Both the position numbers and the translations under genes were made by a program. This document shows, piece by piece, positions 1-64,000 of a stretch of 64,000 nt of DNA (the stretch's first letter is position 1; every line of letters starts with the position of its first letter). The notes beneath the pieces are model-generated. The model had not been told where the DNA came from. It made no database searches and saw only the letters and a program-made list of their open reading frames with translations. The stretch is from Actinomadura sp. 6K520 (GTDB lineage: Bacteria > Actinomycetota > Actinomycetes > Streptosporangiales > Streptosporangiaceae), in contig NZ_SMLC01000005.1 of the NCBI RefSeq assembly GCF_004349245.1, positions 1 through 64,000 of the forward strand. Direction: 5' to 3'.

Positions 1-20
1 CCCCAGCCCCGCCGCCGCCG

Positions 21-824
21 GTGCGGGCGACGCTCCCCCGCACGTTCGCCGCGATGATGGCGCGCGAGGCGCGCGTGATGCGCAAGAACTTCCTGTCCAC
101 GTTCGTCCGGGTGCTGGTGCAGCCGGTCATGTTCGTCTTCGTGTTCGCCTACGTGCTGCCGAAGCTCGGCGGCGGCGCGATGGCGGTCCCCGGCGGGCCG
201 ACGTTCTCCACGATCCTGCTGCCGGGCCTGGTGGGGTCGTCCATCATCATGCAGGCGATGATGGCGGTGATCTTCCCGCTGATGATGGAGCTGAACTGGC
301 AGAAGTCGATCACCGACCGGGCGCTGGCCCCGGTGCCGATCCCGCTGCTGGCCGCCCAGAAGATCGTCGCGGCGGCGGTCCAGGGGCTGATCGGCGGCCT
401 GCTGGTGTTCCCCGCGGTGCTGCTCATCCACGCCGAGGGCGAGGCGCCCAGCGTGCACGTGGCGAACTGGCCGGTGCTGGCCCTGGTCATGGTGGCCGGG
501 TCGCTGCTGTCGGCCGCGGGCGGGCTGCTGCTCGGCACGCTGATGAACCCGCAGAAGGTCCAGGTGCTGTTCGGGATGGTGCTGCTGCCGATGACGATGC
601 TCGGCTGCGTCTACTACCCGTGGTCGGCGCTGGACGACATCCGCTGGCTGCAGATCCTCAGCCTGTTCAACCCGCTGGTGTACATCAGCGAGGGGCTGCG
701 CAGCGCCCTCACACCGGACGTCCCGCACATGCCGGCGTGGGCGTTCCTGCTGGCCCTCGTCGGCGGGACGGTCCTGGTGACATGGGCCGCGACCCGCACC
801 TTCACCAGGCGCGTGCTGACCTGA
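21..824 (+). CDS. ABC-2 type transporter permease (5' end at window edge)
   Basis: Membrane permease of an ABC exporter of the ABC-2 (drug or daunorubicin resistance) type. About six hydrophobic segments are visible, beginning with a stretch near residues 28-45 (VLVQPVMFVFVFAYVLP) and ending near residues 240-257. The C-terminal third carries the FNPLVYISEGLRSAL motif typical of this family. The protein has no ATPase domain, so the partner ATP-binding subunit probably lies upstream, outside the window. The first usable start is GTG at 21, but the frame is open to base 1, so the real start could be further upstream. The exported substrate cannot be deduced. Confidence 0.85.
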   Translation: MRATLPRTFAAMMAREARVMRKNFLSTFVRVLVQPVMFVFVFAYVLPKLGGGAMAVPGGPTFSTILLPGLVGSSIIMQAMMAVIFPLMMELNWQKSITDRALAPVPIPLLAAQKIVAAAVQGLIGGLLVFPAVLLIHAEGEAPSVHVANWPVLALVMVAGSLLSAAGGLLLGTLMNPQKVQVLFGMVLLPMTMLGCVYYPWSALDDIRWLQILSLFNPLVYISEGLRSALTPDVPHMPAWAFLLALVGGTVLVTWAATRTFTRRVLT

Positions 825-833
825 CGGACGGCG

Positions 834-1754
834 TCAGCGGCGCGCGCCGGGGCCGGTGATGCGGACGTCGCCGCGGGTGGTCACCACGAAGACCTGCCAG
901 TTGTAGTAGGCGTAGTAGGCACGCGGGTCGCTCTTCATGCGCCTCGCGTGCCGCTGCACCGCGTCGACGTACAGCGGCGTCGGGTTGTAGGCGTGCAGCG
1001 CACGCCGGTAGTCGTCCGGCGCCCCGGAGGCCCTGAGGTAGTTGGCGGCGCCCATGACCGCGTCGCGCGGGTCGTCGATGTCCCCGCCCATCCCGTACTG
1101 CCGCCAGGTCGCGGGCAGGAACTGCATGGGGCCCTTCGCCCCGGCCCAGCTCGGCGACTTGATCCGGCCGTACTTCGTCTCCACGAGCATGATGGCGGCG
1201 AGCACCTGCCAGTCGATGCCGAAGCGCTTCCCGGCGTCCTGGAAGTGCTTCAGCAGCACGCCCGCCGGGCGCGGCTCCCGGGTGCGGAACTTGCCGAGGT
1301 CGTCCGCCGGCTTCGCCAGCTTGAGCAGCTTGCGGACGGCGACCACGTTGTCGCGCGCCGGGCCGGCGACCCCATCCGGGAGCAGCTCCCGCGTACGCTT
1401 TTCGAGCCCGCCGTCCTTCGCCAGCACCCGGTAGATCCGCTGCTCCCGCAGGGCCAGGTGGACGACCGCGTCGGGCGGCCCGGTCCGGGACGGGTCACCG
1501 CGCACCCACTCGTCCACCGCGAGCATCATGGCCCGGTGGGTCCGCTCCAGGTCCTGGGCCAGTCCCCCGGCGTCCTTCGCCAGCTCGCCGTTGGGCTCCG
1601 GCAGGGGTGTCGCCGCCGGTGCGGCCGAGGACGACGCCGCCCGCGGCGTGGGCGCCCGCTCGCGCTCGCCGTCCCCTCCGCCGCCGCAGCCGGCCACCGC
1701 CAGCACCGCCGCGGCGGCCAGGACGCCGGACCGCCGTGTCGAGATCCGCATCAT
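834..1754 (-). CDS. lipoprotein lytic murein transglycosylase (MltB-like, SLT domain 2)
   Basis: Cuts the glycan strands of peptidoglycan outside the membrane. The chosen ATG at 1754 puts a lipoprotein signal at the very N-terminus: two arginines, a short hydrophobic run and a VAGC lipobox with Cys about residue 23. A low-complexity Ser/Ala/Pro linker follows. The catalytic domain is recognised by AAIMLVETKYGR, which holds the likely catalytic Glu, and by GAKGPMQFLPATW. The frame is open upstream to 1919, but that part is Pro/Ala/Arg-rich and runs through a hairpin, so I reject it as coding. The gene is convergent with the ABC permease, with 9 bases between the stops. Confidence 0.85.
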   Translation of the reverse strand: MMRISTRRSGVLAAAAVLAVAGCGGGGDGERERAPTPRAASSSAAPAATPLPEPNGELAKDAGGLAQDLERTHRAMMLAVDEWVRGDPSRTGPPDAVVHLALREQRIYRVLAKDGGLEKRTRELLPDGVAGPARDNVVAVRKLLKLAKPADDLGKFRTREPRPAGVLLKHFQDAGKRFGIDWQVLAAIMLVETKYGRIKSPSWAGAKGPMQFLPATWRQYGMGGDIDDPRDAVMGAANYLRASGAPDDYRRALHAYNPTPLYVDAVQRHARRMKSDPRAYYAYYNWQVFVVTTRGDVRITGPGARR

Positions 1755-1856
1755 CCAGGCGACGATGCCCATCCCGGCGGCGCAGGTCAACCCGGAGGGC
1801 CCGGTCGGTTCGGAGGGCGCGGCCGGTTCGGCGGGCGCGGCCCGGCGGGCGCGAGC

Positions 1857-1888
1857 GGGGCCCGGGGGTCTTGCCGCCCCCGGGCCCC
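1857..1888 (-). terminator. 12-bp GC hairpin downstream of the permuted tRNA unit
   Basis: Perfect 12-bp inverted repeat (1857-1868 with 1877-1888) around an 8-base loop. It lies just after the second tRNA-like element in the minus-strand direction and before the lytic transglycosylase start. It has no T-run, as is common for actinobacterial terminators. It probably ends the transcript carrying the tRNA-like genes. Confidence 0.6.
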
Positions 1889-1939
1889 TGTGGTTGCCGC
1901 CCAATTCGCACGCCGGCACATGGATGGACGCGGATCAGC

Positions 1940-2016
1940 CTCAGACCGTCGCGCGTTTCCGTTACGCCATCGCCCTCCGAGCAGAGCGAGCCGGATTCGA
2001 ACCGGCATCTCGACGG
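1940..2016 (-). tRNA. circularly permuted tRNA-like gene, Gln (CUG)-like
   Basis: On the minus strand the 3' half comes first: anticodon-stem 3' strand CGTCG (2015-2011), 4-base variable loop, T-arm GCCGG/CCGGC around TTCGAAT (2006-1990), and acceptor strand TCGCTCT (1989-1983). A six-base linker (1982-1977) leads to the 5' half: acceptor AGGGCGA (1976-1970), T8 G9, D-arm GCGT/ACGC with G18 G19 (1967-1953), G26, and anticodon stem CGACG (1951-1947). T33 is at 1945 and anticodon CTG at 1944-1942. Acceptor pairs 7 of 7 (one G-U), D 4 of 4, anticodon 5 of 5, T 5 of 5. In normal order no acceptor stem forms. G73, G2-C71, G10, U35, G36 and A37 resemble Gln identity bases. No CCA is encoded. The permutation is seen directly; function and ligation of the halves are inferred. 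Confidence 0.75.
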
Positions 2017-2087
2017 TTTCCGTCCACGTCCGCGCGATCCGGCGATCGGCGGCGAATGCTGAGTCTGGAGCGAGAATCTGAGGTTGA

Positions 2088-2169
2088 GCGGGCGGCCGCC
2101 TCTACCTGTTGGGCTACCCCGGCGCGGGTGCCGGGGGCGGGACTCGAACCCGCACTGTGTCGCGCACCC
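2088..2169 (-). tRNA. second circularly permuted tRNA-like gene (identity unresolved)
   Basis: Same swapped layout as the downstream element. The 3' half has T-arm GCGGG/CCCGC around TTCGAGT (2153-2137), acceptor strand CCCCGGC (2136-2130), discriminator A and CCC (2129-2126). After a six-base linker the 5' half starts with GCCGGGG (2123-2117), which pairs 7 of 7 with that acceptor strand. Then come T8 A9 and a D-arm with GCC/GGC and G18 G19 (2114-2098). The anticodon arm is less clear. CTCAA at 2088-2084 would fit a CAA anticodon, but the best stem (2096-2090 with 2162-2169) needs a bulge and a G-U pair. It may be a true tRNA with an odd anticodon arm, or a tRNA-like structure that is not aminoacylated. 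Confidence 0.55.
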
Positions 2170-2181
2170 TGGTCAGCTTCG

Positions 2182-2233
2182 GCTTCAGCTTCAGCTTGCG
2201 CTCCTCGCGCACCCCCCGCGCAGCGGCGGGGGG
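2182..2233 (-). other. structured 5' flank of the permuted tRNA unit
   Basis: Between the hypothetical gene and the first tRNA-like half lie an 8-bp hairpin (2233-2226 with 2219-2212), a second small hairpin (TGCGC/GCGCA, 2211-2197) and the start of a run of four GCTGAA-like hexamers (2195-2172). Bases 2204-2199 (GGAGCG) can pair with 2072-2067 (CGCTCC), downstream of the first 5' half. The hexamers continue the pairing with 2075-2089 (CTGA with TCAG, TGA with TCA). The flanks may therefore fold together and hold the open ends of the permuted tRNA close to each other. Confidence 0.4.
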
Positions 2234-2294
2234 ATCCTATTGAGTTGTCCGCTCGGGCCGTCCGCGGGCTCCGGGTGGAACCGCGGGCGGCCGG

Positions 2295-3029
2295 TCACCC
2301 GAACAGGTAGCCGAAGACCGCCTCACCGACGCGCTGGTCGGTGACCTCGGTCCCGTTGGCCTCCTCGCGGGCGAACTTGACCGCGTCCTGCAGCCGCTCG
2401 ACGCGGCCGAGCAGCTCGTTCACCCGCCTGGCCGGAAGCGCGCCCGAGAACTTCACCGTCGTCCAGTGGCCGACGCTCACGTCCTCGTAGTACACCTCCA
2501 CCTGGGCCGGATGGTTCTCGGTCGCCTCCGCCTTGACATGGTTGCGGGGCACCTTCTTGGTCTTCACCGTCCGGACCGCCTCGGTGCGCCACACGTCGGT
2601 GGACGGGTCGAACGTCCACGTCTCCGCGGCGTCCAGCACCGGCAGCTTCTTGACGAACGTGTGCAGGTCCTTGAGCTGCTTCTCCAGGAAGAGCAGGTAG
2701 GAGACCGGGACGTCGCGCAGGAGCGTCGTGCCGTCGACAGTCACGTCGGCGCGGGCGACGCAGTTCGCCCAGTCCTTGGTGGCGGTGACGTCGAACAGCC
2801 GCGTCAGCGAGGCCGTCACGTCGCGCAGGACGTCGTCGACCTTCACCTGGACGCGGGTCGACTCGGCCGGCAGTTGCTCGCCCTCCTCGTCCTTGGGCTG
2901 GTAGGTCCGTGAGATGCCCGACAGCAGCGGGGCCTTCTGGACCGAATGGTGCGCGGCGGTCAGGTCCTGGAAGGACTTGCTCTTGACGCCCTTCTCGACC
3001 GCGATGATCTGGTTCAGCTTCGTCGGCAC
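2295..3029 (-). CDS. conserved hypothetical protein next to permuted tRNAs
   Basis: A soluble 244-residue protein, mixed charge, without signal peptide or membrane segment. I recognise it only as a conserved actinobacterial hypothetical family. Notable stretches are the N-terminal MPTKLNQIIAVEKGVK, the segment TRLFDVTATKDWANC, SYLLFLEKQLKDLHTFV (likely helix) and the basic patch KTKKVPRNHVKAEAT. The start is GTG at 3029 with a GGGGAG ribosome site 8 bases upstream. It is followed on the same strand, after 60 to 120 bases, by the two permuted tRNA-like genes, with no promoter-like gap between them. It may therefore act on or with those RNAs. No catalytic motif is visible, and this functional link is only inferred from position. 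Confidence 0.75.
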   Translation of the reverse strand: MPTKLNQIIAVEKGVKSKSFQDLTAAHHSVQKAPLLSGISRTYQPKDEEGEQLPAESTRVQVKVDDVLRDVTASLTRLFDVTATKDWANCVARADVTVDGTTLLRDVPVSYLLFLEKQLKDLHTFVKKLPVLDAAETWTFDPSTDVWRTEAVRTVKTKKVPRNHVKAEATENHPAQVEVYYEDVSVGHWTTVKFSGALPARRVNELLGRVERLQDAVKFAREEANGTEVTDQRVGEAVFGYLFG

Positions 3030-3093
3030 CCCGTCACTCCCCTCGATGCACGATGACGCTAACAGCCCCTGATCGCCATATCACCGCGTTTTT

Positions 3094-4710
3094 CTACATG
3101 GGTCCTGCTTCGGTGAGGCCCGCCGTGCGGTCCATGTGCAGCCGGCGGGTGATGCCCAGGGTGCGCAGGAACGGCACGTCGTGACTGGCCACGATGAGCG
3201 CGCCCTCGTAGGCCGCGAGGGCCTGCGCGAGCTGCGCGGCGCTCGCCAGGTCGAGGTTGTTGGTCGGCTCGTCCAGGAGCAGCAGCTTCGGGGCCGGTTC
3301 GGCGAGCAGCAGGGACGCCAGCACGGCGCGGAACCGCTCGCCGCCCGACAGCGTGCCCGCCCGCTGCTCGGCCCGCGCGCCGCGGAACAGGAAGCGCGCC
3401 AGCCCGGCCCTGATCCGCGCCTGCGGCACCGACGGCGCCTGCGCGCGGACGTTGTCCAGCACGCTCAGCTCCTCGTCGAGGACGTCGAGCCGCTGCGGCA
3501 GGTACCGGACACCGTCCACCCCGATCCTGACCGCCACCCCCTCCTGGACGCGGTCGCCGACGATCGTCCGCAGCAACGTGGTCTTCCCCGAGCCGTTCGC
3601 ACCCTCCAGCGCGATCCGCTCCGGACCCCGGACGATCAGCTCGGACAGCGTGCCGGCCGCCGGCTCGGGCGCCGAAAGGCCCGTCACGGTGAGGACCGTC
3701 CGGCCGGCCGGGACGCGGGTGGCGGGCAGCTCGATCCGGATCTCCGCGTCCTCCCGGACCGCCTCCTCCGCCTCGGTGAGCCGCGTGCGGGCGTCGGCGA
3801 GCCGTTCCTCGTGCATGATGCGGTGCTTGCCGGCCGACTCCTGCGCCTGCCGCTTGCGCGCGCCCATGATGATCTTCGGCTCGCGTTTGCTCTCGTACAT
3901 CTTCTTGCCGTAGCGCTGCCGTCTCGCCAGCTTGACGTGGGCGTCCTCCAGCTCGCGTTTCTGGCGGCGCAGGTCGGTCCCGGCGGCCCGGACCGCCCGC
4001 TCCGCCGCCTCCCTCTCCACGGCGAGCAGTTCCTCGTAGGCGGACAGGTTCCCGCCGAACGACCGGATCGCGCCGTCGCGCAGGTCGGCGATCTCGTCGA
4101 CGCGGTCGAGCAGTTCCCGGTCGTGGCTGACGACGACGAGGACGCCCGTCCAGGACCCGACGGCGTCGTACAGGCGGTGCCGGGCGTCCAGGTCGAGGTT
4201 GTTGGTCGGCTCGTCCAGCAGCAGGACGCCGGGGCGGGCGAGGAACAGCGCCGCGAGCGCGACCATCACCGCCTCGCCGCCCGACAGCGTGCGGACGGTC
4301 CGGTCCAGGCCGAGGTGGGCGAGGCCGAGCCGGTCGAGCTCGGCGCGGGCGCGTTCCTCGACGTCCCAGCCGTCCCCGACGGCGGTGAAGTTCTCCTCGG
4401 TGGCCTCGCCGCGCTCGATGGCGTGCAGGGCGGCGCGCGTCGCGCTGATCCCGAGCAGGTCCGAGACCGTGGCGGTGTCGTCCAGGACGAGGTTCTGCGG
4501 CAGGTAGCCGATCTCCCCCTCGACGGACACGGTCCCCGACCGGGGTCGCAGCTCCCCCGCGATGATCTTCAGCAGGGTGGACTTGCCGGAGCCGTTGACG
4601 CCGGTCAGGCCCGTCCGGCGGGTGCCGAACGCGGCGTCGAGACCGTCGAGGACGACGGTGCCGTCCGCCCAGGCGAACGACAGGCCCGAGCACACGATGG
4701 CGAATGACAT
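3094..4710 (-). CDS. ABC-F ATPase, ribosome-protection type
   Basis: 538 residues with two ABC ATPase cassettes in one chain and no membrane segments, the mark of ABC-F proteins, which act on the ribosome. Walker A is GVNGSGKST near residue 38 and GANGSGKTT in the second half. Both halves have LSGGE signatures and LLLDEPTNNLDL Walker B motifs. A charged inter-domain linker of roughly 80 residues lies between them. The start is ATG at 4710, with GGAGG at 4720-4716. The protein continues past a more upstream possible start only in a non-family extension. The long structured leader (see 4791-4900) suggests drug-induced attenuation, as known for antibiotic-resistance ABC-F genes. Which drug is unknown. 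Confidence 0.88.
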   Translation of the reverse strand: MSFAIVCSGLSFAWADGTVVLDGLDAAFGTRRTGLTGVNGSGKSTLLKIIAGELRPRSGTVSVEGEIGYLPQNLVLDDTATVSDLLGISATRAALHAIERGEATEENFTAVGDGWDVEERARAELDRLGLAHLGLDRTVRTLSGGEAVMVALAALFLARPGVLLLDEPTNNLDLDARHRLYDAVGSWTGVLVVVSHDRELLDRVDEIADLRDGAIRSFGGNLSAYEELLAVEREAAERAVRAAGTDLRRQKRELEDAHVKLARRQRYGKKMYESKREPKIIMGARKRQAQESAGKHRIMHEERLADARTRLTEAEEAVREDAEIRIELPATRVPAGRTVLTVTGLSAPEPAAGTLSELIVRGPERIALEGANGSGKTTLLRTIVGDRVQEGVAVRIGVDGVRYLPQRLDVLDEELSVLDNVRAQAPSVPQARIRAGLARFLFRGARAEQRAGTLSGGERFRAVLASLLLAEPAPKLLLLDEPTNNLDLASAAQLAQALAAYEGALIVASHDVPFLRTLGITRRLHMDRTAGLTEAGPM

Positions 4711-4790
4711 GGGTGGCCTCCATGGGTGGTGAGCAGGTTGGTGCTGGACGCATGGAGACACCGCGGGTCACGCGACGTGCCGGCGGGCAT

Positions 4791-4900
4791 GAGAAAGCCC
4801 GGCGGGACGGAGTCCGCTCTGAGGTCACGTGCGCGTGGGCCGATGGCGGCCGGACGCGCGGTGTCGGACCTCAGATCCTCAATGGACTCCCCTGCCGGGC
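4791..4900 (-). promoter_or_regulatory. attenuator-like leader of the ABC-F gene
   Basis: On the minus strand, bases 4900-4884 pair with 4815-4797 (GCCCGGC with GCCGGGC and GGAGTCC with GGACTCC) and the hairpin is followed by TTTCTC (4796-4791), like an intrinsic terminator. Inside it a second perfect pairing (TCTGAGGTC 4875-4867 with 4826-4818) is possible. It lies 80 bases before the ABC-F start. The mechanism by analogy is ribosome stalling on a leader that decides whether the terminator forms. I could not fix the leader peptide. One open frame starts at ATG 4973 without a good ribosome site. Confidence 0.55.
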
Positions 4901-4937
4901 GGCAATGTGACGTGGTCGAGACTACCTCACCACTAAT

Positions 4938-4953
4938 CGCTACACAAGTAGCG
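4938..4953. promoter_or_regulatory. 6-bp palindrome CGCTAC-N4-GTAGCG in AT-rich island
   Basis: A perfect 6-bp dyad with a four-base spacer in an unusually AT-rich patch (about 4920-4960) upstream of the ABC-F leader. It could be a repressor operator overlapping the promoter, or the top of a leader hairpin. No regulator gene is adjacent. Confidence 0.35.
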
Positions 4954-4978
4954 TTAAGAAGCACCCCGGACATGGAGA

Positions 4979-5007
4979 TGCCCCGGCCCGGAGACCGGGC
5001 CGGGGCA
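4979..5007 (-). terminator. 13-bp hairpin terminator of pheST
   Basis: Perfect 13-bp inverted repeat (4979-4991 with 4995-5007) with a three-base loop, 17 bases after the pheT stop codon. No T-run. Confidence 0.7.
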
Positions 5008-5023
5008 CGTCCGTGCCGGTGTG

Positions 5024-7509
5024 TCAGGCGCCGCGCAGGACCGCGCCGGTGCGGTCGGACGCGGACGCCACGGCGGCGTCGCGGGCCCGCGACGCCTCCT
5101 CGGCGGTGAGGGTGCGGTCGGGCGCGCGGAACCGGAGGGCGTAGGCGAGGGACTTGCGGCCCTCGCCCACCTGCTCGCCGGTGTAGACGTCGAACAGCCG
5201 GATCGCCTCCAGCAGCTCGCCGGCGCCGGCGCGCAGCGCCGTCTCCACCGCGGCGGCCGGCACCGAGGAGTCGACGACCAGCGCCACGTCCTGGGTGGCG
5301 ACCGGGTAGCTCGACACGTGCGGCGCGCGGACCGTCGCGGGCTCGCCCAGGCGGCGCAGTTCCAGCTCCATCGCGCAGGACCGCGCGGGCAGCCCGTACG
5401 CCTTGATGGTGCGCGGGTGCAGCTCCCCGGCGTGGCCGACGAGGGTGTCGCCGGCGTAGAGCGCCGCGCAGCGGCCCGGGTGCCAGGGGGCGTGCTGGTC
5501 GGCCCCGGCCGTCAGCTCGACGCCGACCTCGCGGGCCACCGTGCGGGCCGCCTCGATCGCGTCCGCCCACAGCGCCGGGCGGCCCCCGCCCCACCAGCCG
5601 GACGGCTCCCGGTCGCCCGCCAGGACGACGGCCACCCGGTACGGCTGGTCCGGCAGCACCGCCTCGAGAGCCGCCAGCTCCTCCGGCGTCGGACCCCGGT
5701 CGACCGCCAGGCGCGGCGCCCGGCCGGCCGCGCCCGGGCGCGGCCGGAACACCACGCCCAGCTCGTAAAGGGCGGTGTCGCCGAAGCCGCGTCCCACGTT
5801 GAGCGCCAGCACCTTGAGCAGGCCGGGCAGCAGCGTGGTCCGCAGCAGCGGCTCCTGCTCCGACATCGGGTTCGCGAGGCGCAGCGTCCGGCGGCGGGCG
5901 TCGTCCCCGGGAAGCTGGAGGCCGTCCAGGTCCTTGTCGGCGACGAACGGGAAGGTCAGCGCCTCGACGTAGCCGGCGCCCGCGAGGGCGCGGCCCACGC
6001 GGCGGCGCAGCCGCTGCTGGACGGTCAGCCCCTTCCCCGCGACCGGGCGCGGGGCGCGGGCCGGGATGTCCTCGTAGCCCTCCAGCCGGATGACCTCCTC
6101 GGCGAGGTCGTTGGGGTCGGTGAGGTCGGGCCGCCAGGACGGCGGCGTCACCGCCAGCGTCCCGTCCCCCCCGACCGTGCAGCCGACCTGCTCCAGGCGG
6201 CGGACGACCGCGTCCCGCCCGTAGGTCACTCCCGCGACCCGGTCGGGGTGGCCGGCGTCCATCGTGACGGTGACCGGCTCGACGGGCGCCTCGGCGTGGG
6301 TGACGCCCGGCACGACCTCCGCGCCGCCCAGCTCCGCCAGCAGGCGGACCGCGCGGTAGGACGCGTACAGCGGCAGCTCGCGGTCGACGCCGCGCTCGAA
6401 CCGGTAGGACGCCTCGCTGTGCAGCCGGTGGCGGCGGCTCATCCGGGCGGTGCCGATGTCGTCGAAGTGCGCCGCCTCGATGACCATGTCGGACGAGCGG
6501 TCGTCGATCTCGGTGGCGAGGCCGCCCATCGTGCCCGCCATCGAGATCGGGCCCGACTCGTCGGTGATGAGGATGTCCTCGGGGTCCAGGTCCCGCGTGA
6601 CGTGGTCGAGCGTCTCCAGCTTCTCGCCGGACGCGGCGCGCCGCACCACGATCGGGCCGGTCAGCTTGTCGCGGTCGAAGGCGTGCAGCGGCTGGCCGAG
6701 CTCCAGCATCAGGTAGTTGGTGATGTCGACGGCCAGGGACACCGGGCGCATCCCCGCGCGGTGCAGGCGGACCCGCATCCACATCGGGGTCGCCGCGTCC
6801 GGGTCGAAGCCGCGCACCTCGCGCAGCACGAACCGGTCGCACGCGGACGGGTCGGCGATGCTCGCCGGGTAGGCCCCCCGGCCGTCCTCCGGCCCCCGCG
6901 GCAGCTCCACGTCGGCGGGGTCCCGGAACGGCACGCCGTAGGCGGTCGCGGCCTCGCGGGCGATGCCGCGGATCGACAGGGCGTAGCCGCGGTCGGGGGT
7001 GACCGCGATGTCCAGGACGTCGTCGCGCAGGCCGAGCAGCTCGATGGCGTCCGTGCCGACGGGCGTGTCCCGCGGCAGGACGAGGATGCCGCTGTGGTCC
7101 TCCCCGATGCCCAGCTCGCTGACCGAGCAGATCATGCCCTCGGACACCCGGCCGTAGGTCTTGCGGGCACCGATCTCGAAGCCGCCGGGCAGCACGCCGC
7201 CCGGCAGGATCACCACGACATGGTCGCCGGCGGCGAAGTTGGTGGCGCCGCACACGATGTTCTGCGGCTCGCCGGTGCCGTTGGCCTGGCCGACGTCGAC
7301 CTGGCAGTAGCGGATCGGCTTCTTGAAGCCGGTCAGCTCCTCCACCGCCAGGACCTCGCCGACGACGAGGGGGCCGGTGATGTCGGCACCGGCCCGCTCG
7401 ACGGTCTCGACCTCCAGGCCCGCCGCGATCAGCTCGGCGGCCAGCGCGCGGCCGTCGACGCCGGCCGGGAGCTCCACGTACTCGCGCAGCCAGGAAAGCG
7501 GGGCCCGCA

Positions 7510-7510
<1 letters not shown>
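5024..7510 (-). CDS. pheT: phenylalanine--tRNA ligase beta subunit
   Basis: 828-residue beta chain of the heterotetrameric (alpha-beta)2 enzyme that charges tRNA-Phe. The order is as expected: N-terminal [12 protein letters not shown], an EMAP/OB tRNA-binding domain ([16 protein letters not shown] region, about 115-150), B3/B4 editing domain, B5 domain, the catalytic-like core and a C-terminal FDX-ACB domain near residues 730-825. The start at 7510 is set by the family N-terminus and by the TGATG overlap with the pheS stop, which implies translational coupling. The reading frame is open a further 89 codons upstream, but that part lies inside pheS and is a shadow. Confidence 0.97.
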
Positions 7511-9896
<2,386 letters not shown>

Positions 9897-10048
9897 AACA
9901 CCGAAGAGAACGCGGCCTGTCGAGAAGAGACTCTAGCCGCAGTCGGGCACCTGACGGGAGCCGGAAACCGCCCCGCGGAAAGGCATGTGTAGCCCTCGGG
10001 CGGCGTTCCGGCGGGGACGGGACGGGACGTCACCGGGACGCCGGGGAC

Positions 10049-10555
10049 CTAACCGGACGCGGTGGGCGAGTCGAGCGCGGTGAGCGCACCGGGCACGTCC
10101 GCGTGGACGGCGAACAGCCGCTGCAGCCCGGTGATGCGCAGCAGGCGCAGCTGGGCGGGACGCACCCCGGCGAGCACGATCTCGCCGCCGGTCGCGGCGA
10201 TCTGGTTGTGCGCGGCGACCAGCGCGCCGAGCCCGGCCGCGTCGCAGAACGGCACGGCGGTGAAGTCGGCCACCAGCCGGCGCGGCCCCGCCGCGTGCAG
10301 TTCGACGAGCCTCGCCCGCAGGATGTCGGCCGTGCGCAGGTCGATCTCGCCGTTCACCACGACGACGGCGGTGTCGCCGCTGACGCGGGCGGTGGCGACG
10401 TCCAGCCCGGCCTCGGGCTCGCCGATGGCCCGGATGCCGGAGGCCACGGCCGGCCCGGCGGGCGCGGCGGCTCCGGGCGGAGCGGCCGTGCGGCACCTCA
10501 CCTCCGGCACGCGCCGGCCCGCCGTCCTCCTGGACGGCCTGAACTCGTCGGTCAT
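10049..10555 (-). CDS. STAS-domain protein lacking the phosphoacceptor serine
   Basis: 168 residues: a disordered Ala/Pro/Arg-rich N-terminus of about 50 residues and one STAS domain (about 52-160) of the anti-sigma-factor-antagonist type (VVNGEIDLRTADILRARL). In SpoIIAA-like antagonists the DSSGL motif carries the Ser that is phosphorylated by the anti-sigma kinase. Here it reads CDAAGLGALV (Ala at 106 and 107), so this regulation should not work. It may be always active as an antagonist, or serve in a different partner-switch. The start is ATG at 10555 with GAAAGGTG just upstream. The frame open further upstream looks non-coding. Confidence 0.8.
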   Translation of the reverse strand: MTDEFRPSRRTAGRRVPEVRCRTAAPPGAAAPAGPAVASGIRAIGEPEAGLDVATARVSGDTAVVVVNGEIDLRTADILRARLVELHAAGPRRLVADFTAVPFCDAAGLGALVAAHNQIAATGGEIVLAGVRPAQLRLLRITGLQRLFAVHADVPGALTALDSPTASG

Positions 10556-10851
10556 CACCTTTCGCCCCCAACTCTGCACGGCGCCGTCGCCGCCCCTGGT
10601 CAACGCACTGATCAACACCGTAGGCCGCGGAACCGGCCGGCGAGCTCCCTCGCCGGACCCGTTTCCCCGTCCTACCTGCGAATGAGCACCGCATCGCGGC
10701 GGGCCCCCTGCCCTCCGCCCGTGCGCAGAACATCTTCGCAGTTCACCGGTCGGAAAACGACGCCGGTGGCGACCGATTGCGGCCATCCGATCACGCATCG
10801 CATCGGATCGCCGCGACCGCCCTCACGTACGGTCGTCCCGCCCGGTCCCTC

Positions 10852-11697
10852 TCATCTCGGCGGAACCGCCTCGCCCGCCGCGCCCGCACCCCGCTGGGCG
10901 CGTGCCGAGGCGTACAGGCATACGGCCGCGGCCGTCGCCAGGTTCAGGCTCTCCGCGCGCCCGTAGATGGGGACCCGCACGACCTCGTCGGCATGGGCGA
11001 GGATCTCCTCGGGGAGCCCCCACGCCTCGTTGCCGAACACCCAGGCGGTCGGCCGCGCGAGCAGGCCCTGGTCGATGGCCTCGTCCAGGGTGCGGTCGCC
11101 CGCGCCGTCGGCGGCCAGGACGGTGAGCCCGGCGCCCTTCAGCTCGGCGGCGAGCGCGCCGAACCGCGGGCCGACGACGACCGGCAGGTGGAACAGGCTG
11201 CCCGCCGAGGCCCGCACGCACTTGCCGTTGTACGGGTCGACGGACGCGTCGGTGAACACGACCGTCTCCGAACCGGCGGCGTCGGCGGTGCGCAGGACGG
11301 TGCCCGCGTTGCCGGGGTCGCGGACGTGCGCGAGGACGGTCACCAGCCGGGGCCCCGCCTTCAGCGCCTCGTCCAGCGGGACGTCGACGAACCCGCAGAC
11401 CGCCAGCAGCCCCTGCGGGGTGACGGTCTGGGCGAGTTCGGCCATGATCTCGCCGCTGACGCGCAGGACCGGCGCGCCGGCGCGCTCCGCGGCGAGGACC
11501 AGATCGGGATGGCGGGCCTCGGCCTCGGCCGTGGTGAACAGCTCGGCGAGCCCGCCGGGGATCTCCAGCGCCTCGCGCACCGCCTGCGGCCCCTCGGCGA
11601 GGAACCGGTTCTCGCGGCGCCGGAAGGCGCGTTTGGCGAGCCGGCGAGCGGCCTTCACCCGTGGTGATCGGAGGGAGGTCAGCTCGCGGCCCGCCAT
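10852..11697 (-). CDS. TrmH/SpoU-family RNA 2'-O-methyltransferase
   Basis: 281 residues. An N-terminal substrate-binding domain (RRRENRFLAEGPQAVREAL) is followed by a SPOUT domain with all three TrmH motifs: RDPGNAGTVLRTADAAG, VFGNEAWGLPEE and VRVPIYGRAESLNLATAAAVC. These proteins form a knot that binds AdoMet and methylate ribose in rRNA or tRNA. Its place right after rplT, in the classic infC-rpmI-rplT-spoU order upstream of pheST, favours a 23S rRNA target. The exact nucleotide cannot be told. A thiostrepton-resistance-type role is possible but not shown. Confidence 0.9.
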   Translation of the reverse strand: MAGRELTSLRSPRVKAARRLAKRAFRRRENRFLAEGPQAVREALEIPGGLAELFTTAEAEARHPDLVLAAERAGAPVLRVSGEIMAELAQTVTPQGLLAVCGFVDVPLDEALKAGPRLVTVLAHVRDPGNAGTVLRTADAAGSETVVFTDASVDPYNGKCVRASAGSLFHLPVVVGPRFGALAAELKGAGLTVLAADGAGDRTLDEAIDQGLLARPTAWVFGNEAWGLPEEILAHADEVVRVPIYGRAESLNLATAAAVCLYASARAQRGAGAAGEAVPPR

Positions 11698-11731
11698 ATC
11701 GCTGTGCTCGCCTGTCGCCGGGGGCCCGGGG

Positions 11732-12109
11732 TCAGGCGGCCTCCGAGCCCTCGGCCGGAAGCGCGTCCTTGGCGACCTTGACCAGGGCGGTGAACGCCGC
11801 CGGGTCGTTGACGGCCAGCTCGGCGAGCATGCGGCGGTCGACCTCGATCTCCGCGGCCTTGAGGCCCTGGATGAACCGGTTGTAGGTGATGCCGTTGGCG
11901 CGGGCCGCGGCGTTGATCCGCTGGATCCACAGCCGGCGGAACTGGCCCTTGCGGTCCTTGCGGTCCCGGAACGCGTAGGTCATCGAGTGGAGCTGCTGCT
12001 CCTTGGCCTTGCGGTACAGGCGCGAACGCTGACCGCGGTAGCCGCTCGACCGCTCCAGGACGACCCGACGCTTCTTGGCGGCGTTGACCGCCCGCTTCAC
12101 GCGTGCCAC
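11732..12109 (-). CDS. rplT: 50S ribosomal protein L20
   Basis: 125 residues, highly basic N-terminal tail and the standard L20 body ([19 protein letters not shown]-like segment [36 protein letters not shown]). It binds 23S rRNA early in 50S assembly. It is the third gene of infC-rpmI-rplT. In other bacteria L20 represses this operon; no such site is evident here. Confidence 0.98.
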
Positions 12110-12179
12110 GTGCTGAACTCCTTCGTGGGGGCCGGGGCCATGCCAGCCTCGGCCGGTCGCTGATGTTGCAGATCGAGGG

Positions 12180-12374
12180 CTACTTGCGCAGCAGCTTCTT
12201 GATGTTCTTGGCGTCGGCGTCGGCCACCACGGCCGGGCCGTCGAGCCGCCGGGTCCGCTTGGACGGCTTGTGCTCGAGCAGGTGGTTCTTGTTGGCGCGG
12301 CGGCGCATCACCTTGCCGGAGCCGGTCACCTTGAAGCGCTTCTTGGCGCCGCTGTGCGTCTTGGTCTTCGGCAT
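12180..12374 (-). CDS. rpmI: 50S ribosomal protein L35
   Basis: 64 residues with the invariant start [14 protein letters not shown] and the middle [14 protein letters not shown]. The true start is ATG at 12374, not the upstream in-frame ATG at 12419. It lies between infC and rplT with a 70-base gap to rplT. Confidence 0.98.
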
Positions 12375-12556
12375 GGTCGCCGTCGTCTCCTTCTTTCCCG
12401 GCTCCCGTGCGGAACGCATGGGAGCGCGCCTGATCGGCGCATCGCACGATGGTCCGTGGACGCGCCAGGTCAGGCATCAATGTACGTGCGCCGCGACCCC
12501 GCTCCGTGCGAGGTCGCGGAGTCCGGGGCCGCCGCGTGGCCGGTCCCGAACGGCCG

Positions 12557-13105
12557 TCAGGCGGTGCTCTCGGCCTCCTGCCCGCGGGCCGTCTTCTTCT
12601 TGTGCGGACCGATCACCATGATCATGTTCCGGCCGTCCTGCTTGGGCCGCGACTCGACGAAGCCGAGATCCTCGACATCGTCGGCGAGCCGCTGCAGCAG
12701 CCGGTAACCAAGCTCGGGACGGGACTGCTCGCGACCACGGAACATGATCGTGACCTTCACCTTGTCCCCGGCCTTCAGGAACCGCACCACGTGACCCTTC
12801 TTGGTCTCGTAGTCGTGCGGGTCGATCTTCGGGCGGAGCTTGATCTCCTTGATGACCGTGTGCGCCTGGTTCTTCCGCGCCTCACGTGCCTTCATCGCGG
12901 ACTCGTACTTGAACTTGCCGTAGTCCATGAGCCGGGCGACGGGCGGACGCGCGGTGGGCGCCACCTCGACCAGGTCGAGGTCCGACTCACGCGCGATCTC
13001 AAGGGCCTTGGCGATGGGCACGATGCCCACCTGTTCGCCGTTCGGGCCGACGAGCCGGACCTCGGGCACGCGAATGCGGTCATTGATACGCGGTTCGGCG
13101 CTGAT
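12557..13105 (-). CDS. infC: translation initiation factor IF-3 with ATC start codon
   Basis: 182 residues if translation starts at ATC 13105, giving the conserved actinobacterial N-terminus (I)[22 protein letters not shown] lies 4 to 5 bases upstream. The first standard start in frame is GTG at 13069, which has no ribosome site and would delete this conserved part. The N-domain ([16 protein letters not shown]), lysine-rich linker and C-domain ([15 protein letters not shown]) are all present. IF-3 rejects non-standard start codons, so an ATC start gives negative autoregulation, as known for the ATT start of E. coli infC. It is the first gene of the infC-rpmI-rplT operon. Confidence 0.95.
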
Positions 13106-13230
13106 GGGACCTCCTTGGGGCCGTTCTCAAGTTCGTTGGACCGGTCGTACCCCGAGGCTTCCACAGGAAAAGCCCCGCACGACTCACGCACGGGGCCACC
13201 TTCGGTCTCCCTGGACGGCGGAGCCGTCCG
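13106..13230 (-). promoter_or_regulatory. infC leader with terminator-like hairpin
   Basis: Upstream of infC the minus strand holds a hairpin (13196-13187 with 13181-13172, stem GCCCCG/CGGGGC extended by wobble pairs, loop TGAGT) followed directly by TTTTCC, like an intrinsic terminator placed before the gene. A second hairpin GGACGGC-GGA-GCCGTCC lies at 13213-13229. This suggests transcription attenuation in the infC leader. The rest of the gap to 13,609 is GC-rich with some further weak dyads and presumably holds the divergent promoters; I see no gene in it. Confidence 0.5.
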
Positions 13231-13609
13231 AGGACGACGGCGCTACGGGCACGGAGCCCGTTCGCCGGACCGAGGACCCACCGGCCTGCCGGCCGGTCAG
13301 GTGGGAGGTGGCCTCCGCTTGGAGCGCCCGGTCCGCGCAACCGCTGTCAGTCGCGCGCACAGGGCCGGTCGGCCAACCACATTACCATCTGCGGGCACCG
13401 CGTGCCCCGGTCGATGGCCTGCGATTCTGCAGATTCGCGGTCGGTCCGCGTGAGGTACGCCACCCTCCTCAACATGCCGGGACGCAAGCCCATTCCCGAG
13501 CCGGGTGATGAGGTGATGGCGGATCGGCCTCTCGGCGTTCCGCTCCCCGGCTGTTACCTTGAGGCGAGGACGGCCCGGTGGGGCCGGCACCAGGGAGGTG
13601 GTCCCCGCC

Positions 13610-14107
13610 ATGCCCCCGGTCGAGGTCGGCGCGCCCGGCCCCCTCAGCGCTTTCGCACCGGTCAGGCTGGAGTTCGCCCAGAAGGCTTTCATCGTCTCCG
13701 GCGGACGGCTGCTGCTCGTCCGCAAGGCCGCGTCCGACCCGTTCCATCCGGGCCGCTGGGAGGTGCCGGGCGGGCGCCTGGAGGTGGCGGACGACCTGGA
13801 CCTCGACGACCACATCCGCCGGGAGGTCTGGGAGGAGGTCGGCATCAAGGTCGAGCCGGGGCCGCCGTTCCACCTCTGGCAGTGGTACATGCCCGACCGC
13901 GCGGCGTCCTTCCCGGGCGGTCGGATACGCGTCGTGGCGGCGGCCCGCCGCTGCCGGCCGCTGACGCTGGACGCCGGCCTGGAGAACCAGGACTCCGGCG
14001 ACCATCTCGACGACTGCGCCTGGGTGCCGCTGGAGGCGGTCGGCGCCTACGACCTCATCCCGAGCCTGCGTCCGGTGATGCGGGCGTTCCTGCTCCCGCC
14101 CCGCTGA
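13610..14107 (+). CDS. Nudix hydrolase
   Basis: 165 residues. The Nudix box is visible as GGRLEVADDL followed by RREVWEEVGI, with the metal-binding REVWEEVG core intact. The spacing between its two halves is slightly longer than the standard 23-residue box, and the usual first Glu is not in place. Members hydrolyse nucleoside diphosphates linked to another group (X). ATG 13610 has GGGAGGTG 9 bases upstream. The more upstream TTG at 13559 is less likely. Its stop is 11 bases before the PfkB-like gene, so the two are probably an operon. Confidence 0.85.
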   Translation: MPPVEVGAPGPLSAFAPVRLEFAQKAFIVSGGRLLLVRKAASDPFHPGRWEVPGGRLEVADDLDLDDHIRREVWEEVGIKVEPGPPFHLWQWYMPDRAASFPGGRIRVVAAARRCRPLTLDAGLENQDSGDHLDDCAWVPLEAVGAYDLIPSLRPVMRAFLLPPR

Positions 14108-14118
14108 GTCGCCGCGAC

Positions 14119-15057
14119 ATGGCCCCGTCCCGACCGCCGGTCGAGTGGCCGGGCCTGGCGGGCGCGGGCGAGCGCCGGTTCAGCCTGCTGATCGTCGGAG
14201 ACGTGGGGATCGAGGTCCGCGCGTCCCTCCCCGACGTCCGTTTCGCGGACCTGCGCACGGATCACCTCTGCTATGCCCCGGCCCGGGCCATGGTCGCCGG
14301 GACGGCTGTCAACCTCGCCCGGTGCGCGACGCGCCACTTCCGCCGGGTCGGCGTGCTGGCCAAGGTCGGCGACGACGACTTCACGCCGGTGATCCGCGGG
14401 GAGCTGCGGCGGATCGGCGTGGCCGACCATCTGCGCGTCGAGGCGGGCGCGCCGAACGGCGTCGCGGTGATGCTGCGGGACCGGCCGTCCGGCGGCGGGC
14501 CGGGCAACCGGCTCCTCGTCGTCCAGGACGAGCCGCCGGGCCGCCGCCTCGCCGAGCCGGAGGTCCGCGCGGCCGCGGGCCTGATCGGCGGCGCGGACGT
14601 CCTGGCCACCGACGGGTACTCGCTGCTGTCGCCGGTCTCGCGGGCGGCGCTGCACGCGGCGGCCCTTACGGCCCGGGACGCGGGGACGCCGGTCGCGTTC
14701 GACCTCGTCCCGCACGACATCGACGCGCGGCTCCCGCCGGGCGCCGTGCTGCCGATGCTGGGCCTGGCCGACCTCGTCATCTCCGAGGCCCCGACGCTCG
14801 CGCGGCTGCTCGGCCGTCCGGTGCCGGTCGCCGCGCACGAGGTGCGGGAGCTGCTGCCGGCCCTGGACCGCGCGGTGGCGGGGTGCCCGCTGTGGCTGCT
14901 GCGGTTCGGCGCGACGTCCCTGGAGCGGGCGATCGCCTACCGGCGGGAGGGGCCGCCGCTGGAGTACGCCACCGGTTACGGGGACGGGGTCGAGCGCGCG
15001 GGCTTCGGCGACCGGCTGGCGGCGTCCGAGCTCTACTGGTGGCTGTCGGGGGCCTGA
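14119..15057 (+). CDS. PfkB-family carbohydrate or nucleoside kinase
   Basis: 312 residues of the ribokinase fold. Features are the N-terminal LLIVGDVGIEV, the NLARCATRHFRRVGVLAKVGDDDF segment (family signature 1 region) and the C-terminal AGFGDRLAASELY, where Asp would be the catalytic base. The usual GAGD reads GFGD, and the DTxGAGD signature is otherwise degraded (TGYGDGVERAGFGD). Substrate specificity may thus be unusual. It phosphorylates a sugar or nucleoside hydroxyl with ATP in related enzymes. It follows the Nudix gene closely and its last 25 bases overlap the end of the convergent HIT gene. Confidence 0.8.
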   Translation: MAPSRPPVEWPGLAGAGERRFSLLIVGDVGIEVRASLPDVRFADLRTDHLCYAPARAMVAGTAVNLARCATRHFRRVGVLAKVGDDDFTPVIRGELRRIGVADHLRVEAGAPNGVAVMLRDRPSGGGPGNRLLVVQDEPPGRRLAEPEVRAAAGLIGGADVLATDGYSLLSPVSRAALHAAALTARDAGTPVAFDLVPHDIDARLPPGAVLPMLGLADLVISEAPTLARLLGRPVPVAAHEVRELLPALDRAVAGCPLWLLRFGATSLERAIAYRREGPPLEYATGYGDGVERAGFGDRLAASELYWWLSGA

Positions 15058-15752
15058 ACGTCCTCCAGGCGCCCGGCCGCCGTACGCATGGCCTGGAGGG
15101 TCCGGAGGAAGCGGCGCCTGCTGCCCGGCAGCCCGAACGTCTCCTGCCAGCGCCATGTCCCGCCGTGCCCGGGGGAGGTGACGGCCCAGCGCAGGAACTG
15201 GCTGCGCACGCCGTCGCCGGCGTGGACGGTCGCGACGCCGTCCTCCTCCACCAGGAGGTAGGAGCGGCCGGCGCGGAGGTACGCGCGCAGGGCGGCATGG
15301 TCGGCGGGCGCACCCGGCAGCCCGTGGGCTTCCACGGCCGGCCGCAGGCCGTGCGTCCCGGGCAGGAGGTGCCAGTGCGCGTGGTCGACGCAGGCGCCTC
15401 CGCCCTGGGGGGTGGCCGGGCCGTGCTCGAAGAGGACCAGTTCGCGGCTCCCGTACGCCTCGCGGTAGAGCCCGGCGACGCGGTCCCGCCAGGCCAGGGC
15501 CCGTTCCCACATGTGCCGTCCGAAAGCCCCGGCGCACCGGTGGTGTTCGCGGGTCACCAGCAGCACGTGCCCGTCGGCGAGCGGCGCCACGTCGGGGATC
15601 AGGAGGAAGTCCGCGTCACGCGCGATGACCCCCGACTCTCCCGGCAGGTCCGCCATGTCGTTGAACCTGAACCGCAGGGGCGGGCAGAGGACGCAATCGT
15701 GACCGGGGTCGTTCCACATCGTCGGCTCGGCCAAGGCCGCCTCCAGCGCCAC
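15033..15752 (-). CDS. HIT-superfamily protein
   Basis: 239 residues. An N-terminal Cys pair CVLC (20, 23) resembles the zinc site of HIT and GalT-like proteins. The histidine triad is HAHWH (124, 126, 128) in CVDHAHWHLLPG. HIT enzymes attack the alpha-phosphate of a nucleotide through the middle His and release or transfer NMP. A C-terminal extension of about 100 residues is not typical of small HIT proteins and ends in a basic FRRFLRTLQAMR-like helix. The gene is convergent with the PfkB-like gene (25-base overlap) and divergent from the toroid membrane protein, so the four genes look like one functional island. Confidence 0.75.
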   Translation of the reverse strand: MALEAALAEPTMWNDPGHDCVLCPPLRFRFNDMADLPGESGVIARDADFLLIPDVAPLADGHVLLVTREHHRCAGAFGRHMWERALAWRDRVAGLYREAYGSRELVLFEHGPATPQGGGACVDHAHWHLLPGTHGLRPAVEAHGLPGAPADHAALRAYLRAGRSYLLVEEDGVATVHAGDGVRSQFLRWAVTSPGHGGTWRWQETFGLPGSRRRFLRTLQAMRTAAGRLEDVQAPDSHQ

Positions 15753-15886
15753 GGACGGGGAACCGTTCCGCCTCCAAGGTCCCGGTGCCCCGTACCGGCG
15801 GGCTGTACTGGCGGGGATACCGACATAGAACCCACAAGATACAAATCATGGCGATATGGGTATAAAAGAGGTCAGAAGGCAACATT
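15753..15886. promoter_or_regulatory. AT-rich divergent promoter region
   Basis: The 134 bases between the HIT gene and the toroid gene contain a patch (about 15830-15885) far more AT-rich than the surroundings, with TATAAA at 15861-15866 and a GAAGG ribosome site before GTG 15887. It probably drives both directions. No clear operator dyad was found. Confidence 0.4.
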
Positions 15887-17254
15887 GTGAATCTGCGACC
15901 TCCCCTCCCCGCCCCCCGCACACCGCGCGGTCGCGGCCCGCACCGGCGGCCCGGCGCCCCCGTCGTCGACATGGCCGTCCTGCACGCCCGGCTGGACGAG
16001 TCCCTGGACGTCCTCCGCGACACCTACGCGCCCGCGCCCGGCGACGGCGGCGGCTGGTACCACGAGCTCACGCGGCCGGAGCCGGGCAGCACCGCGACGG
16101 CTCTCGGGCTCCTGGCGTTCGTGGAGGCGGGCCGCCCCTTCGAGTACTTCGACGACGGGCTCGCCTTCCTCGCCGCCCGGCAGACCACCTCCGGCGACGC
16201 GCTGCGGGACGGCGGCTGGGCCACCAGGACCAGCCTGGGCATGCCGGTCGTGGAGGCGACCGGCTGGATCGCGCGGTTCCTCGCCCGCGCCCGCTGCGAC
16301 CTGCGCGACGACGCGCCCGACCTCGAACGCGCCTACCGCTGGCTCGTGCTGAACCAGAACCCGGACGGCGGCTGGGGGTCGCTGCACGGCTGCCGGTCCA
16401 GGGTGTGGCCGACCTGCCTGGCGCTCCGCGCGCTCAGCCAGCTCAACCCCTACGACCCGGCCGTCGACCGGGGCGTGGAGTGGCTCACCGCGGACCGGAC
16501 CGCGCACCGCCCCGGCTGGGGACCGACCCAGGCGTCCCGGCCCACCGTCACCCACACCGCGTTCGTACTGGTCACACTGGCCGAAGCGCGGCCGGACCTG
16601 AGGACGGAACGGCTGCTGGACGCCTACGACTGGCTGCTGGAGCACCTCGACACCGACGACGGCACCTGGATCGAGACCTACGACGTCTCCCCGCAGGGCA
16701 CCGGGTCCAAGCCGGTGTGGCGGCTCGCGCTGTGGCACTACGGCCCGCCCATCGCGCTCAACGCCCTGCTGCGGGACCCGCGCGGCCCGCACGGGCCGGC
16801 CGTCGCCCGCGCGTTCCGGGCACTGGTCCGCGGCGAGGTCGCCGACCCGCACCGGAACGGTTACCCCGGCAGCGGCCGGACGTCGCTGTGGACGCTGTGG
16901 TGGCGGCTGGAGACCCTGATCGCGCTCGCCCGGCTCCCCCTCGCCGGGAACGCCGACGTGCTGCACTGGCTGCCGGACGCCACGGTCGTGCAGCGCGCCC
17001 ACGCCCGGGAAATCCCCCTGGGCGAGCTGCTGCCGCGCAGCCGGCTCGTCGACCCGGTGGCGCTCGCGCGGCGGCACTGGGCGGCGTTCCTGCTCGCCCT
17101 GGTGTGCGCGGGCAGCGCGTTCGGCGTCGCGGCCGGACTGTGGGGGTGGAAGGACTTCTGGCTGAGCGTGATCCTGCCGATCGTCCTCACCGCCGTCGAC
17201 GAGTCGATGCGGCGCCGCCGCACCCAGCGCGGACCGCCGCCCGCCGCGCCCTGA
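15887..17254 (+). CDS. squalene-cyclase-like toroid repeat protein with C-terminal membrane segments
   Basis: 455 residues. Repeats with the QW-like pattern are visible: QTTSGDALRDGGWAT, NQNPDGGWGSLHGC, DDGTWIETYDVS and neighbouring W-rich helices, forming an alpha/alpha toroid like prenyltransferases and terpene cyclases. The DXDD motif of real cyclases is not visible, so a binding or scaffold role is as likely as catalysis. The C-terminus has two hydrophobic helices (about 405-425 and 430-445) ending in RRRRTQR, which should anchor it to the membrane. It starts at GTG 15887. It belongs to the Nudix-PfkB-HIT island, but its function is unknown. Confidence 0.75.
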   Translation: MNLRPPLPAPRTPRGRGPHRRPGAPVVDMAVLHARLDESLDVLRDTYAPAPGDGGGWYHELTRPEPGSTATALGLLAFVEAGRPFEYFDDGLAFLAARQTTSGDALRDGGWATRTSLGMPVVEATGWIARFLARARCDLRDDAPDLERAYRWLVLNQNPDGGWGSLHGCRSRVWPTCLALRALSQLNPYDPAVDRGVEWLTADRTAHRPGWGPTQASRPTVTHTAFVLVTLAEARPDLRTERLLDAYDWLLEHLDTDDGTWIETYDVSPQGTGSKPVWRLALWHYGPPIALNALLRDPRGPHGPAVARAFRALVRGEVADPHRNGYPGSGRTSLWTLWWRLETLIALARLPLAGNADVLHWLPDATVVQRAHAREIPLGELLPRSRLVDPVALARRHWAAFLLALVCAGSAFGVAAGLWGWKDFWLSVILPIVLTAVDESMRRRRTQRGPPPAAP

Positions 17255-17260
17255 GCGGGC

Positions 17261-18115
17261 TCACGCCAGGCGCGCCCGGCGGGCCAGCTCCGCCTCCCCG
17301 GCGGCGCGCATCGCCGCCACGGGCACGTCGTCGCGGCCGGTCATCAGCGCCACCTGCCGGACGGCCTGGTGCAGCAGCATCGGGAAGCCGCCCACGACGG
17401 TCCCGCCGGCCTTCTCGACCGCCACCGCCAGGGCCGTGGGCCACGGCGCGTACACGACGTCGAACAGGGCGGCGCCCGACCCGGCGACCGGAGCGGCGAA
17501 CGCGTCGGCGGCCCGTCCCGGCAGCGTCGACACCACCAGCTCGGCCGGGAGTTCGGCGGTCACCCGGTCGAGCGGGACGACCCGGACCGCGAGCCCGAAC
17601 CGCTCGCCCACCCGGGCGGTCCCGGCGGCGCGCTCCGGCGTGCGCACCGCGAGCACCGCCTCGGCCGCGCCGAGCGCCGCGAGCGCGGCGAGCGCGGACG
17701 CGGCGGTGGCGCCACCGCCCAGCACCAGCGCTCTGCCGCCCGGCCCGCCGATCGTGACACCGGCCTCCGTCAGCGCCGTCACCATGCCGTGCACGTCGGT
17801 GTTGTCGCCGTGGCGCCGCCCGTCCCGCAGCACGATCGTGTTGACGCCGCCCACCTTCACCGCCAGGTCCGACACCGCGTCCACCAGGTCCAGCGCGACG
17901 CGTTTCAGCGGCATGGTCAGCGACAGGCCCGCCCATTCGGGCCCGAGGCCGTCCAGCAGCCCCGCCAGGCCGTCCTCACGGCACTCGATCGCCTCGTAGG
18001 ACCAGCCGGCCAGTCCCATCGCCGCGTACGCCGCCCGGTGCAGCACCGGCGACAGCGAATGCGCGATCGGCGCGCCCAGCACCGCGGCCCGCCGGGCCGT
18101 CTCCCCCACCGCCAC
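17261..18115 (-). CDS. aroE: shikimate dehydrogenase
   Basis: 284 residues. It reduces 3-dehydroshikimate with NADPH in aromatic amino acid synthesis. The shikimate-binding SLSP motif is at about 20-23, catalytic Lys at about 71 (TMPLKR), and NTDVHG supplies the paired Asp. The NADP-binding turn is GGGATAASALAAL. The start is GTG at 18115, 9 bases after the mltG stop. The alternative ATGs downstream would lose the first strand. It is the last gene of the ruvX-mltG-aroE run, a common actinobacterial order. Confidence 0.95.
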   Translation of the reverse strand: MAVGETARRAAVLGAPIAHSLSPVLHRAAYAAMGLAGWSYEAIECREDGLAGLLDGLGPEWAGLSLTMPLKRVALDLVDAVSDLAVKVGGVNTIVLRDGRRHGDNTDVHGMVTALTEAGVTIGGPGGRALVLGGGATAASALAALAALGAAEAVLAVRTPERAAGTARVGERFGLAVRVVPLDRVTAELPAELVVSTLPGRAADAFAAPVAGSGAALFDVVYAPWPTALAVAVEKAGGTVVGGFPMLLHQAVRQVALMTGRDDVPVAAMRAAGEAELARRARLA

Positions 18116-18124
18116 TCCCTCGGC

Positions 18125-19303
18125 TCAGTTGCCCGGGTTCTCCCGCTGCCAGGCCCGGAACTCCTTCTCCAGCTCGAGCTGCTGCTCGTAGGTGGTGGCG
18201 AACTTGGTGATCCCGCGGTCCGGGTCGGTGGTGACGAAGAACAGCCACGTCCCGTCCTTCGGCTTCAGCGCCGCCTCGATCGCCGCGCTCCCCGGATTGC
18301 CGATCGGCCCCGGCGGCAGCCCCTTGTACTTGTAGGTGTTGTACGGCGAGTCGTACTTGAGGTCCTCGGTGGTCACCGTGAGCGTCCGCTTGCCGAGCGC
18401 GTACACGACCGTGCTGTCGAACTGCAGCGGCATGTCCTTCTCGACCCGGTTGTAGATGACCCGGGAGACCTTCGGCAGGTCGCTGGGCCGGGCGCCCTCC
18501 GCCTGGATGAGGCTGGCCAGCGTGATGACCGTCCCCGGTTTCATCCCCGCCTCGCGCGCCTTGCCGACGAGGTCGCCGCTCGTCGCCTCCTCGTTGAAGC
18601 GGTCCACCATCTGCTTGAGGATCTGCGCCGCCGAGCCGTTCGGGTCGAGGTCGTAGCGCCCCGGGAACAGGTAGCCCTCCACCCGGTTCCCCGCGTACGG
18701 CGGCAGGCCCAGCCCCTCCGGCTTCTTCGCCGCCGCCTGGAACTCCTTCACCGGGATCCCGGTCTTCTTGGCCAGGAGCTCGAACACCTCGACGGCCCGC
18801 CGGCCCTCCGGGATCGTGATCTGGGTGTCGGCCCGCGATTTCGGGTCCAGCAGCAGCGCCATCGCCGCCGCGGACGACATCTTCTGCCGCATCTGGTAGA
18901 AGCCCGGCTGGATGCTGGACGCGCGCGTCTCCGCACTGAACACCTTGACGAACGCGCGGGAGCTCTTGACGACCTCGTGCTCCTCCAGCGCCTTGCCGAT
19001 CACCGCGCCGCTGGCGCCGTCCTTGATCTGGACCGTGACACTCCCCGTGCCCTGACCGGTGTAGTCGGGGGGGTTCCACTTGTCGTCGAGCCACGCGTAG
19101 CCCAGCACGCCGCCGGTGCCGAACACCGCCACCAGGAACGCCATCGCGAACAGCGCCGCGGCCCGGCCGTTGCGCCTGCGGCGCTTCTGCCGCTTGCGGG
19201 TGCGCCCCTGGTCCTTCCTGCTGGGCCGGCCCTCCGGCGGCGGGGGTCGCCCGTCGCCGTACGGGTCGCCGTACGGGTCCGGGAAAAGGTCCAAGTCGTT
19301 CAT
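18125..19303 (-). CDS. mltG: endolytic murein transglycosylase MltG
   Basis: 392 residues. It cuts nascent peptidoglycan strands at the outer face of the membrane. A charged, Pro-rich cytoplasmic N-terminus (1-45) is followed by one membrane segment (about 48-68). The YceG domain has the LASLIQAEG motif with the catalytic Glu, and PYNTYKYKGLPPGPIGNPG, all standard. The start overlaps the ruvX stop by four bases (ATGA), implying coupling. Confidence 0.95.
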   Translation of the reverse strand: MNDLDLFPDPYGDPYGDGRPPPPEGRPSRKDQGRTRKRQKRRRRNGRAAALFAMAFLVAVFGTGGVLGYAWLDDKWNPPDYTGQGTGSVTVQIKDGASGAVIGKALEEHEVVKSSRAFVKVFSAETRASSIQPGFYQMRQKMSSAAAMALLLDPKSRADTQITIPEGRRAVEVFELLAKKTGIPVKEFQAAAKKPEGLGLPPYAGNRVEGYLFPGRYDLDPNGSAAQILKQMVDRFNEEATSGDLVGKAREAGMKPGTVITLASLIQAEGARPSDLPKVSRVIYNRVEKDMPLQFDSTVVYALGKRTLTVTTEDLKYDSPYNTYKYKGLPPGPIGNPGSAAIEAALKPKDGTWLFFVTTDPDRGITKFATTYEQQLELEKEFRAWQRENPGN

Positions 19304-19758
19304 GAGCTCCCCCGGACGATCTCTCCTGGGGGGCTTCCCGTCAATCGTTCCGCGTCAAGTGCCGCCTGGAGCAGCACCGCCGCGGCGGCCTGGTCGACGA
19401 CCTTGCGGCGGGCCCTGCCGTGCACTCCCCCCGCCCGCAGGCCGCTCTCGGCCGTGACGGTGGTGAGCCTCTCGTCGTGCAGCCTGACCGTCTCGGGGGG
19501 AAGCCGGTCCGCGAGCCGGGCCGCGAACCTGCGCGCCGCCTCCGCCGCAGGGCCCTCCCGGCCCGACAGCGACGTCGGCAAGCCCACGACGACCTCGACC
19601 GCCTCGTACTCGGCGACCAGCTCCACCAGCCGGTCGACGTCCCCTTTGCCGCTCTTCACGGTCTCCAGGGGCGTGGCGAGCACGCCGCCGGGATCGCACC
19701 GCGCGACCCCGACCCGCACGCTCCCCACATCAACCCCCAACCGGACGCCCTGTCTCAT
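19300..19758 (-). CDS. ruvX: Holliday junction resolvase-like YqgF/RuvX
   Basis: 152 residues, RNase H fold: GVDVGSVRVGVARCDPGG with the first metal Asp, VVGLPTSLSGREG and DERLTT. In bacteria it trims pre-16S rRNA or acts on junctions. The start codon lies inside one copy of a 44-bp direct repeat (19754-19797), so the sequence around the start is shared with the intergenic copy at 19879-19922. It is followed by mltG and aroE. Confidence 0.93.
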   Translation of the reverse strand: MRQGVRLGVDVGSVRVGVARCDPGGVLATPLETVKSGKGDVDRLVELVAEYEAVEVVVGLPTSLSGREGPAAEAARRFAARLADRLPPETVRLHDERLTTVTAESGLRAGGVHGRARRKVVDQAAAAVLLQAALDAERLTGSPPGEIVRGSS

Positions 19759-19797
19759 GGCTTCGCTCCGCTCAGCGGCTCCGGGCGCCTCCCCGGC
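19754..19797. repeat. 44-bp direct repeat, copy 1 (covers ruvX start)
   Basis: Identical over 44 bases to 19879-19922. It begins CTCATGGCTTCGCTCCGCTC and contains the ruvX start codon on the minus strand. Confidence 0.85.
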
Positions 19798-19878
19798 ACC
19801 GGCTTCCCTCGTCGCGTGCTCACTCCTCCGTCGCTCCGCGCGCTCCTCAGTCCAGCCGGCGCCGCGCCCTCCGCGCGC

Positions 19879-19922
19879 CTCATGGCTTCGCTCCGCTCAG
19901 CGGCTCCGGGCGCCTCCCCGGC
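19879..19922. repeat. 44-bp direct repeat, copy 2
   Basis: Second identical copy, in the 222-base gap between ruvX and alaS and 125 bases from copy 1. It carries a second ATG and its first codons, which looks like a local duplication of the ruvX start region. The remaining gap holds only a weak CCCCG-N5-CGGGG dyad (19965-19979). Confidence 0.85.
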
Positions 19923-19980
19923 GCGCCCGTTGCGGGCCTGGTCGCTTCGCCCCCGGTCGCTCTACCCCGATCTGCGGGGA

Positions 19981-22650
<2,670 letters not shown>

Positions 22651-22651
22651 A

Positions 22652-22987
22652 TCAGTGGCCATCCTTGTCGTTCTCGATGATCGTGTATCGCGCCTTGAGC
22701 ACCCGGCGTGGGCCGGAACCCCACGGGCCGGGCAGCTCGGCGTCCGGCGGAGCCTGGTCCATGCGGACGGCCTCGCGCAACTCCTCTTCACGGGCACGCA
22801 TCTCGGTACGCACGTCGGAGGCGAAATGCCTCAACCGCTCGCCGGCGCCCTGCCCGGTGGACACCGCCCGCGCCGCGACCCCCTCGGGGGACCAGGCCCG
22901 CGCGATCCGCACGACGCGGCGCTTGACGCGGTGCGAGACGTAGACGCCCGCGCCCGCCCCGACCGAGAGCCAGAACAGCCGCCTCAT
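22652..22987 (-). CDS. small membrane-anchored protein (DUF6167-like)
   Basis: 111 residues. An N-terminal hydrophobic segment ([18 protein letters not shown]) is followed by a basic stretch and an amphipathic helix ([17 protein letters not shown]). It resembles the conserved actinobacterial family found next to alaS; function unknown. Its start overlaps the stop of the preceding DUF948 gene by four bases, and its stop touches the alaS start, so the three genes are co-translated. Confidence 0.75.
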
Positions 22988-23394
22988 CCGCGTCCCCTGC
23001 CCGAGGAGCGTGCCTGCAACTGCGGCCTGCCCGGATCGGTGTCGCCGTCCCGCCCGCCGAGGGCCTTGCGCACCCCGTAGGAGAACGCGGCGGCCTTCAC
23101 CAGCGGGCCGCCCACCACCGAGGTCATGACGGTGGTGACGGCGGAGACGTTCTGCGTGACACCGGCCACCTGCTTGGTGATGACGTCGGTGCGGCCGAGC
23201 TGCTCGTTGGCGCGCTTGACCGTCCTGGTCATGTCGTTCATCAGCGGGCCCGCCTGGTCGCCGATGTCGTGGACGACCTTGGTCGCCTCGCCGAGGAGGC
23301 GGGAGAGCTTCAGCAGGGTGAGCGCGATGAACGAGACGAGCACCGCCCAGAACACCGCCACGATGAGACCTGCCAACTGTCCACCAGTGAGCAT
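22984..23394 (-). CDS. DUF948 membrane protein
   Basis: 136 residues. One N-terminal membrane helix (LAGLIVAVFWAVLVSFIALTL) is followed by a long coiled-coil-like helix with heptads (LLGEATKVVHDIGDQAG, NDMTRTVKRANEQL), typical of DUF948 proteins. The start chosen is ATG 23394; the upstream 27 codons in frame lack a ribosome site. It heads the small-membrane-protein-alaS group. Function unknown, possibly envelope-associated. Confidence 0.8.
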   Translation of the reverse strand: MLTGGQLAGLIVAVFWAVLVSFIALTLLKLSRLLGEATKVVHDIGDQAGPLMNDMTRTVKRANEQLGRTDVITKQVAGVTQNVSAVTTVMTSVVGGPLVKAAAFSYGVRKALGGRDGDTDPGRPQLQARSSGRGRG

Positions 23395-23505
23395 CAGGGC
23401 TTTCCGTTCGCGTGAGTTCGGCTCGGGGCCGGGCATGTGGCCAGAGACAGACCTTACCGGTCGACCGGCCCCCATGCCGGGACCACCGGCCGGGTCAGGG
23501 TCGGG

Positions 23506-24909
23506 TCAGCGCCGGTCCGCGGTACCGCGCAGGACGGAGCGGATCCGTGCGAGCACTTCGGTGAACCTGGACTCGGCACCGTACTTGGTCGGGCGATAGT
23601 ACTCCCGTCCGTCCACGGTGTCGGGCGCGTACTGCTGCCGGACGACCCCGCCGGGGTGGTCGTGGGCGTACTTGTAGCCCTGCCCGTGCCCGATCTTCGC
23701 CGCGCCCTTGTAGTGCGCGTCGCGCAGATGCCCGGGGACGGGCCCGGCGAGGCCCTTGCGCACGTCGCCGAGCGCCCCGTCCACGGCCATGATCACCGCG
23801 TTGGACTTGGGCGCCAGGGACAGGTGGATGACCGCCTGGGCGAGGTTGATGCGCGCCTCGGGCAGGCCGACGAACTCCACCGCCTGCGCCGCGGCGACCG
23901 CCGTCTGCAGCGCGGTCGGGTCGGCCATGCCGACGTCCTCGCTGGCGTGGACGATCAGCCGCCGGGCGATGAAGCGCGGATCCTCCCCGGCCTCGATCAT
24001 GCGGGCCAGGTAGTGCAGCGCGGCGTCGACGTCGCTGCCGCGGATGCTCTTGATGAACGCGCTGATGACGTCGTAGTGCTGGTCGCCCTCGCGGTCGTAG
24101 CGGACGGCGGCCCGGTCGACGGCCTTCTCCAGGACGGCGGCGTCGATCACGGCGCCGTCCTCGACGACCAGGGCGGCGGCCTCCAGGTAGGTGAGGGCGC
24201 GCCGGGCGTCCCCGCCGGCGAGCCGGACGAGATGGTCCTCGGCCGCGGGGTCGAGGGTGACCGCCCCGCCGAGGCCGCGCCCGTCGGTGAGGGCGCGGTG
24301 GATGACCTCGCGCAGCGCGTCCTCGCCGAGCGGTTCCAGGGTGAGCAGCAGCGACCGCGACAGCAGCGGGCTGATGACGGAGAAGAACGGGTTCTCGGTG
24401 GTGGCGCCGATGAAGGAGACCCAGCGGTTCTCGACGGCGGGCAGCAGCGCGTCCTGCTGCGCCTTGTTGAAGCGGTGGACCTCGTCCACGAACAGGACGG
24501 TCTGCCGCCCCGCCATGCCCAGCTCGCGCTTGGCCAGGTCGATCTCCGCGCGGACGCGCTTGACGCCGTCGCTGACCGCGGAGATCTCCACGAACCGCCG
24601 GGACGTGACGTGGCTGACGACCGTGGCGAGGGTCGTCTTGCCGGTGCCCGGCGGCCCCCACAGGACGAGCGACATCGGCACGTCCCGGTCGACGAGCTGC
24701 CGGATGGGGGTGCCGGGGCCGAGCAGGTGCCCCTGGCCGACGACCTCGTCCAGCGCGCGCGGTCGCATCCGCACCGCGAGAGGCTGCCCGGCCCCCGTTC
24801 CGGCCGGGGCCGGGGACACCGGCGCGGCGGCGGGCTCCGGGGCCGTCCCCGCCTCCGCCGGCGCGTCGAAAAGGCCCTCAGGCTCACCCGATTCCGCCCT
24901 GCTGGTCAC
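23506..24909 (-). CDS. rarA: replication-associated recombination protein A (AAA ATPase)
   Basis: 467 residues. Clamp-loader-type AAA+ ATPase (MgsA/RarA, WRNIP1 family) that acts at stalled replication forks. Walker A is [11 protein letters not shown], Walker B is [20 protein letters not shown], sensor 1 is [11 protein letters not shown], and there is a C-terminal tetramerisation domain (KYAHDHPGG). The N-terminal about 45 residues are a low-complexity tail. It is commonly found upstream of alaS in actinobacteria. Confidence 0.95.
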
Positions 24910-25004
24910 GCTCCGACAGTATCTTCCGGTGCGGACACTCCCGGCCCCGGGAACCCGCGAAGGGGCTCTGGCGTTGGAATAGCCCGGAAGGCAGATACAG
25001 GAGC

Positions 25005-25376
25005 GTGACGGTGTCCGGTACGACCCCGCGGCGGCGCTACGGGCCGGCCGGGCTGCTCGTGATTCTCTTCGTCGTGGGCGGGCTGATCTTCAGCTACGGC
25101 CTGGGCCACGCGCCCGTGTCCCGCGTCTGCACCCAGCAAGCGGTGAGCGCGCCCCTGCAGGACCACTCGTCACTGAAGCAGGGGCAACCGGATGTTCCGC
25201 TGAACGCGTGCCTGTGCCTGGCGGTCCTGTTCACCCTCCTCCTGCTGGGCCTCGCCGCCGGATCCGGCCGTCCGGCCTTCCGGTTGCCCGCCCGCGCCGG
25301 CTGGGCGGTCGTCCTGCGTCCCGAGGGCAGGCGTGTCCCCGTGCCCCGGCACTCCCTCCAGGTGCTCCGGCTGTAG
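25005..25376 (+). CDS. small two-helix membrane protein
   Basis: 123 residues. Two hydrophobic segments ([20 protein letters not shown] about 16-35 and [17 protein letters not shown] about 70-86) flank a loop with two cysteines, and the C-terminal tail is basic. It starts at GTG 25005 with CAGGAG just upstream. It precedes DUF3105 and DUF305 genes with an 86-base gap, so it may belong to the same unit. I do not recognise the family. Confidence 0.6.
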
Positions 25377-25462
25377 ATGACCGGCCGCAAGGCCACCGCG
25401 GCGTCCCCCGGCGCCGCGGTCAGTTCCGCACAGTCATCCACAGCACCCGAAAGGCCCCTCGC

Positions 25463-26083
25463 ATGTCCAAGAGCGCCCGCAACAGAAACGCCCGAAGCAA
25501 GAACGCCCGCCCCAAGAACGTCCTCACCCAGCCGCAGGTGCCTTGGGGCACCATCGCCTTCTTCACCGTGATCGGCGTGATGGCGGTCGCCGCCATCGGA
25601 TACGCGTTCCTGCAGTCCAGGTCGTCCGCCGACGAGTCCGCGTCGATCGCCGGGCTGGTGACCAAGGACGACCTGAGCCGCGACCACGTCACCGGCAGCG
25701 TCGACTACGACACCGACCCGCCGGTCGGCGGCGAGCACGACGGCGCCTGGCAGAACTGCAACGGCCGCGTGTACGACGCACCGCTCCGCAACGAGAACGC
25801 GGTGCACTCCCTGGAGCACGGCGCCGTCTGGATCACCTACCGCCCCGGGGTTCCCGCCGACCAGCTGGAGGCGCTGCAGACCAGGGTCACCGGCACCGAC
25901 TACACGTTCATGAGCCCGTACCCGTCCCTGGACGCCCCGATCGCGCTCAGCGCCTGGGGCAGGCAGATCAAGCTGCAGGACGCCGCAGACCCGCGCGTGG
26001 ACGAGTTCCTCCGCGCCTTCGTGAAGGGCCCGCAGACGCCGGAGCCCGGCGCCCCCTGCGACGGCGCCAAGGACACACCATGA
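25463..26083 (+). CDS. DUF3105 membrane-anchored protein
   Basis: 206 residues. A very basic N-terminus (KSARNRNARSKNARPKN) is followed by one membrane helix (about 30-50) and an extracytoplasmic domain with the DUF3105 hallmark NAVHSLEHGAVWITY and two cysteines. Such genes commonly pair with a DUF305 gene, as here, where the stop overlaps the next start (ATGA). The His-rich motif suggests metal binding; no activity is known. Confidence 0.82.
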   Translation: MSKSARNRNARSKNARPKNVLTQPQVPWGTIAFFTVIGVMAVAAIGYAFLQSRSSADESASIAGLVTKDDLSRDHVTGSVDYDTDPPVGGEHDGAWQNCNGRVYDAPLRNENAVHSLEHGAVWITYRPGVPADQLEALQTRVTGTDYTFMSPYPSLDAPIALSAWGRQIKLQDAADPRVDEFLRAFVKGPQTPEPGAPCDGAKDTP

Positions 26084-26688
26084 CCCGGGGGCGGCGCCCC
26101 ACGGTCGTCCTGGCGGTCCTCATCCTCCTGACCGGGCTGACGCTGATCGCACTGACCGCGCTCCGTCCCGGCGCGCCAGGGACGAACGACCCCGAAGCCG
26201 GATTCGCCCGCGACATGAGCACCCATCACGCCCAGGCGGTGCGGATGTCGTTCATCGTCCGGGACCGCACGGACGACGGCGACGTCCGGCTGCTGGCCTA
26301 CGACATCATCAACACCCAGCAGGCCCAGATCGGCATGATGACCGCGTGGCTGGACGAGTGGGAACTGCCCAAGACCGACCCGGGAGGCGCCATGCGCTGG
26401 ATGTCCGGGCACGCGGGCCACGGCGGCGGGGCGGGCGCGATGCCGGGCATGGCGACGCGCGAGCAGCTCGCCGACCTGGAGAAGGCGTCCGGCGAGGACG
26501 CGGAGGTGCGGTACCTGCGGCTGATGATCGCCCACCACCGCGGCGGCGTGGACATGGCGGAGGCGGTACTCGCCCGCAGCGGCCACGACCGGGTGCACCG
26601 GCTCGCCAAGACGATGGTGGACGGCCAGCGAGCGGAGATCGGCCAGATGAACGCGATGCTCCGCGAGCGGGGCGCCCCCGAGGCGTGA
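26080..26688 (+). CDS. DUF305 family protein (exported, His-rich)
   Basis: 202 residues. An N-terminal signal or anchor (VVLAVLILLTGLTLIALTAL) precedes two repeats of a ferritin-like DUF305 four-helix unit: FARDMSTHHAQAVRMS and RLMIAHHRGGVDMAEAV. The paired histidines and a Met/His/Gly-rich link (SGHAGHGGGAGAMPGM) suggest copper or other metal binding outside the membrane. It is translationally coupled to the DUF3105 gene. Confidence 0.85.
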   Translation: MTRGRRPTVVLAVLILLTGLTLIALTALRPGAPGTNDPEAGFARDMSTHHAQAVRMSFIVRDRTDDGDVRLLAYDIINTQQAQIGMMTAWLDEWELPKTDPGGAMRWMSGHAGHGGGAGAMPGMATREQLADLEKASGEDAEVRYLRLMIAHHRGGVDMAEAVLARSGHDRVHRLAKTMVDGQRAEIGQMNAMLRERGAPEA

Positions 26689-26753
26689 GAGGCACCGGGC
26701 GACCTTCGCGATAGCGCTTGACAGGCCGGTCGTATCGCGGGTCACTGGCCACC

Positions 26754-27317
26754 ATGGCTCCGAACCTCAGCGGCTACCACCGGGCCCTCGATCTCTTCGA
26801 GGGCCTGGTGGCCGGCGTCCCCCGGGACGGCTGGGACGCGCCGTCGCCCTGCGCGGACTGGACCGCCCGCGACGTCGCCGGCCATGTGACCGGCGGCCAG
26901 TACCTGATCATGGCGCTGGCCGGCGGAGAGCCCGAACCCGACATCGGCCGCGACCCGGCGCGGTTCGTCCCGGGCGACGTCCTGATGAGCTGGCGGACGG
27001 CCCGCAAGGAGTGCGCCGCCGCCCTCACCCCGGACGCGCTGGCCCGCCCCATCCCGTTCGACGGGCTGGGCGAACTGCCCCTGGCCGACTACCTGGAGGC
27101 GTACATCCTGGAGCCGCTGGTGCACGCCTGGGACCTGGCGAAGGCCACGGGCCAGCCGTCCCGCCTGGACCCAGACCTGGTCCACCACGCCTTCGCCACG
27201 GCTCAGGTGGTCGCCGCCCACCTACGGGCCGCGGGCCATCTGGCACCCCCACGACACCCCCCGAAAGGCGCAGACGAACAAACCCGCATGCTCGCCTTCC
27301 TAGGCAGAACTCCCTAG
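26754..27317 (+). CDS. DinB-like / TIGR03086-type metal-dependent protein
   Basis: 187 residues. A helical-bundle protein of the maleylpyruvate isomerase-like, mycothiol-related group: N-terminal ALDLFEGLVAGVP, then PSPCADWTARDVAGHVTGGQ with the conserved His, and LVHAWDLAKATGQP with a second His. The proteins of this group bind a divalent metal and some use mycothiol, which actinobacteria make. The substrate is unknown. ATG 26754 was chosen over the GTG/ATG further upstream. A TTGACA lies at 26718-26723 but no matching -10 box is clear. Confidence 0.75.
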   Translation: MAPNLSGYHRALDLFEGLVAGVPRDGWDAPSPCADWTARDVAGHVTGGQYLIMALAGGEPEPDIGRDPARFVPGDVLMSWRTARKECAAALTPDALARPIPFDGLGELPLADYLEAYILEPLVHAWDLAKATGQPSRLDPDLVHHAFATAQVVAAHLRAAGHLAPPRHPPKGADEQTRMLAFLGRTP

Positions 27318-27559
27318 CCCCCAACTTGTGGCCCCGTGATCGTGCCCGTAGACCCCACAGGGCCGCGCGACTGCGGGAGGTTCGCCTCTTGGCAGCCCCA
27401 ACATCAGCCGAGGTCACGGGTCGTGCGGCCGGAGCGAGTGCAGCGAGCGCAGGTCGCAGGACCCGCCGAGCCGGGCGACCGCAGCGACACCGCGCGTCCC
27501 GCACGGTCACACCGGACCGCAACGGTGGCGTGAGGATCGACCGGCTCGCAACGGGGGTT

Positions 27560-27579
27560 CCAGGGGGTCGCCCCCCTGG
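27560..27579 (-). terminator. 8-bp hairpin terminator
   Basis: CCAGGGGG (27560-27567) pairs with CCCCCTGG (27572-27579), 5 bases past the stop of the minus-strand DUF349 gene. The 27318-27559 stretch holds no gene that I can support. Confidence 0.6.
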
Positions 27580-27583
27580 GAGA

Positions 27584-28819
27584 TCAAGAGAACTCTGCGA
27601 GGGTCCTCTCGGCCTCTTCCAGCCAGGCCCGGCGGGCGGTGAGGGCCTCTCCGGCTTCCTTGATGTCCTTCTCGCGGCCGGCGTCGCGGGCCTTGGCGAG
27701 GCGCTTCTCGAGCTGGTCGATGGAGTTGCGCAGCTGGGTGACGGTGGCTTCGGCGCGTGCGCGGGCCTCGGGGTTGGTACGGCGCCATTCGTTCTCTTCG
27801 GCGGCCCGGACGGTCTCCTCGATCTTGCGGAGCCGGCCTTCGAGGCGGTCGCGCTGGTCGCGGGGGACCATGCCGGCAGCCTCCCAGCGTTCCTGGATGC
27901 CGCGCAGTGCCTGCCTGGCCTGGCGGACGTCCTTGACGGGCAGCAGCCGTTCCGCCTCGGCGAGGATCTTCTCCTTCGCGGCGGCGTTCTCGCGGAACTC
28001 GGCGTCGCGTTCGGCGAAGGCGGCGCTGCGGGCCTGGAAGAAGGTGTCCTGGGCGCCCTTGAAGCGGGCCCAGAGGTCTTCTTCGGCGTCCCTGGAGGCG
28101 CGGCCGGCCGTCTTCCAGCGGCGCATCAGGTCGCGGTAGGCGGCGGCCGTCTCGCCCCAGTCGGTCGAGCCGGACATCGCCTCGGCCTCGGCGACGAGGC
28201 GTTCCTTCTCCCTGCGGGACTCCTCGCGCTGGTCGTCGAGGGTGGCGAAGTACGCCTTGCGGCGCTTGGTGAAGGCGTTGCGGGCGGACGACAGCCGTTT
28301 CCACAGCGCGGTCTCGGTGGGCCGGTCGATGCGGTCGGCGGCCTTCCACTCCTCGACGAGCTGGCGCAGCCGCTCGCCGCCGTTCTTCCAGTGGGTCTCC
28401 TCGGCGGCGATCCGCTCCGCCTCGGCGACGATCCGCTCCTTGATCTCGCGGGCCTCGTGGCGGTGCTGCTCGCGCTGGGCCTTGACCTCCTCGCGGCGCC
28501 GCCCCACCAGCTCGGTGAGGGCGTCCAGGCGCCGTGCGAGGGCGTCGAGGTCCCCGACGGCGTGCGCGTCGGCGACGGCCTCGCGGAGCCGGTCGATGCT
28601 CTGCTGCGCCTGCGCGGGCTGCAGGTCGGTGGTGCGGACCCGCTGCTCCAGCAGGCCGATCTCGGTGACGAGCGCGTCGTACTTGCGCTTGAAGTAGGCC
28701 AGGGCCTCTTCGGGCGCACCCGCCTGCCAGGACCCGACGACGCGCTCACCGTCGGACGTCCTGACGTACACGGTGCCGTCCTCGTCCACCCGGCCCCAGG
28801 GATCGGTCGCGCTGGACAC
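27584..28819 (-). CDS. DUF349 repeat protein
   Basis: 411 residues, almost all helical and highly charged, made of several DUF349 repeats of about 70 residues (recurrent W..L...W pattern, e.g. RDLMRRWKTAGRASRDAEED and RGIQERWEAAGMVPRDQRDR). The start is GTG 28819 with GGAGG five bases upstream; the longer frame from 28873 lacks such a site. Members are thought to bind RNA or ribosomal partners, but no function is established. Confidence 0.85.
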   Translation of the reverse strand: MSSATDPWGRVDEDGTVYVRTSDGERVVGSWQAGAPEEALAYFKRKYDALVTEIGLLEQRVRTTDLQPAQAQQSIDRLREAVADAHAVGDLDALARRLDALTELVGRRREEVKAQREQHRHEAREIKERIVAEAERIAAEETHWKNGGERLRQLVEEWKAADRIDRPTETALWKRLSSARNAFTKRRKAYFATLDDQREESRREKERLVAEAEAMSGSTDWGETAAAYRDLMRRWKTAGRASRDAEEDLWARFKGAQDTFFQARSAAFAERDAEFRENAAAKEKILAEAERLLPVKDVRQARQALRGIQERWEAAGMVPRDQRDRLEGRLRKIEETVRAAEENEWRRTNPEARARAEATVTQLRNSIDQLEKRLAKARDAGREKDIKEAGEALTARRAWLEEAERTLAEFS

Positions 28820-28892
28820 CCTTGCCTCCTGAATCGCGGGTCCGGATGCTTTCCCAGCCACCGGACCCTCCACACCTTAGTATCCCGTTCGC

Positions 28893-29675
28893 CTATTTCC
28901 CGGCGATCGAGACGTCCCGGATCGTGACCTTCTTCTTGGGTTCGCCGTCTCCGTCGGGTTCCGACCCGGCCTTCGCGATCTCCTGGAGGACGTCCAGTCC
29001 CTTGGAGACCTTCCCGAAGACGGTGTAGTCGGGGGGAAGTTCCGAGTCCTTGTAGACGATGAAGAACTGGCTGCCGTTGGAGTCCGGCTGCGAACTGTGC
29101 GCCATGGCGAGGGTGCCCGCCTTGTACTGGGCGCCTTCGGTGTTCTCGTTGGCGTACTGGTAGCCCGGCCCGCCGGTGCCCTTGCCGGTGGGGTCACCGC
29201 ATTGCAGGACGTTGAGCCCGCCGCTGGTCAGCCGGTGGCAGTCGGTCTTGTCGTAGAAGTTCGCGTCGGCCAGGAACGCGAAGGAGTTGACGGTGCAGGG
29301 TGCGTTCTCACCGTCCAGTTCCATCACGACGTTGCCGTGGTTGGTCTTGACGGTCGCCTTCACCGTTCCCTTGTGTACCGGCTTGACCGGTGGTGTCCCG
29401 AGGTCCTCGGGGGCGCCCGGCACCTGCGCCGGCTTGTAGGTGCACTCCCCCGGCTTGGCCTGCGGGGTCGCGGACGCCTTCGCGGCGGCCTCGGACTCAT
29501 CGTCCCCGCCGGTGAGCGCGACGATCGCGGCGCCGCCGGCGACGATCGCGGCCACCGCGCCCGCCGAGCCCATGACCTTGAGGCGGCGCGCCCGCGCCGC
29601 CTGCTGAGCCCGCCGCTGTTCCTGCCGCTCGTAACGCGCACGCGCGAGCTGCTTCTTGCGGTCCTTCCCCGCCAC
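28893..29675 (-). CDS. membrane-anchored peptidyl-prolyl isomerase (cyclophilin)
   Basis: 260 residues. A charged N-terminus (about 1-30) and one membrane helix (about 33-55) anchor a cyclophilin domain outside the membrane. Visible family parts are VMELDGENAPCTVNSFAFLA, FYDKTDCHRLT, MAHSSQPDSNGSQFFIVY and FGKVSKGLDVL. It should speed proline isomerisation in exported proteins. The acidic linker before the domain is rich in Ala, Ser and Lys. It stands alone, divergent from the MBL hydrolase gene. Confidence 0.9.
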   Translation of the reverse strand: MAGKDRKKQLARARYERQEQRRAQQAARARRLKVMGSAGAVAAIVAGGAAIVALTGGDDESEAAAKASATPQAKPGECTYKPAQVPGAPEDLGTPPVKPVHKGTVKATVKTNHGNVVMELDGENAPCTVNSFAFLADANFYDKTDCHRLTSGGLNVLQCGDPTGKGTGGPGYQYANENTEGAQYKAGTLAMAHSSQPDSNGSQFFIVYKDSELPPDYTVFGKVSKGLDVLQEIAKAGSEPDGDGEPKKKVTIRDVSIAGK

Positions 29676-29895
29676 GGCCTGCTCCTCCGATGTGATCAGG
29701 TGAACGTGCAGCGCATAGTAGCGGCCCCCGGAAGCGAACGCGTCCCGGCTTTCAGCGAGCGCTCAGGTGGCGGGGCGCCCGGGGGCGGGCGCCGGGGGAC
29801 GCGACACGGCGACCCGCCGATCTCGTTCGCGGTGGCCGCGGCCGCGCCGGTACCCTCGGACAGGCCACCCGAGATGGTTCTAAGGAAGGACGACC

Positions 29896-30591
29896 GTGCT
29901 CGTCGCCGGGTTCCCCGCCGGATCTTTCGCCGCGAACTGCTACGTCGTGGCGCCCGCCGCGGGTGAGGAGTGCGTCATCATCGACCCCGGCGAGGACGCC
30001 GAGGGCGGGATCGAGGAGATCCTGCGCGAGCACCGGCTGAAGCCGGTCGCGGTGCTGCTGACGCACGGCCATCTCGACCACGTGTGGTCGGTGGCGCCGG
30101 TCTGCGGCGCGAAGGACGTCCCCGCCTACATCCACCCGGACGACCGCGACCTGCTCACCGATCCGGCGAAGGGGCTGTCGCTCGGCGCCGGGCAGCAGCT
30201 GTTCGGCGGCCTGGAGCTGGCGGAGCCCGACGATGTGCAGGAGCTGGCCGACGGGGCGGTGCTGGAGCTGGCGGGGCTGAGCTTCACCGTCGACCACGCG
30301 CCGGGCCATACGCCCGGGTCGGTGACCTTCCGGACGCCGAGGACGCGGGAACTCCCCGACGTGATGTTCACGGGAGACCTGCTGTTCGCCGGCTCGATCG
30401 GACGCACCGACCTGCCGGGCGGGTCGTACGAGGAGATCCTCGCCAGCCTGTCGCGGGTGTGCCTCGGCATGCCCGACGAGACGGCCGTCCTGCCCGGCCA
30501 CGGGACACAGACCACAATCGGCCGCGAGCGCGCCACAAACCCTTTCCTTTCGGAACTGGCTCCCGCGGACGGCCCCGGCAAGGGATTCTGA
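29896..30591 (+). CDS. MBL-fold hydrolase (glyoxalase II-like)
   Basis: 231 residues. The zinc-binding motif is THGHLDH (His57, His59, Asp61, His62), with later metal ligands in DHAPGHTPGS and TGDLLFAGSIGRTDL. The N-terminus ANCYVVAPAAGEECVIIDPG is typical. It hydrolyses thioesters such as S-lactoylglutathione in related enzymes; actinobacteria lack glutathione, so a mycothiol or other thioester is more likely. It starts at GTG 29896 and sits just upstream of hisS, a common neighbour in this group of bacteria. Confidence 0.88.
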   Translation: MLVAGFPAGSFAANCYVVAPAAGEECVIIDPGEDAEGGIEEILREHRLKPVAVLLTHGHLDHVWSVAPVCGAKDVPAYIHPDDRDLLTDPAKGLSLGAGQQLFGGLELAEPDDVQELADGAVLELAGLSFTVDHAPGHTPGSVTFRTPRTRELPDVMFTGDLLFAGSIGRTDLPGGSYEEILASLSRVCLGMPDETAVLPGHGTQTTIGRERATNPFLSELAPADGPGKGF

Positions 30592-30603
30592 GCCTAAAAG
30601 ACC

Positions 30604-31884
30604 ATGAGTTCGAGTTTCCGGGCCCCCAAGGGGGTCAGTGAATACGTTCCGCCGCGGGCGGACCTCTTCTACGCCATCCGGGAGGCGTTCGCCGAGCAGG
30701 CGAGGCTCGCCGGATACGGCTACCTGGAGCTGGCCGTCTTCGAGGACACCAACCTGTTCAGGCGCGGTGTCGGGGAGTCCACCGACGTGGTCTCCAAGGA
30801 GATGTACACCTTCGAGGACAGGGGCGGCCGCTCGCTGACGCTGCGTCCCGAGTTCACCGCCTCGGTGCTGCGGTCGGTGCTGGAGAACAACCTCCACAAG
30901 GGCGCACTGCCGGTGAAGGTGTGGACGACCGGGCCGGCGTTCCGCGCCGAACGGCCCCAGCAGGGCCGCTACCGGCAGTTCTACCAGCTCGACCTGGAGG
31001 CGATCGGCAGCGAGGACCCGCGGGTCGACGCCGAGACGATCGCGATCGCGTGGCACTGGTACCGCTCCCTCGGGCTGACCCGGGTGCGGCTGCTGCTGAA
31101 CTCGCTCGGCTGCAAGGAGTGCCGTCCCGCGTACCGGGCCCTGCTGCAGGACTTCCTGCGCCGCCTGGACCTGGACGACGACACCCGCGCCCGGGTGGAG
31201 ATCAACCCGCTGCGGGTGCTGGACGACAAGCGGCCCCAGGTGCGGGCGCAGCTCACGGGCGCGCCCCTGATGGCCGACCACCTGTGCCCGGCGTGCAAGG
31301 CGTACCACGACCAGGTCCGCGAGCTGCTCGCCGACCTCGGCATCACGTGGGAGGACACCCCCACGCTCGTCCGGGGGCTCGACTACTACACCCGGACGAC
31401 CTACGAGTTCGACCACCCGCTGCTGGGCGCCCAGTCCGGCATCGGCGGCGGGGGCCGCTACGACGGGCTGTCGGAGGACATCGGCGGCCCGCCGCTGCCC
31501 GGCATCGGGTTCGGGCTCGGCCTGGACCGCACGGTCCTCGCGCTGGAGGCCGAGGCGCCGGAGGCCGGGGACGCCGTGGTCGCCGCCCGGCCGCGCTGCG
31601 AGGCGTTCGGGGTGGCGCTCGGCGAGGCCGCCGAGCGCCGAATGTTCGCGCTGGTCGACGAGCTGCGCCGGGCCGGGATCGCCGCCGACATGGCGTTCGG
31701 CGGCAAGAAGCTGAAGGGCGCCATGAAGGACGCGGACCGCTCGGGTGCCCGCTACGCCGTGATCCTCGGGGAGCGAGATATCGCCGACGGCGTCGCCCAG
31801 GTCAAGGATCTCGCCGAGGGCGAGCAGACCGCCGTCCCGCTCACCGGCATCGTCACGACGTTGAAGGAAAGGCTCTCCACATGA
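30604..31884 (+). CDS. hisS: histidine--tRNA ligase
   Basis: 426 residues, class II synthetase. The N-terminal [18 protein letters not shown] and motif 2 ([23 protein letters not shown]) lead to the HisA motif [15 protein letters not shown] and motif 3 ([15 protein letters not shown]). The C-terminal anticodon domain starts about residue 330. The stop overlaps the aspS start by four bases (ATGA), so the two are one operon. Confidence 0.97.
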
Positions 31885-33647
31885 TCCGCACCCACGAGGC
31901 GGGGACGCTCCGCAAGGAGCACGCCGGGCAGCAGGTCACGCTGGCCGGCTGGGTCGGCCGCCGCCGCGACCACGGCGGTGTCACGTTCATCGACCTGCGC
32001 GACGCCTCCGGCACCGCGCAGGTCGTGTTCCGCGAAGAGGACGCCGCTCACGACCTGCGCTCGGAGTTCTGCGTGAAGGTCGTCGGGGAGGTGCGCGTCC
32101 GGCCGGCGGGCAACGAGAACCCCGAGCTGCCGACCGGGGACATCGAGGTCGCCGCCGCCGACATCGAGGTGCTGTCCGATGCGGCGCCGCTGCCGTTCCC
32201 CATCGAGGGCGACGTCAACGTCAACGAGGAGATCCGGCTCAAGTACCGGTACCTCGACCTGCGCCGCGACGCCGTCGCGCGGGCGGTGAAGGTCCGCTCC
32301 GAGGCGTCGTTCCTGGTGCACGAGGTGATGCGCGAGCACGGCTTCGTCAACGTCGAGACCCCGACGCTGACCCGGTCGACGCCCGAGGGCGCCCGCGACT
32401 TCCTGGTGCCGGTCCGGCTGCAGCCGGGCCACTGGTACGCGCTGCCGCAGTCGCCGCAGCTGTTCAAGCAGCTGCTCATGGTGGGCGGGCTGGAGCGCTA
32501 CTACCAGATCGCCCGCTGCTATCGGGACGAGGACTTCCGCGCCGACCGGCAGCCGGAGTTCACCCAGATCGACATCGAGATGTCGTTCGTGGACCAGGAC
32601 GACGTCCTGCGGGTCTCCGAGGACCTCGTCTCCCGTCTCTGGAAGGAGATCGGCGGATACGAGATCCCCCGGCCGATCCCCCACATCACCTACGCCGACG
32701 CGATGGCCCGGTACGGCTCCGACAAGCCCGACCTGCGGTTCGGCCTGGAGCTGACCGACATGACCGAGTACTTCGCGGGCACGTCGTTCCGGGTGTTCCA
32801 GGCCCCGTACGTCGGCGCGGTGGTCATGCCGGGCGGCGCGTCCCAGACCCGCAGGGAGCTGGACGGCTGGCAGGACTGGGCGAAGGCCCGCGGCGCCCGC
32901 GGCCTCGCGTACGTGCTCGTCCAGGAGGACGGGACGCTCGGCGGGCCCGTCGCGAAGAACCTCTCCGACGCCGAGAAGGAGGGCCTCGCCGCGCAGACCG
33001 GCGCCGGCATCGGCGACGCGGTCTTCTTCGGCGCCGGGAAGCGGCACGCCACGCAGGAACTGCTGGGCGCCGCCCGGCTGGAGATCGGCCGCCGCCGCGA
33101 GCTGATCGACGAGTCGGCGTGGAAGTTCGTGTGGGTGGTCGACGCGCCGGTCTTCGAACCGGTCGAGGACGACAAGGGCGAGCAGATCGGCTGGACGGCC
33201 GTCCACCATCCGTTCACCGCGCCGAAGGCGGAGTTCGCCGCGACCTTCCAGGACGACCCGGGCGGCGCGCTCGCGAATGCCTACGACCTCGTCCTGAACG
33301 GCACCGAGATCGGCGGCGGGTCCCTGCGCATCCACCGCGCGGAGATGCAGCAGCGGGTGTTCGACGTGCTGGGCATGTCGAAGGAGGAGGCCGAGTCGAA
33401 GTTCGGGTTCCTGCTGGAGGCGTTCAAGTTCGGGCCGCCCCCGCACGGCGGCATCGCGTTCGGCTGGGACCGGATGGTCATGCTCCTGTCCCGGCAGGAA
33501 TCGATCCGCGACGTGATCGCCTTCCCGAAGGCGGCGTCCGGCTACGACCCGCTGACGGCCGCCCCGACGCCGATCACGCCGCGGCAGCGCGCCGAGGCCG
33601 GCGTCGACGTGGACCCCGCGGAGAAGACCGAGACCGCCGGGGGCTGA
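31881..33647 (+). CDS. aspS: aspartate--tRNA ligase
   Basis: 588 residues. It has an OB anticodon-binding domain ([19 protein letters not shown]), class II core with motif 2 ([22 protein letters not shown]), the bacterial GAD insert, and motif 3 ([13 protein letters not shown]). ATG at 31881 overlaps the hisS stop. I cannot tell from sequence whether it also charges tRNA-Asn; no gatCAB genes are in the window. Confidence 0.97.
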
Positions 33648-33684
33648 CCGGCGGGAACGACCCCGTGGCAGGCGGCGCCGTCCC

Positions 33685-36234
33685 TCAGCGGGCGGCGCCG
33701 CTCGGCGTCCGGTAGACGTCGTAGACGCCGTCGATGGAGCGGACGGCCTTCAGGACGTGGCCGAGGTGCTTCGGGTCGCCCATCTCGAACGTGAAGCGGC
33801 TGACGGCGACGCGGTCGCGGGTCGTGGTGACCGAGGCCGACAGGATGTTGACGTGCTGGTCGGACAGCACGCGGGTCACGTCCGACAGCAGCCGGGGACG
33901 GTCGAGGGCCTCGACCTGGATCGCGACCAGGAAGACCGAGTCCTCCCCCGGGGACCATTTCACGTCGATGAGCCGGTCGGGCTGCGACCTCAGGCTCGCG
34001 ACGTTCGCGCAGTCGGCGCGGTGGACGGAGACGCCGTGCCCGCGCGTGACGAACCCGACGATCTCGTCGCCCGGCACCGGGGTGCAGCAGCGCGACAGCC
34101 GCACCCACACGTCGGGGTCGTCGGCCACGACGACGCCCGGGTCGCCCGCGGGACGGGTCCGCTTGCGGCGGGTCGGCAGCGCGAGCTCCGCGAGGTCCTC
34201 CTCGGCGCTCTCCACCCCGCCGAGGGCGTCCACGAGCCGCTGGACGACGTGCTGCGCGGAGATCTGGCTCTCCCCGACCGCCGCGTACAGCGACGACACG
34301 TCCGGGTAGCGCATGTCGCGGGCGAGGGCGAGCAGCGCCTCCCCGGACATCATCCGCTGCAGCGGCATGTTCTGCTTGCGCATCGCGCGGGCGATGGCGT
34401 CCTTGCCGGACTCGATCGCGGTGTCGCGGCGCTCCTTGGAGAACCAGTGCTTGATCTTGTTGCGGGCGCGGGCGCTCTTGACGAAGCCGAGCCAGTCGCG
34501 GCTCGGACCCGCGTCCGGCGACTTGGAGGTGAAGACCTCGACGGTGTCGCCGTTGTCGAGGGTCGATTCGAGGGGGACGAGCCGCCCGTTGACACGGGCG
34601 CCGATACATCGGTGCCCGACCTCGGTGTGGATCGCGTACGCGAAGTCGACGGGGGTCGCGCCCTGCGGCAGCGCGATCACGTCGCCCTTCGGCGTGAACA
34701 CGAACACCTCGGAGACCGACAGGTCGAACCGCAGCGACTCCAGGAACTCGGCGGGGTCGGCGGTCTCCTTCTGCCAGTCGAGGAGCTGGCGGAGCCACTG
34801 CATGTCACCGGCCTTGCGCCCGGCGACCGTCTCCTCCTTGTACTTCCAGTGCGCGGCGACGCCGTACTCGGCGCGGCGGTGCATGCCCCAGGTGCGGATC
34901 TGCAGTTCGACCGGCTTGCCCCCGGGGCCGATCACCGTCGTGTGCAGCGACTGGTACATGTTGAACTTCGGCATCGCGATGTAGTCCTTGAACCGGCCGG
35001 GGACCGGGTTCCACCGCGCGTGGATGGTGCCGAGGGCGGCGTAGCAGTCGCGGACGCTGTCGACGAGGACCCGGATGCCGACCAGGTCGTAGATGTCGTC
35101 GAAGCTGACGTCCCGCGCGATCATCTTCTGGTAGATCGAGTAGTAGTGCTTCGGGCGCCCGGTGACGGTCGCCTTGATCCGGGCGTCGCGCAGGTCGGCG
35201 GAGACGTACTGGATCACTTCCTGGAGGTAGACGTCGCGGCGCGGGGCGCGCTCGGACACCAGGCGGGCGATCTCGTCGAACCGCTTGGGGTACATCGTGG
35301 CGAACGCGAGGTCCTCCAGCTCCCACTTCAGCGTGTTCATCCCGAGGCGGTGCGCGAGCGGCGCGAACACCTCCAGGGTCTCGCGGGCCTTCTTCTCCTG
35401 CTTGTGCCGCGGCATGTAGCGCAGCGTGCGCATGTTGTGCAGCCGGTCGCCGAGCTTGATCACCAGCACGCGGATGTCGCGGGACATCGCGACGACCATC
35501 TTGCGGACGGTCTCGGCCTCGGCGGCCTCCCCGTACTTGACCTTGTCGAGCTTGGTGACGCCGTCGACGAGGGCGGCGATCTCGTCGCCGAAGTCGGCGC
35601 GCAGCTGGTCGAGCGTGTAGGGGGTGTCCTCGACGGTGTCGTGCAGCAGCGCCGCGCACAGCGTCTCGGTGTTCATGCCGAGCTCGGCGAGGATGGTGGC
35701 GACGGCGAGCGGGTGCGTGATGTACGGGTCGCCGCTCTTGCGCTTCTGGTGCCGGTGGTGGTGGGCGGCGACGTCGTAGGCGCGCTCGATGAGCCGGAGG
35801 TCCGCCTTGGGATGGGTGTTGCGGACCGTCTTGATCAGTGGTTCGAGTACCGGGTTCATAGCGGGGCCGCGCTGGGCGCCCAACCTGGCGAGCCTTCGGC
35901 GCACCCGGGCGGCAGACGGTGGAATCGTGGCCTGTGCGGGCCTGGACGGTACGGCGGGCTCATCAGCGGCCTGCTCTCCGGAAGCCTGATCTTCGGAGGC
36001 CCGCTCGGAAGCCTGGGCTTCCGGGGCCTGCTCTGCGGGAGCCTGGCCTGGGGCTTCGGGTGCGGGGCGGCGCCGAGGCGCCCCGGGTTTCTTCGCGGAC
36101 CCCCGGGGCGGTTCCGTGGGTGGTTCGGCCGCGGTCTCCGCCACCGGGCCGGTCTCGGCGGCCCTGACGGCGTCGTTCACCGCGTCGGTCGATACCACCT
36201 CACCGGGCACCCAGCCTCCTTGGTCCATCCGCAC
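33685..36234 (-). CDS. relA: bifunctional (p)ppGpp synthetase/hydrolase RelA/SpoT
   Basis: 849 residues. A long disordered N-terminal tail (about 1-120, rich in Pro, Ala and Glu) precedes the HD hydrolase domain with LLHDTVEDT, the synthetase domain with [12 protein letters not shown] and [25 protein letters not shown], a TGS domain ([19 protein letters not shown]) and a C-terminal ACT domain. Both enzymatic motif sets are intact, so it should make and degrade the alarmone. It ends the minus-strand run ruvC-ruvA-ruvB-yajC-apt-relA. Confidence 0.96.
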
Positions 36235-36312
36235 GCATGATCACCGCGTCCGCGGGATGCGCCCGTCCCCACCGGTCCCTGATGGCGCCAGTGTATCCGG
36301 CACCTTTTGGTA

Positions 36313-36840
36313 CTAGACCGTAACCAGCGAATGGACGTCCAAATTCCGCAGCTTGTCGCGCCCCTGCAGGAACGACAGTTCGAGGAGGACCGACAGGCCG
36401 GCCACCTCGGCGCCGCTGCGGCGGACGAGATCGGCGGCGGCCCTGGCCGTCCCTCCCGTGGCCAGGACGTCGTCGACGATCAGCACACGGTCTCCGGGTT
36501 CGAGGGCGTCGAGGTGGATCTCGATCGTCTCGGTCCCGTACTCGAGATCGTAGGTCTCCTCGTCCGTCCGCGACGGCAGTTTCCCCTTTTTCCGCACGGG
36601 GACGAATCCCGCGCCGAAGTGGTAGGCGACGGGCGCGGCGAGGATGAACCCGCGGGCCTCGATTCCGACGATCTTGTCGATGGTGCCCCGGCCGTGGTGG
36701 TTGACGATCGCGTCGACCACGCCGGCGAACGCGACGTGGTCGGCCAGCAGAGGGGTGATGTCCTTGAAGACCACCCCGGGCTTGGGGTAGTCGTCCACGT
36801 CGCGGATCCGCTCCTGGATCAGCTTCCCGAGGTCCACCAT
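36313..36840 (-). CDS. apt: adenine phosphoribosyltransferase
   Basis: 175 residues. It makes AMP from adenine and PRPP. The PRPP loop is RVLIVDDVLATGGTARAA, and adenine-binding parts are KPGVVFKDITPLL and GIEARGFILAAPVAY. Its neighbours in most actinobacteria are secF upstream and relA downstream; here secD and secF are missing upstream. Confidence 0.96.
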   Translation of the reverse strand: MVDLGKLIQERIRDVDDYPKPGVVFKDITPLLADHVAFAGVVDAIVNHHGRGTIDKIVGIEARGFILAAPVAYHFGAGFVPVRKKGKLPSRTDEETYDLEYGTETIEIHLDALEPGDRVLIVDDVLATGGTARAAADLVRRSGAEVAGLSVLLELSFLQGRDKLRNLDVHSLVTV

Positions 36841-36894
36841 GTGCTCCTACCTGCCTCCGCGTCGTTTCCGCCGGGTTCGGCGTCCGGGCCCGCA

Positions 36895-36935
36895 GACGAA
36901 GACGGCGGCGGACTCGCTCCGCCGCCGTTCTCGTC
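36895..36935 (-). terminator. hairpin terminator of yajC
   Basis: ACGGCGGCGGA (36902-36912) pairs perfectly with TCCGCCGCCGT (36918-36928), and the outer arms GACGA/TCGTC extend it. It lies in the 174-base gap between yajC and apt, so yajC appears to end its own transcript. Confidence 0.65.
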
Positions 36936-37014
36936 TCGTACGTTCTTCTTCACCGGCCCGCCATCGCCGGCGGAGAGGGGACCCGCCGGCGTCGCGCCGC
37001 GACCGGTAACGGCG

Positions 37015-37536
37015 TCAGGCGCCGGACTTGCCGGTGGCCTTGACCTTCGCCCGGCCCTTGGGCTCGGCGTCGGGCTCGTCCGCCGCGGCCGTCTCGCCCG
37101 CCTTGCCGTCCTCGTCCTCGGTCTCGTCGCCGGCGTCCTCGTGCTCGCCGGCGTCGTCCTTGGCGAGGTCGACGCGGTCGCCGCTCTCGTCGCCGTCGCC
37201 GTCCTCGTCCTCGTCGTCCTCGTCGAGGTCATCGGACACGTCGTCCTTGAGGACCTGCATGACGGCCTGCTTGACGAAGCGGACCTCGACGCCGTCCGCG
37301 ATCTCCAGCAGGAGACCGTCGTCGTCGACGTCCACGACGGTGGCCTGCATGCCGCTCGTCGTCAGCACCCGCGAGCCGGGCTCGATGGAGTTCTGCAGCT
37401 GCATCTGCTCCTTGCGGCGCTTGCTCTGCGGCCGGATGAGCAGGAAGTAGAAGACCAGGGGAATGGCGAGGAGGAGGAGCAGGTTGAAGGCCCCGCTGCC
37501 GCCCGACTCCGCCGCGATAATCATGTCGCCGCCCAT
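37015..37536 (-). CDS. yajC: preprotein translocase subunit YajC, acidic tail
   Basis: 173 residues. One membrane helix (AFNLLLLLAIPLVFYFLLIRPQSKRRKE, about 14-32, then a basic stop), the YajC core domain with PGSRVLTTSGMQATVVDVDDDGLLLEI, and a long, very acidic Asp/Glu-rich C-terminal tail (about 105-155) that is longer than the family average. It normally works beside SecDF, but no secD or secF follows. The start at ATG 37536 fits the family N-terminus. Confidence 0.9.
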   Translation of the reverse strand: MGGDMIIAAESGGSGAFNLLLLLAIPLVFYFLLIRPQSKRRKEQMQLQNSIEPGSRVLTTSGMQATVVDVDDDGLLLEIADGVEVRFVKQAVMQVLKDDVSDDLDEDDEDEDGDGDESGDRVDLAKDDAGEHEDAGDETEDEDGKAGETAAADEPDAEPKGRAKVKATGKSGA

Positions 37537-37713
37537 TACTGGGGCATCCTTCCGAAGTTGTTGGCCCAGCCTGGTGACCGGACCGGTCATGTGCAACGGG
37601 ACCGCCGGCTGGAGGCGGTGGACCGAGTCCCGGAGTCTAGAGAGTACGCCAGAACCCGGCAACGACGTGACGTCCGGTGACGCCGGGAAGTTCCCAACCC
37701 GTTACCGACATGA

Positions 37714-38793
37714 TCACTCGCCGGGCCGGCCGGCGTCCCCGTCGACGTCGAACAGCGTCCCCGCCATCGGCGCGGTCGGCGGCTGCACGAGCCCCAGGTG
37801 GGCCCACGCCGCCGCGGTGGCGATCCGCCCGCGGGGCGTCCTCGCCAGCAGCCCCTGGCGCACCAGGAACGGCTCCGCGACGACCTCCACGGTCTCGGGT
37901 TCCTCACCCACCGACACGGCCAGGGTCGACAACCCGACCGGCCCGCCGCCGAACTTGCGCATCAGCGATTCGAGCACGGCACGGTCGAGCCGGTCGAGGC
38001 CCCGTTCGTCCACCTCGTACAACGCGAGGGCGGCCCGCGCGGATTCCTGGGTGACGGTCCCGTCGGCGCGGACCTCGGCGTAGTCGCGGACGCGGCGCAG
38101 CAGCCGGTTGGCGATACGGGGCGTGCCGCGGGACCGCCCGGCGATCTCGGCGGCCGCGTCGTCGCCGACCTCCACGCCCAGCAGCTTCGCCGACCGCCGG
38201 ACGATGATCTCCAGTTCGGCCGCGTCGTAGAAGTCCATGTGGGCGACGAACCCGAACCGGTCGCGCAGCGGGCCGGGCAGCATCCCCGCGCGGGTGGTGG
38301 CGCCCACCAGCGTGAACGGCGCGATGTCCAGCGGGATCGCGGTCGCCCCCGGGCCCTTGCCGACCACGACGTCGACGCGGAAGTCCTCCATCGCCATGTA
38401 GAGCATCTCCTCGGCGGGCCGCGCCAGCCGGTGGATCTCGTCCAGGAACAGCACCTCGCCCTCGGCGAGCGTGGACAGCACCGCCGCGAGGTCGCCGGCC
38501 CGCTCGATCGCCGGTCCGGAGGAGATGCGCAGCGGCTGCCCCAGCTCCGCCGCGATGATCATGGCGAGGGTGGTCTTGCCGAGGCCGGGCCCGCCCGACA
38601 GCAGGACGTGGTCGGGTGTGCGGCCGCGGCGCAGCGCGCTCTGCAGCACCAGCGAGAGCTGCTCGCGCACCCGCTCCTGCCCGACGAAGTCACCGAGCTT
38701 GCGGGGCCGCAGCGCGGCCTCGATCCGCTGCTCCTCCGCCCCGTCCGCGTCCGCGGACACGAGCCGCTCAAGCCCCGGTTCGCTATCACCCAT
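37714..38793 (-). CDS. ruvB: Holliday junction helicase RuvB
   Basis: 359 residues, AAA+ branch-migration motor. Walker A is [13 protein letters not shown], Walker [10 protein letters not shown], sensor 1 [12 protein letters not shown], and the winged-helix end has KFGGGPVGL. It sits directly after ruvA (start one base past the ruvA stop). With RuvA and RuvC it resolves recombination junctions. Confidence 0.97.
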
Positions 38794-39402
38794 TTATTTG
38801 CTCAGCTTCCGCAAGGCCGACTTCAGCAGCACCGCGACGGCCGGGGTCTCGCCGCTCCCGTCGAGGTCGGCGGCGACGGCGTCGACGGCCGCGTCGGCGT
38901 CCTTGGCGGACCAGCCCAGGTTGATCAGGCCCAACTGGACCTGCTCGCGCCACGGTTCGGCGCGAGCGGGTGCGCGGACGCCGCCGGGCCCGTCGCCGAC
39001 CGGGCCGCCCAGCCGGTCCCTGAGCTCCAGGACGATGCGCTGGGCGCCCTTCTTGCCGATGCCGGGGACCTTGGTGAGGGCGGTCAGGTCCTCGCTCGCC
39101 ACCGCGTGCCGCAGCGCGTTCGGGGTGTGCACGGCGAGCATCGCCAGCGCCAGCCGGGGCCCGATGCCGCTCGCCGTCTGCAGCAGCTCGAAGACCGTGC
39201 GCTCGTCGTCGTCGGCGAACCCGAACAGGGTGAGCGAGTCCTCGCGGACGACGAGCGAGGTCGGCACCGTCGCCTCGTCGCCGACCCGCAGCCCGGCCAG
39301 GGTGGCGGGGGTGCACTGCACCGAGAGACCGACGCCGTGCACGTCGATCACCGCGCCGTCGGGCCCGGCGGCGGCAACCCGGCCGCTGACGAAGGCGATC
39401 AC
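38794..39402 (-). CDS. ruvA: Holliday junction DNA helicase RuvA
   Basis: 202 residues. An N-terminal OB fold begins [13 protein letters not shown], with two helix-hairpin-helix motifs ([22 protein letters not shown]) and a C-terminal UBA-like domain that contacts RuvB. GTG 39402 overlaps the ruvC stop (GTGA) and matches the family N-terminus. The frame open further upstream lies within ruvC. Confidence 0.96.
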
Positions 39403-39974
39403 TTGACGCTTCCTCCTCTGCTCCGGGCGGCGAGCCGCGCGCGCTCGGCCCTGGCCGCATCCTCGATCCGCGACCGCTGCCCCGCGGCGAGCCGCTGCCG
39501 CGCTCCCCCGCGCCACACGTGGCAGATGGCCAGTGCGAGCGCGTCGGCCGCGTCCGCGGGCTTGGGGGCCGTGTCCAGGGACAGGAGCCGGGTCACCATC
39601 CGGGTCACCTGGGCCTTGTCGGCCCGCCCGTTGCCGGTGACGGCGGCCTTGGCCTCGCTCGGGGTGTGCAGCGCGACGGGCAGCCCGCGCCGGGCGGCCG
39701 ACAGCATCGCGACACCGGCGGCCTGCGCGGTGCCCATCACGGTGCGGACGTTGTGCTGCGAGAACACGCGCTCGACGGCGACGGCGTCGGGGCGCAGCTC
39801 GTCCATGAGCGCCTCGATGCCCGACTCGATCCCCAGCAGCCGCAGCGCGACCTCGTCATCGGGGTCGGTCCGCACGACGGACACGTGGACCAGGTGGAGC
39901 CGCTTGCCCGGGACGCCCTCGACGACCCCCACCCCGCACCGGGTGAGCCCGGGGTCCACCCCCATCACCCGCAA
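39399..39974 (-). CDS. ruvC: Holliday junction endonuclease RuvC
   Basis: 191 residues, RNase H fold. The catalytic Asp of [20 protein letters not shown], Glu in [16 protein letters not shown] and the Asp pair of [14 protein letters not shown] are present. TTG 39974 gives the canonical N-terminus and has AAGGAG five bases upstream, so I prefer it over GTG 39980 and the far upstream start 40016. It is the first of the ruvCAB genes. Confidence 0.92.
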
Positions 39975-40091
39975 GGCCACTCCTTCGATCACTTGTTCGG
40001 CCGCCAACGCTACCAACCCGGGGCCGGATCGTGGAGGGCGCGGCGGGGCGTGTTCTCGAAGTGGTCCAGGGAGGTGGGCGGCGGGCCGGGC

Positions 40092-40844
40092 TCAGTCCAG
40101 GGTGGCGAGGACGTCGTCGGAGACGTCGAAGTTGGCGTAGACGTCCTGCACGTCGTCGGAGTCCTCCAGGGCGTCCAGAAGGCGGAAGACCTTTTTGGCG
40201 TTGTCCTCGTCGAGGGGGACCGTGACGCTCGGCAGGAACTTGCTCTCGGCCGACTCGTAGTCGATCCCGGCGTCCACCAGCGCGGTGCGGACCGCGACCA
40301 GGTCGCCCGCCTCGCTGACGACCTCGAAGCTGTCGTCGTCGAGGTCGTTGACCTCCTCGGCGCCGGCGTCCAGGACGGCGAGCATCACGTCGTCCTCACT
40401 GGTGCCCGCCTTGGGGACGATCACGACGCCCTTGCGGTTGAACATGTAGGACACCGAGCCCGGGTCGGCGAGGGAGCCGCCGTTGCGGGTGAGGGCGACG
40501 CGGACCTCGGAGGCCGCGCGGTTGCGGTTGTCGGTCAGGCACTCGATCAGGACGGCGACCCCGCCGGGCGCGTAGCCCTCGTAGGTGATGGTCTGCCAGT
40601 CGGCGCCCCCGGCCTCCTCACCGGCGCCGCGCTTGCGCGCGCGCTCGATGTTGTCGTTGGGGACGGAGTTCTTCTTCGCCTTGTAGATGGCGTCGTAGAG
40701 GGTCGGGTTGGCGTCCGGATCGCCGCCGCCCGTACGGGCCGCCACCTCGATGTTCTTGATCAGCTTGGCGAAGAGCTTGCCCCGTTTGGCGTCGAGGGCC
40801 GCCTTCTTGTGCTTGGTCGTCGCCCACTTGGAATGGCCGGACAT
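40092..40844 (-). CDS. YebC/PmpR family DNA-binding protein
   Basis: 250 residues. N-terminal [28 protein letters not shown] and [20 protein letters not shown] are the family hallmarks. Family members act as transcriptional regulators, and some as translation factors that relieve stalling at proline stretches. It lies between pdxT and ruvC, as in mycobacteria. Confidence 0.95.
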
Positions 40845-40847
40845 CTG

Positions 40848-41465
40848 TCACTCCTCCTCTGTGGTCCGGCGCACCAGATCGGCGAAGTAGTGGTGCACGC
40901 GGAAATCGCCTGTCAACTCCGGATGGAACGCGGTCGCCATGAGGCGCCCCTGGCGGACGGCGACGATCCTACCGGCGTTCGGGCCGCCGTCGGCGCGTCC
41001 GATGATCTCGACGCCGTCCCCGACGGACTCCACCCAGGGAGCGCGGATGAAAACGGCGTGGTACGGCGTGTCCCCCATGCCGGTCAGCGGGACGTCGGAC
41101 TCGAACGAGTCGACCTGCCGGCCGAAGGCGTTGCGCCGGACGGTCATGTCGATCCCGCCGACCGTCTCCTGACCCGCCGCGCCGTCCACGATGCGGTCCG
41201 CGAGCATGATCATGCCGGCGCAGGAGCCGTAGGCGGGCAGTCCCGCCTCGATCCGCTTGCGCAGCGGCTCCAGCAGCTCGAACGAGCGCGCCAGCCGCCA
41301 CATGGTGGTGGACTCGCCACCGGGCAGCACGAGGCCGTCGACGCGCTCCAGCTCGTCGGGGCGGCGCACGTTCAGGGTGCGGGCCCCGGCGGCCTCCAGC
41401 GCGCGTGCGTGCTCGCGCACGTCGCCCTGCAGGGCCAGGACACCGATCGTCGGCACAGCGGTCAC
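40848..41465 (-). CDS. pdxT: pyridoxal 5'-phosphate synthase glutaminase subunit
   Basis: 205 residues, class I glutamine amidotransferase that feeds ammonia to PdxS. The nucleophile is Cys82 in AYGSCAGM, with GGESTTM as the glutamine-binding loop and the His-Glu pair in AFHPELTGD near residue 180. It is 3 bases upstream of yebC. Its partner PdxS is encoded upstream on the same strand, separated by one hypothetical gene. Confidence 0.95.
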
Positions 41466-41563
41466 GCGAAAACCTTCCGGGGGTTCGGGGGGTCGTTCAA
41501 CCCTAGACGTTCGTTACAACGCCGCTCGTCACGGCACGTCTTCCCCGGGGCCGGGGCTGCGGC

Positions 41564-42178
41564 TCAGACGTGCTTGAAGCGGCGCAGCGGGAGCTCCAGC
41601 GGCAGGAACCCGTCCTTGCCCCGGTCGGCGATGCCGCGGCCGAACATGTGCTCCTCGGCGAGCGCGAGCCCGAACTCCTCCGGGTCGAACGGCAGCGGGA
41701 CGTCGGGGGCACCCGCGTCGATGGCGCGCCAGAACGGCCGCTCGGCGGGGAGCCGCTCGCCCTGGTCGACGACGACGCCGTCCTCGGCGGTGACGAACAC
41801 GTCGCGCAGCAGCTCGCCGGACTCGTACCAGCGGAACCAGCAGCCGCGGATGACGTTGTGCAGGACGAGGACGCCGCAGTGCGAGCCGGGCAGCGCGGCC
41901 GCGGCGGTGTCGGCGATGCGGCGGGCGTCGTCGTCTAGGCAGAACAGCCGCCGGTCGCACAGCAGCAGGGCCCGCTCGAACGCCCCGACGAACAGCTCGT
42001 CCTCGTACGGCCAGAGCGCGAAGTCCAGGACCGTGTCACCGGTCTCGGTCAGGGTGTCGGCCGGGTAGAGACCCCGCGCGATCGCCGCGGCGGCGTCCGG
42101 ATCGGGCACCAGGCCCGGCCGGAACACCTCGGTGGGTTCACCCGCGCTCGCGCAGGCCAGCGCGACCGACCAAGCCAT
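41564..42178 (-). CDS. hypothetical protein between pdxS and pdxT (DUF6928-like)
   Basis: 204 residues, soluble, acidic. It starts MAWSVALACASAGEP, then TVLDFALWPYEDELFVGAFERALLLCDRRLF and GVLVLHNVIRGCWFRWYESG, and ends PLRRFKHV. It resembles a conserved actinobacterial hypothetical family (my DUF6928 label is tentative). No catalytic motif is obvious. Its conserved place between pdxS and pdxT need not mean a role in vitamin B6 synthesis. ATG 42178 was chosen because the upstream extension is low-complexity. Confidence 0.65.
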   Translation of the reverse strand: MAWSVALACASAGEPTEVFRPGLVPDPDAAAAIARGLYPADTLTETGDTVLDFALWPYEDELFVGAFERALLLCDRRLFCLDDDARRIADTAAAALPGSHCGVLVLHNVIRGCWFRWYESGELLRDVFVTAEDGVVVDQGERLPAERPFWRAIDAGAPDVPLPFDPEEFGLALAEEHMFGRGIADRGKDGFLPLELPLRRFKHV

Positions 42179-42284
42179 GCTCTTCCCCTCCCGCCGCCGG
42201 GCGCCGCCCGGGGCCTCCTCCCCGTCGCCGGGGCCGCCGTTCCGCACCCGGCCGCGCCGCCAGCGTAACCCCGCCGGGTTCACG

Positions 42285-43202
42285 TCACCAGCCGCGGCCC
42301 GCGAACTTCTGGTCCTCGCCGAGGCCGGCGGCGCTGATGCCGACCATGGCCTCCCCGAGGCCGCGGGAGACCTTGGCGATCACCCCGGGGTCGTCGTGGA
42401 AGGTGGTGGCCTTGACGATGGCCTCGGCGCGCTGGGCCGGGTTCCCGGACTTGAAGATCCCGGAGCCGACGAAGACGCCCTCGGCGCCGAGCTGCATCAT
42501 CATGGCCGCGTCGGCGGGGGTGGCGATGCCGCCCGCGGTGAACAGCACGACCGGCAGCTTCCCGGCGGCCGCGACCTCCCTGACGAGCTCGTAGGGGGCC
42601 TGGAGCTCCTTGGCGGCGACGTACAGCTCGTCCTCCGGGAGGTTCTGGAGGCGGCGGATCTGCTGCCGGATCTGGCGCATGTGCGTGGTGGCGTTGGACA
42701 CGTCGCCGGTCCCGGCCTCGCCCTTGGAGCGGATCATGGCCGCGCCCTCGGTGATGCGGCGCAGCGCCTCGCCGAGGTTGGTGGCGCCGCAGACGAACGG
42801 GACGGTGAACGCCCACTTGTCGATGTGGTTGTCGTAGTCGGCCGGGGTGAGGACCTCGGACTCGTCGACGTAGTCGACGCCCAGGGCCTGCAGCACCTGC
42901 GCCTCGACGAAGTGGCCGATGCGGGCCTTGGCCATGACCGGGATGGACACCGCGCTGATGATCCCGTCGATCATGTCGGGGTCGCTCATCCGGGAGATGC
43001 CGCCCTCGGCGCGGATGTCGGCGGGCACCCGCTCCAGGGCCATGACGGCGACCGCGCCCGCGTCTTCGGCGATCTTCGCCTGCTCGGGCGTGACGACGTC
43101 CATGATCACGCCGCCCTTGAGCATCTCCGCCATGCCGCGCTTGACGCGGGCGGTCCCGGTCTCGGGCGTGGCGTTCTCAGGGGCGGGACTGGAAGTGGAC
43201 AC
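42285..43202 (-). CDS. pdxS: pyridoxal 5'-phosphate synthase lyase subunit
   Basis: 305 residues. It builds PLP from ribose 5-phosphate, glyceraldehyde 3-phosphate and ammonia from PdxT. The first sugar forms a Schiff base with the Lys of VMAKARIGH (Lys92), and phosphate sits at [10 protein letters not shown]. The first 19 residues are a variable tail. The TTGACA-like sequence about 75 bases upstream has no convincing -10 partner. Confidence 0.97.
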
Positions 43203-43360
43203 GGGTTTTCCTCACATGGAAGTACGACAAGTCCGTTCCATGGTATTGCCTGCTAGGGCGACCGCTAGACACGCCATAGTGTCAACGCGGGCGGGCCATC
43301 GTTTACAGAGTGGTGGTTGACGCGGCGCCGGGGCGCCGTGCCGCCGGGCCGTCCCCGCCT

Positions 43361-44395
43361 CTAGGGCGTGTGGGGCTTGCCGTCGTTGACGAGGACCACC
43401 CAGACCTGGCCCCGCGCGAACGTCATCGGCTCGCCGTCGGCGGTCGTGAAGGTGGTCCCCTTCTTCTCCGACGACCTCGACCACCTGGCCTTGTACGACC
43501 TGCCGTCGCGGAGGACGAGGGCCCTGCCCGTCCCGGTGGTGTGGATCAGCGGCGTGTAGTTGCCGAGGAAGTCGTGGAACTTCGAGCGGGTGGTCTTGGC
43601 GTACTGGATGACGACCGTCTGGCCGCCCAGGCGCCCGCCCTCGGCAGCGCGGTCGGGCCGCCCGCCGAAGCTGGCGAGCCACCGCTGCTGCTTCTTCGAC
43701 CAGGTGAACCCCATGCTGGCCGACGGCCACCGCGCGGTGAAGCCCTTCGTGGCCGTGCCGCCCGCCGGGGCGTCCCCGAACCGGAAGCCGATGTCGCGGG
43801 GTTCGCCGGCCTTCGGCGCCCTCTTGAGCAGGTCCCTCGGGTCCGCGTAGAGGTTGTACGGGATCGGCTTGCTTCCGGACCGGAAGTAGGCGCCCCCGGC
43901 GTTCTCCTGGGAGAGGTCGTACACCGGCGCCTTGCGGACGTGCTTCTTCATCTTGCTCTGGACGCCGGAGAACGCGAAGGCGGGCCTGCCGAACTGCGGC
44001 AGGATGTGCAGATCGGAGATGCGGGCGCTGCGGACCGGCCCGACCCGCTTCGGCAGCTCGGAGGAGTAGACCGCCATCAGCCGGGTCTCGCCGCCCTCGA
44101 CCTGCTCGACGTAGACGATGTCGGCCGCCTTCACCCCGCTCTGCGGCAGCGCGGGCCGGGTGTTCTCGATCTTGACGGCGAGGACGGGGTTGTCGAGCCC
44201 CTTCCGCTCGCCGGTGAACGGGTGCGTCGCGGGCGCCGGCGTCCCGCTCGGCCGGGGCGTGCCCGTGCTGCGCGGCGGCGGCGCCGATCTCGGCTCGTCC
44301 GCGTCGGAGCAGGACACCAGGCCGGCGCCGAGGACGAGGGCACCGAGCACCGCGGCCGCACGGCCGCCGATGCCGGTGTCCCGGGCGGATCGCAC
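43361..44395 (-). CDS. DUF3048 lipoprotein
   Basis: 344 residues. The lipoprotein signal (RAAAVLGALVLGAGLVSC) ends in a Cys of a LVSC lipobox, followed by a Pro/Thr/Ser-rich linker and the DUF3048 domain (NTRPALPQSGVKAADIVYVEQ, VGPVRSARISDLHI). The start is GTG 44395, with GGGAGG six bases upstream; the ATG at 44437 is in frame but lacks this site. These proteins are envelope-located, with a role possibly in cell-wall processes that is not proven. Confidence 0.85.
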   Translation of the reverse strand: MRSARDTGIGGRAAAVLGALVLGAGLVSCSDADEPRSAPPPRSTGTPRPSGTPAPATHPFTGERKGLDNPVLAVKIENTRPALPQSGVKAADIVYVEQVEGGETRLMAVYSSELPKRVGPVRSARISDLHILPQFGRPAFAFSGVQSKMKKHVRKAPVYDLSQENAGGAYFRSGSKPIPYNLYADPRDLLKRAPKAGEPRDIGFRFGDAPAGGTATKGFTARWPSASMGFTWSKKQQRWLASFGGRPDRAAEGGRLGGQTVVIQYAKTTRSKFHDFLGNYTPLIHTTGTGRALVLRDGRSYKARWSRSSEKKGTTFTTADGEPMTFARGQVWVVLVNDGKPHTP

Positions 44396-44532
44396 GATGA
44401 GCCTCCCTTGACCGCTCTGCCCGAGGGTAGCGAACACGACCGGATGCGCCCGCCCGTCCAGCGGTACGGCCGCCGGACCCGGATGTGCTCAATCCGGGCC
44501 GGCCCGCTGCCGGCCGGCCGGCTTCCGGCCGG

Positions 44533-45066
44533 TCAGATCCCGGGCGGGTCGTCGTCGATCTCGAAGAAGTCGGGCAGCGGGGCGCGCCCGGCGAGCGGCA
44601 GGACGCGGATGAGCAGCTTGCGGCGGGCGATCCGCGCCTGCGACACGGCGTCGTTGTAGAAGCGGCGGGCGTAGGCGACCTTCGCCGCGGCGGCGGACAG
44701 CTCGTCCAGCACCCCCTCACCGGCTCCGCTGTCGGCGAGCGCGGCCGCGAAGCCGGGCTGGTCGAAGACCGCGCGCAGCGCCCGCGACAGGTCGCTCTCG
44801 GCGAACTCGCGGTGCTCGGCGCCGGCGGTGCGGGCCTCGTGGGCGGCCGTGGCGAGCACCAGGCTGGTGGCCGGGTCCAGCAGGCGGGAGGCGGCGAGCT
44901 CCAGCGTCGCCGCGGCCCGCCGGACCAGCGCCGCGTCCAGCGCCGCGCGGGCGGTCTCGACGCGGACGTGCAGCCGGTCGAGCCTGGTGGCGCGCCACGA
45001 CACGTACATGCCGACCAGGAAGACGAAGGCGACCCAGAACAGGACGTCGATGATCCAGTCGTACAT
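44533..45066 (-). CDS. LemA-like membrane-anchored protein
   Basis: 177 residues. An N-terminal membrane helix (WIIDVLFWVAFVFLVGMYVSW) is followed by a long helical bundle and the segment VAYARRFYNDAVSQARIARR, similar to the RRFYNDAV motif of LemA. The C-terminus is acidic. In mycobacteria this place after pimA holds a Nudix gene instead. The family's role is unclear; an envelope-associated scaffold is likely. Confidence 0.6.
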   Translation of the reverse strand: MYDWIIDVLFWVAFVFLVGMYVSWRATRLDRLHVRVETARAALDAALVRRAAATLELAASRLLDPATSLVLATAAHEARTAGAEHREFAESDLSRALRAVFDQPGFAAALADSGAGEGVLDELSAAAAKVAYARRFYNDAVSQARIARRKLLIRVLPLAGRAPLPDFFEIDDDPPGI

Positions 45067-45077
45067 CCGGCGGTCTC

Positions 45078-46268
45078 CTAGGCCCCGTCACGGAGCACGG
45101 CCGGGCCGGACTCGACGACGCCGGCGCTCTCGAACGCGACCGTCTCGTACACCCGGAGCACGTCGCGGGCCACGGACGACCAGTCGTAGGCGCGGACGGC
45201 GGCGCGGGCCTCGGCCGACAGCTGCTTGCGGCGTGCCGGGTCGTCGAGCAGCTCGCCGGCCGCCGCCGCGAGGGCCTCGTGGTCGCCGGCGGGGAACAGC
45301 GCGCCGGCGCGTCCCCCGCGCAGCACCCGGTCGAACGCCTCGATGTCGCTGGCCAGGATGGGGGCGCCCGCCGCCATGGCCTCGGCGAGCACGATGCCGA
45401 AGCTCTCGCCGCCGAGGTTGGGCGCGACGAACACGTCCACCGAGTGGTAGGCGCGGACCTTGTCCGCCTCGCTGACCATGCCGAGGACGACGACCCGGTC
45501 GCGCAGGTCCGGGGAGACGCGGGACACCGCGTCGTCGGCGTCGCCGGGGCCGGCCAGCAGCAGCCGCAGGCCGGGGCGCCGCCGCCCGAGGATCTCGAAC
45601 GCGCGCAGCAGCACGTGCAGGCCCTTGCGGGGCTCGTCCATCCGGCCGAGGAAGCCGAGCGCTCCCCCGCCGGCGGTCCCCTGCGGGACTCCCCCGGCCG
45701 GCGCGCCGCGGCCGGGCCAGCCCGGCAGCGGGTCGGCCATCGCGTACCGCTCGGTCGCGACGCCGTTGGGGATCAGCACGGCGTCGCCGCCGAGGTGCTC
45801 GACGAGGGTGGTGCGCGCCGCCTCCGACACCGCGATCCGGCCGGTGATCTTCTCCAGCGCGCTCTGCAGGATCGGCGCGGTCACCGACACCACCCGCGAC
45901 TTCTCGTAGGACGCGTGGAAGGTGCCGACGATCGGGCCGTCCGCCGCCCAGCAGGCCAGCAGCCCGAGCGACGGCGCGGCGGGCTCGTGGACGTGCAGCA
46001 CGTCGAAGCGGCCGTCGTTGATCCAGCGGCGGACGCGGCCGGCCGACAGGAACCCGAACGCCAGCCGCGCCACCGAGCCGTTGTAGGGGACGGGGACGGC
46101 GCGGCCGGCGGACACGACGTAGGGCGGCAGCTCCGCGTCGTCGTCCGCGGGCGTGATCACCGACACGTGGTGGCCGAGGGCGATCAGCGCCTCGGCGAGG
46201 TCGCAGATGTGCTGCTGGACGCCCCCGGGAACGTCCCACGTGTACGGGCAGACGATGCCGATCCTCAT
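45078..46268 (-). CDS. pimA: GDP-mannose-dependent phosphatidylinositol mannosyltransferase (PimA-like)
   Basis: 396 residues, GT4 (GT-B) glycosyltransferase. It starts MRIGIVCPYTWDVPGGVQQH, contains HVHEPAAPSLGLLAC and GRMDEPRKGLHVLLRAFE, and ends with FGIVLAEAMAAGAPILASD. It adds the first mannose to phosphatidylinositol at the inner membrane face. It is coupled to the acyltransferase gene upstream (overlapping ATGA), with pgsA further up, which is the standard PIM operon. Confidence 0.92.
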   Translation of the reverse strand: MRIGIVCPYTWDVPGGVQQHICDLAEALIALGHHVSVITPADDDAELPPYVVSAGRAVPVPYNGSVARLAFGFLSAGRVRRWINDGRFDVLHVHEPAAPSLGLLACWAADGPIVGTFHASYEKSRVVSVTAPILQSALEKITGRIAVSEAARTTLVEHLGGDAVLIPNGVATERYAMADPLPGWPGRGAPAGGVPQGTAGGGALGFLGRMDEPRKGLHVLLRAFEILGRRRPGLRLLLAGPGDADDAVSRVSPDLRDRVVVLGMVSEADKVRAYHSVDVFVAPNLGGESFGIVLAEAMAAGAPILASDIEAFDRVLRGGRAGALFPAGDHEALAAAAGELLDDPARRKQLSAEARAAVRAYDWSSVARDVLRVYETVAFESAGVVESGPAVLRDGA

Positions 46269-47227
46269 CCGGTGCCGTCCGCGATGTCGTCCACCCAGAC
46301 CTTCTGCAGCATGTGCCAGTCCTCCGGGTGCGCGGCGATGCCCGCCTCGAAGACGCGTGCGAGTTCCTGGGTCATGGCCTGGATCTTCTCCTGTCTGCCG
46401 CCCTCACCAGGAACGGGTATCTCCTCGTGGACGCGCGCCGCCCAGTACTGCCCCTCGTACCAGAGTGTCACGGGGATGAGTGCGGCGCCGGTCTGGATGG
46501 CAAGCGCGGCCGACACCGCGGGCATCCGGGCGGTGGCCCCGAAGAACTCCACGTCGATGCCGCTCTCGGTCAGATCGCGGTCGACGACGAGGCACACCGG
46601 CCGGCCGGCGCGGAGGCGCTGCGCCATCCGCCCGTACGCGGAGGCGCCCTTGTGGGCGAGGACCTCCATGCCGAGCCCTTCCCGGAACTCGACGAACCGG
46701 TCGAACAGCGACTCGGGCCTCAGCCGCTCGGCGACCGTGGTGAACGGGTACCCGCGGTGGACGAGCCATGCGCCCGCGTGCTCGTAGTTGCCCATGTGGG
46801 GCAGGGCCAGGATGACGCCGCGCCCGGCGTCGAGGTTGGTGAAGATCTTCTTATCGCCGGTGATCCTCATCCGGCCGAGGATGCGCGCCCGGCTGTACTC
46901 GGGCAGCCGGAACACCTCCAGCCAGTAGCGGAGGTAGGAGCGCAGGACCTTCTTGCTGAGGATGCGGACCTCGTCGTCGACGGCGTCCTTGCCGAGGACG
47001 CGGCAGAGGTTCTTCTCCAGCTGCCGCACCCCGGCGCCGTGGCGGTGCCAGGTGCGGTCGGCGAGGGCGGTGAACGCGAGCCGCGCGGCGGACTCGGGCA
47101 TCTTGCGGACGACCGTCCAGCCCGCGGCGTACGCGGCGTCCATCACCTCGTCCCGCAGGCCCGTGCGGTCCGCGCCGCGCGGGGACCGCCCGGCGGCGCG
47201 GCGCCCGGGCTCGGCGGGGTCGCTCAT
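46265..47227 (-). CDS. phosphatidylinositol mannoside acyltransferase (LPLAT)
   Basis: 320 residues of the lysophospholipid-acyltransferase (HtrB/LpxL-like) fold. The catalytic HX4D/E box reads HMGNYEHAG, and an FPE-like partner segment lies further on (VVDRDLTESGIDVEFFG). It acylates the mannose of PIM1/PIM2. The ATG at 47227 overlaps the pgsA stop by four bases. The longer frame from 47914 lies inside pgsA and is a shadow. Confidence 0.9.
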   Translation of the reverse strand: MSDPAEPGRRAAGRSPRGADRTGLRDEVMDAAYAAGWTVVRKMPESAARLAFTALADRTWHRHGAGVRQLEKNLCRVLGKDAVDDEVRILSKKVLRSYLRYWLEVFRLPEYSRARILGRMRITGDKKIFTNLDAGRGVILALPHMGNYEHAGAWLVHRGYPFTTVAERLRPESLFDRFVEFREGLGMEVLAHKGASAYGRMAQRLRAGRPVCLVVDRDLTESGIDVEFFGATARMPAVSAALAIQTGAALIPVTLWYEGQYWAARVHEEIPVPGEGGRQEKIQAMTQELARVFEAGIAAHPEDWHMLQKVWVDDIADGTG

Positions 47228-47850
47228 GGGCTCGGCTCCGGCGCGGCCTCGGCGCCGTCCTTCGCCTGGGCGTGCACGGCGGCGAACCGCTGCGCGACCG
47301 TGACCGTGCTCAGCGCGGCGAGGACCCACAGCGCGATGGCGAGGATGTAGGGCACGCCGAGCCCGTGGAACCCGGCGGCCACCAGGGCGACGATCAGCCG
47401 TTCGGCGCGCTCGGCGATGCCCACGTCGCAGGTGTAGCCGAGCCCCTCGGCGCGTGCCTTGGCGTAGGACACCACGACCCCGGCGACGAGGCAGTACAGG
47501 GCGACGCCGGCGAGCGGTTCCTGCCCGTCCCGGGACAGCCCGATCATCAGCCCGGCGAAGATCGCGGCATCGGCGACCCGGTCCATCGTGGAGTCCAGGA
47601 ACGCGCCGAACTTCGAGATCTTCCCGGTGACCCGGGCGACCGCGCCGTCCAGCATGTCGAACAGCACGAACGCGGTGATGACCAGCGTGCCCCAGAAGAA
47701 CTCGCCGCGGGGGAACAGCACGAGCGCGCCGGCGGCGACGCCCAGCGTCCCGATGACCGTGATGGCGTTGGGCGAGACCCTGGTCCGCGCGACCACGTGT
47801 CCGACCGGGGTGAGGACGCGCCCCAGCGCGGGCCTGATTCTGTTGAGCAT
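47224..47850 (-). CDS. pgsA: phosphatidylinositol phosphate synthase (CDP-alcohol phosphatidyltransferase)
   Basis: 208 residues, several membrane helices. The family motif D-x2-D-G-x2-A-R-x8-G-x3-D-x3-D is present as DMLDGAVARVTGKISKFGAF followed by LDSTMD. It joins inositol phosphate to CDP-diacylglycerol, the base of PIM synthesis. It is the first gene of the pgsA-acyltransferase-pimA operon and is divergent from the EF-G-like gene. Confidence 0.9.
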   Translation of the reverse strand: MLNRIRPALGRVLTPVGHVVARTRVSPNAITVIGTLGVAAGALVLFPRGEFFWGTLVITAFVLFDMLDGAVARVTGKISKFGAFLDSTMDRVADAAIFAGLMIGLSRDGQEPLAGVALYCLVAGVVVSYAKARAEGLGYTCDVGIAERAERLIVALVAAGFHGLGVPYILAIALWVLAALSTVTVAQRFAAVHAQAKDGAEAAPEPSP

Positions 47851-48053
47851 CGCCGTCCGTTCTCGTGGATCTTCGGGGAGTGGGCTTCCGCGGGCCGCCG
47901 CGCAGCGCGCCCATCGTAGTGCGGAGGCGTCCCGTGCAGGGTCTCCGGCGTGGTCAGGGCCGGTCCGGCGGCCGTGCGCCGCGCACGGATCGCCGTTGTT
48001 TGCCCTTCACCCCTTGTGATCCCGCCCATCACGGGAAAAGGTGGTGATACGGG

Positions 48054-48069
48054 TGTGACGTCGGTCACG
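48054..48069. promoter_or_regulatory. CRP-like site TGTGA-N6-TCACG
   Basis: Near-perfect match to the CRP/FNR consensus with a 6-base spacer, in the 330-base gap between pgsA and the EF-G-like gene. It lies about 110 bases before the EF-G-like start. The rest of the gap contains GC-rich dyads but no gene that I can support. Confidence 0.35.
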
Positions 48070-48180
48070 CACGTTGGACGAGGCCGGACGCCGCACTCGG
48101 ACGCAGGGCCGGGCCGCCCGCATGGCCGGGCCCCCCACGCACGCGGGCCTCCGCGCGGAGACCCGTCCGAGGAGGTAGTC

Positions 48181-50346
48181 ATGGCGGACAAGGGAGGCCA
48201 CCCGGGAGGCCACGGCAGGGCACCGGAGGCCGGCGGGTGCGACAGGGTGCGCAACGTCGCGCTGGTCGGCCATTCCGGTGCCGGGAAGACCACGCTGGTG
48301 GAGGCGCTGCTCGCCACCACCGGCACGGTGCAGCGGGCGGGACGCGTCGAGGACGGTACGACCGTCAGCGACTACGACGAGGTCGAGGTGCGCCAGCAGC
48401 GCTCGGTGAACCTCTCCCTCGCCCCGTTCGGCTACGACGGCATGAAGATCAACCTCATCGACACACCGGGGTACGCCGACTTCGTCGGCGACCTGCGCGC
48501 CGGGCTGCGCGGCGCCGACGCGGCGCTGTTCGTCATCTCGGCGGTGGACGGCATCGACGGCCTGACCCGGATGCTCTGGGACGAGTGCGCCGCGGTGCGG
48601 ATGCCCCGCGCGGTCGTCATCACCAAGATCGACCAGCAGCGCGGCGACTTCGACGACGTGGTCATGACCTGCCAGGACGTCTTCGGCGAGGGCGTCGCGC
48701 CGCTGTACTTCCCGGCCGTGGGCGGGGACGGGCTGCAGGGCCTCATCGGGCTGCTGACCCAGCGCTGCTTCGACTACTCCACCGGGCGGCGCACCGAGTG
48801 CGACCCCGACCCGCGGTACCTGGAGCAGATCGCCGATCAGCGCGCCACGCTGATCGAGGGCATCATCCAGGAGAGCGAGGACGAGAGCCTCATGGAGCGG
48901 TACCTCTCCGGCGAGGACCTCGACGTCAAGGCCCTCATCGGGGACCTGGAGACCGCGGTGGCGCGCGGCAGCTTCTACCCCGTCCTCGCGACGTCGGTCC
49001 CGCACGGCGACCATCCCGGCCCGGTCGTCGGCATGCTGGAGCTCCTGGAGGTCATCACCCAGGCGTTCCCCTCGCCCCTCGAACACGGCATCCCGACCGT
49101 GACCCCGGTCAAGGGCGGGCCCCCGAGGGAGGTCGCCTGCGACCCGGACGGGCCGCTGGTCGCCGAAGTGATCAAAACGATGTCCGACCCGTACGTCGGG
49201 CGGATCTCGCTGGTCCGGGTGTTCTCCGGGACGCTGCGCCCGGACATGACGGTGCACGTCTCCGGGCACGGCCTGGAGGACCGCGGGCACGAGGACCACG
49301 ACGTCGACGAGCGGGTCGGCGCGCTGACCTCGCCGCTGGGCAAGACGCAGCGCACCGCGTCGTCCTGCGTCGCGGGCGACATCTGCGCGGTGGCGAAGCT
49401 GACCCGCGCCGAGACCGGCGACACCCTGTCCGACCCCGCCGCGGCGGTGGTGATGACGCCCTGGACGATGCCGGACCCGCTGCTACCGGTGGCGATCCGC
49501 GCCCGGTCCAAGGCCGACGAGGACAAGCTCGGCCAGGCGCTCGGCCGGCTCGTCGCCGAGGACCCCACGCTGCGGCTGGAGAACAACTCCGAGACGCGGC
49601 AGCTGGTGCTGTGGTGCATGGGCGAGGCCCACGCCGACGTGCTGATCGAGCGGCTCCGGACCCGGTACGGCGTCGAGGTCGAGCGGATCGAGATGCGGGT
49701 CCCGCTGCGGGAGACGTTCGGCGGGAAGGCCAAGGGCCTCGGGCGGCACGTCAAGCAGAGCGGCGGCCACGGCCAGTACGGCATCTGCCACGTCGACGTG
49801 GAGCCGCTGCCGTCCGGCGGGGGCTTCGAGTTCGTCGACAGGATCGTCGGCGGGGTGGTGCCGCGGCAGTTCATCCCGTCGGTCGAGAAGGGCGTCCGGC
49901 AGCAGATGGCGCGCGGCGTGTCCGCCGGGTACCCGCTGGTCGACATCAAGGTCACCCTGCACGACGGCAAGGCCCACTCGGTCGACTCGTCCGACATGGC
50001 GTTCCAGGCGGCCGGCGCGCTCGCGCTCAAGGACGCGGCGAGCCAGGTGCCGATCCTGCTGCTGGAGCCGGTCGACGAGGTGGACGTGCTGATCGCCGAC
50101 GAGTACGTGGGCCCGATCATGTCCGATCTGACGTCGCGGCGCGGCCGGGTGCAGGGCTCCCAGGCGGTGCCCGGCGGCCGCACCATGATCAAGGCGGAGG
50201 TTCCGCAGCTGGAGATCATCCGCTACGCGATCGACCTGCGCTCCATGTCGCAGGGCACGGGGACGTTCAGCCGCACCTTCCTGCGCTACGAGCCGCTCCC
50301 GACGCATCTGGCCGACAAGGTCGCCGCCGAGTCCAGGGAGACCTGA
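48181..50346 (+). CDS. EF-G-like GTPase (EF-G2)
   Basis: 721 residues, full elongation-factor-G layout. The G1 P-loop is GHSGAGKTTL, G3 DTPGYADF, and the G4 position is TKID rather than the usual NKxD. Domains II to V follow, with the C-terminus rich in EF-G signatures (GPIMSDLTSRRGRVQG). Because TKID replaces NKxD, nucleotide binding may differ from true EF-G, as in other EF-G2 paralogues. ATG 48181 has GAGGAGGT about 8 bases upstream. It is inserted between pgsA and the HIT gene, which are adjacent in mycobacteria. Confidence 0.9.
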   Translation: MADKGGHPGGHGRAPEAGGCDRVRNVALVGHSGAGKTTLVEALLATTGTVQRAGRVEDGTTVSDYDEVEVRQQRSVNLSLAPFGYDGMKINLIDTPGYADFVGDLRAGLRGADAALFVISAVDGIDGLTRMLWDECAAVRMPRAVVITKIDQQRGDFDDVVMTCQDVFGEGVAPLYFPAVGGDGLQGLIGLLTQRCFDYSTGRRTECDPDPRYLEQIADQRATLIEGIIQESEDESLMERYLSGEDLDVKALIGDLETAVARGSFYPVLATSVPHGDHPGPVVGMLELLEVITQAFPSPLEHGIPTVTPVKGGPPREVACDPDGPLVAEVIKTMSDPYVGRISLVRVFSGTLRPDMTVHVSGHGLEDRGHEDHDVDERVGALTSPLGKTQRTASSCVAGDICAVAKLTRAETGDTLSDPAAAVVMTPWTMPDPLLPVAIRARSKADEDKLGQALGRLVAEDPTLRLENNSETRQLVLWCMGEAHADVLIERLRTRYGVEVERIEMRVPLRETFGGKAKGLGRHVKQSGGHGQYGICHVDVEPLPSGGGFEFVDRIVGGVVPRQFIPSVEKGVRQQMARGVSAGYPLVDIKVTLHDGKAHSVDSSDMAFQAAGALALKDAASQVPILLLEPVDEVDVLIADEYVGPIMSDLTSRRGRVQGSQAVPGGRTMIKAEVPQLEIIRYAIDLRSMSQGTGTFSRTFLRYEPLPTHLADKVAAESRET

Positions 50347-50399
50347 CGGCTCCTTCCGGCGCGTGCCGGGCCCCGTCCGCCGCCGGGCGGGGCCCGCGC

Positions 50400-50825
50400 T
50401 CAGCCCCGGGTCCCGGGGCGGCCGGAGGGCGGCAGCGCGCACGCCGCCGTCCCGCCCGGCAGCCGGTGCCGGTTCCGCGCGATGAGCCGGTAGGCGGCGT
50501 GCGCGGCCCAGCTGACCGGCGCCACCCGCATCACCACCCCCAGCGCCCGCCAGGGGCCGCCCGCTGCGGTGAGCAGCCGCCCGACGGCCTCCGCGCCGCC
50601 GCTGACCCGCCCGGCGCGGTCGATCCACAGGACCTCGTGCTCGGCCCGCTCGACCGTGGTGCCCAGCTCACCGAGGTCGGCGAACTGGAAGGCGACGATC
50701 TCGGCGCGGGCGGGCACGTACCGCTCGATGAAACGGACCGAGGACGTGCAGAAGCCGCAGTCGCCGTCGTAGACGAGCACCGGCCGCTCTCGCCGCGCCA
50801 CCCCCGTCGCAGCGGGGCGGGTCAT
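50400..50825 (-). CDS. DCC-family thiol-disulfide oxidoreductase-like protein (DUF393)
   Basis: 141 residues. The motif VYDGDCGFCTSSVRFIERY carries the D-x-x-C-G-F-C cysteine pair that gives the DCC family its name. The rest (VLWIDRAGRVSGGAEAVGRLL) matches that fold. Its start overlaps the HIT gene stop (ATGA), so the two are co-translated. Exact redox partner unknown. Confidence 0.82.
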   Translation of the reverse strand: MTRPAATGVARRERPVLVYDGDCGFCTSSVRFIERYVPARAEIVAFQFADLGELGTTVERAEHEVLWIDRAGRVSGGAEAVGRLLTAAGGPWRALGVVMRVAPVSWAAHAAYRLIARNRHRLPGGTAACALPPSGRPGTRG

Positions 50826-51445
50826 GAGGCGGGCCAGGCGTCGGCGAGCATCTGCCGGGTGTCGCGCAGCAACTGCGGCAGCACCTTGGTGCGCCCGACC
50901 ACCGGCATGAAGTTGGTGTCGCCGCCCCAGCGGGGGACGACGTGCTGGTGCAGGTGGGCCGCGATCCCGGCGCCGGCGACCAGCCCGAGGTTCATCCCGA
51001 CGTTGAAGCCCTGCGCGCCGCTGCACTTGCGCAGCGCCGTGAGGGCGCGCTGGGTGAACGTGGCCAGCTCCAGGTACTCCGCCTCGTCCAGATCGCCGTA
51101 GTCGGCGACGTGCCGGTACGGGACGACCATCAGGTGCCCGGAGTTGTACGGGTAGAGGTTCAGCACCGTGAACACCGACGTGCCGCGGGACACGACGAGC
51201 CCCTCCTCGTCTGGCATGCGCGGAATCTCGCAGAACGGGCAGCCGTCGTCCTCGCCCGCCCCCTTCGGCCTGCCCTCGCCCTTGATGTAGGCCATCCGGT
51301 GCGGGGTCCACAGCCGCTGGAAGTTGTCGGGCGTGCCGGCACCGCCCCTCTCCTCCTCGTAGCGGGGCGTGCGCTCGTTCCCCGTACCGGACGCGCCCTC
51401 GTCGCGCCCCTGCTGCACCACGGACTCCTCCGGCTCTGCGCTCAA
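50822..51445 (-). CDS. HIT-domain AP4A-type phosphorylase/hydrolase
   Basis: 207 residues. HIT triad in AAHLHQHVVPRWGGD, with a CPFC zinc pair (GEDDGCPFCEIP). The N-terminal about 55 residues are low in structure. It matches the HIT gene found next to pgsA in mycobacteria, where the enzyme splits diadenosine tetraphosphate. TTG 51445 has AAGGAGA about 9 bases upstream; the long frame upstream to 52228 is a shadow. Confidence 0.88.
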   Translation of the reverse strand: MSAEPEESVVQQGRDEGASGTGNERTPRYEEERGGAGTPDNFQRLWTPHRMAYIKGEGRPKGAGEDDGCPFCEIPRMPDEEGLVVSRGTSVFTVLNLYPYNSGHLMVVPYRHVADYGDLDEAEYLELATFTQRALTALRKCSGAQGFNVGMNLGLVAGAGIAAHLHQHVVPRWGGDTNFMPVVGRTKVLPQLLRDTRQMLADAWPAS

Positions 51446-51634
51446 GGCGGCGGTCTCCTTTTGTTCACGTCCTGACCAGCAGCATAGAGAGAGTTTCCCG
51501 GGGGCCCGCAGCCGGGATCCCGCCTCGCGGCCGGACGGCGCGGCCCGCGGGACGCGCCCGCAGGCGGCCCCTTGCGTGACGTCCCGCGGGTCCCTCCGAC
51601 ACCATGGTCCCGAACCGAACCGCAGGGAGCGATC

Positions 51635-52234
51635 ATGACCGGGCTCGACGAAGGCCGCACCGGGAACGGCGAGCCGGGGCCGGAGGCCGGATCCGCGCCG
51701 TTCTTCCCCGGGCCGGCCGCCCGCCGCGCGGCGCACTCGGCCGCCCACCGGCCCGCGGTGCCGCCGCCGGGGACGCCGCTGGGGACGCCGCTGGGGACGC
51801 CGCTGCCCGCGCCGCCCGCCGCCGGGGCGAACGCGGTGCCGATGACGCTGCGGGGATCGCCCTCCGACATCACCACCGGGGTGGAGGGACGCGTCACGAT
51901 CGCGGACGAGGTGATCGGGAAGATCGCCGCGCTGGCCGCGCTGGAGGTGGCCGGCGTCGCCGCCCTGATCGCCCGGCCCGGCCCGGCCGCCGAAGGCGGC
52001 GCAGGGCGCGACGGCACGGGGCGCGACGCCACGGGCGTCCACGTCGACCCGGACGAGGACGAGGTGACGCTCGACCTCGCCATCGCCGTCGAGTACGGCT
52101 GCGTGATCCGCGATGTGGCCGACGCGGTGAAGGCCAACGTGGCGAGGGTCGCGGGCCTGATGCTGGGGTCGCGGGTCACGGCGGTCAACGTGTCCGTCGG
52201 CGACGTCCGCAGGCCCGCCGGTCCGCACCGGTGA
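51635..52234 (+). CDS. Asp23/Gls24-family envelope-stress-like protein
   Basis: 199 residues. A disordered N-terminus with a Gly-Thr-Pro-Leu repeat is followed by an Asp23 domain (VTIADEVIGKIAALAALEVAGVAALI, then GVHVDPDEDEVTLDLAIAVEYG and VKANVARVAGLM). Family members associate with the membrane or alkaline-stress response; the role is not settled. ATG 51635 has AGGGAG upstream. Confidence 0.82.
   Translation: MTGLDEGRTGNGEPGPEAGSAPFFPGPAARRAAHSAAHRPAVPPPGTPLGTPLGTPLPAPPAAGANAVPMTLRGSPSDITTGVEGRVTIADEVIGKIAALAALEVAGVAALIARPGPAAEGGAGRDGTGRDATGVHVDPDEDEVTLDLAIAVEYGCVIRDVADAVKANVARVAGLMLGSRVTAVNVSVGDVRRPAGPHR
51769..51804 (+). repeat. three 12-bp tandem units inside the Asp23-like gene
   Basis: GGGGACGCCGCT occurs three times in a row (51769-51780, 51781-51792, 51793-51804) and encodes a GTPL repeat, a coding minisatellite likely to vary in number. 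Confidence 0.9.
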
Positions 52235-52274
52235 ACGCCGCGTCCCGCCGTGCTCCCGCCCCCGGCGGTCCGCG

Positions 52275-52883
52275 TCACGCGGCGCGGGCGTAGCACGTCT
52301 GCATGGACACCCCGACGGAGACGGTGGTGACCTTGACGCGCTCGACGAGGGCCGGCGAGACGCCCCGGAAGCGGAACGTGTGCGGGCGGCCGCCCGGGAC
52401 GGTGGTCTGCTGGGACTCCGGCGCCCGCCCGCGCAGCGCGAGCTCCGCCCGGATCGCTCCGCTGGAGGCCACGGTGATGACGACGTCGACGCCGGTTCCC
52501 GTGGCGCGGTAGTGGGCCGTGCCGTCCGGGCACCACGTCAGGCCGCCCGTGCCGCCCTGGCCGGGAAGCGGGGGCCCGCCGCCCGGGCCACCGCCGTCCG
52601 GTGACCCGCCCGGCGCCGGCCGGCCGCTCCCGTCCTGCTGGGGCGCGGAACCGGTCGGCGCCCCGGGAAGGACCGGGTCCCCCGGGACGCCGACCGGCCC
52701 GCCGGGCGAGGCGGCCGGACTCGGCGAGCCCTGGGCGCCGGCGCCGCCGGCGTCCTTCCCGTCGTCGACCAGCGGGATGAGCAGGACCACCACGGCGGCG
52801 GCCACCAGCAGCGTGGTGCCGCTGTAGCCGACGAGCCTGGCCATGATCGACCTGGGCCGCCGCACCGGTCTCCTGGACTTCAT
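52275..52883 (-). CDS. secreted or membrane-anchored hypothetical protein
   Basis: 202 residues. A basic N-terminus and one hydrophobic helix (VGYSGTTLLVAAAVVVLLIPLV) precede a Pro/Gly/Ser-rich linker (about 50-115) and a C-terminal beta-rich domain with three cysteines (LTWCPDG..., MQTCYARAA). It sits 15 bases upstream of the thrS stop. No family is recognised; it may be an envelope protein. Confidence 0.65.
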   Translation of the reverse strand: MKSRRPVRRPRSIMARLVGYSGTTLLVAAAVVVLLIPLVDDGKDAGGAGAQGSPSPAASPGGPVGVPGDPVLPGAPTGSAPQQDGSGRPAPGGSPDGGGPGGGPPLPGQGGTGGLTWCPDGTAHYRATGTGVDVVITVASSGAIRAELALRGRAPESQQTTVPGGRPHTFRFRGVSPALVERVKVTTVSVGVSMQTCYARAA

Positions 52884-52898
52884 CTCCGCCGCTCCCGG

Positions 52899-54884
52899 TC
52901 AGATCTGGACGCGGGCCTCGATCGCCTTGACGATCTCCTCGACCGCCTCGGCGATCGGGATGCCGTTCTTCTGCTCGCCGCCGCGGTACCGGAACGACAC
53001 CGCGTCCTTGGCGACGTCGTCGTCCCCCGCGAGCAGCATGTAGGGGATCTTCTGCTTCTGCGCGTTGCGGATCTTCTTCTGCATCCGGTCGGCGGAGGTG
53101 TCGACCTCGACGCGGACGCCGCGTTCGCGGAGCAGCGCGGCGACCTTGTCCAGGTGCGGGACGTGCGCGTCCGCGATGGGGATGCCGACGGCCTGGACCG
53201 GCGCCAGCCACGGCGGCATCGCGCCCGCGTAGTGCTCCAGCAGCACGCCGAAGAACCGCTCGATCGACCCGAACAGCGCCCGGTGGATCATGACGGGGCG
53301 CTGCCGGCTCCCGTCGGCGGCCTGGTACTCCAGCTCGAAGCGCTTGGGCTGGTTGAAGTCGACCTGGATGGTGGACAGCTGCCAGGTGCGGCCGATGGCG
53401 TCCCTGGCCTGCACGGAGATCTTCGGGCCGTAGAACGCCGCGCCGCCCGGGTCGGCGACGAGGTCGAGCCCGGACTCGTCCGCGGCCCTGCGCAGCGCCT
53501 CGGTCGCCTCCGCCCAGTCGGCGGCGTCCCCGATGAACTTCGGCGAGTCGTCGCGGGTGGACAGCTCCAGGTAGAACTCGCTGAGCCCGTAGTCGCGCAG
53601 CAGGTCGAGGACGAAGCCGAGCAGGTTCTTGAGCTCGTCGCCCATCTGCTCCTTGGTGCAGTAGATGTGCGCGTCGTCCTGGGTCATCCCGCGGACGCGG
53701 GTGAGGCCGTGCACCACGCCCGACTTCTCGAACCGGTACACCGAGCCGAACTCGAACAGCCGCAGCGGCAGCTCCCGGTAGGACCGCCCGCGCGCCCCGA
53801 AGATCAGGTTGTGCATGGGGCAGTTCATCGGCTTGAGGTAGTAGTCGCCGCCGTCGACCTCCATCGGCGGGAACATGTCGTCCTTGTACCAGCCGAGGTG
53901 CCCGGAGACCTCGAACAAGTCGCCCTTGGTGATGTGCGGGGTGTTGACGAACTCGTACCCGCCCTCCTCGTGGCGCCTGCGGGAGTAGTCCTCCATCACG
54001 CGGCGGACGACGCCGCCCTTGGGGTGGAAGACGGCGAGGCCGCTGCCGATCTCGCTCGGGAACGAGAACAGGTCGAGCTCGGCGCCGAGCCGCCGGTGGT
54101 CGCGCTTCTCGGCCTCCTCCAGGAACCTCAGGTACTCGTCCTGCCTGTCCCTGGACTCCCAGGCGGTGCCGTAGATCCGCTGGAGCTGCGGGTTCTGTTC
54201 GCTGCCGCGCCAGTACGCGCCGCCGGTGCGCATGAGCTTGAACGCCGGGATGACGCGGGTGGACGGCAGGTGCGGGCCGCGGCACAGGTCCTTCCAGCGC
54301 AGCTCGCCGGACTTGGCGTCGAGGTTGTCGTAGATGGTCAGCTCGCCGCCGCCGACCTCGACGTCCGCGCCCTCGGCCGCCTCCTCGGCGGACCCGGCGC
54401 CCTTGAGGCCGATCAGTTCCAGCTTGTACGGCTCGCCGGCCAGTTCGGCGCGCGCGTCGTCGTCGGAGACGGGCCGCCGGGCGAACCGCTGCCCCTGCTT
54501 GACGATCTCCCGCATCCGCTTCTCGATGCGCTTGAGGTCGTCGGGGGTGAAGGGCTCGGCGACGTCGAAGTCGTAGTAGAAGCCGTTCTCCACCGGCGGG
54601 CCGATGCCGAGCTTCGCCTCGGGGAACAGGTCCTGGACGGCCTGCGCCAGCACGTGCGCGGCGGAGTGCCGCATGATCGCCCGGCCGTCGTCGGAGCCGA
54701 TCTCGACGGGTTCGACGGCGTCCCCTTCGCGCAGCTCGCCGGCGAGGTCGCGCAGCTCGCCGTTCACCCGTGCCGCGATCACGGTGCGGCCGTCGGCGGC
54801 GAGGGCCTGACCCGCGGTGGTGCCCGCCGGCACCGCCCGCTCGCTCCCGTCGAGGGTGATGCGCAGCTCCGACACGGTGGACAC
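52899..54884 (-). CDS. thrS: threonine--tRNA ligase
   Basis: 661 residues. TGS domain (about 5-60), the editing domain with [17 protein letters not shown] (HxxxH), class II core (motif 2 [22 protein letters not shown]) with the Cys of [18 protein letters not shown], and the C-terminal anticodon domain. GTG 54884 has GAGGAG five bases upstream. The start at 54983 in the longest frame lacks a ribosome site. The 304-base region upstream holds structured elements (see 55040-55149). Confidence 0.95.
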
Positions 54885-55039
54885 GGGTACTCCTCGCAGT
54901 ATTCGGTCAGGACTCGATGGGCTGGGATCAGCGGTTTCCGATGCTATCGACTCGGGGTGTCCTCCGGACGCATCCTGCTTCATCGGCCGCTCCTCTCGTC
55001 AGGGAGGGCCCGGACCGGTCCCGGAACGCGGCCTGACAT

Positions 55040-55077
55040 GCGGCAGGGCCCCGGGATCGCTCCCGGGGCCCTGCCGC
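55040..55077 (-). terminator. 17-bp perfect hairpin upstream of thrS
   Basis: Bases 55040-55056 pair without mismatch with 55061-55077 around a TCGC loop. On the minus strand it follows the sugar transporter gene, so it is most simply its terminator, but it is also within about 200 bases of the thrS start. Confidence 0.6.
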
Positions 55078-55093
55078 GTGCAATGTTCAGGAC

Positions 55094-55149
55094 ATGCCGC
55101 GATCGCGCCGGGAGTGACCCGGCGTCGTCGTTTCGAAGACGTGCGGCAT
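55094..55149. ncRNA. compact three-way-junction RNA element (tRNA-like)
   Basis: ATGCCGC (55094-55100) pairs 7 of 7 with GCGGCAT (55143-55149). Inside are a 6-bp hairpin GCCGGG-N5-CCCGGC (55107-55123) and a 4-bp hairpin with TTCGAA in its loop (55126-55141). The size and T-loop-like TTCGAA recall a tRNA without a D-arm. Transcription is not shown. It could be part of the transporter terminator or a thrS leader signal. Confidence 0.3.
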
Positions 55150-55188
55150 ACGACCATGCTATTCGACCGGCGCGGGGTCTCGCACGGT

Positions 55189-56652
55189 TTACGCGCGGGC
55201 CCTCGGCGCGGTGAGCGCGTCCATGTCCTCCAGTTCGCGTCCCTTGGTCTCGGGCACGGCCCGGAGGACGAAGATGATCGCCAGCACGGAGAACGCGGTG
55301 TACATCCCGTAGGCGAGGCCGAGGGACACGCCCGAGACGGCGGGGAACGTGGTGGTGATCACGAAGTTGGCGAGCCACTGCGCGGAGGCGGCGACGGCGA
55401 GGGCGGAGGCGCGGATGAAGTTGTTGAACATCTCGCCGAGCATCACCCACACGACCGGTCCCCACGTCGCGGCGAACGAGGCGACGAACGTGTTGGCGGC
55501 CACCAGCGCGATCGGGCCGGCGACGTCGCCGAGGGCGGGCTCGCCGTCCACGACGGGCGCCGTGGCGAAGCAGACGGCGAGGGTGCCGAGGGAGACCGCC
55601 ATGCCGGCCGCGCCGCCGAGCAGCAGGGGGCGCCGCCCGATCCGGTCGATGAGCGCGATCGCGACCAGCGTGAACATGACGTTGACCAGCGAGTTGATCA
55701 CCGAGGTGAGCATCGCGTCGCCCTCGGAGAACCCGACCGACTGCCAGAGCGAGGTCGAGTAGTAGAAGATCACGTTGATGCCGACGAACTGCTGGAACAC
55801 CGACAGCAGGAGCCCGACCCAGACGATCGGCAGCAGGCCGAGCCGGGGGCCGCGCAGGTCGCCCAGGCGTACCGGGCGGTCCTCGGCGAGGGAGCGGGAG
55901 ATCTCCTCGACCTTGGCGTCCACCTCGGCGGGGTCCATGACCCGCCGCAGCACTTCCCGGGCCCGCTCCGGCTGCCGCTTCTTCACCAGGTAGCGGGGCG
56001 ACTCGGGGATGACCAGGGCGATCACGCCGTACAGGGCGGCGGGGACCAGCTCGCTGGCGAACATCCACCGCCAGGCGGTGCCGCCCAGGGGGAACTCACC
56101 GGAGGCGCCGCCGTCGGACACGCGGGCGATAAAGTAGTCGGCGACCAGGGCCGCGAAGATGCCGAGGACGATCGCCATCTGCTGCAGCGACCCGAGCCGC
56201 CCGCGCATCCGGGCGGGGGCGATCTCGGCGATGTAGGCGGGCGCGATCACCGACGCCGCGCCGATCGCCAGCCCGCCGACCAGCCGCCAGACGATGAGGT
56301 CGACCGCGCCGAAGGCGAGGGCGGAGCCGAGCCCGCTGAGCACGAACAGCGCCGACGCGATCAGCATCACCCGGACGCGGCCGATGCGGTCGCCGAGCGG
56401 CCCGGCGAACCACGCGCCGGCGGCGCAGCCGAGCAGCGCCGACGACACGACGAACCCGACGACGAAGGCGCTGAGCCCGAAATCCCCCTCGATCGCGTCG
56501 ACCGCTCCGTTGATCACCGAGGAGTCGAAGCCGAACAGGAAACCGCCGAGGGCGGCGGCGGCCGCGAGGAGGACGGCGACGGCGGTCGGGCCGGCGGGAC
56601 CGTTCCCCGACGGGTCGCCCTGGGGGTGCGTGATCCCACCGGATGTGGTCAT
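55189..56652 (-). CDS. MFS sugar porter family transporter
   Basis: 487 residues, twelve hydrophobic segments. Sugar-porter signatures are present: FLFGFDSSVING at the first helix, PLGDRIGRVRVML, WRLVGGLAIGAASVIAPAYIAE, PESPRYLVKK and the C-terminal VPETKGRELEDM. It probably imports a hexose or related sugar by proton symport. No sugar-catabolic gene is adjacent. ATG at 56652 matches the family N-terminus; the frame further upstream is a shadow of the methyltransferase. Confidence 0.92.
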   Translation of the reverse strand: MTTSGGITHPQGDPSGNGPAGPTAVAVLLAAAAALGGFLFGFDSSVINGAVDAIEGDFGLSAFVVGFVVSSALLGCAAGAWFAGPLGDRIGRVRVMLIASALFVLSGLGSALAFGAVDLIVWRLVGGLAIGAASVIAPAYIAEIAPARMRGRLGSLQQMAIVLGIFAALVADYFIARVSDGGASGEFPLGGTAWRWMFASELVPAALYGVIALVIPESPRYLVKKRQPERAREVLRRVMDPAEVDAKVEEISRSLAEDRPVRLGDLRGPRLGLLPIVWVGLLLSVFQQFVGINVIFYYSTSLWQSVGFSEGDAMLTSVINSLVNVMFTLVAIALIDRIGRRPLLLGGAAGMAVSLGTLAVCFATAPVVDGEPALGDVAGPIALVAANTFVASFAATWGPVVWVMLGEMFNNFIRASALAVAASAQWLANFVITTTFPAVSGVSLGLAYGMYTAFSVLAIIFVLRAVPETKGRELEDMDALTAPRARA

Positions 56653-56708
56653 GCCCCTCAGCTTCCCGGGAGGGAAGGGCTTATGCGGTTCCGCGGCCGC
56701 GCAGTGGA

Positions 56709-57338
56709 TCAGTCGCGGACGGCGATGCCGATGACGTGCGGCGACGCCGGGTTGCCGCGGGTCTCCGGGAACTCGAAGCGCCGCTCGGTCCGTACGGTGA
56801 AGCCGGATCCGGCGATCCACTCGTCCGTCCGGCGGGACACGTGGCACCCGCCGGCGAGGAACGGCCACACCACGTCGGTCCAGCGCTGGAACCGCACCTT
56901 CCCCGGCGTGCTCCCGCGGACGTGCTCGTAGTAGCGCAGCTCGCCGCCGGGCCGCAGGACGCGCCGCAGCTCGGCCAGGACGCGGACCGGGTCGCGCACC
57001 GAGCACAGCACGAGCGAGGCCACCGCCACGTCGAAGGACGCGTCGTCGGCGTCGAGGTCCTCGGCGACGCCGGGCCGCACGGTGACGGGGACGGGCGCGC
57101 GGGCGGCGAGCGCGGCGGCCTTGGCGCGCAGCCGCGGCTCGGGTTCGACCGCGACGACCTCGGTGACCTCCGGCGGGTAGTGCGCGAAGTTGGCCCCGTA
57201 TCCGGCGCCCACCTCCAGTACGCGCCCGGACGTCCCGGCGAGCAGCTCGGCGCGGTGCTCGGACCCGCCGGCCCGGGCGGTGGCGGCGTCCAGCCGCGGG
57301 TAGAGCCGGGCGAAGATCGGATGCCTCAGGTCGGTCAT
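56709..57338 (-). CDS. class I SAM-dependent methyltransferase
   Basis: 209 residues. Motif I is VLEVGAGYGANFAHYP, followed by VVAVEPEP and the LxPGG motif RRVLRPGGELRYYEH. The substrate may be a small molecule or lipid quinone; the YYEHV motif and overall length recall UbiE-type small-molecule enzymes. ATG 57338 is preferred over TTG 57341. Confidence 0.85.
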   Translation of the reverse strand: MTDLRHPIFARLYPRLDAATARAGGSEHRAELLAGTSGRVLEVGAGYGANFAHYPPEVTEVVAVEPEPRLRAKAAALAARAPVPVTVRPGVAEDLDADDASFDVAVASLVLCSVRDPVRVLAELRRVLRPGGELRYYEHVRGSTPGKVRFQRWTDVVWPFLAGGCHVSRRTDEWIAGSGFTVRTERRFEFPETRGNPASPHVIGIAVRD

Positions 57339-57481
57339 CAACGCAGTGTCCGTCGCCCCGGGCGATCACCGCAAGATCGCCGCGCGGCGGGCGGCGCCGG
57401 GCTGATACCAGCGGGCCGGGCCGAATCTCCCCCGCCGGGGTCAGGCGGTCCGTCCCCGGCGGGTTCTAGGCTCCGAGTCAA

Positions 57482-58735
57482 ATGAACGAACCAGACCGCT
57501 TCGCGCCGGGTGGCCGCCCCCGGCTGCTCGCCGGCGTCCGCTCGGCTCTCCTGCCCGGCGGGGACGACCCGGCCGTCACCCTGCTGCCCGGGCACAAGGC
57601 GCTGCGCATCCCGATCCTGCTGCTCCTGCTCGGGCTGACGATCGGCTTCACGGCCGGGTCCATCGCGATCTCCATCACGCAGGACGGCGTCGCCACGAGT
57701 CTCGCCTGGCCGCTGGGCGTGCTGCAGGCGACACCGCTGATGTTCGCGGCGCGCTGGCCGCTCGCCGCGTGGCGGGCCGCCGCGGCGGGCCTGCTCCTGA
57801 TGGTCTTCGTCCGGCACGGGGAGGGCTTCATGCCCTGGCCGGTCACCGCGATCCTCGCCCTGGTCGTCATCCTGTTCTTCACCGGCGTCGGCACCGACCG
57901 GCAGACCACCCTCGGCGTCGGCGCCGTGACCATCACCGGGGTGCTGCTGCCCGCCGTGCTGTTCGGCATGCCCGGCTGGTTCGCCATGATCCTCGCCGGG
58001 CTCGCGGCGCTCGCGCTGACCTTCGGCGACGCGGTCGGCGGGCGGCACTCGGCCGTGGAGGAGCTGCGCAGGCGCGAGGAGCAGCACCGGCAGGACCTGG
58101 CGCGGCAGGCGGTGCTGGAGGAGCGCGCCCGCATCGCCCGCGAGCTGCACGACGTGGTGGCGCACCACATGTCGGTGATCGCGATGCAGGCGGAGGCCGC
58201 TCCCTACAAGATCCCGGACCTGCCGGACGCGGCGCGGCAGACGTTCGGGGTGGTGCGGGACGCCGCGCGGGAGGCCCTCACCGAGACGCGCCGCGTCGTG
58301 GGCCTGCTGCGCTCCGACGGCGACGACGCCGAGCGCACCCCGCAGCCGGGCCTGGAGCGGCTGGACGACCTGGTCGGCGCGGCCCGCCGGTCCGGGCTGT
58401 CGGTCGCGGTCGTCATCACCGGGGTGCCGCGGCCGCTGGACGCGGGCGTCGACCTGTCGGCGTACCGGATCGTCCAGGAGTCGCTGAGCAACGCGTCCCG
58501 GTACGCGCCGGGGTCCCGCGTCCACATCGAGGTCAGGTACGGCCCCGGGACGCTGGCGGTCTCGGTCGCCGACGACGGTGCCCGCAGCACGCCGGAGGAG
58601 TCGCAGGGCGGCGGGCACGGGCTCGTGGGGATGCGTGAGCGCGTGACGATGCTCGGCGGCGGGCTGACCGCCGGCCCGCGGGAGGGCGGCGGCTGGTCGG
58701 TCGTCGCCGAACTGCCCTACGGCGCCCCGGCCTGA
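57482..58735 (+). CDS. DesK/NarX-type sensor histidine kinase
   Basis: 417 residues. Four to six N-terminal membrane segments (about 42-65, 80-110, 120-137, 143-165, 167-185) form the sensor, with little outside the membrane, as in membrane-fluidity or cell-wall sensors. A HisKA_3 motif follows (ARIARELHDVVAHHMSVIAMQ, His223), then a compact ATPase (GGGHGLVGMRERV). It pairs with the LuxR-type regulator 24 bases downstream. The stimulus is unknown. Confidence 0.92.
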   Translation: MNEPDRFAPGGRPRLLAGVRSALLPGGDDPAVTLLPGHKALRIPILLLLLGLTIGFTAGSIAISITQDGVATSLAWPLGVLQATPLMFAARWPLAAWRAAAAGLLLMVFVRHGEGFMPWPVTAILALVVILFFTGVGTDRQTTLGVGAVTITGVLLPAVLFGMPGWFAMILAGLAALALTFGDAVGGRHSAVEELRRREEQHRQDLARQAVLEERARIARELHDVVAHHMSVIAMQAEAAPYKIPDLPDAARQTFGVVRDAAREALTETRRVVGLLRSDGDDAERTPQPGLERLDDLVGAARRSGLSVAVVITGVPRPLDAGVDLSAYRIVQESLSNASRYAPGSRVHIEVRYGPGTLAVSVADDGARSTPEESQGGGHGLVGMRERVTMLGGGLTAGPREGGGWSVVAELPYGAPA

Positions 58736-58759
58736 TCTTCGGGCCCGTAGGGTGTTGCC

Positions 58760-59434
58760 GTGACGATTCGGGTGCTGATCGCCGACGACCAGGTCATGAT
58801 CCGCGACGGGCTCGCGGCGCTGCTGTCCTCCGACCCGGGGATCGAGGTGATCGGGCAGGCGGGCAACGGCCGCGAGGCGGTGGAGACGGCCCGCCGGCTC
58901 GACCCGGACGTGGTCGTGATGGACATCCGGATGCCGGAGATGGACGGGCTCGCCGCCACCGCCGAGCTGATCGGCGACCCGGCTCCGGACACCGAACCCG
59001 CCGACGTGCGGCCCAAGGTCCTCGTCCTGACCACGTTCGACCTGGACGAGTACGTCTACGAGGCGCTCGGCGCCGGGGCCAGCGGATTCCTGCTGAAGGA
59101 CGCCTCCGCCGCCGACCTGGTGAACGGCGTGCGGGTCGTCGCGTCCGGCGACGCGCTGCTCGCCCCGTCGATCACCCGCCGGCTGATCGGCGACTTCGCG
59201 CGCCGGCGGCGGCACCAGCGGCCCAGCCCGAACGCGACCGCGGGCCTGACGCCGCGCGAGCTGGACGTCCTGCGGCTCATCGCGCGCGGGCTGTCCAACG
59301 CCGAGATCGCCGCGGAGCTGGTGCTGGCCGAGCAGACGGTCAAGACGCACGTCGGGCACGTGCTGACCAAGCTCGCGCTGCGCGACCGCACGCAGGCCGT
59401 CGTGTACGCCTACGAGAACGGTCTCGTGGGCTGA
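58760..59434 (+). CDS. NarL/LuxR-family response regulator
   Basis: 224 residues. Receiver domain with Asp55 as the phosphorylation site (VVVMDIRMPEMDG) and Lys in GFLLKDAS. The C-terminal helix-turn-helix is LTPRELDVLRLIARGLSNAEIA. It starts at GTG 58760 and is co-transcribed with the kinase upstream. The receiver has a short insert (GDPAPDTEPADVRP) between beta-3 and beta-4. Confidence 0.93.
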   Translation: MTIRVLIADDQVMIRDGLAALLSSDPGIEVIGQAGNGREAVETARRLDPDVVVMDIRMPEMDGLAATAELIGDPAPDTEPADVRPKVLVLTTFDLDEYVYEALGAGASGFLLKDASAADLVNGVRVVASGDALLAPSITRRLIGDFARRRRHQRPSPNATAGLTPRELDVLRLIARGLSNAEIAAELVLAEQTVKTHVGHVLTKLALRDRTQAVVYAYENGLVG

Positions 59435-59449
59435 CCTCGGAAGGCCCGC

Positions 59450-60406
59450 TCAGCGGGCCGGATCGAGGACGAGCTTCCCGGTGGTGCGGCGGGCGCGCAG
59501 GTCCTCGTGGGCGCGCCTGGCCTCGGTGAGGCCGTACTCGCCGCCCCCGACGGCGCGGAGGCGTCCGTCCGCGACGAGGCCGAACAACTCGCCGAGGGCG
59601 GTCCGCATGACGTCCCCGGGGAGCTGGAAGACGTGCGCCAGCCACATGCCGGCGATCGTCGTGGAGTGGCTCATCAGCTTGGCGGGACGCACCGGCGACG
59701 GCTCCTTCCGCGACGCCATGCCGTAGAAGGCGAGGCGCCCGAACGGGGCCAGGGCGCGCAGGCTCTGGTCGGTGACGGTGCCGCCCGTCATCTCCAGGAC
59801 GGTGTCCACGCGCCGCCCGCCGTTGGCCTCGATGAGGGCGGCCTTGAGGTCGGGCTCGTCAGGGTCGATCGCGGCGTCGGCGCCGAGTTCGAGGGCGAGG
59901 TCGCGCTTGTCGGGCGACGAGGCGGTGGCGATGACGCGCCCCGCGCCCCATGCCTTGGCGAGCTGGACGGCGAGGCTGCCGACGCCGCCCGCGGCGGCGT
60001 GCACCACGACGGACTCCCCCGGCGCCAGGTGGACGCTGCGGCGCAGCAGCACCCACGCCGACGCCCCCTGGATGACCATGGCGAGGGCGGTGAGGTCGTC
60101 GATGCCCTCCGGGACGTCCCACGCGAGCGCCTCGGGCGCGACGGCCTTCTCGGCGTAGCCGCCGGTGCCGACGAGCGCGACGACGCGGCGGCCGTCCGCG
60201 GTCGTGCCGACGACCTCGCCGCCGGGGACCATCGGCAGCGTGGACTCCGCGAGGTAGCTGTTCTCGGCCTGGTGGGTGTCGGCGTAGTTGATCCCCGCCC
60301 GCGAGACGTCGATGAGCAGGTGGCCCGGCCCCGCCTCGGGGTCGGGCAGCTCGGTGACGGTGAGCACCTCGGGCCCGCCGAACTCGGTGATCTGTATGGC
60401 GCGCAT
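59450..60406 (-). CDS. quinone oxidoreductase / zinc-type alcohol dehydrogenase-like MDR
   Basis: 318 residues of the medium-chain reductase group. N-terminal MRAIQITEFGGPEVLTV, then GES-VVVHAAAGGVGSLAVQLAKAWGA, the NADPH fold. No zinc Cys/His set is seen, which points to the quinone oxidoreductase class. It is convergent with the response regulator gene (15 bases between stops) and is followed upstream by the SDR gene. Confidence 0.88.
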   Translation of the reverse strand: MRAIQITEFGGPEVLTVTELPDPEAGPGHLLIDVSRAGINYADTHQAENSYLAESTLPMVPGGEVVGTTADGRRVVALVGTGGYAEKAVAPEALAWDVPEGIDDLTALAMVIQGASAWVLLRRSVHLAPGESVVVHAAAGGVGSLAVQLAKAWGAGRVIATASSPDKRDLALELGADAAIDPDEPDLKAALIEANGGRRVDTVLEMTGGTVTDQSLRALAPFGRLAFYGMASRKEPSPVRPAKLMSHSTTIAGMWLAHVFQLPGDVMRTALGELFGLVADGRLRAVGGGEYGLTEARRAHEDLRARRTTGKLVLDPAR

Positions 60407-60429
60407 GGTTCTCCTGTCCGGTCGGTTGT

Positions 60430-61188
60430 TCAGCGCGGGCCGGGGACGCCGCGGAACCTGAACGGCTCGGACGGGCGCCCCGGGACCACGTACCAGGCTT
60501 CCCCCGTCCCGTCCGCGGCGAGGAGGCGCATGAACGCCTCCACGACGTCGTCCACGTCCAGGATGGGGAATCCGGTCTCCTGGAGATGCCCCTTCATCGG
60601 GGTGAGGATGTCGGTGTCGGCGAACGAGGGGCACAGCGCGTTCACCCGGACGCCCTCCTCCGCGAGCGTCGGGCCGAGGGCGCGGACGAGCCCGACCACG
60701 GCCGCCTTGTTCGCCCCGTAGACGGGGTCGAAGGGCGTGGCGGTGAGCGCGGCCATGCTGGCGGTGGCGACGATGTCGCCGCCGCCGCGGGCGCGGAGCG
60801 CGGGCAGCGCGGCGTGCACGCCGAAGAAGACGCCGTCGAGGTTGATGCCCATGGCCCGCCGGTAGGCGGCGAGGTCGAAGTCGTCGCCGACCCCGCCCCC
60901 GCCGGCGACGCCGGCGTTGAGGAACGCCACGTCCAGGCCGCCGAAGCGCTCGACGGCGGCCGCGACGGCGGCCTCGCTCTCGGCGGGCTCGCGGACGTCG
61001 CAGCGGACGAAGGCGCCGTCCAGCTCCTTCGCGAGCGCCGTCCCGGCGGCCGTGTCGACGTCGGCCAGGACGACCCGGGTGCCGCCGCCCGCCAGCCGGC
61101 GCGCCACCGCGGCCCCGATGCCGTTGGATCCGCCCGTGATCAGCGCGACCTTGCCGGTGCCGTCGAAGCCGCGGTCGTCGACTGCCAT
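60430..61188 (-). CDS. SDR-family oxidoreductase
   Basis: 252 residues, classical short-chain dehydrogenase. Cofactor motif is TGGSNGIGAAVAR, the NAG-like motif is FLNAGVAGG and the catalytic Tyr-Lys pair is VYGANKAAV. The substrate-binding end is variable. ATG 61188 is 24 bases after the TCC of the palindromic operator region. It is probably regulated with the divergent acyl-CoA dehydrogenase gene. Confidence 0.9.
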   Translation of the reverse strand: MAVDDRGFDGTGKVALITGGSNGIGAAVARRLAGGGTRVVLADVDTAAGTALAKELDGAFVRCDVREPAESEAAVAAAVERFGGLDVAFLNAGVAGGGGVGDDFDLAAYRRAMGINLDGVFFGVHAALPALRARGGGDIVATASMAALTATPFDPVYGANKAAVVGLVRALGPTLAEEGVRVNALCPSFADTDILTPMKGHLQETGFPILDVDDVVEAFMRLLAADGTGEAWYVVPGRPSEPFRFRGVPGPR

Positions 61189-61204
61189 GGGACTCCCCTC
61201 ACAA

Positions 61205-61226
61205 AGTAACTGACTCGTCAGTTACT
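61205..61226. promoter_or_regulatory. 22-bp palindromic operator, likely for the adjacent TetR
   Basis: AGTAACTGAC-TC-GTCAGTTACT, two perfect 10-bp arms, lies in the 46-base gap between the divergent SDR and acyl-CoA dehydrogenase genes. The TetR regulator is encoded just after the dehydrogenase. The placement fits control of both directions. Binding by this TetR is an inference. Confidence 0.75.
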
Positions 61227-61234
61227 CTAGCGGA

Positions 61235-62458
61235 ATGGACTTCGGTTTGAGCGAGCGCGCCCAGGAACACCTCGGCCGCCTCCAGGAATTCATGGACTCG
61301 CACGTGTACCCGGCGGAGCCGGTGTACGAGGCGCAGCGGGCGGAACTGCGGGCCGCCGGACGCGAGCACCATCTGCCCCAGATCGTGGAGGACCTCAAGG
61401 TCGAGGCCCGCAAGCGCGGCCTCTGGAACCTCTTCCTTCCGGATAGCGAGGACCCGGCGCACGGCCTCACCGTGACCGACTACGCGTCGCTCGCCGAAGT
61501 GACGGGCCGGTCCCTCGAACTCGCGCCCGAGGCCACCAACTGCGCGGCGCCCGACACCGGCAACATGGAGGTGCTGCACCTGTTCGGCACGCCCGAGCAG
61601 AAGGAGCGGTGGCTCAAGCCGCTGCTGAACGGTGAGATCCGCAGCGCCTTCGCCATGACGGAGCCGGACGTGGCCAGCTCCGACGCCAAGAACATCTCCA
61701 CCCGCATCGAGCGCGACGGCGACCACTACGTCATCAACGGCCGCAAGTGGTGGATCACCGGCAGCGCCGACCCGCGCTGCAAGATCATGATCGTGATGGG
61801 CAAGACCGACCCGGACGGGCACCCGTACCGGCAGCAGTCGATGGTGCTGGTCCCGGTCGACACGCCCGGGGTGGAGATCGTCCGGCCGCTGCCCGTGTTC
61901 GGCTACCAGGACCAGCACGGCCACTGCGAGATCACGTTCACCGACGTCCGCGTCCCGGTGGAGAACCTCGTCGGCGAGGAGGGCGGCGGCTTCGCCATCG
62001 CCCAGGCGCGCCTCGGCCCGGGCCGTATCCACCACTGCATGCGCGCGCTCGGCGCCGCCGAGCGGGCGCTGGAGCTGATGTGCCGGCGCGCCCTGTCCCG
62101 CGAGGCGTTCGGGGGGCCGATCGCCCGGCAGGGCGTGGTCCGCGAGCAGATCGCCGAGTCGCGGATGGCGATCGAGCAGGCCAGGCTGCTCACCCTCAAG
62201 ACCGCCTGGCTGATCGACAAGCACGGTGTGCAGGCCGCCCGGTCCGAGGTCGCGGCGATCAAGGTGATCGCGCCGCGGGTCGCGCTGGAGGTCGTCGACC
62301 GGGCGATCCAGGTGCACGGCGGCGCCGGGGTCAGCGGCGACACTCCGCTCGCCGCCATGTGGGCCGGCCTGCGGACGCTGCGCCTCGCCGACGGCCCGGA
62401 CGAGGTCCATGTCCGCTCCGTCGCCCGCGCCGAACTGGGCAAGTACACCGGCGCATGA
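61235..62458 (+). CDS. acyl-CoA dehydrogenase family protein
   Basis: 407 residues, FAD enzyme that oxidises acyl-CoA at the alpha-beta bond. N-terminal [19 protein letters not shown]-binding [12 protein letters not shown] and [12 protein letters not shown], and the C-terminal [14 protein letters not shown]. The sequence resembles the ACAD10/11-like group more than short-chain enzymes. The stop overlaps the TetR start. The chain length preference is not known. Confidence 0.9.
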
Positions 62459-63123
62459 CCGACGGCACGGGGGAGCGCGTGCCGGGCGTGCGGCGGCGGA
62501 TGCCGTACGCCCGGCGGCGCGAGCAGCTGCTCCAGGTGGCGCTGGAGGAGTTCGGCCGCCGCGGCTACCACCTGACGCAGATGGAGCACGTGGCCGCCGC
62601 CGCGCAGGTGTCCAAGGCGCTGCTGTACCAGCACTTCACCTCGAAGGAGGAGCTGTTCGCCGAGGTCACCGAGGCGATCGTCGCCGAGCTGACGGCCCGG
62701 CTGAACGAGGCCGTGCTCGCCGAGCGCGGCTCTCCGGACGGCATCCGGGCCATGATCCGGGTCCTGTTCGACTACGCCACCGACGAGCCGGACGCGTGGG
62801 CGCTGGTGATCCGGCACCTCGACAAGCCCGACGACGTCGGCGTGGAGCTGCGCGAGCTCCGGGACCGCCTCGGCGGCGCGTTCGCCGACCTGCTGCTGCG
62901 CCGCCGCCGCGCCGACCCGAAGCTGTCCCCGGCGGCGCTCGCGGTGAACGAGCGGCGCGCGCGGCTCCTCGTCCCCCTGATGTACGGGTCGATGCTGTCG
63001 ATGGTGTCGTGGTGGCTGGAGCACCCCGACACCCCGCGCGACCGCGCCGAGCAGATGGCGATCGAGTTCATCTGGCTCGGCCTCGACCGGCTGCGCACCG
63101 GCGAGCGGCTCCCGAAGGAGTAG
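62455..63123 (+). CDS. TetR-family transcriptional regulator
   Basis: 222 residues. N-terminal [51 protein letters not shown] (about residues 21-68), then a ligand-binding helical domain. ATG at 62455 overlaps the acyl-CoA dehydrogenase stop (ATGA), so the two are co-translated. It most likely represses its own operon and the SDR gene through the 22-bp palindrome, with an acyl-CoA or fatty acid as a likely inducer. Confidence 0.92.
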
Positions 63124-63146
63124 CCCTGGGGGGCGGGCACGCGAAA

Positions 63147-63173
63147 GGCCGGGGACGGCGTGCGTCCCCGGCC
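63147..63173. terminator. bidirectional 11-bp hairpin terminator
   Basis: GGCCGGGGACG (63147-63157) pairs perfectly with CGTCCCCGGCC (63163-63173). It lies between the convergent TetR and cold-shock genes and can serve both. Confidence 0.75.
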
Positions 63174-63192
63174 TCCTAAGCTCGCGCGGGCC

Positions 63193-63396
63193 TTAGAGCG
63201 GGGAGACGCCCTCGGCCTGCGGGCCCTTCTGGCCCTGCGTGATCTCGAACGAGACACGCTGGTTCTCGTCCAGGCTGCGGTAGCCGTTGGTGGCGATCGC
63301 CGAGTAGTGGACGAACACGTCCGGGCCGCCGCCGTCGGGCGCGATGAACCCGAAGCCCTTCTCGGAGTTGAACCACTTCACGGTGCCTTCGGCCAT
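63193..63396 (-). CDS. cold-shock protein (CspA family)
   Basis: 67 residues, one OB domain with RNP1 KGFGFIAP and RNP2 VFVHYSAI. It binds single-stranded RNA or DNA. ATG 63396 gives the standard N-terminus [15 protein letters not shown]. The 193 bases upstream hold no further gene and probably an extended 5' leader, as is usual for csp genes, but I saw no clear cold-shock box. Confidence 0.95.
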
Positions 63397-63589
63397 GGTC
63401 TTTCCCTTCGGGTGAAACTCACCGGCCCGCCGGGCGGCGGACCGGGCTGCAAGCGGACTCATCTCACGTCCGCCGGTCACCCGGAGAAAACGCTTCGAGA
63501 CTGCCTGGCTCCCAGCCGGCCTGACCGGGCGCCATCGTGCAACGCAACCGAACCTACCCGATGCCGGGCCACCCTATGCACCGACACTC

Positions 63590-64000
63590 CTAAACAAGAT
63601 CCCGCAGGGCCTCGGCGGCGCGGTGGCAATCGTGGAACGTGCAGTACAGCGGGGCGGGGGCGAGGCGCACGACATCGGGCTCGCGGGCGTCGGCGACCAC
63701 TCCGCCGGCCGCGGCGAGCCGCCGGACGAGCCCGCCCGCGCCGGCCACCCGCAGCGAGAGCTGGGCGCCGCGGGCCGCCGGGCCGGCCGGGGTGATGATC
63801 CGCGCGCCGGTCTCCGCGAGGCGGGCCGCGAGGTAGCCGGTCAGCCGTTCGCTCTTGGCGCGCAGCGCCGCCATCCCGACCCGGTCGAAGATCTCCAGGG
63901 ACGCCAGCACCGGGGCGAGGGCCATGATCGGCGGGTTGGACAGCTGCCACGCGTCGGCGGAGGCGGGCGGCGCGATGTCGGGGTCCATCCGGAACCGGAC
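63590..64000 (-). CDS. kynU: kynureninase, C-terminal part (runs off the window)
   Basis: 137 visible residues of a PLP enzyme that cleaves kynurenine to anthranilate and alanine. The piece AWQLSNPPIMALAPVLASLEIFDRVG is a kynureninase hallmark. The C-terminal domain follows, ending in ALRDLV. The PLP lysine is outside the window. The 5' end lies beyond base 64,000. Confidence 0.85.
   Translation of the reverse strand, partial: VRFRMDPDIAPPASADAWQLSNPPIMALAPVLASLEIFDRVGMAALRAKSERLTGYLAARLAETGARIITPAGPAARGAQLSLRVAGAGGLVRRLAAAGGVVADAREPDVVRLAPAPLYCTFHDCHRAAEALRDLV

What the first reader, a model, noticed from the sequence alone, without database searches (positions are those of the whole stretch)
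1940..2016. Circularly permuted tRNA gene, Gln(CUG)-like, on the minus strand
The order of parts is 3' half (anticodon 3' strand, T-arm, acceptor 3' strand), a six-base linker, then 5' half (acceptor, D-arm, anticodon 5' strand). All stems rebuild with no mismatch (acceptor 7 of 7 with one G-U, D 4, anticodon 5, T 5) only in permuted order; the acceptor strands do not pair in normal order. Permuted tRNA genes are known in algae and archaea. I do not know of them in this setting in actinobacteria, so this deserves first attention.
Basis: seen in the sequence. Interest (0 to 1): 0.92.

Follow-up and report, generated by a model that had tools for sequence, protein, structure and literature searches.

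The report
Twin tRNA-mimic RNA beside DUF7873
A stretch that looks like a tRNA gene with its two halves swapped is most likely not a tRNA gene but part of a small non-coding RNA that imitates tRNA twice and that travels, in actinomycetes and in phages, next to one protein family of unknown function.

Summary
In detail: window 1941-2016 (-) folds as a tRNA only in permuted order. Covariation proves both permuted acceptor helices: 14 of 14 pairs change on both sides.

A Gln(CUG) tRNA gene it is not: U33 is present in 7 of 35 homologues, EndA is absent from 65 of 65 genomes of the genus, and an ordinary Gln(CUG) gene exists. The plan is that of the bacterial Y RNA YrlA; other permuted units of the genus (Actinomadura) stand beside Ro60 genes. 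The window genome has no detectable Ro60.

The window's pair follows DUF7873 instead. A unit follows DUF7873 in 50 of 50 DUF7873-bearing Actinomadura genomes, 79 of 80 named genome loci and 44 of 58 viral contigs. In 396 genomes of the phylum, the seven hits above 60 bits to the unit A model are exactly the seven DUF7873 genomes.

Reading: a YrlA-like, Ro60-independent twin tRNA mimic partnered with DUF7873. Partnership and function are inferred.

The parts
2295..3029 (-). DUF7873 gene (244 aa), directly upstream of the RNA
   Evidence: Pfam PF25283, E 4.5e-121; position relative to the RNA conserved
2212..2233 (-). G+C-rich hairpin CCCCCCGCC..GCGGGGGG between DUF7873 and unit B; part of the RNA or not is unknown
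   Evidence: read in the sequence; similar hairpins before unit B in many but not all homologous loci printed
2173..2197 (-). conserved 5' block AAGCTGAAGCTGAAGCCGAAGCTGA before unit B
   Evidence: alignment A4
2086..2164 (-). tRNA-like unit B, permuted: T-arm 2153-2137, acceptor strands 2136-2130 and 2123-2117, linker loop ACCCGC 2129-2124, 3-bp D-arm 2114-2098
   Evidence: R1 43.7 bits; acceptor helix covariation, 7 of 7 pairs
2056..2082 (-). conserved block CTCAGATTCTCGCTCCAGACTCAGCAT between the units
   Evidence: alignment A4
2039..2044 (-). outer stem, 5' strand CGCCGG, pairs with 1911-1916
   Evidence: covariation, 5 of 6 pairs with change on both sides
2023..2031 (-). basal stem X of unit A, 5' strand GGACGTGGA, pairs with 1926-1934
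   Evidence: 7 of 7 scored pairs with change on both sides, 89.3% of cells paired
   Evidence: T, acceptor and D helices covary
1926..1934 (-). basal stem X of unit A, 3' strand TCCGCGTCC
1911..1916 (-). outer stem, 3' strand CCGGCG
1860..1888 (-). G+C-rich inverted repeat GGGGCCCGGGGGCGGCAAGACCCCCGGGCCC, possible 3' end of the RNA
   Evidence: read in the sequence; comparable inverted repeats follow unit A in many loci printed; not tested as a terminator

Best explanation
The locus encodes a non-coding RNA of roughly 350 nt with two tRNA-like modules (B, then A), each laid out like the tRNA-like domain of the bacterial Y RNA YrlA: T-arm and 3' acceptor strand first, a short loop that caps the acceptor (6 bases in the window), then the 5' acceptor strand and D-arm, and a stem made by the flanks where a tRNA has its anticodon stem. 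It is not made into a tRNA (inferred). It is the partner of the DUF7873 protein encoded just upstream, in place of Ro60 (inferred from linkage). Most likely DUF7873 holds the flanking stems or conserved blocks, and the two tRNA-like heads recruit or occupy a tRNA-handling enzyme, as YrlA is a substrate of tRNA-modifying enzymes and binds PNPase; in phages this would serve in conflicts over tRNA or translation. Shown here: structure, covariation, linkage, lack of detectable Ro60 and EndA. Inferred: one transcript, protein binding, function (decoy for tRNA nucleases, or tether of a nuclease).
For: Both acceptor helices in permuted order: 14 of 14 pairs with change on both sides, 97.6% of cells paired against 40.8-54.3% when slid, covariation 0.642 against 0.170 shuffled, 0 of 500. 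Unit A with its basal and outer stems: 27 of 29 pairs, 96.0% paired. U33 in 7 of 35. YrlA model below cut-off on the window (25.8 bits, E 0.0039) and on 10 of 10 other sources, among them two class III loci. Layout of YrlA from passages of PMC8394870. Linkage to DUF7873: 50 of 50 DUF7873-bearing Actinomadura genomes (41, 9 of 9 others); 79 of 80 named genome loci and 44 of 58 viral loci, upstream control 0 of 80 and 1 of 58; 7 of 8 annotated records read. Converse: in 396 genomes of the phylum the seven R2 hits of 65 bits or more are in the seven DUF7873 genomes, each just downstream of the gene; next hit 58.1 bits. No TROVE in G000 nor in 25 of 50 DUF7873 genomes of the genus.
Against: No expression or binding data. 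The YrlA cut-off (69 bits) is not reached by any locus tested. 14 of 58 viral loci have no unit by the strict descriptor, and Vibrio phage D517 has none after DUF7873 by R1, so in some phages the RNA is absent or has drifted beyond these models. G000 is a draft of 97.2% completeness in 445 contigs, so the lack of TROVE there is not absolute. Three of 58 viral DUF7873 loci also carry a TROVE gene within the locus. R2 was trained on the window and on relatives, and the structure was derived from the alignment on which it is counted. 168 of 396 phylum genomes have weaker R2 matches that I did not examine. RtcB is present, so ligation of cut RNA cannot be ruled out.
Confidence: 0.7

Rival explanations
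1. A true circularly permuted tRNA gene: the transcript is cut in the flanking stem, joined (for example by RtcB) into a circle, and opened by RNase P and tRNase Z to give tRNA-Gln(CUG).
For: Perfect cloverleaf when joined; RtcB present; linker of six bases lies within the 1-74 bp known for permuted tRNA genes (PMC3978253 passages).
Against: U33 in 7 of 35 homologues and CTG in 2; no EndA in 65 of 65 genomes of the genus; unit B has no U33 and a mismatch in that stem; an ordinary Gln(ctg) gene exists; fixed link to a protein gene.
Confidence: 0.05
2. An ordinary Y RNA whose partner is Ro60, left behind or supplied by Ro60 elsewhere; DUF7873 is only a neighbour or an accessory.
For: Same plan as the Ro60-linked units of the genus and weak YrlA matches; 25 of 50 DUF7873 genomes of the genus also have TROVE.
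Against: 25 of 50, the window genome among them, have no TROVE match; the RNA sits by DUF7873, and R2 separates it (81-100 bits) from the units of the Ro60-linked loci (51.8 bits or less); in 396 phylum genomes the strong R2 hits follow DUF7873.
Confidence: 0.12
3. A cis-acting element in the 3' region of the DUF7873 messenger (stability or autoregulation) that borrows a tRNA-like fold, not a free RNA.
For: Always downstream on the same strand, 85-295 nt from the gene in the 41 genomes measured.
Against: Relatives of this fold are free RNAs (passages); conserved blocks on both sides of the units and inverted repeats at both ends suggest a discrete RNA. Weak evidence either way.
Confidence: 0.12
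4. Chance, or the debris of tandem tRNA genes.
For: Tandem normal tRNAs also score with the rotated model: 41.1 bits in this genome, 69-70 bits for Lys-Lys repeats.
Against: Acceptor strands pair inside the unit and covary in many lineages; 0 sites in shuffles; 0 of 80 upstream controls.
Confidence: 0.01

Closest known systems
YrlA, bacterial Y RNA (Rfam RF02553), partner of Rsr/Ro60
   Same: D, T and acceptor arms in the same permuted order on a stem made by the two flanks; short RNA gene next to a protein gene.
   Different: Two modules in fixed order with conserved blocks around them; score below the family cut-off; linked to DUF7873 and found in genomes without a TROVE match.
Circularly permuted tRNA genes of red and green algae and Thermofilum pendens
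   Same: 3' half, short intervening sequence, 5' half (passages of PMC3978253).
   Different: No conserved decoding loop, no EndA, two units with a fixed protein-gene neighbour.
Ro60-linked permuted units of Actinomadura (classes I and II here)
   Same: Permuted tRNA-like units, often in arrays about 145 nt apart, flanks that pair.
   Different: Other flank sequences, next to TROVE genes; 13 of 41 class I units hold a complete anticodon hairpin with U33, 0 of 24 class III units do.
tmRNA
   Same: Bacterial RNA that mimics part of tRNA (passages).
   Different: tmRNA has a free chargeable acceptor end and a tag reading frame (recalled); here the acceptor is capped by a short loop. No tmRNA match at the locus.

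Membership tests
circularly permuted tRNA gene | 3' half before 5' half, halves joined by a short intervening sequence, all stems form | tested here: met
circularly permuted tRNA gene | decoding anticodon loop (U33, conserved anticodon) | tested here: not met
   U33 in 7 of 35, CTG in 2 of 35
circularly permuted tRNA gene | tRNA splicing endonuclease in the organism | tested here: not met
   PF01974 in 0 of 65 genomes of the genus; rings in 4 of 14 controls, all archaea
circularly permuted tRNA gene | bulge-helix-bulge motif at the junction | not tested
   looked at by eye only: an imperfect BHB-like drawing is possible, no scan was run
circularly permuted tRNA gene | circular intermediate and mature tRNA | not testable with these tools
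   needs RNA
bacterial Y RNA (YrlA, Ro60 partner) | tRNA-like domain with D, T and acceptor arms in permuted order on a stem of the flanks | tested here: met
bacterial Y RNA (YrlA, Ro60 partner) | Rfam RF02553 score at or above its cut-off | tested here: not met
   25.8 bits against 69 in the window; 29.7-45.8 bits in two class III loci
bacterial Y RNA (YrlA, Ro60 partner) | rsr/Ro60 gene nearby or in the genome | tested here: not met
   no TROVE in G000, a 97.2% complete draft; neighbour is DUF7873
bacterial Y RNA (YrlA, Ro60 partner) | binding to Rsr and PNPase | not testable with these tools
   needs protein and RNA
Ro60/TROVE protein (for DUF7873) | TROVE sequence profile | tested here: not met
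   Pfam scan of the window protein gives DUF7873 only
Ro60/TROVE protein (for DUF7873) | Ro60 fold | tested here: inconclusive
   confident model, no informative match

The most novel reading that the evidence does not exclude
DUF7873 and its twin tRNA-mimic RNA form a ribonucleoprotein system independent of Ro60, carried by phages of actinomycetes, Klebsiella and cyanobacteria, often among tRNA genes, and adopted by Streptomyces and Actinomadura; the two tRNA heads capture, or shield against, tRNA-handling enzymes (for example anticodon nucleases or PNPase) in phage-host conflict.
Probability: 0.5. Interest if true: 0.82.

Novelty: new variant of a known kind. Interest (0 to 1): 0.7.

Why it matters
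Bacterial Y RNAs are described as partners of Ro60. Here a doubled Y-RNA-like tRNA mimic keeps company with another protein, in bacteria and in phages with hosts of three phyla. That gives DUF7873, which no paper of the library names, a testable partner, and asks why phages carry tRNA mimics beside their tRNA genes. It also warns that searches for permuted tRNA genes in bacteria will pick up tRNA-mimic RNAs.

Tried and rejected
Permuted tRNA gene: rejected. Ribozyme in the flanks: considered by eye against cores that I recall; Rfam gave no such match. Chance: rejected. Raw R1 scores as a count: rejected, since tandem normal tRNAs score too; the 61 of 65 genomes include such tandems and Ro60-linked units and are not used. 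Of the 30 loci first fetched (L069-L098) one, L074, is two ordinary Lys genes; in five others ARAGORN also calls a normal-order tRNA from flank plus 3' part (L072, L073, L088, L093, L096).

Rows dropped: of 138 DUF7873 loci, 70 had two units at a fixed distance; one per 90% identity left 40. For alignment A4 I left out L121, L219, L233, L237 and L252 and used the window in place of L119, so 35 rows; for A5 I left out four more (L208, L223, L225, L232), so 31 rows. The four long-linker or A+T-rich loci left out of A4 (L219, L233, L237, L252) were dropped because they were hard to align, which favours the structure. L232 is poorly aligned in A4.

DUF7873: PHROGs and PADLOC gave nothing for three proteins; no solved structure by sequence. 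Foldseek: no match at E 0.001 or better in PDB or BFVD; best VIA-align row 3kdq_A, a protein of unknown function, Z 9.9, rmsd 7.8, 146 aligned; no Ro60 chain among the rows shown.

Papers: 0 hold 'circularly permuted tRNA' and 'actinobacteria'; 'DUF7873'; 'Streptomyces', 'Y RNA' and 'Ro60'; 'permuted tRNA' and 'Y RNA'. The library lacks most subscription papers. I saw passages of PMC8394870, PMC7790460, PMC7824862 and PMC3978253 and search listings for the rest. Chen et al. 2014 is not held; that it reports Y RNAs near Ro60 in bacteria and phages is recalled.

Full report
1. Joined in silico they are a perfect tRNA-Gln(ctg) for ARAGORN; the raw window has no tRNA and no Rfam match at gathering score. 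A strict descriptor finds only this site in the 115.6-kb contig and none in 20 shuffles. I rotated 22 of the genome's own tRNAs in silico and built a covariance model, R1. The two are the best of the genome. The score alone is no proof, since tandem ordinary tRNAs score too: 41.1 bits in this genome and 69-70 bits for Lys-Lys repeats in relatives.

2. It is not a tRNA gene. An ordinary tRNA-Gln(ctg) gene is present (L037). EndA is absent here and in 65 of 65 genomes of the genus, while the search rings in 4 of 14 controls, all archaea. RtcB is present. In 35 homologous loci position 33 of the would-be loop is U in 7 and the triplet CTG occurs in 2 (my count).

3. The way to Y RNAs. R1 finds many permuted units in the genus, often in arrays about 145 nt apart. 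For two classes of arrays (I and II), one group of reading frames downstream is shared by 29 of 31 loci compared, and 7 of 7 such frames scanned are TROVE/Ro60 (an eighth protein in that scan, an upstream neighbour, is a helicase). Rfam's YrlA matches 10 of 10 sources tested at 29.7-56.3 bits, below its cut-off of 69, and the window's unit B at 25.8 bits, E 0.0039. A review describes YrlA as a large stem made by both ends with a tRNA-like domain of D, T and acceptor arms; the stem binds Rsr (Ro60) and the tRNA-like domain binds PNPase (passages of PMC8394870).

4. The window's pair is a third class, next to DUF7873. The 11 other class III loci first seen also have DUF7873. G000 has no TROVE match (the draft is 97.2% complete). 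In 65 Actinomadura genomes DUF7873 is in 50 and TROVE in 36: both 25, DUF7873 alone 25, TROVE alone 11, neither 4. Of the 50, 41 have a listed R1 hit 85-295 nt after DUF7873 on its strand; the other nine were fetched and nine of nine have one.

5. Wider linkage. A scan of named genomes kept 80 of 527 relatives of DUF7873: 14 Actinomadura, 65 Streptomyces, one Streptantibioticus. R1 hits follow the gene in 80 of 80 (my reading). With a strict descriptor and ordinary tRNAs removed it is 79 of 80, 41 of them with two units; upstream control 0 of 80, shuffled 0 of 80. DUF7873 also occurs in 73 of 50,697 phage records, in 4 records of the plasmid collection and in 58 viral contigs. Of the 58, 44 have a unit downstream, 15 of them two; upstream 1, shuffled 0. 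Of eight annotated records read with R1, seven have a unit within about 600 nt after DUF7873: Arthrobacter phage Mimi, Rhodococcus phage NiceHouse, Klebsiella phage KpLz-2_45, Gordonia phages Phendrix and Ziko, Pseudanabaena phage PA-SR01 and a Streptomyces plasmid; in Ziko and PA-SR01 it overlaps a small annotated reading frame. Vibrio phage D517 has none there (annotations). In ten such loci the 41 Rfam matches at gathering score are tRNA, tRNA-Sec or tmRNA, none at the units.

6. The converse. From 31 unit A sequences with their basal stem I built R2. In 396 genomes of the phylum DUF7873 is in seven, two of 237 genera. R2 gives seven hits from 65.1 to 104.2 bits, in those seven genomes, just downstream of DUF7873; the next has 58.1 bits. 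R2 was trained on the window and on relatives, so what tells is the lack of strong hits elsewhere. 168 genomes have some match at E up to 0.01; these weaker ones were not examined.

7. Structure. On the 35-locus alignment (window, 13 viral and 21 genome loci) RNAalifold proposes 48 pairs, 42 with a compensatory change. The two permuted acceptor helices: change on both sides in 14 of 14 pairs, 97.6% of cells paired against 40.8-54.3% when slid by 1-3 columns, covariation 0.642 against 0.170 in shuffles, 0 of 500. Unit A with T-arm, D-arm, basal stem and outer stem: 27 of 29 pairs, 96.0% paired. The structure was derived from this same alignment, which favours it. Conserved blocks lie before, between and after the units; a TTAAACG block after unit A is kept even in A+T-rich phage copies, though not in the window's copy.

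8. DUF7873. AlphaFold2 on 58 sequences gives a confident model (pLDDT 93.5, pTM 0.70) of long helices and beta strands. Sequence and fold searches gave no informative relative.

9. How it most likely works. By analogy with YrlA, the protein holds the flanking stems and the tRNA-like heads engage a tRNA-handling enzyme. That DUF7873 is the holder is inferred from linkage; what the heads bind is unknown. Ordinary tRNAs lie within 30 of 58 viral loci and 14 of 80 genome loci, and some phage copies lie inside large tRNA clusters, which suggests a role in conflict over tRNA or translation. I put 0.7 on 'YrlA-like twin tRNA mimic partnered with DUF7873' and less on any single function.

10. Novelty. 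tRNA-mimicking Y RNAs are known. A doubled one tied to a protein other than Ro60 and shared with distant phages is not described in the papers that I could search (partial library).

Noticed in passing
L072, L073, L076, L080, L082, L083, L091, L092 (Actinomadura arrays; a TROVE gene follows where scanned, L072, L075, L080): Ro60-linked class I arrays come as three permuted units in the order b-c-a; 13 of 41 class I units hold a complete anticodon hairpin with a 7-nt loop and U33 (triplets for Pro, Met, Ile, Gly, Ser), while the middle unit c seems to lack an anticodon arm. A closer tRNA mimic than YrlA as described.
   Followed up: partly
L236 4971-8058: A viral contig with DUF7873 and its RNA, further R1 hits at 6130-6572, and a TROVE gene at 6631-8058: both systems in one phage. 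Two other viral loci (L255, L257) also have TROVE.
   Followed up: no
L267 (Gordonia phage Phendrix): DUF7873 and the RNA pair lie inside a cluster of more than 25 tRNA genes, with a tmRNA match at 3069-3597.
   Followed up: no
G060:C6:195276-196005: DUF7873 is matched in two pieces in this genome, so it may be frameshifted there, while the RNA units remain.
   Followed up: no
G000 contigs C84, C407, C419, C27: Small clusters of low-scoring extra tRNAs, among them Leu tRNAs without a long variable arm; possibly of mobile origin.
   Followed up: no
control genome Deinobacterium chartae: Of 14 control genomes only this one rings both for DUF7873 and for TROVE.
   Followed up: no
window 63364-63374 (-): A third T-loop-like string with no R1 match around it; taken as chance.
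   Followed up: yes
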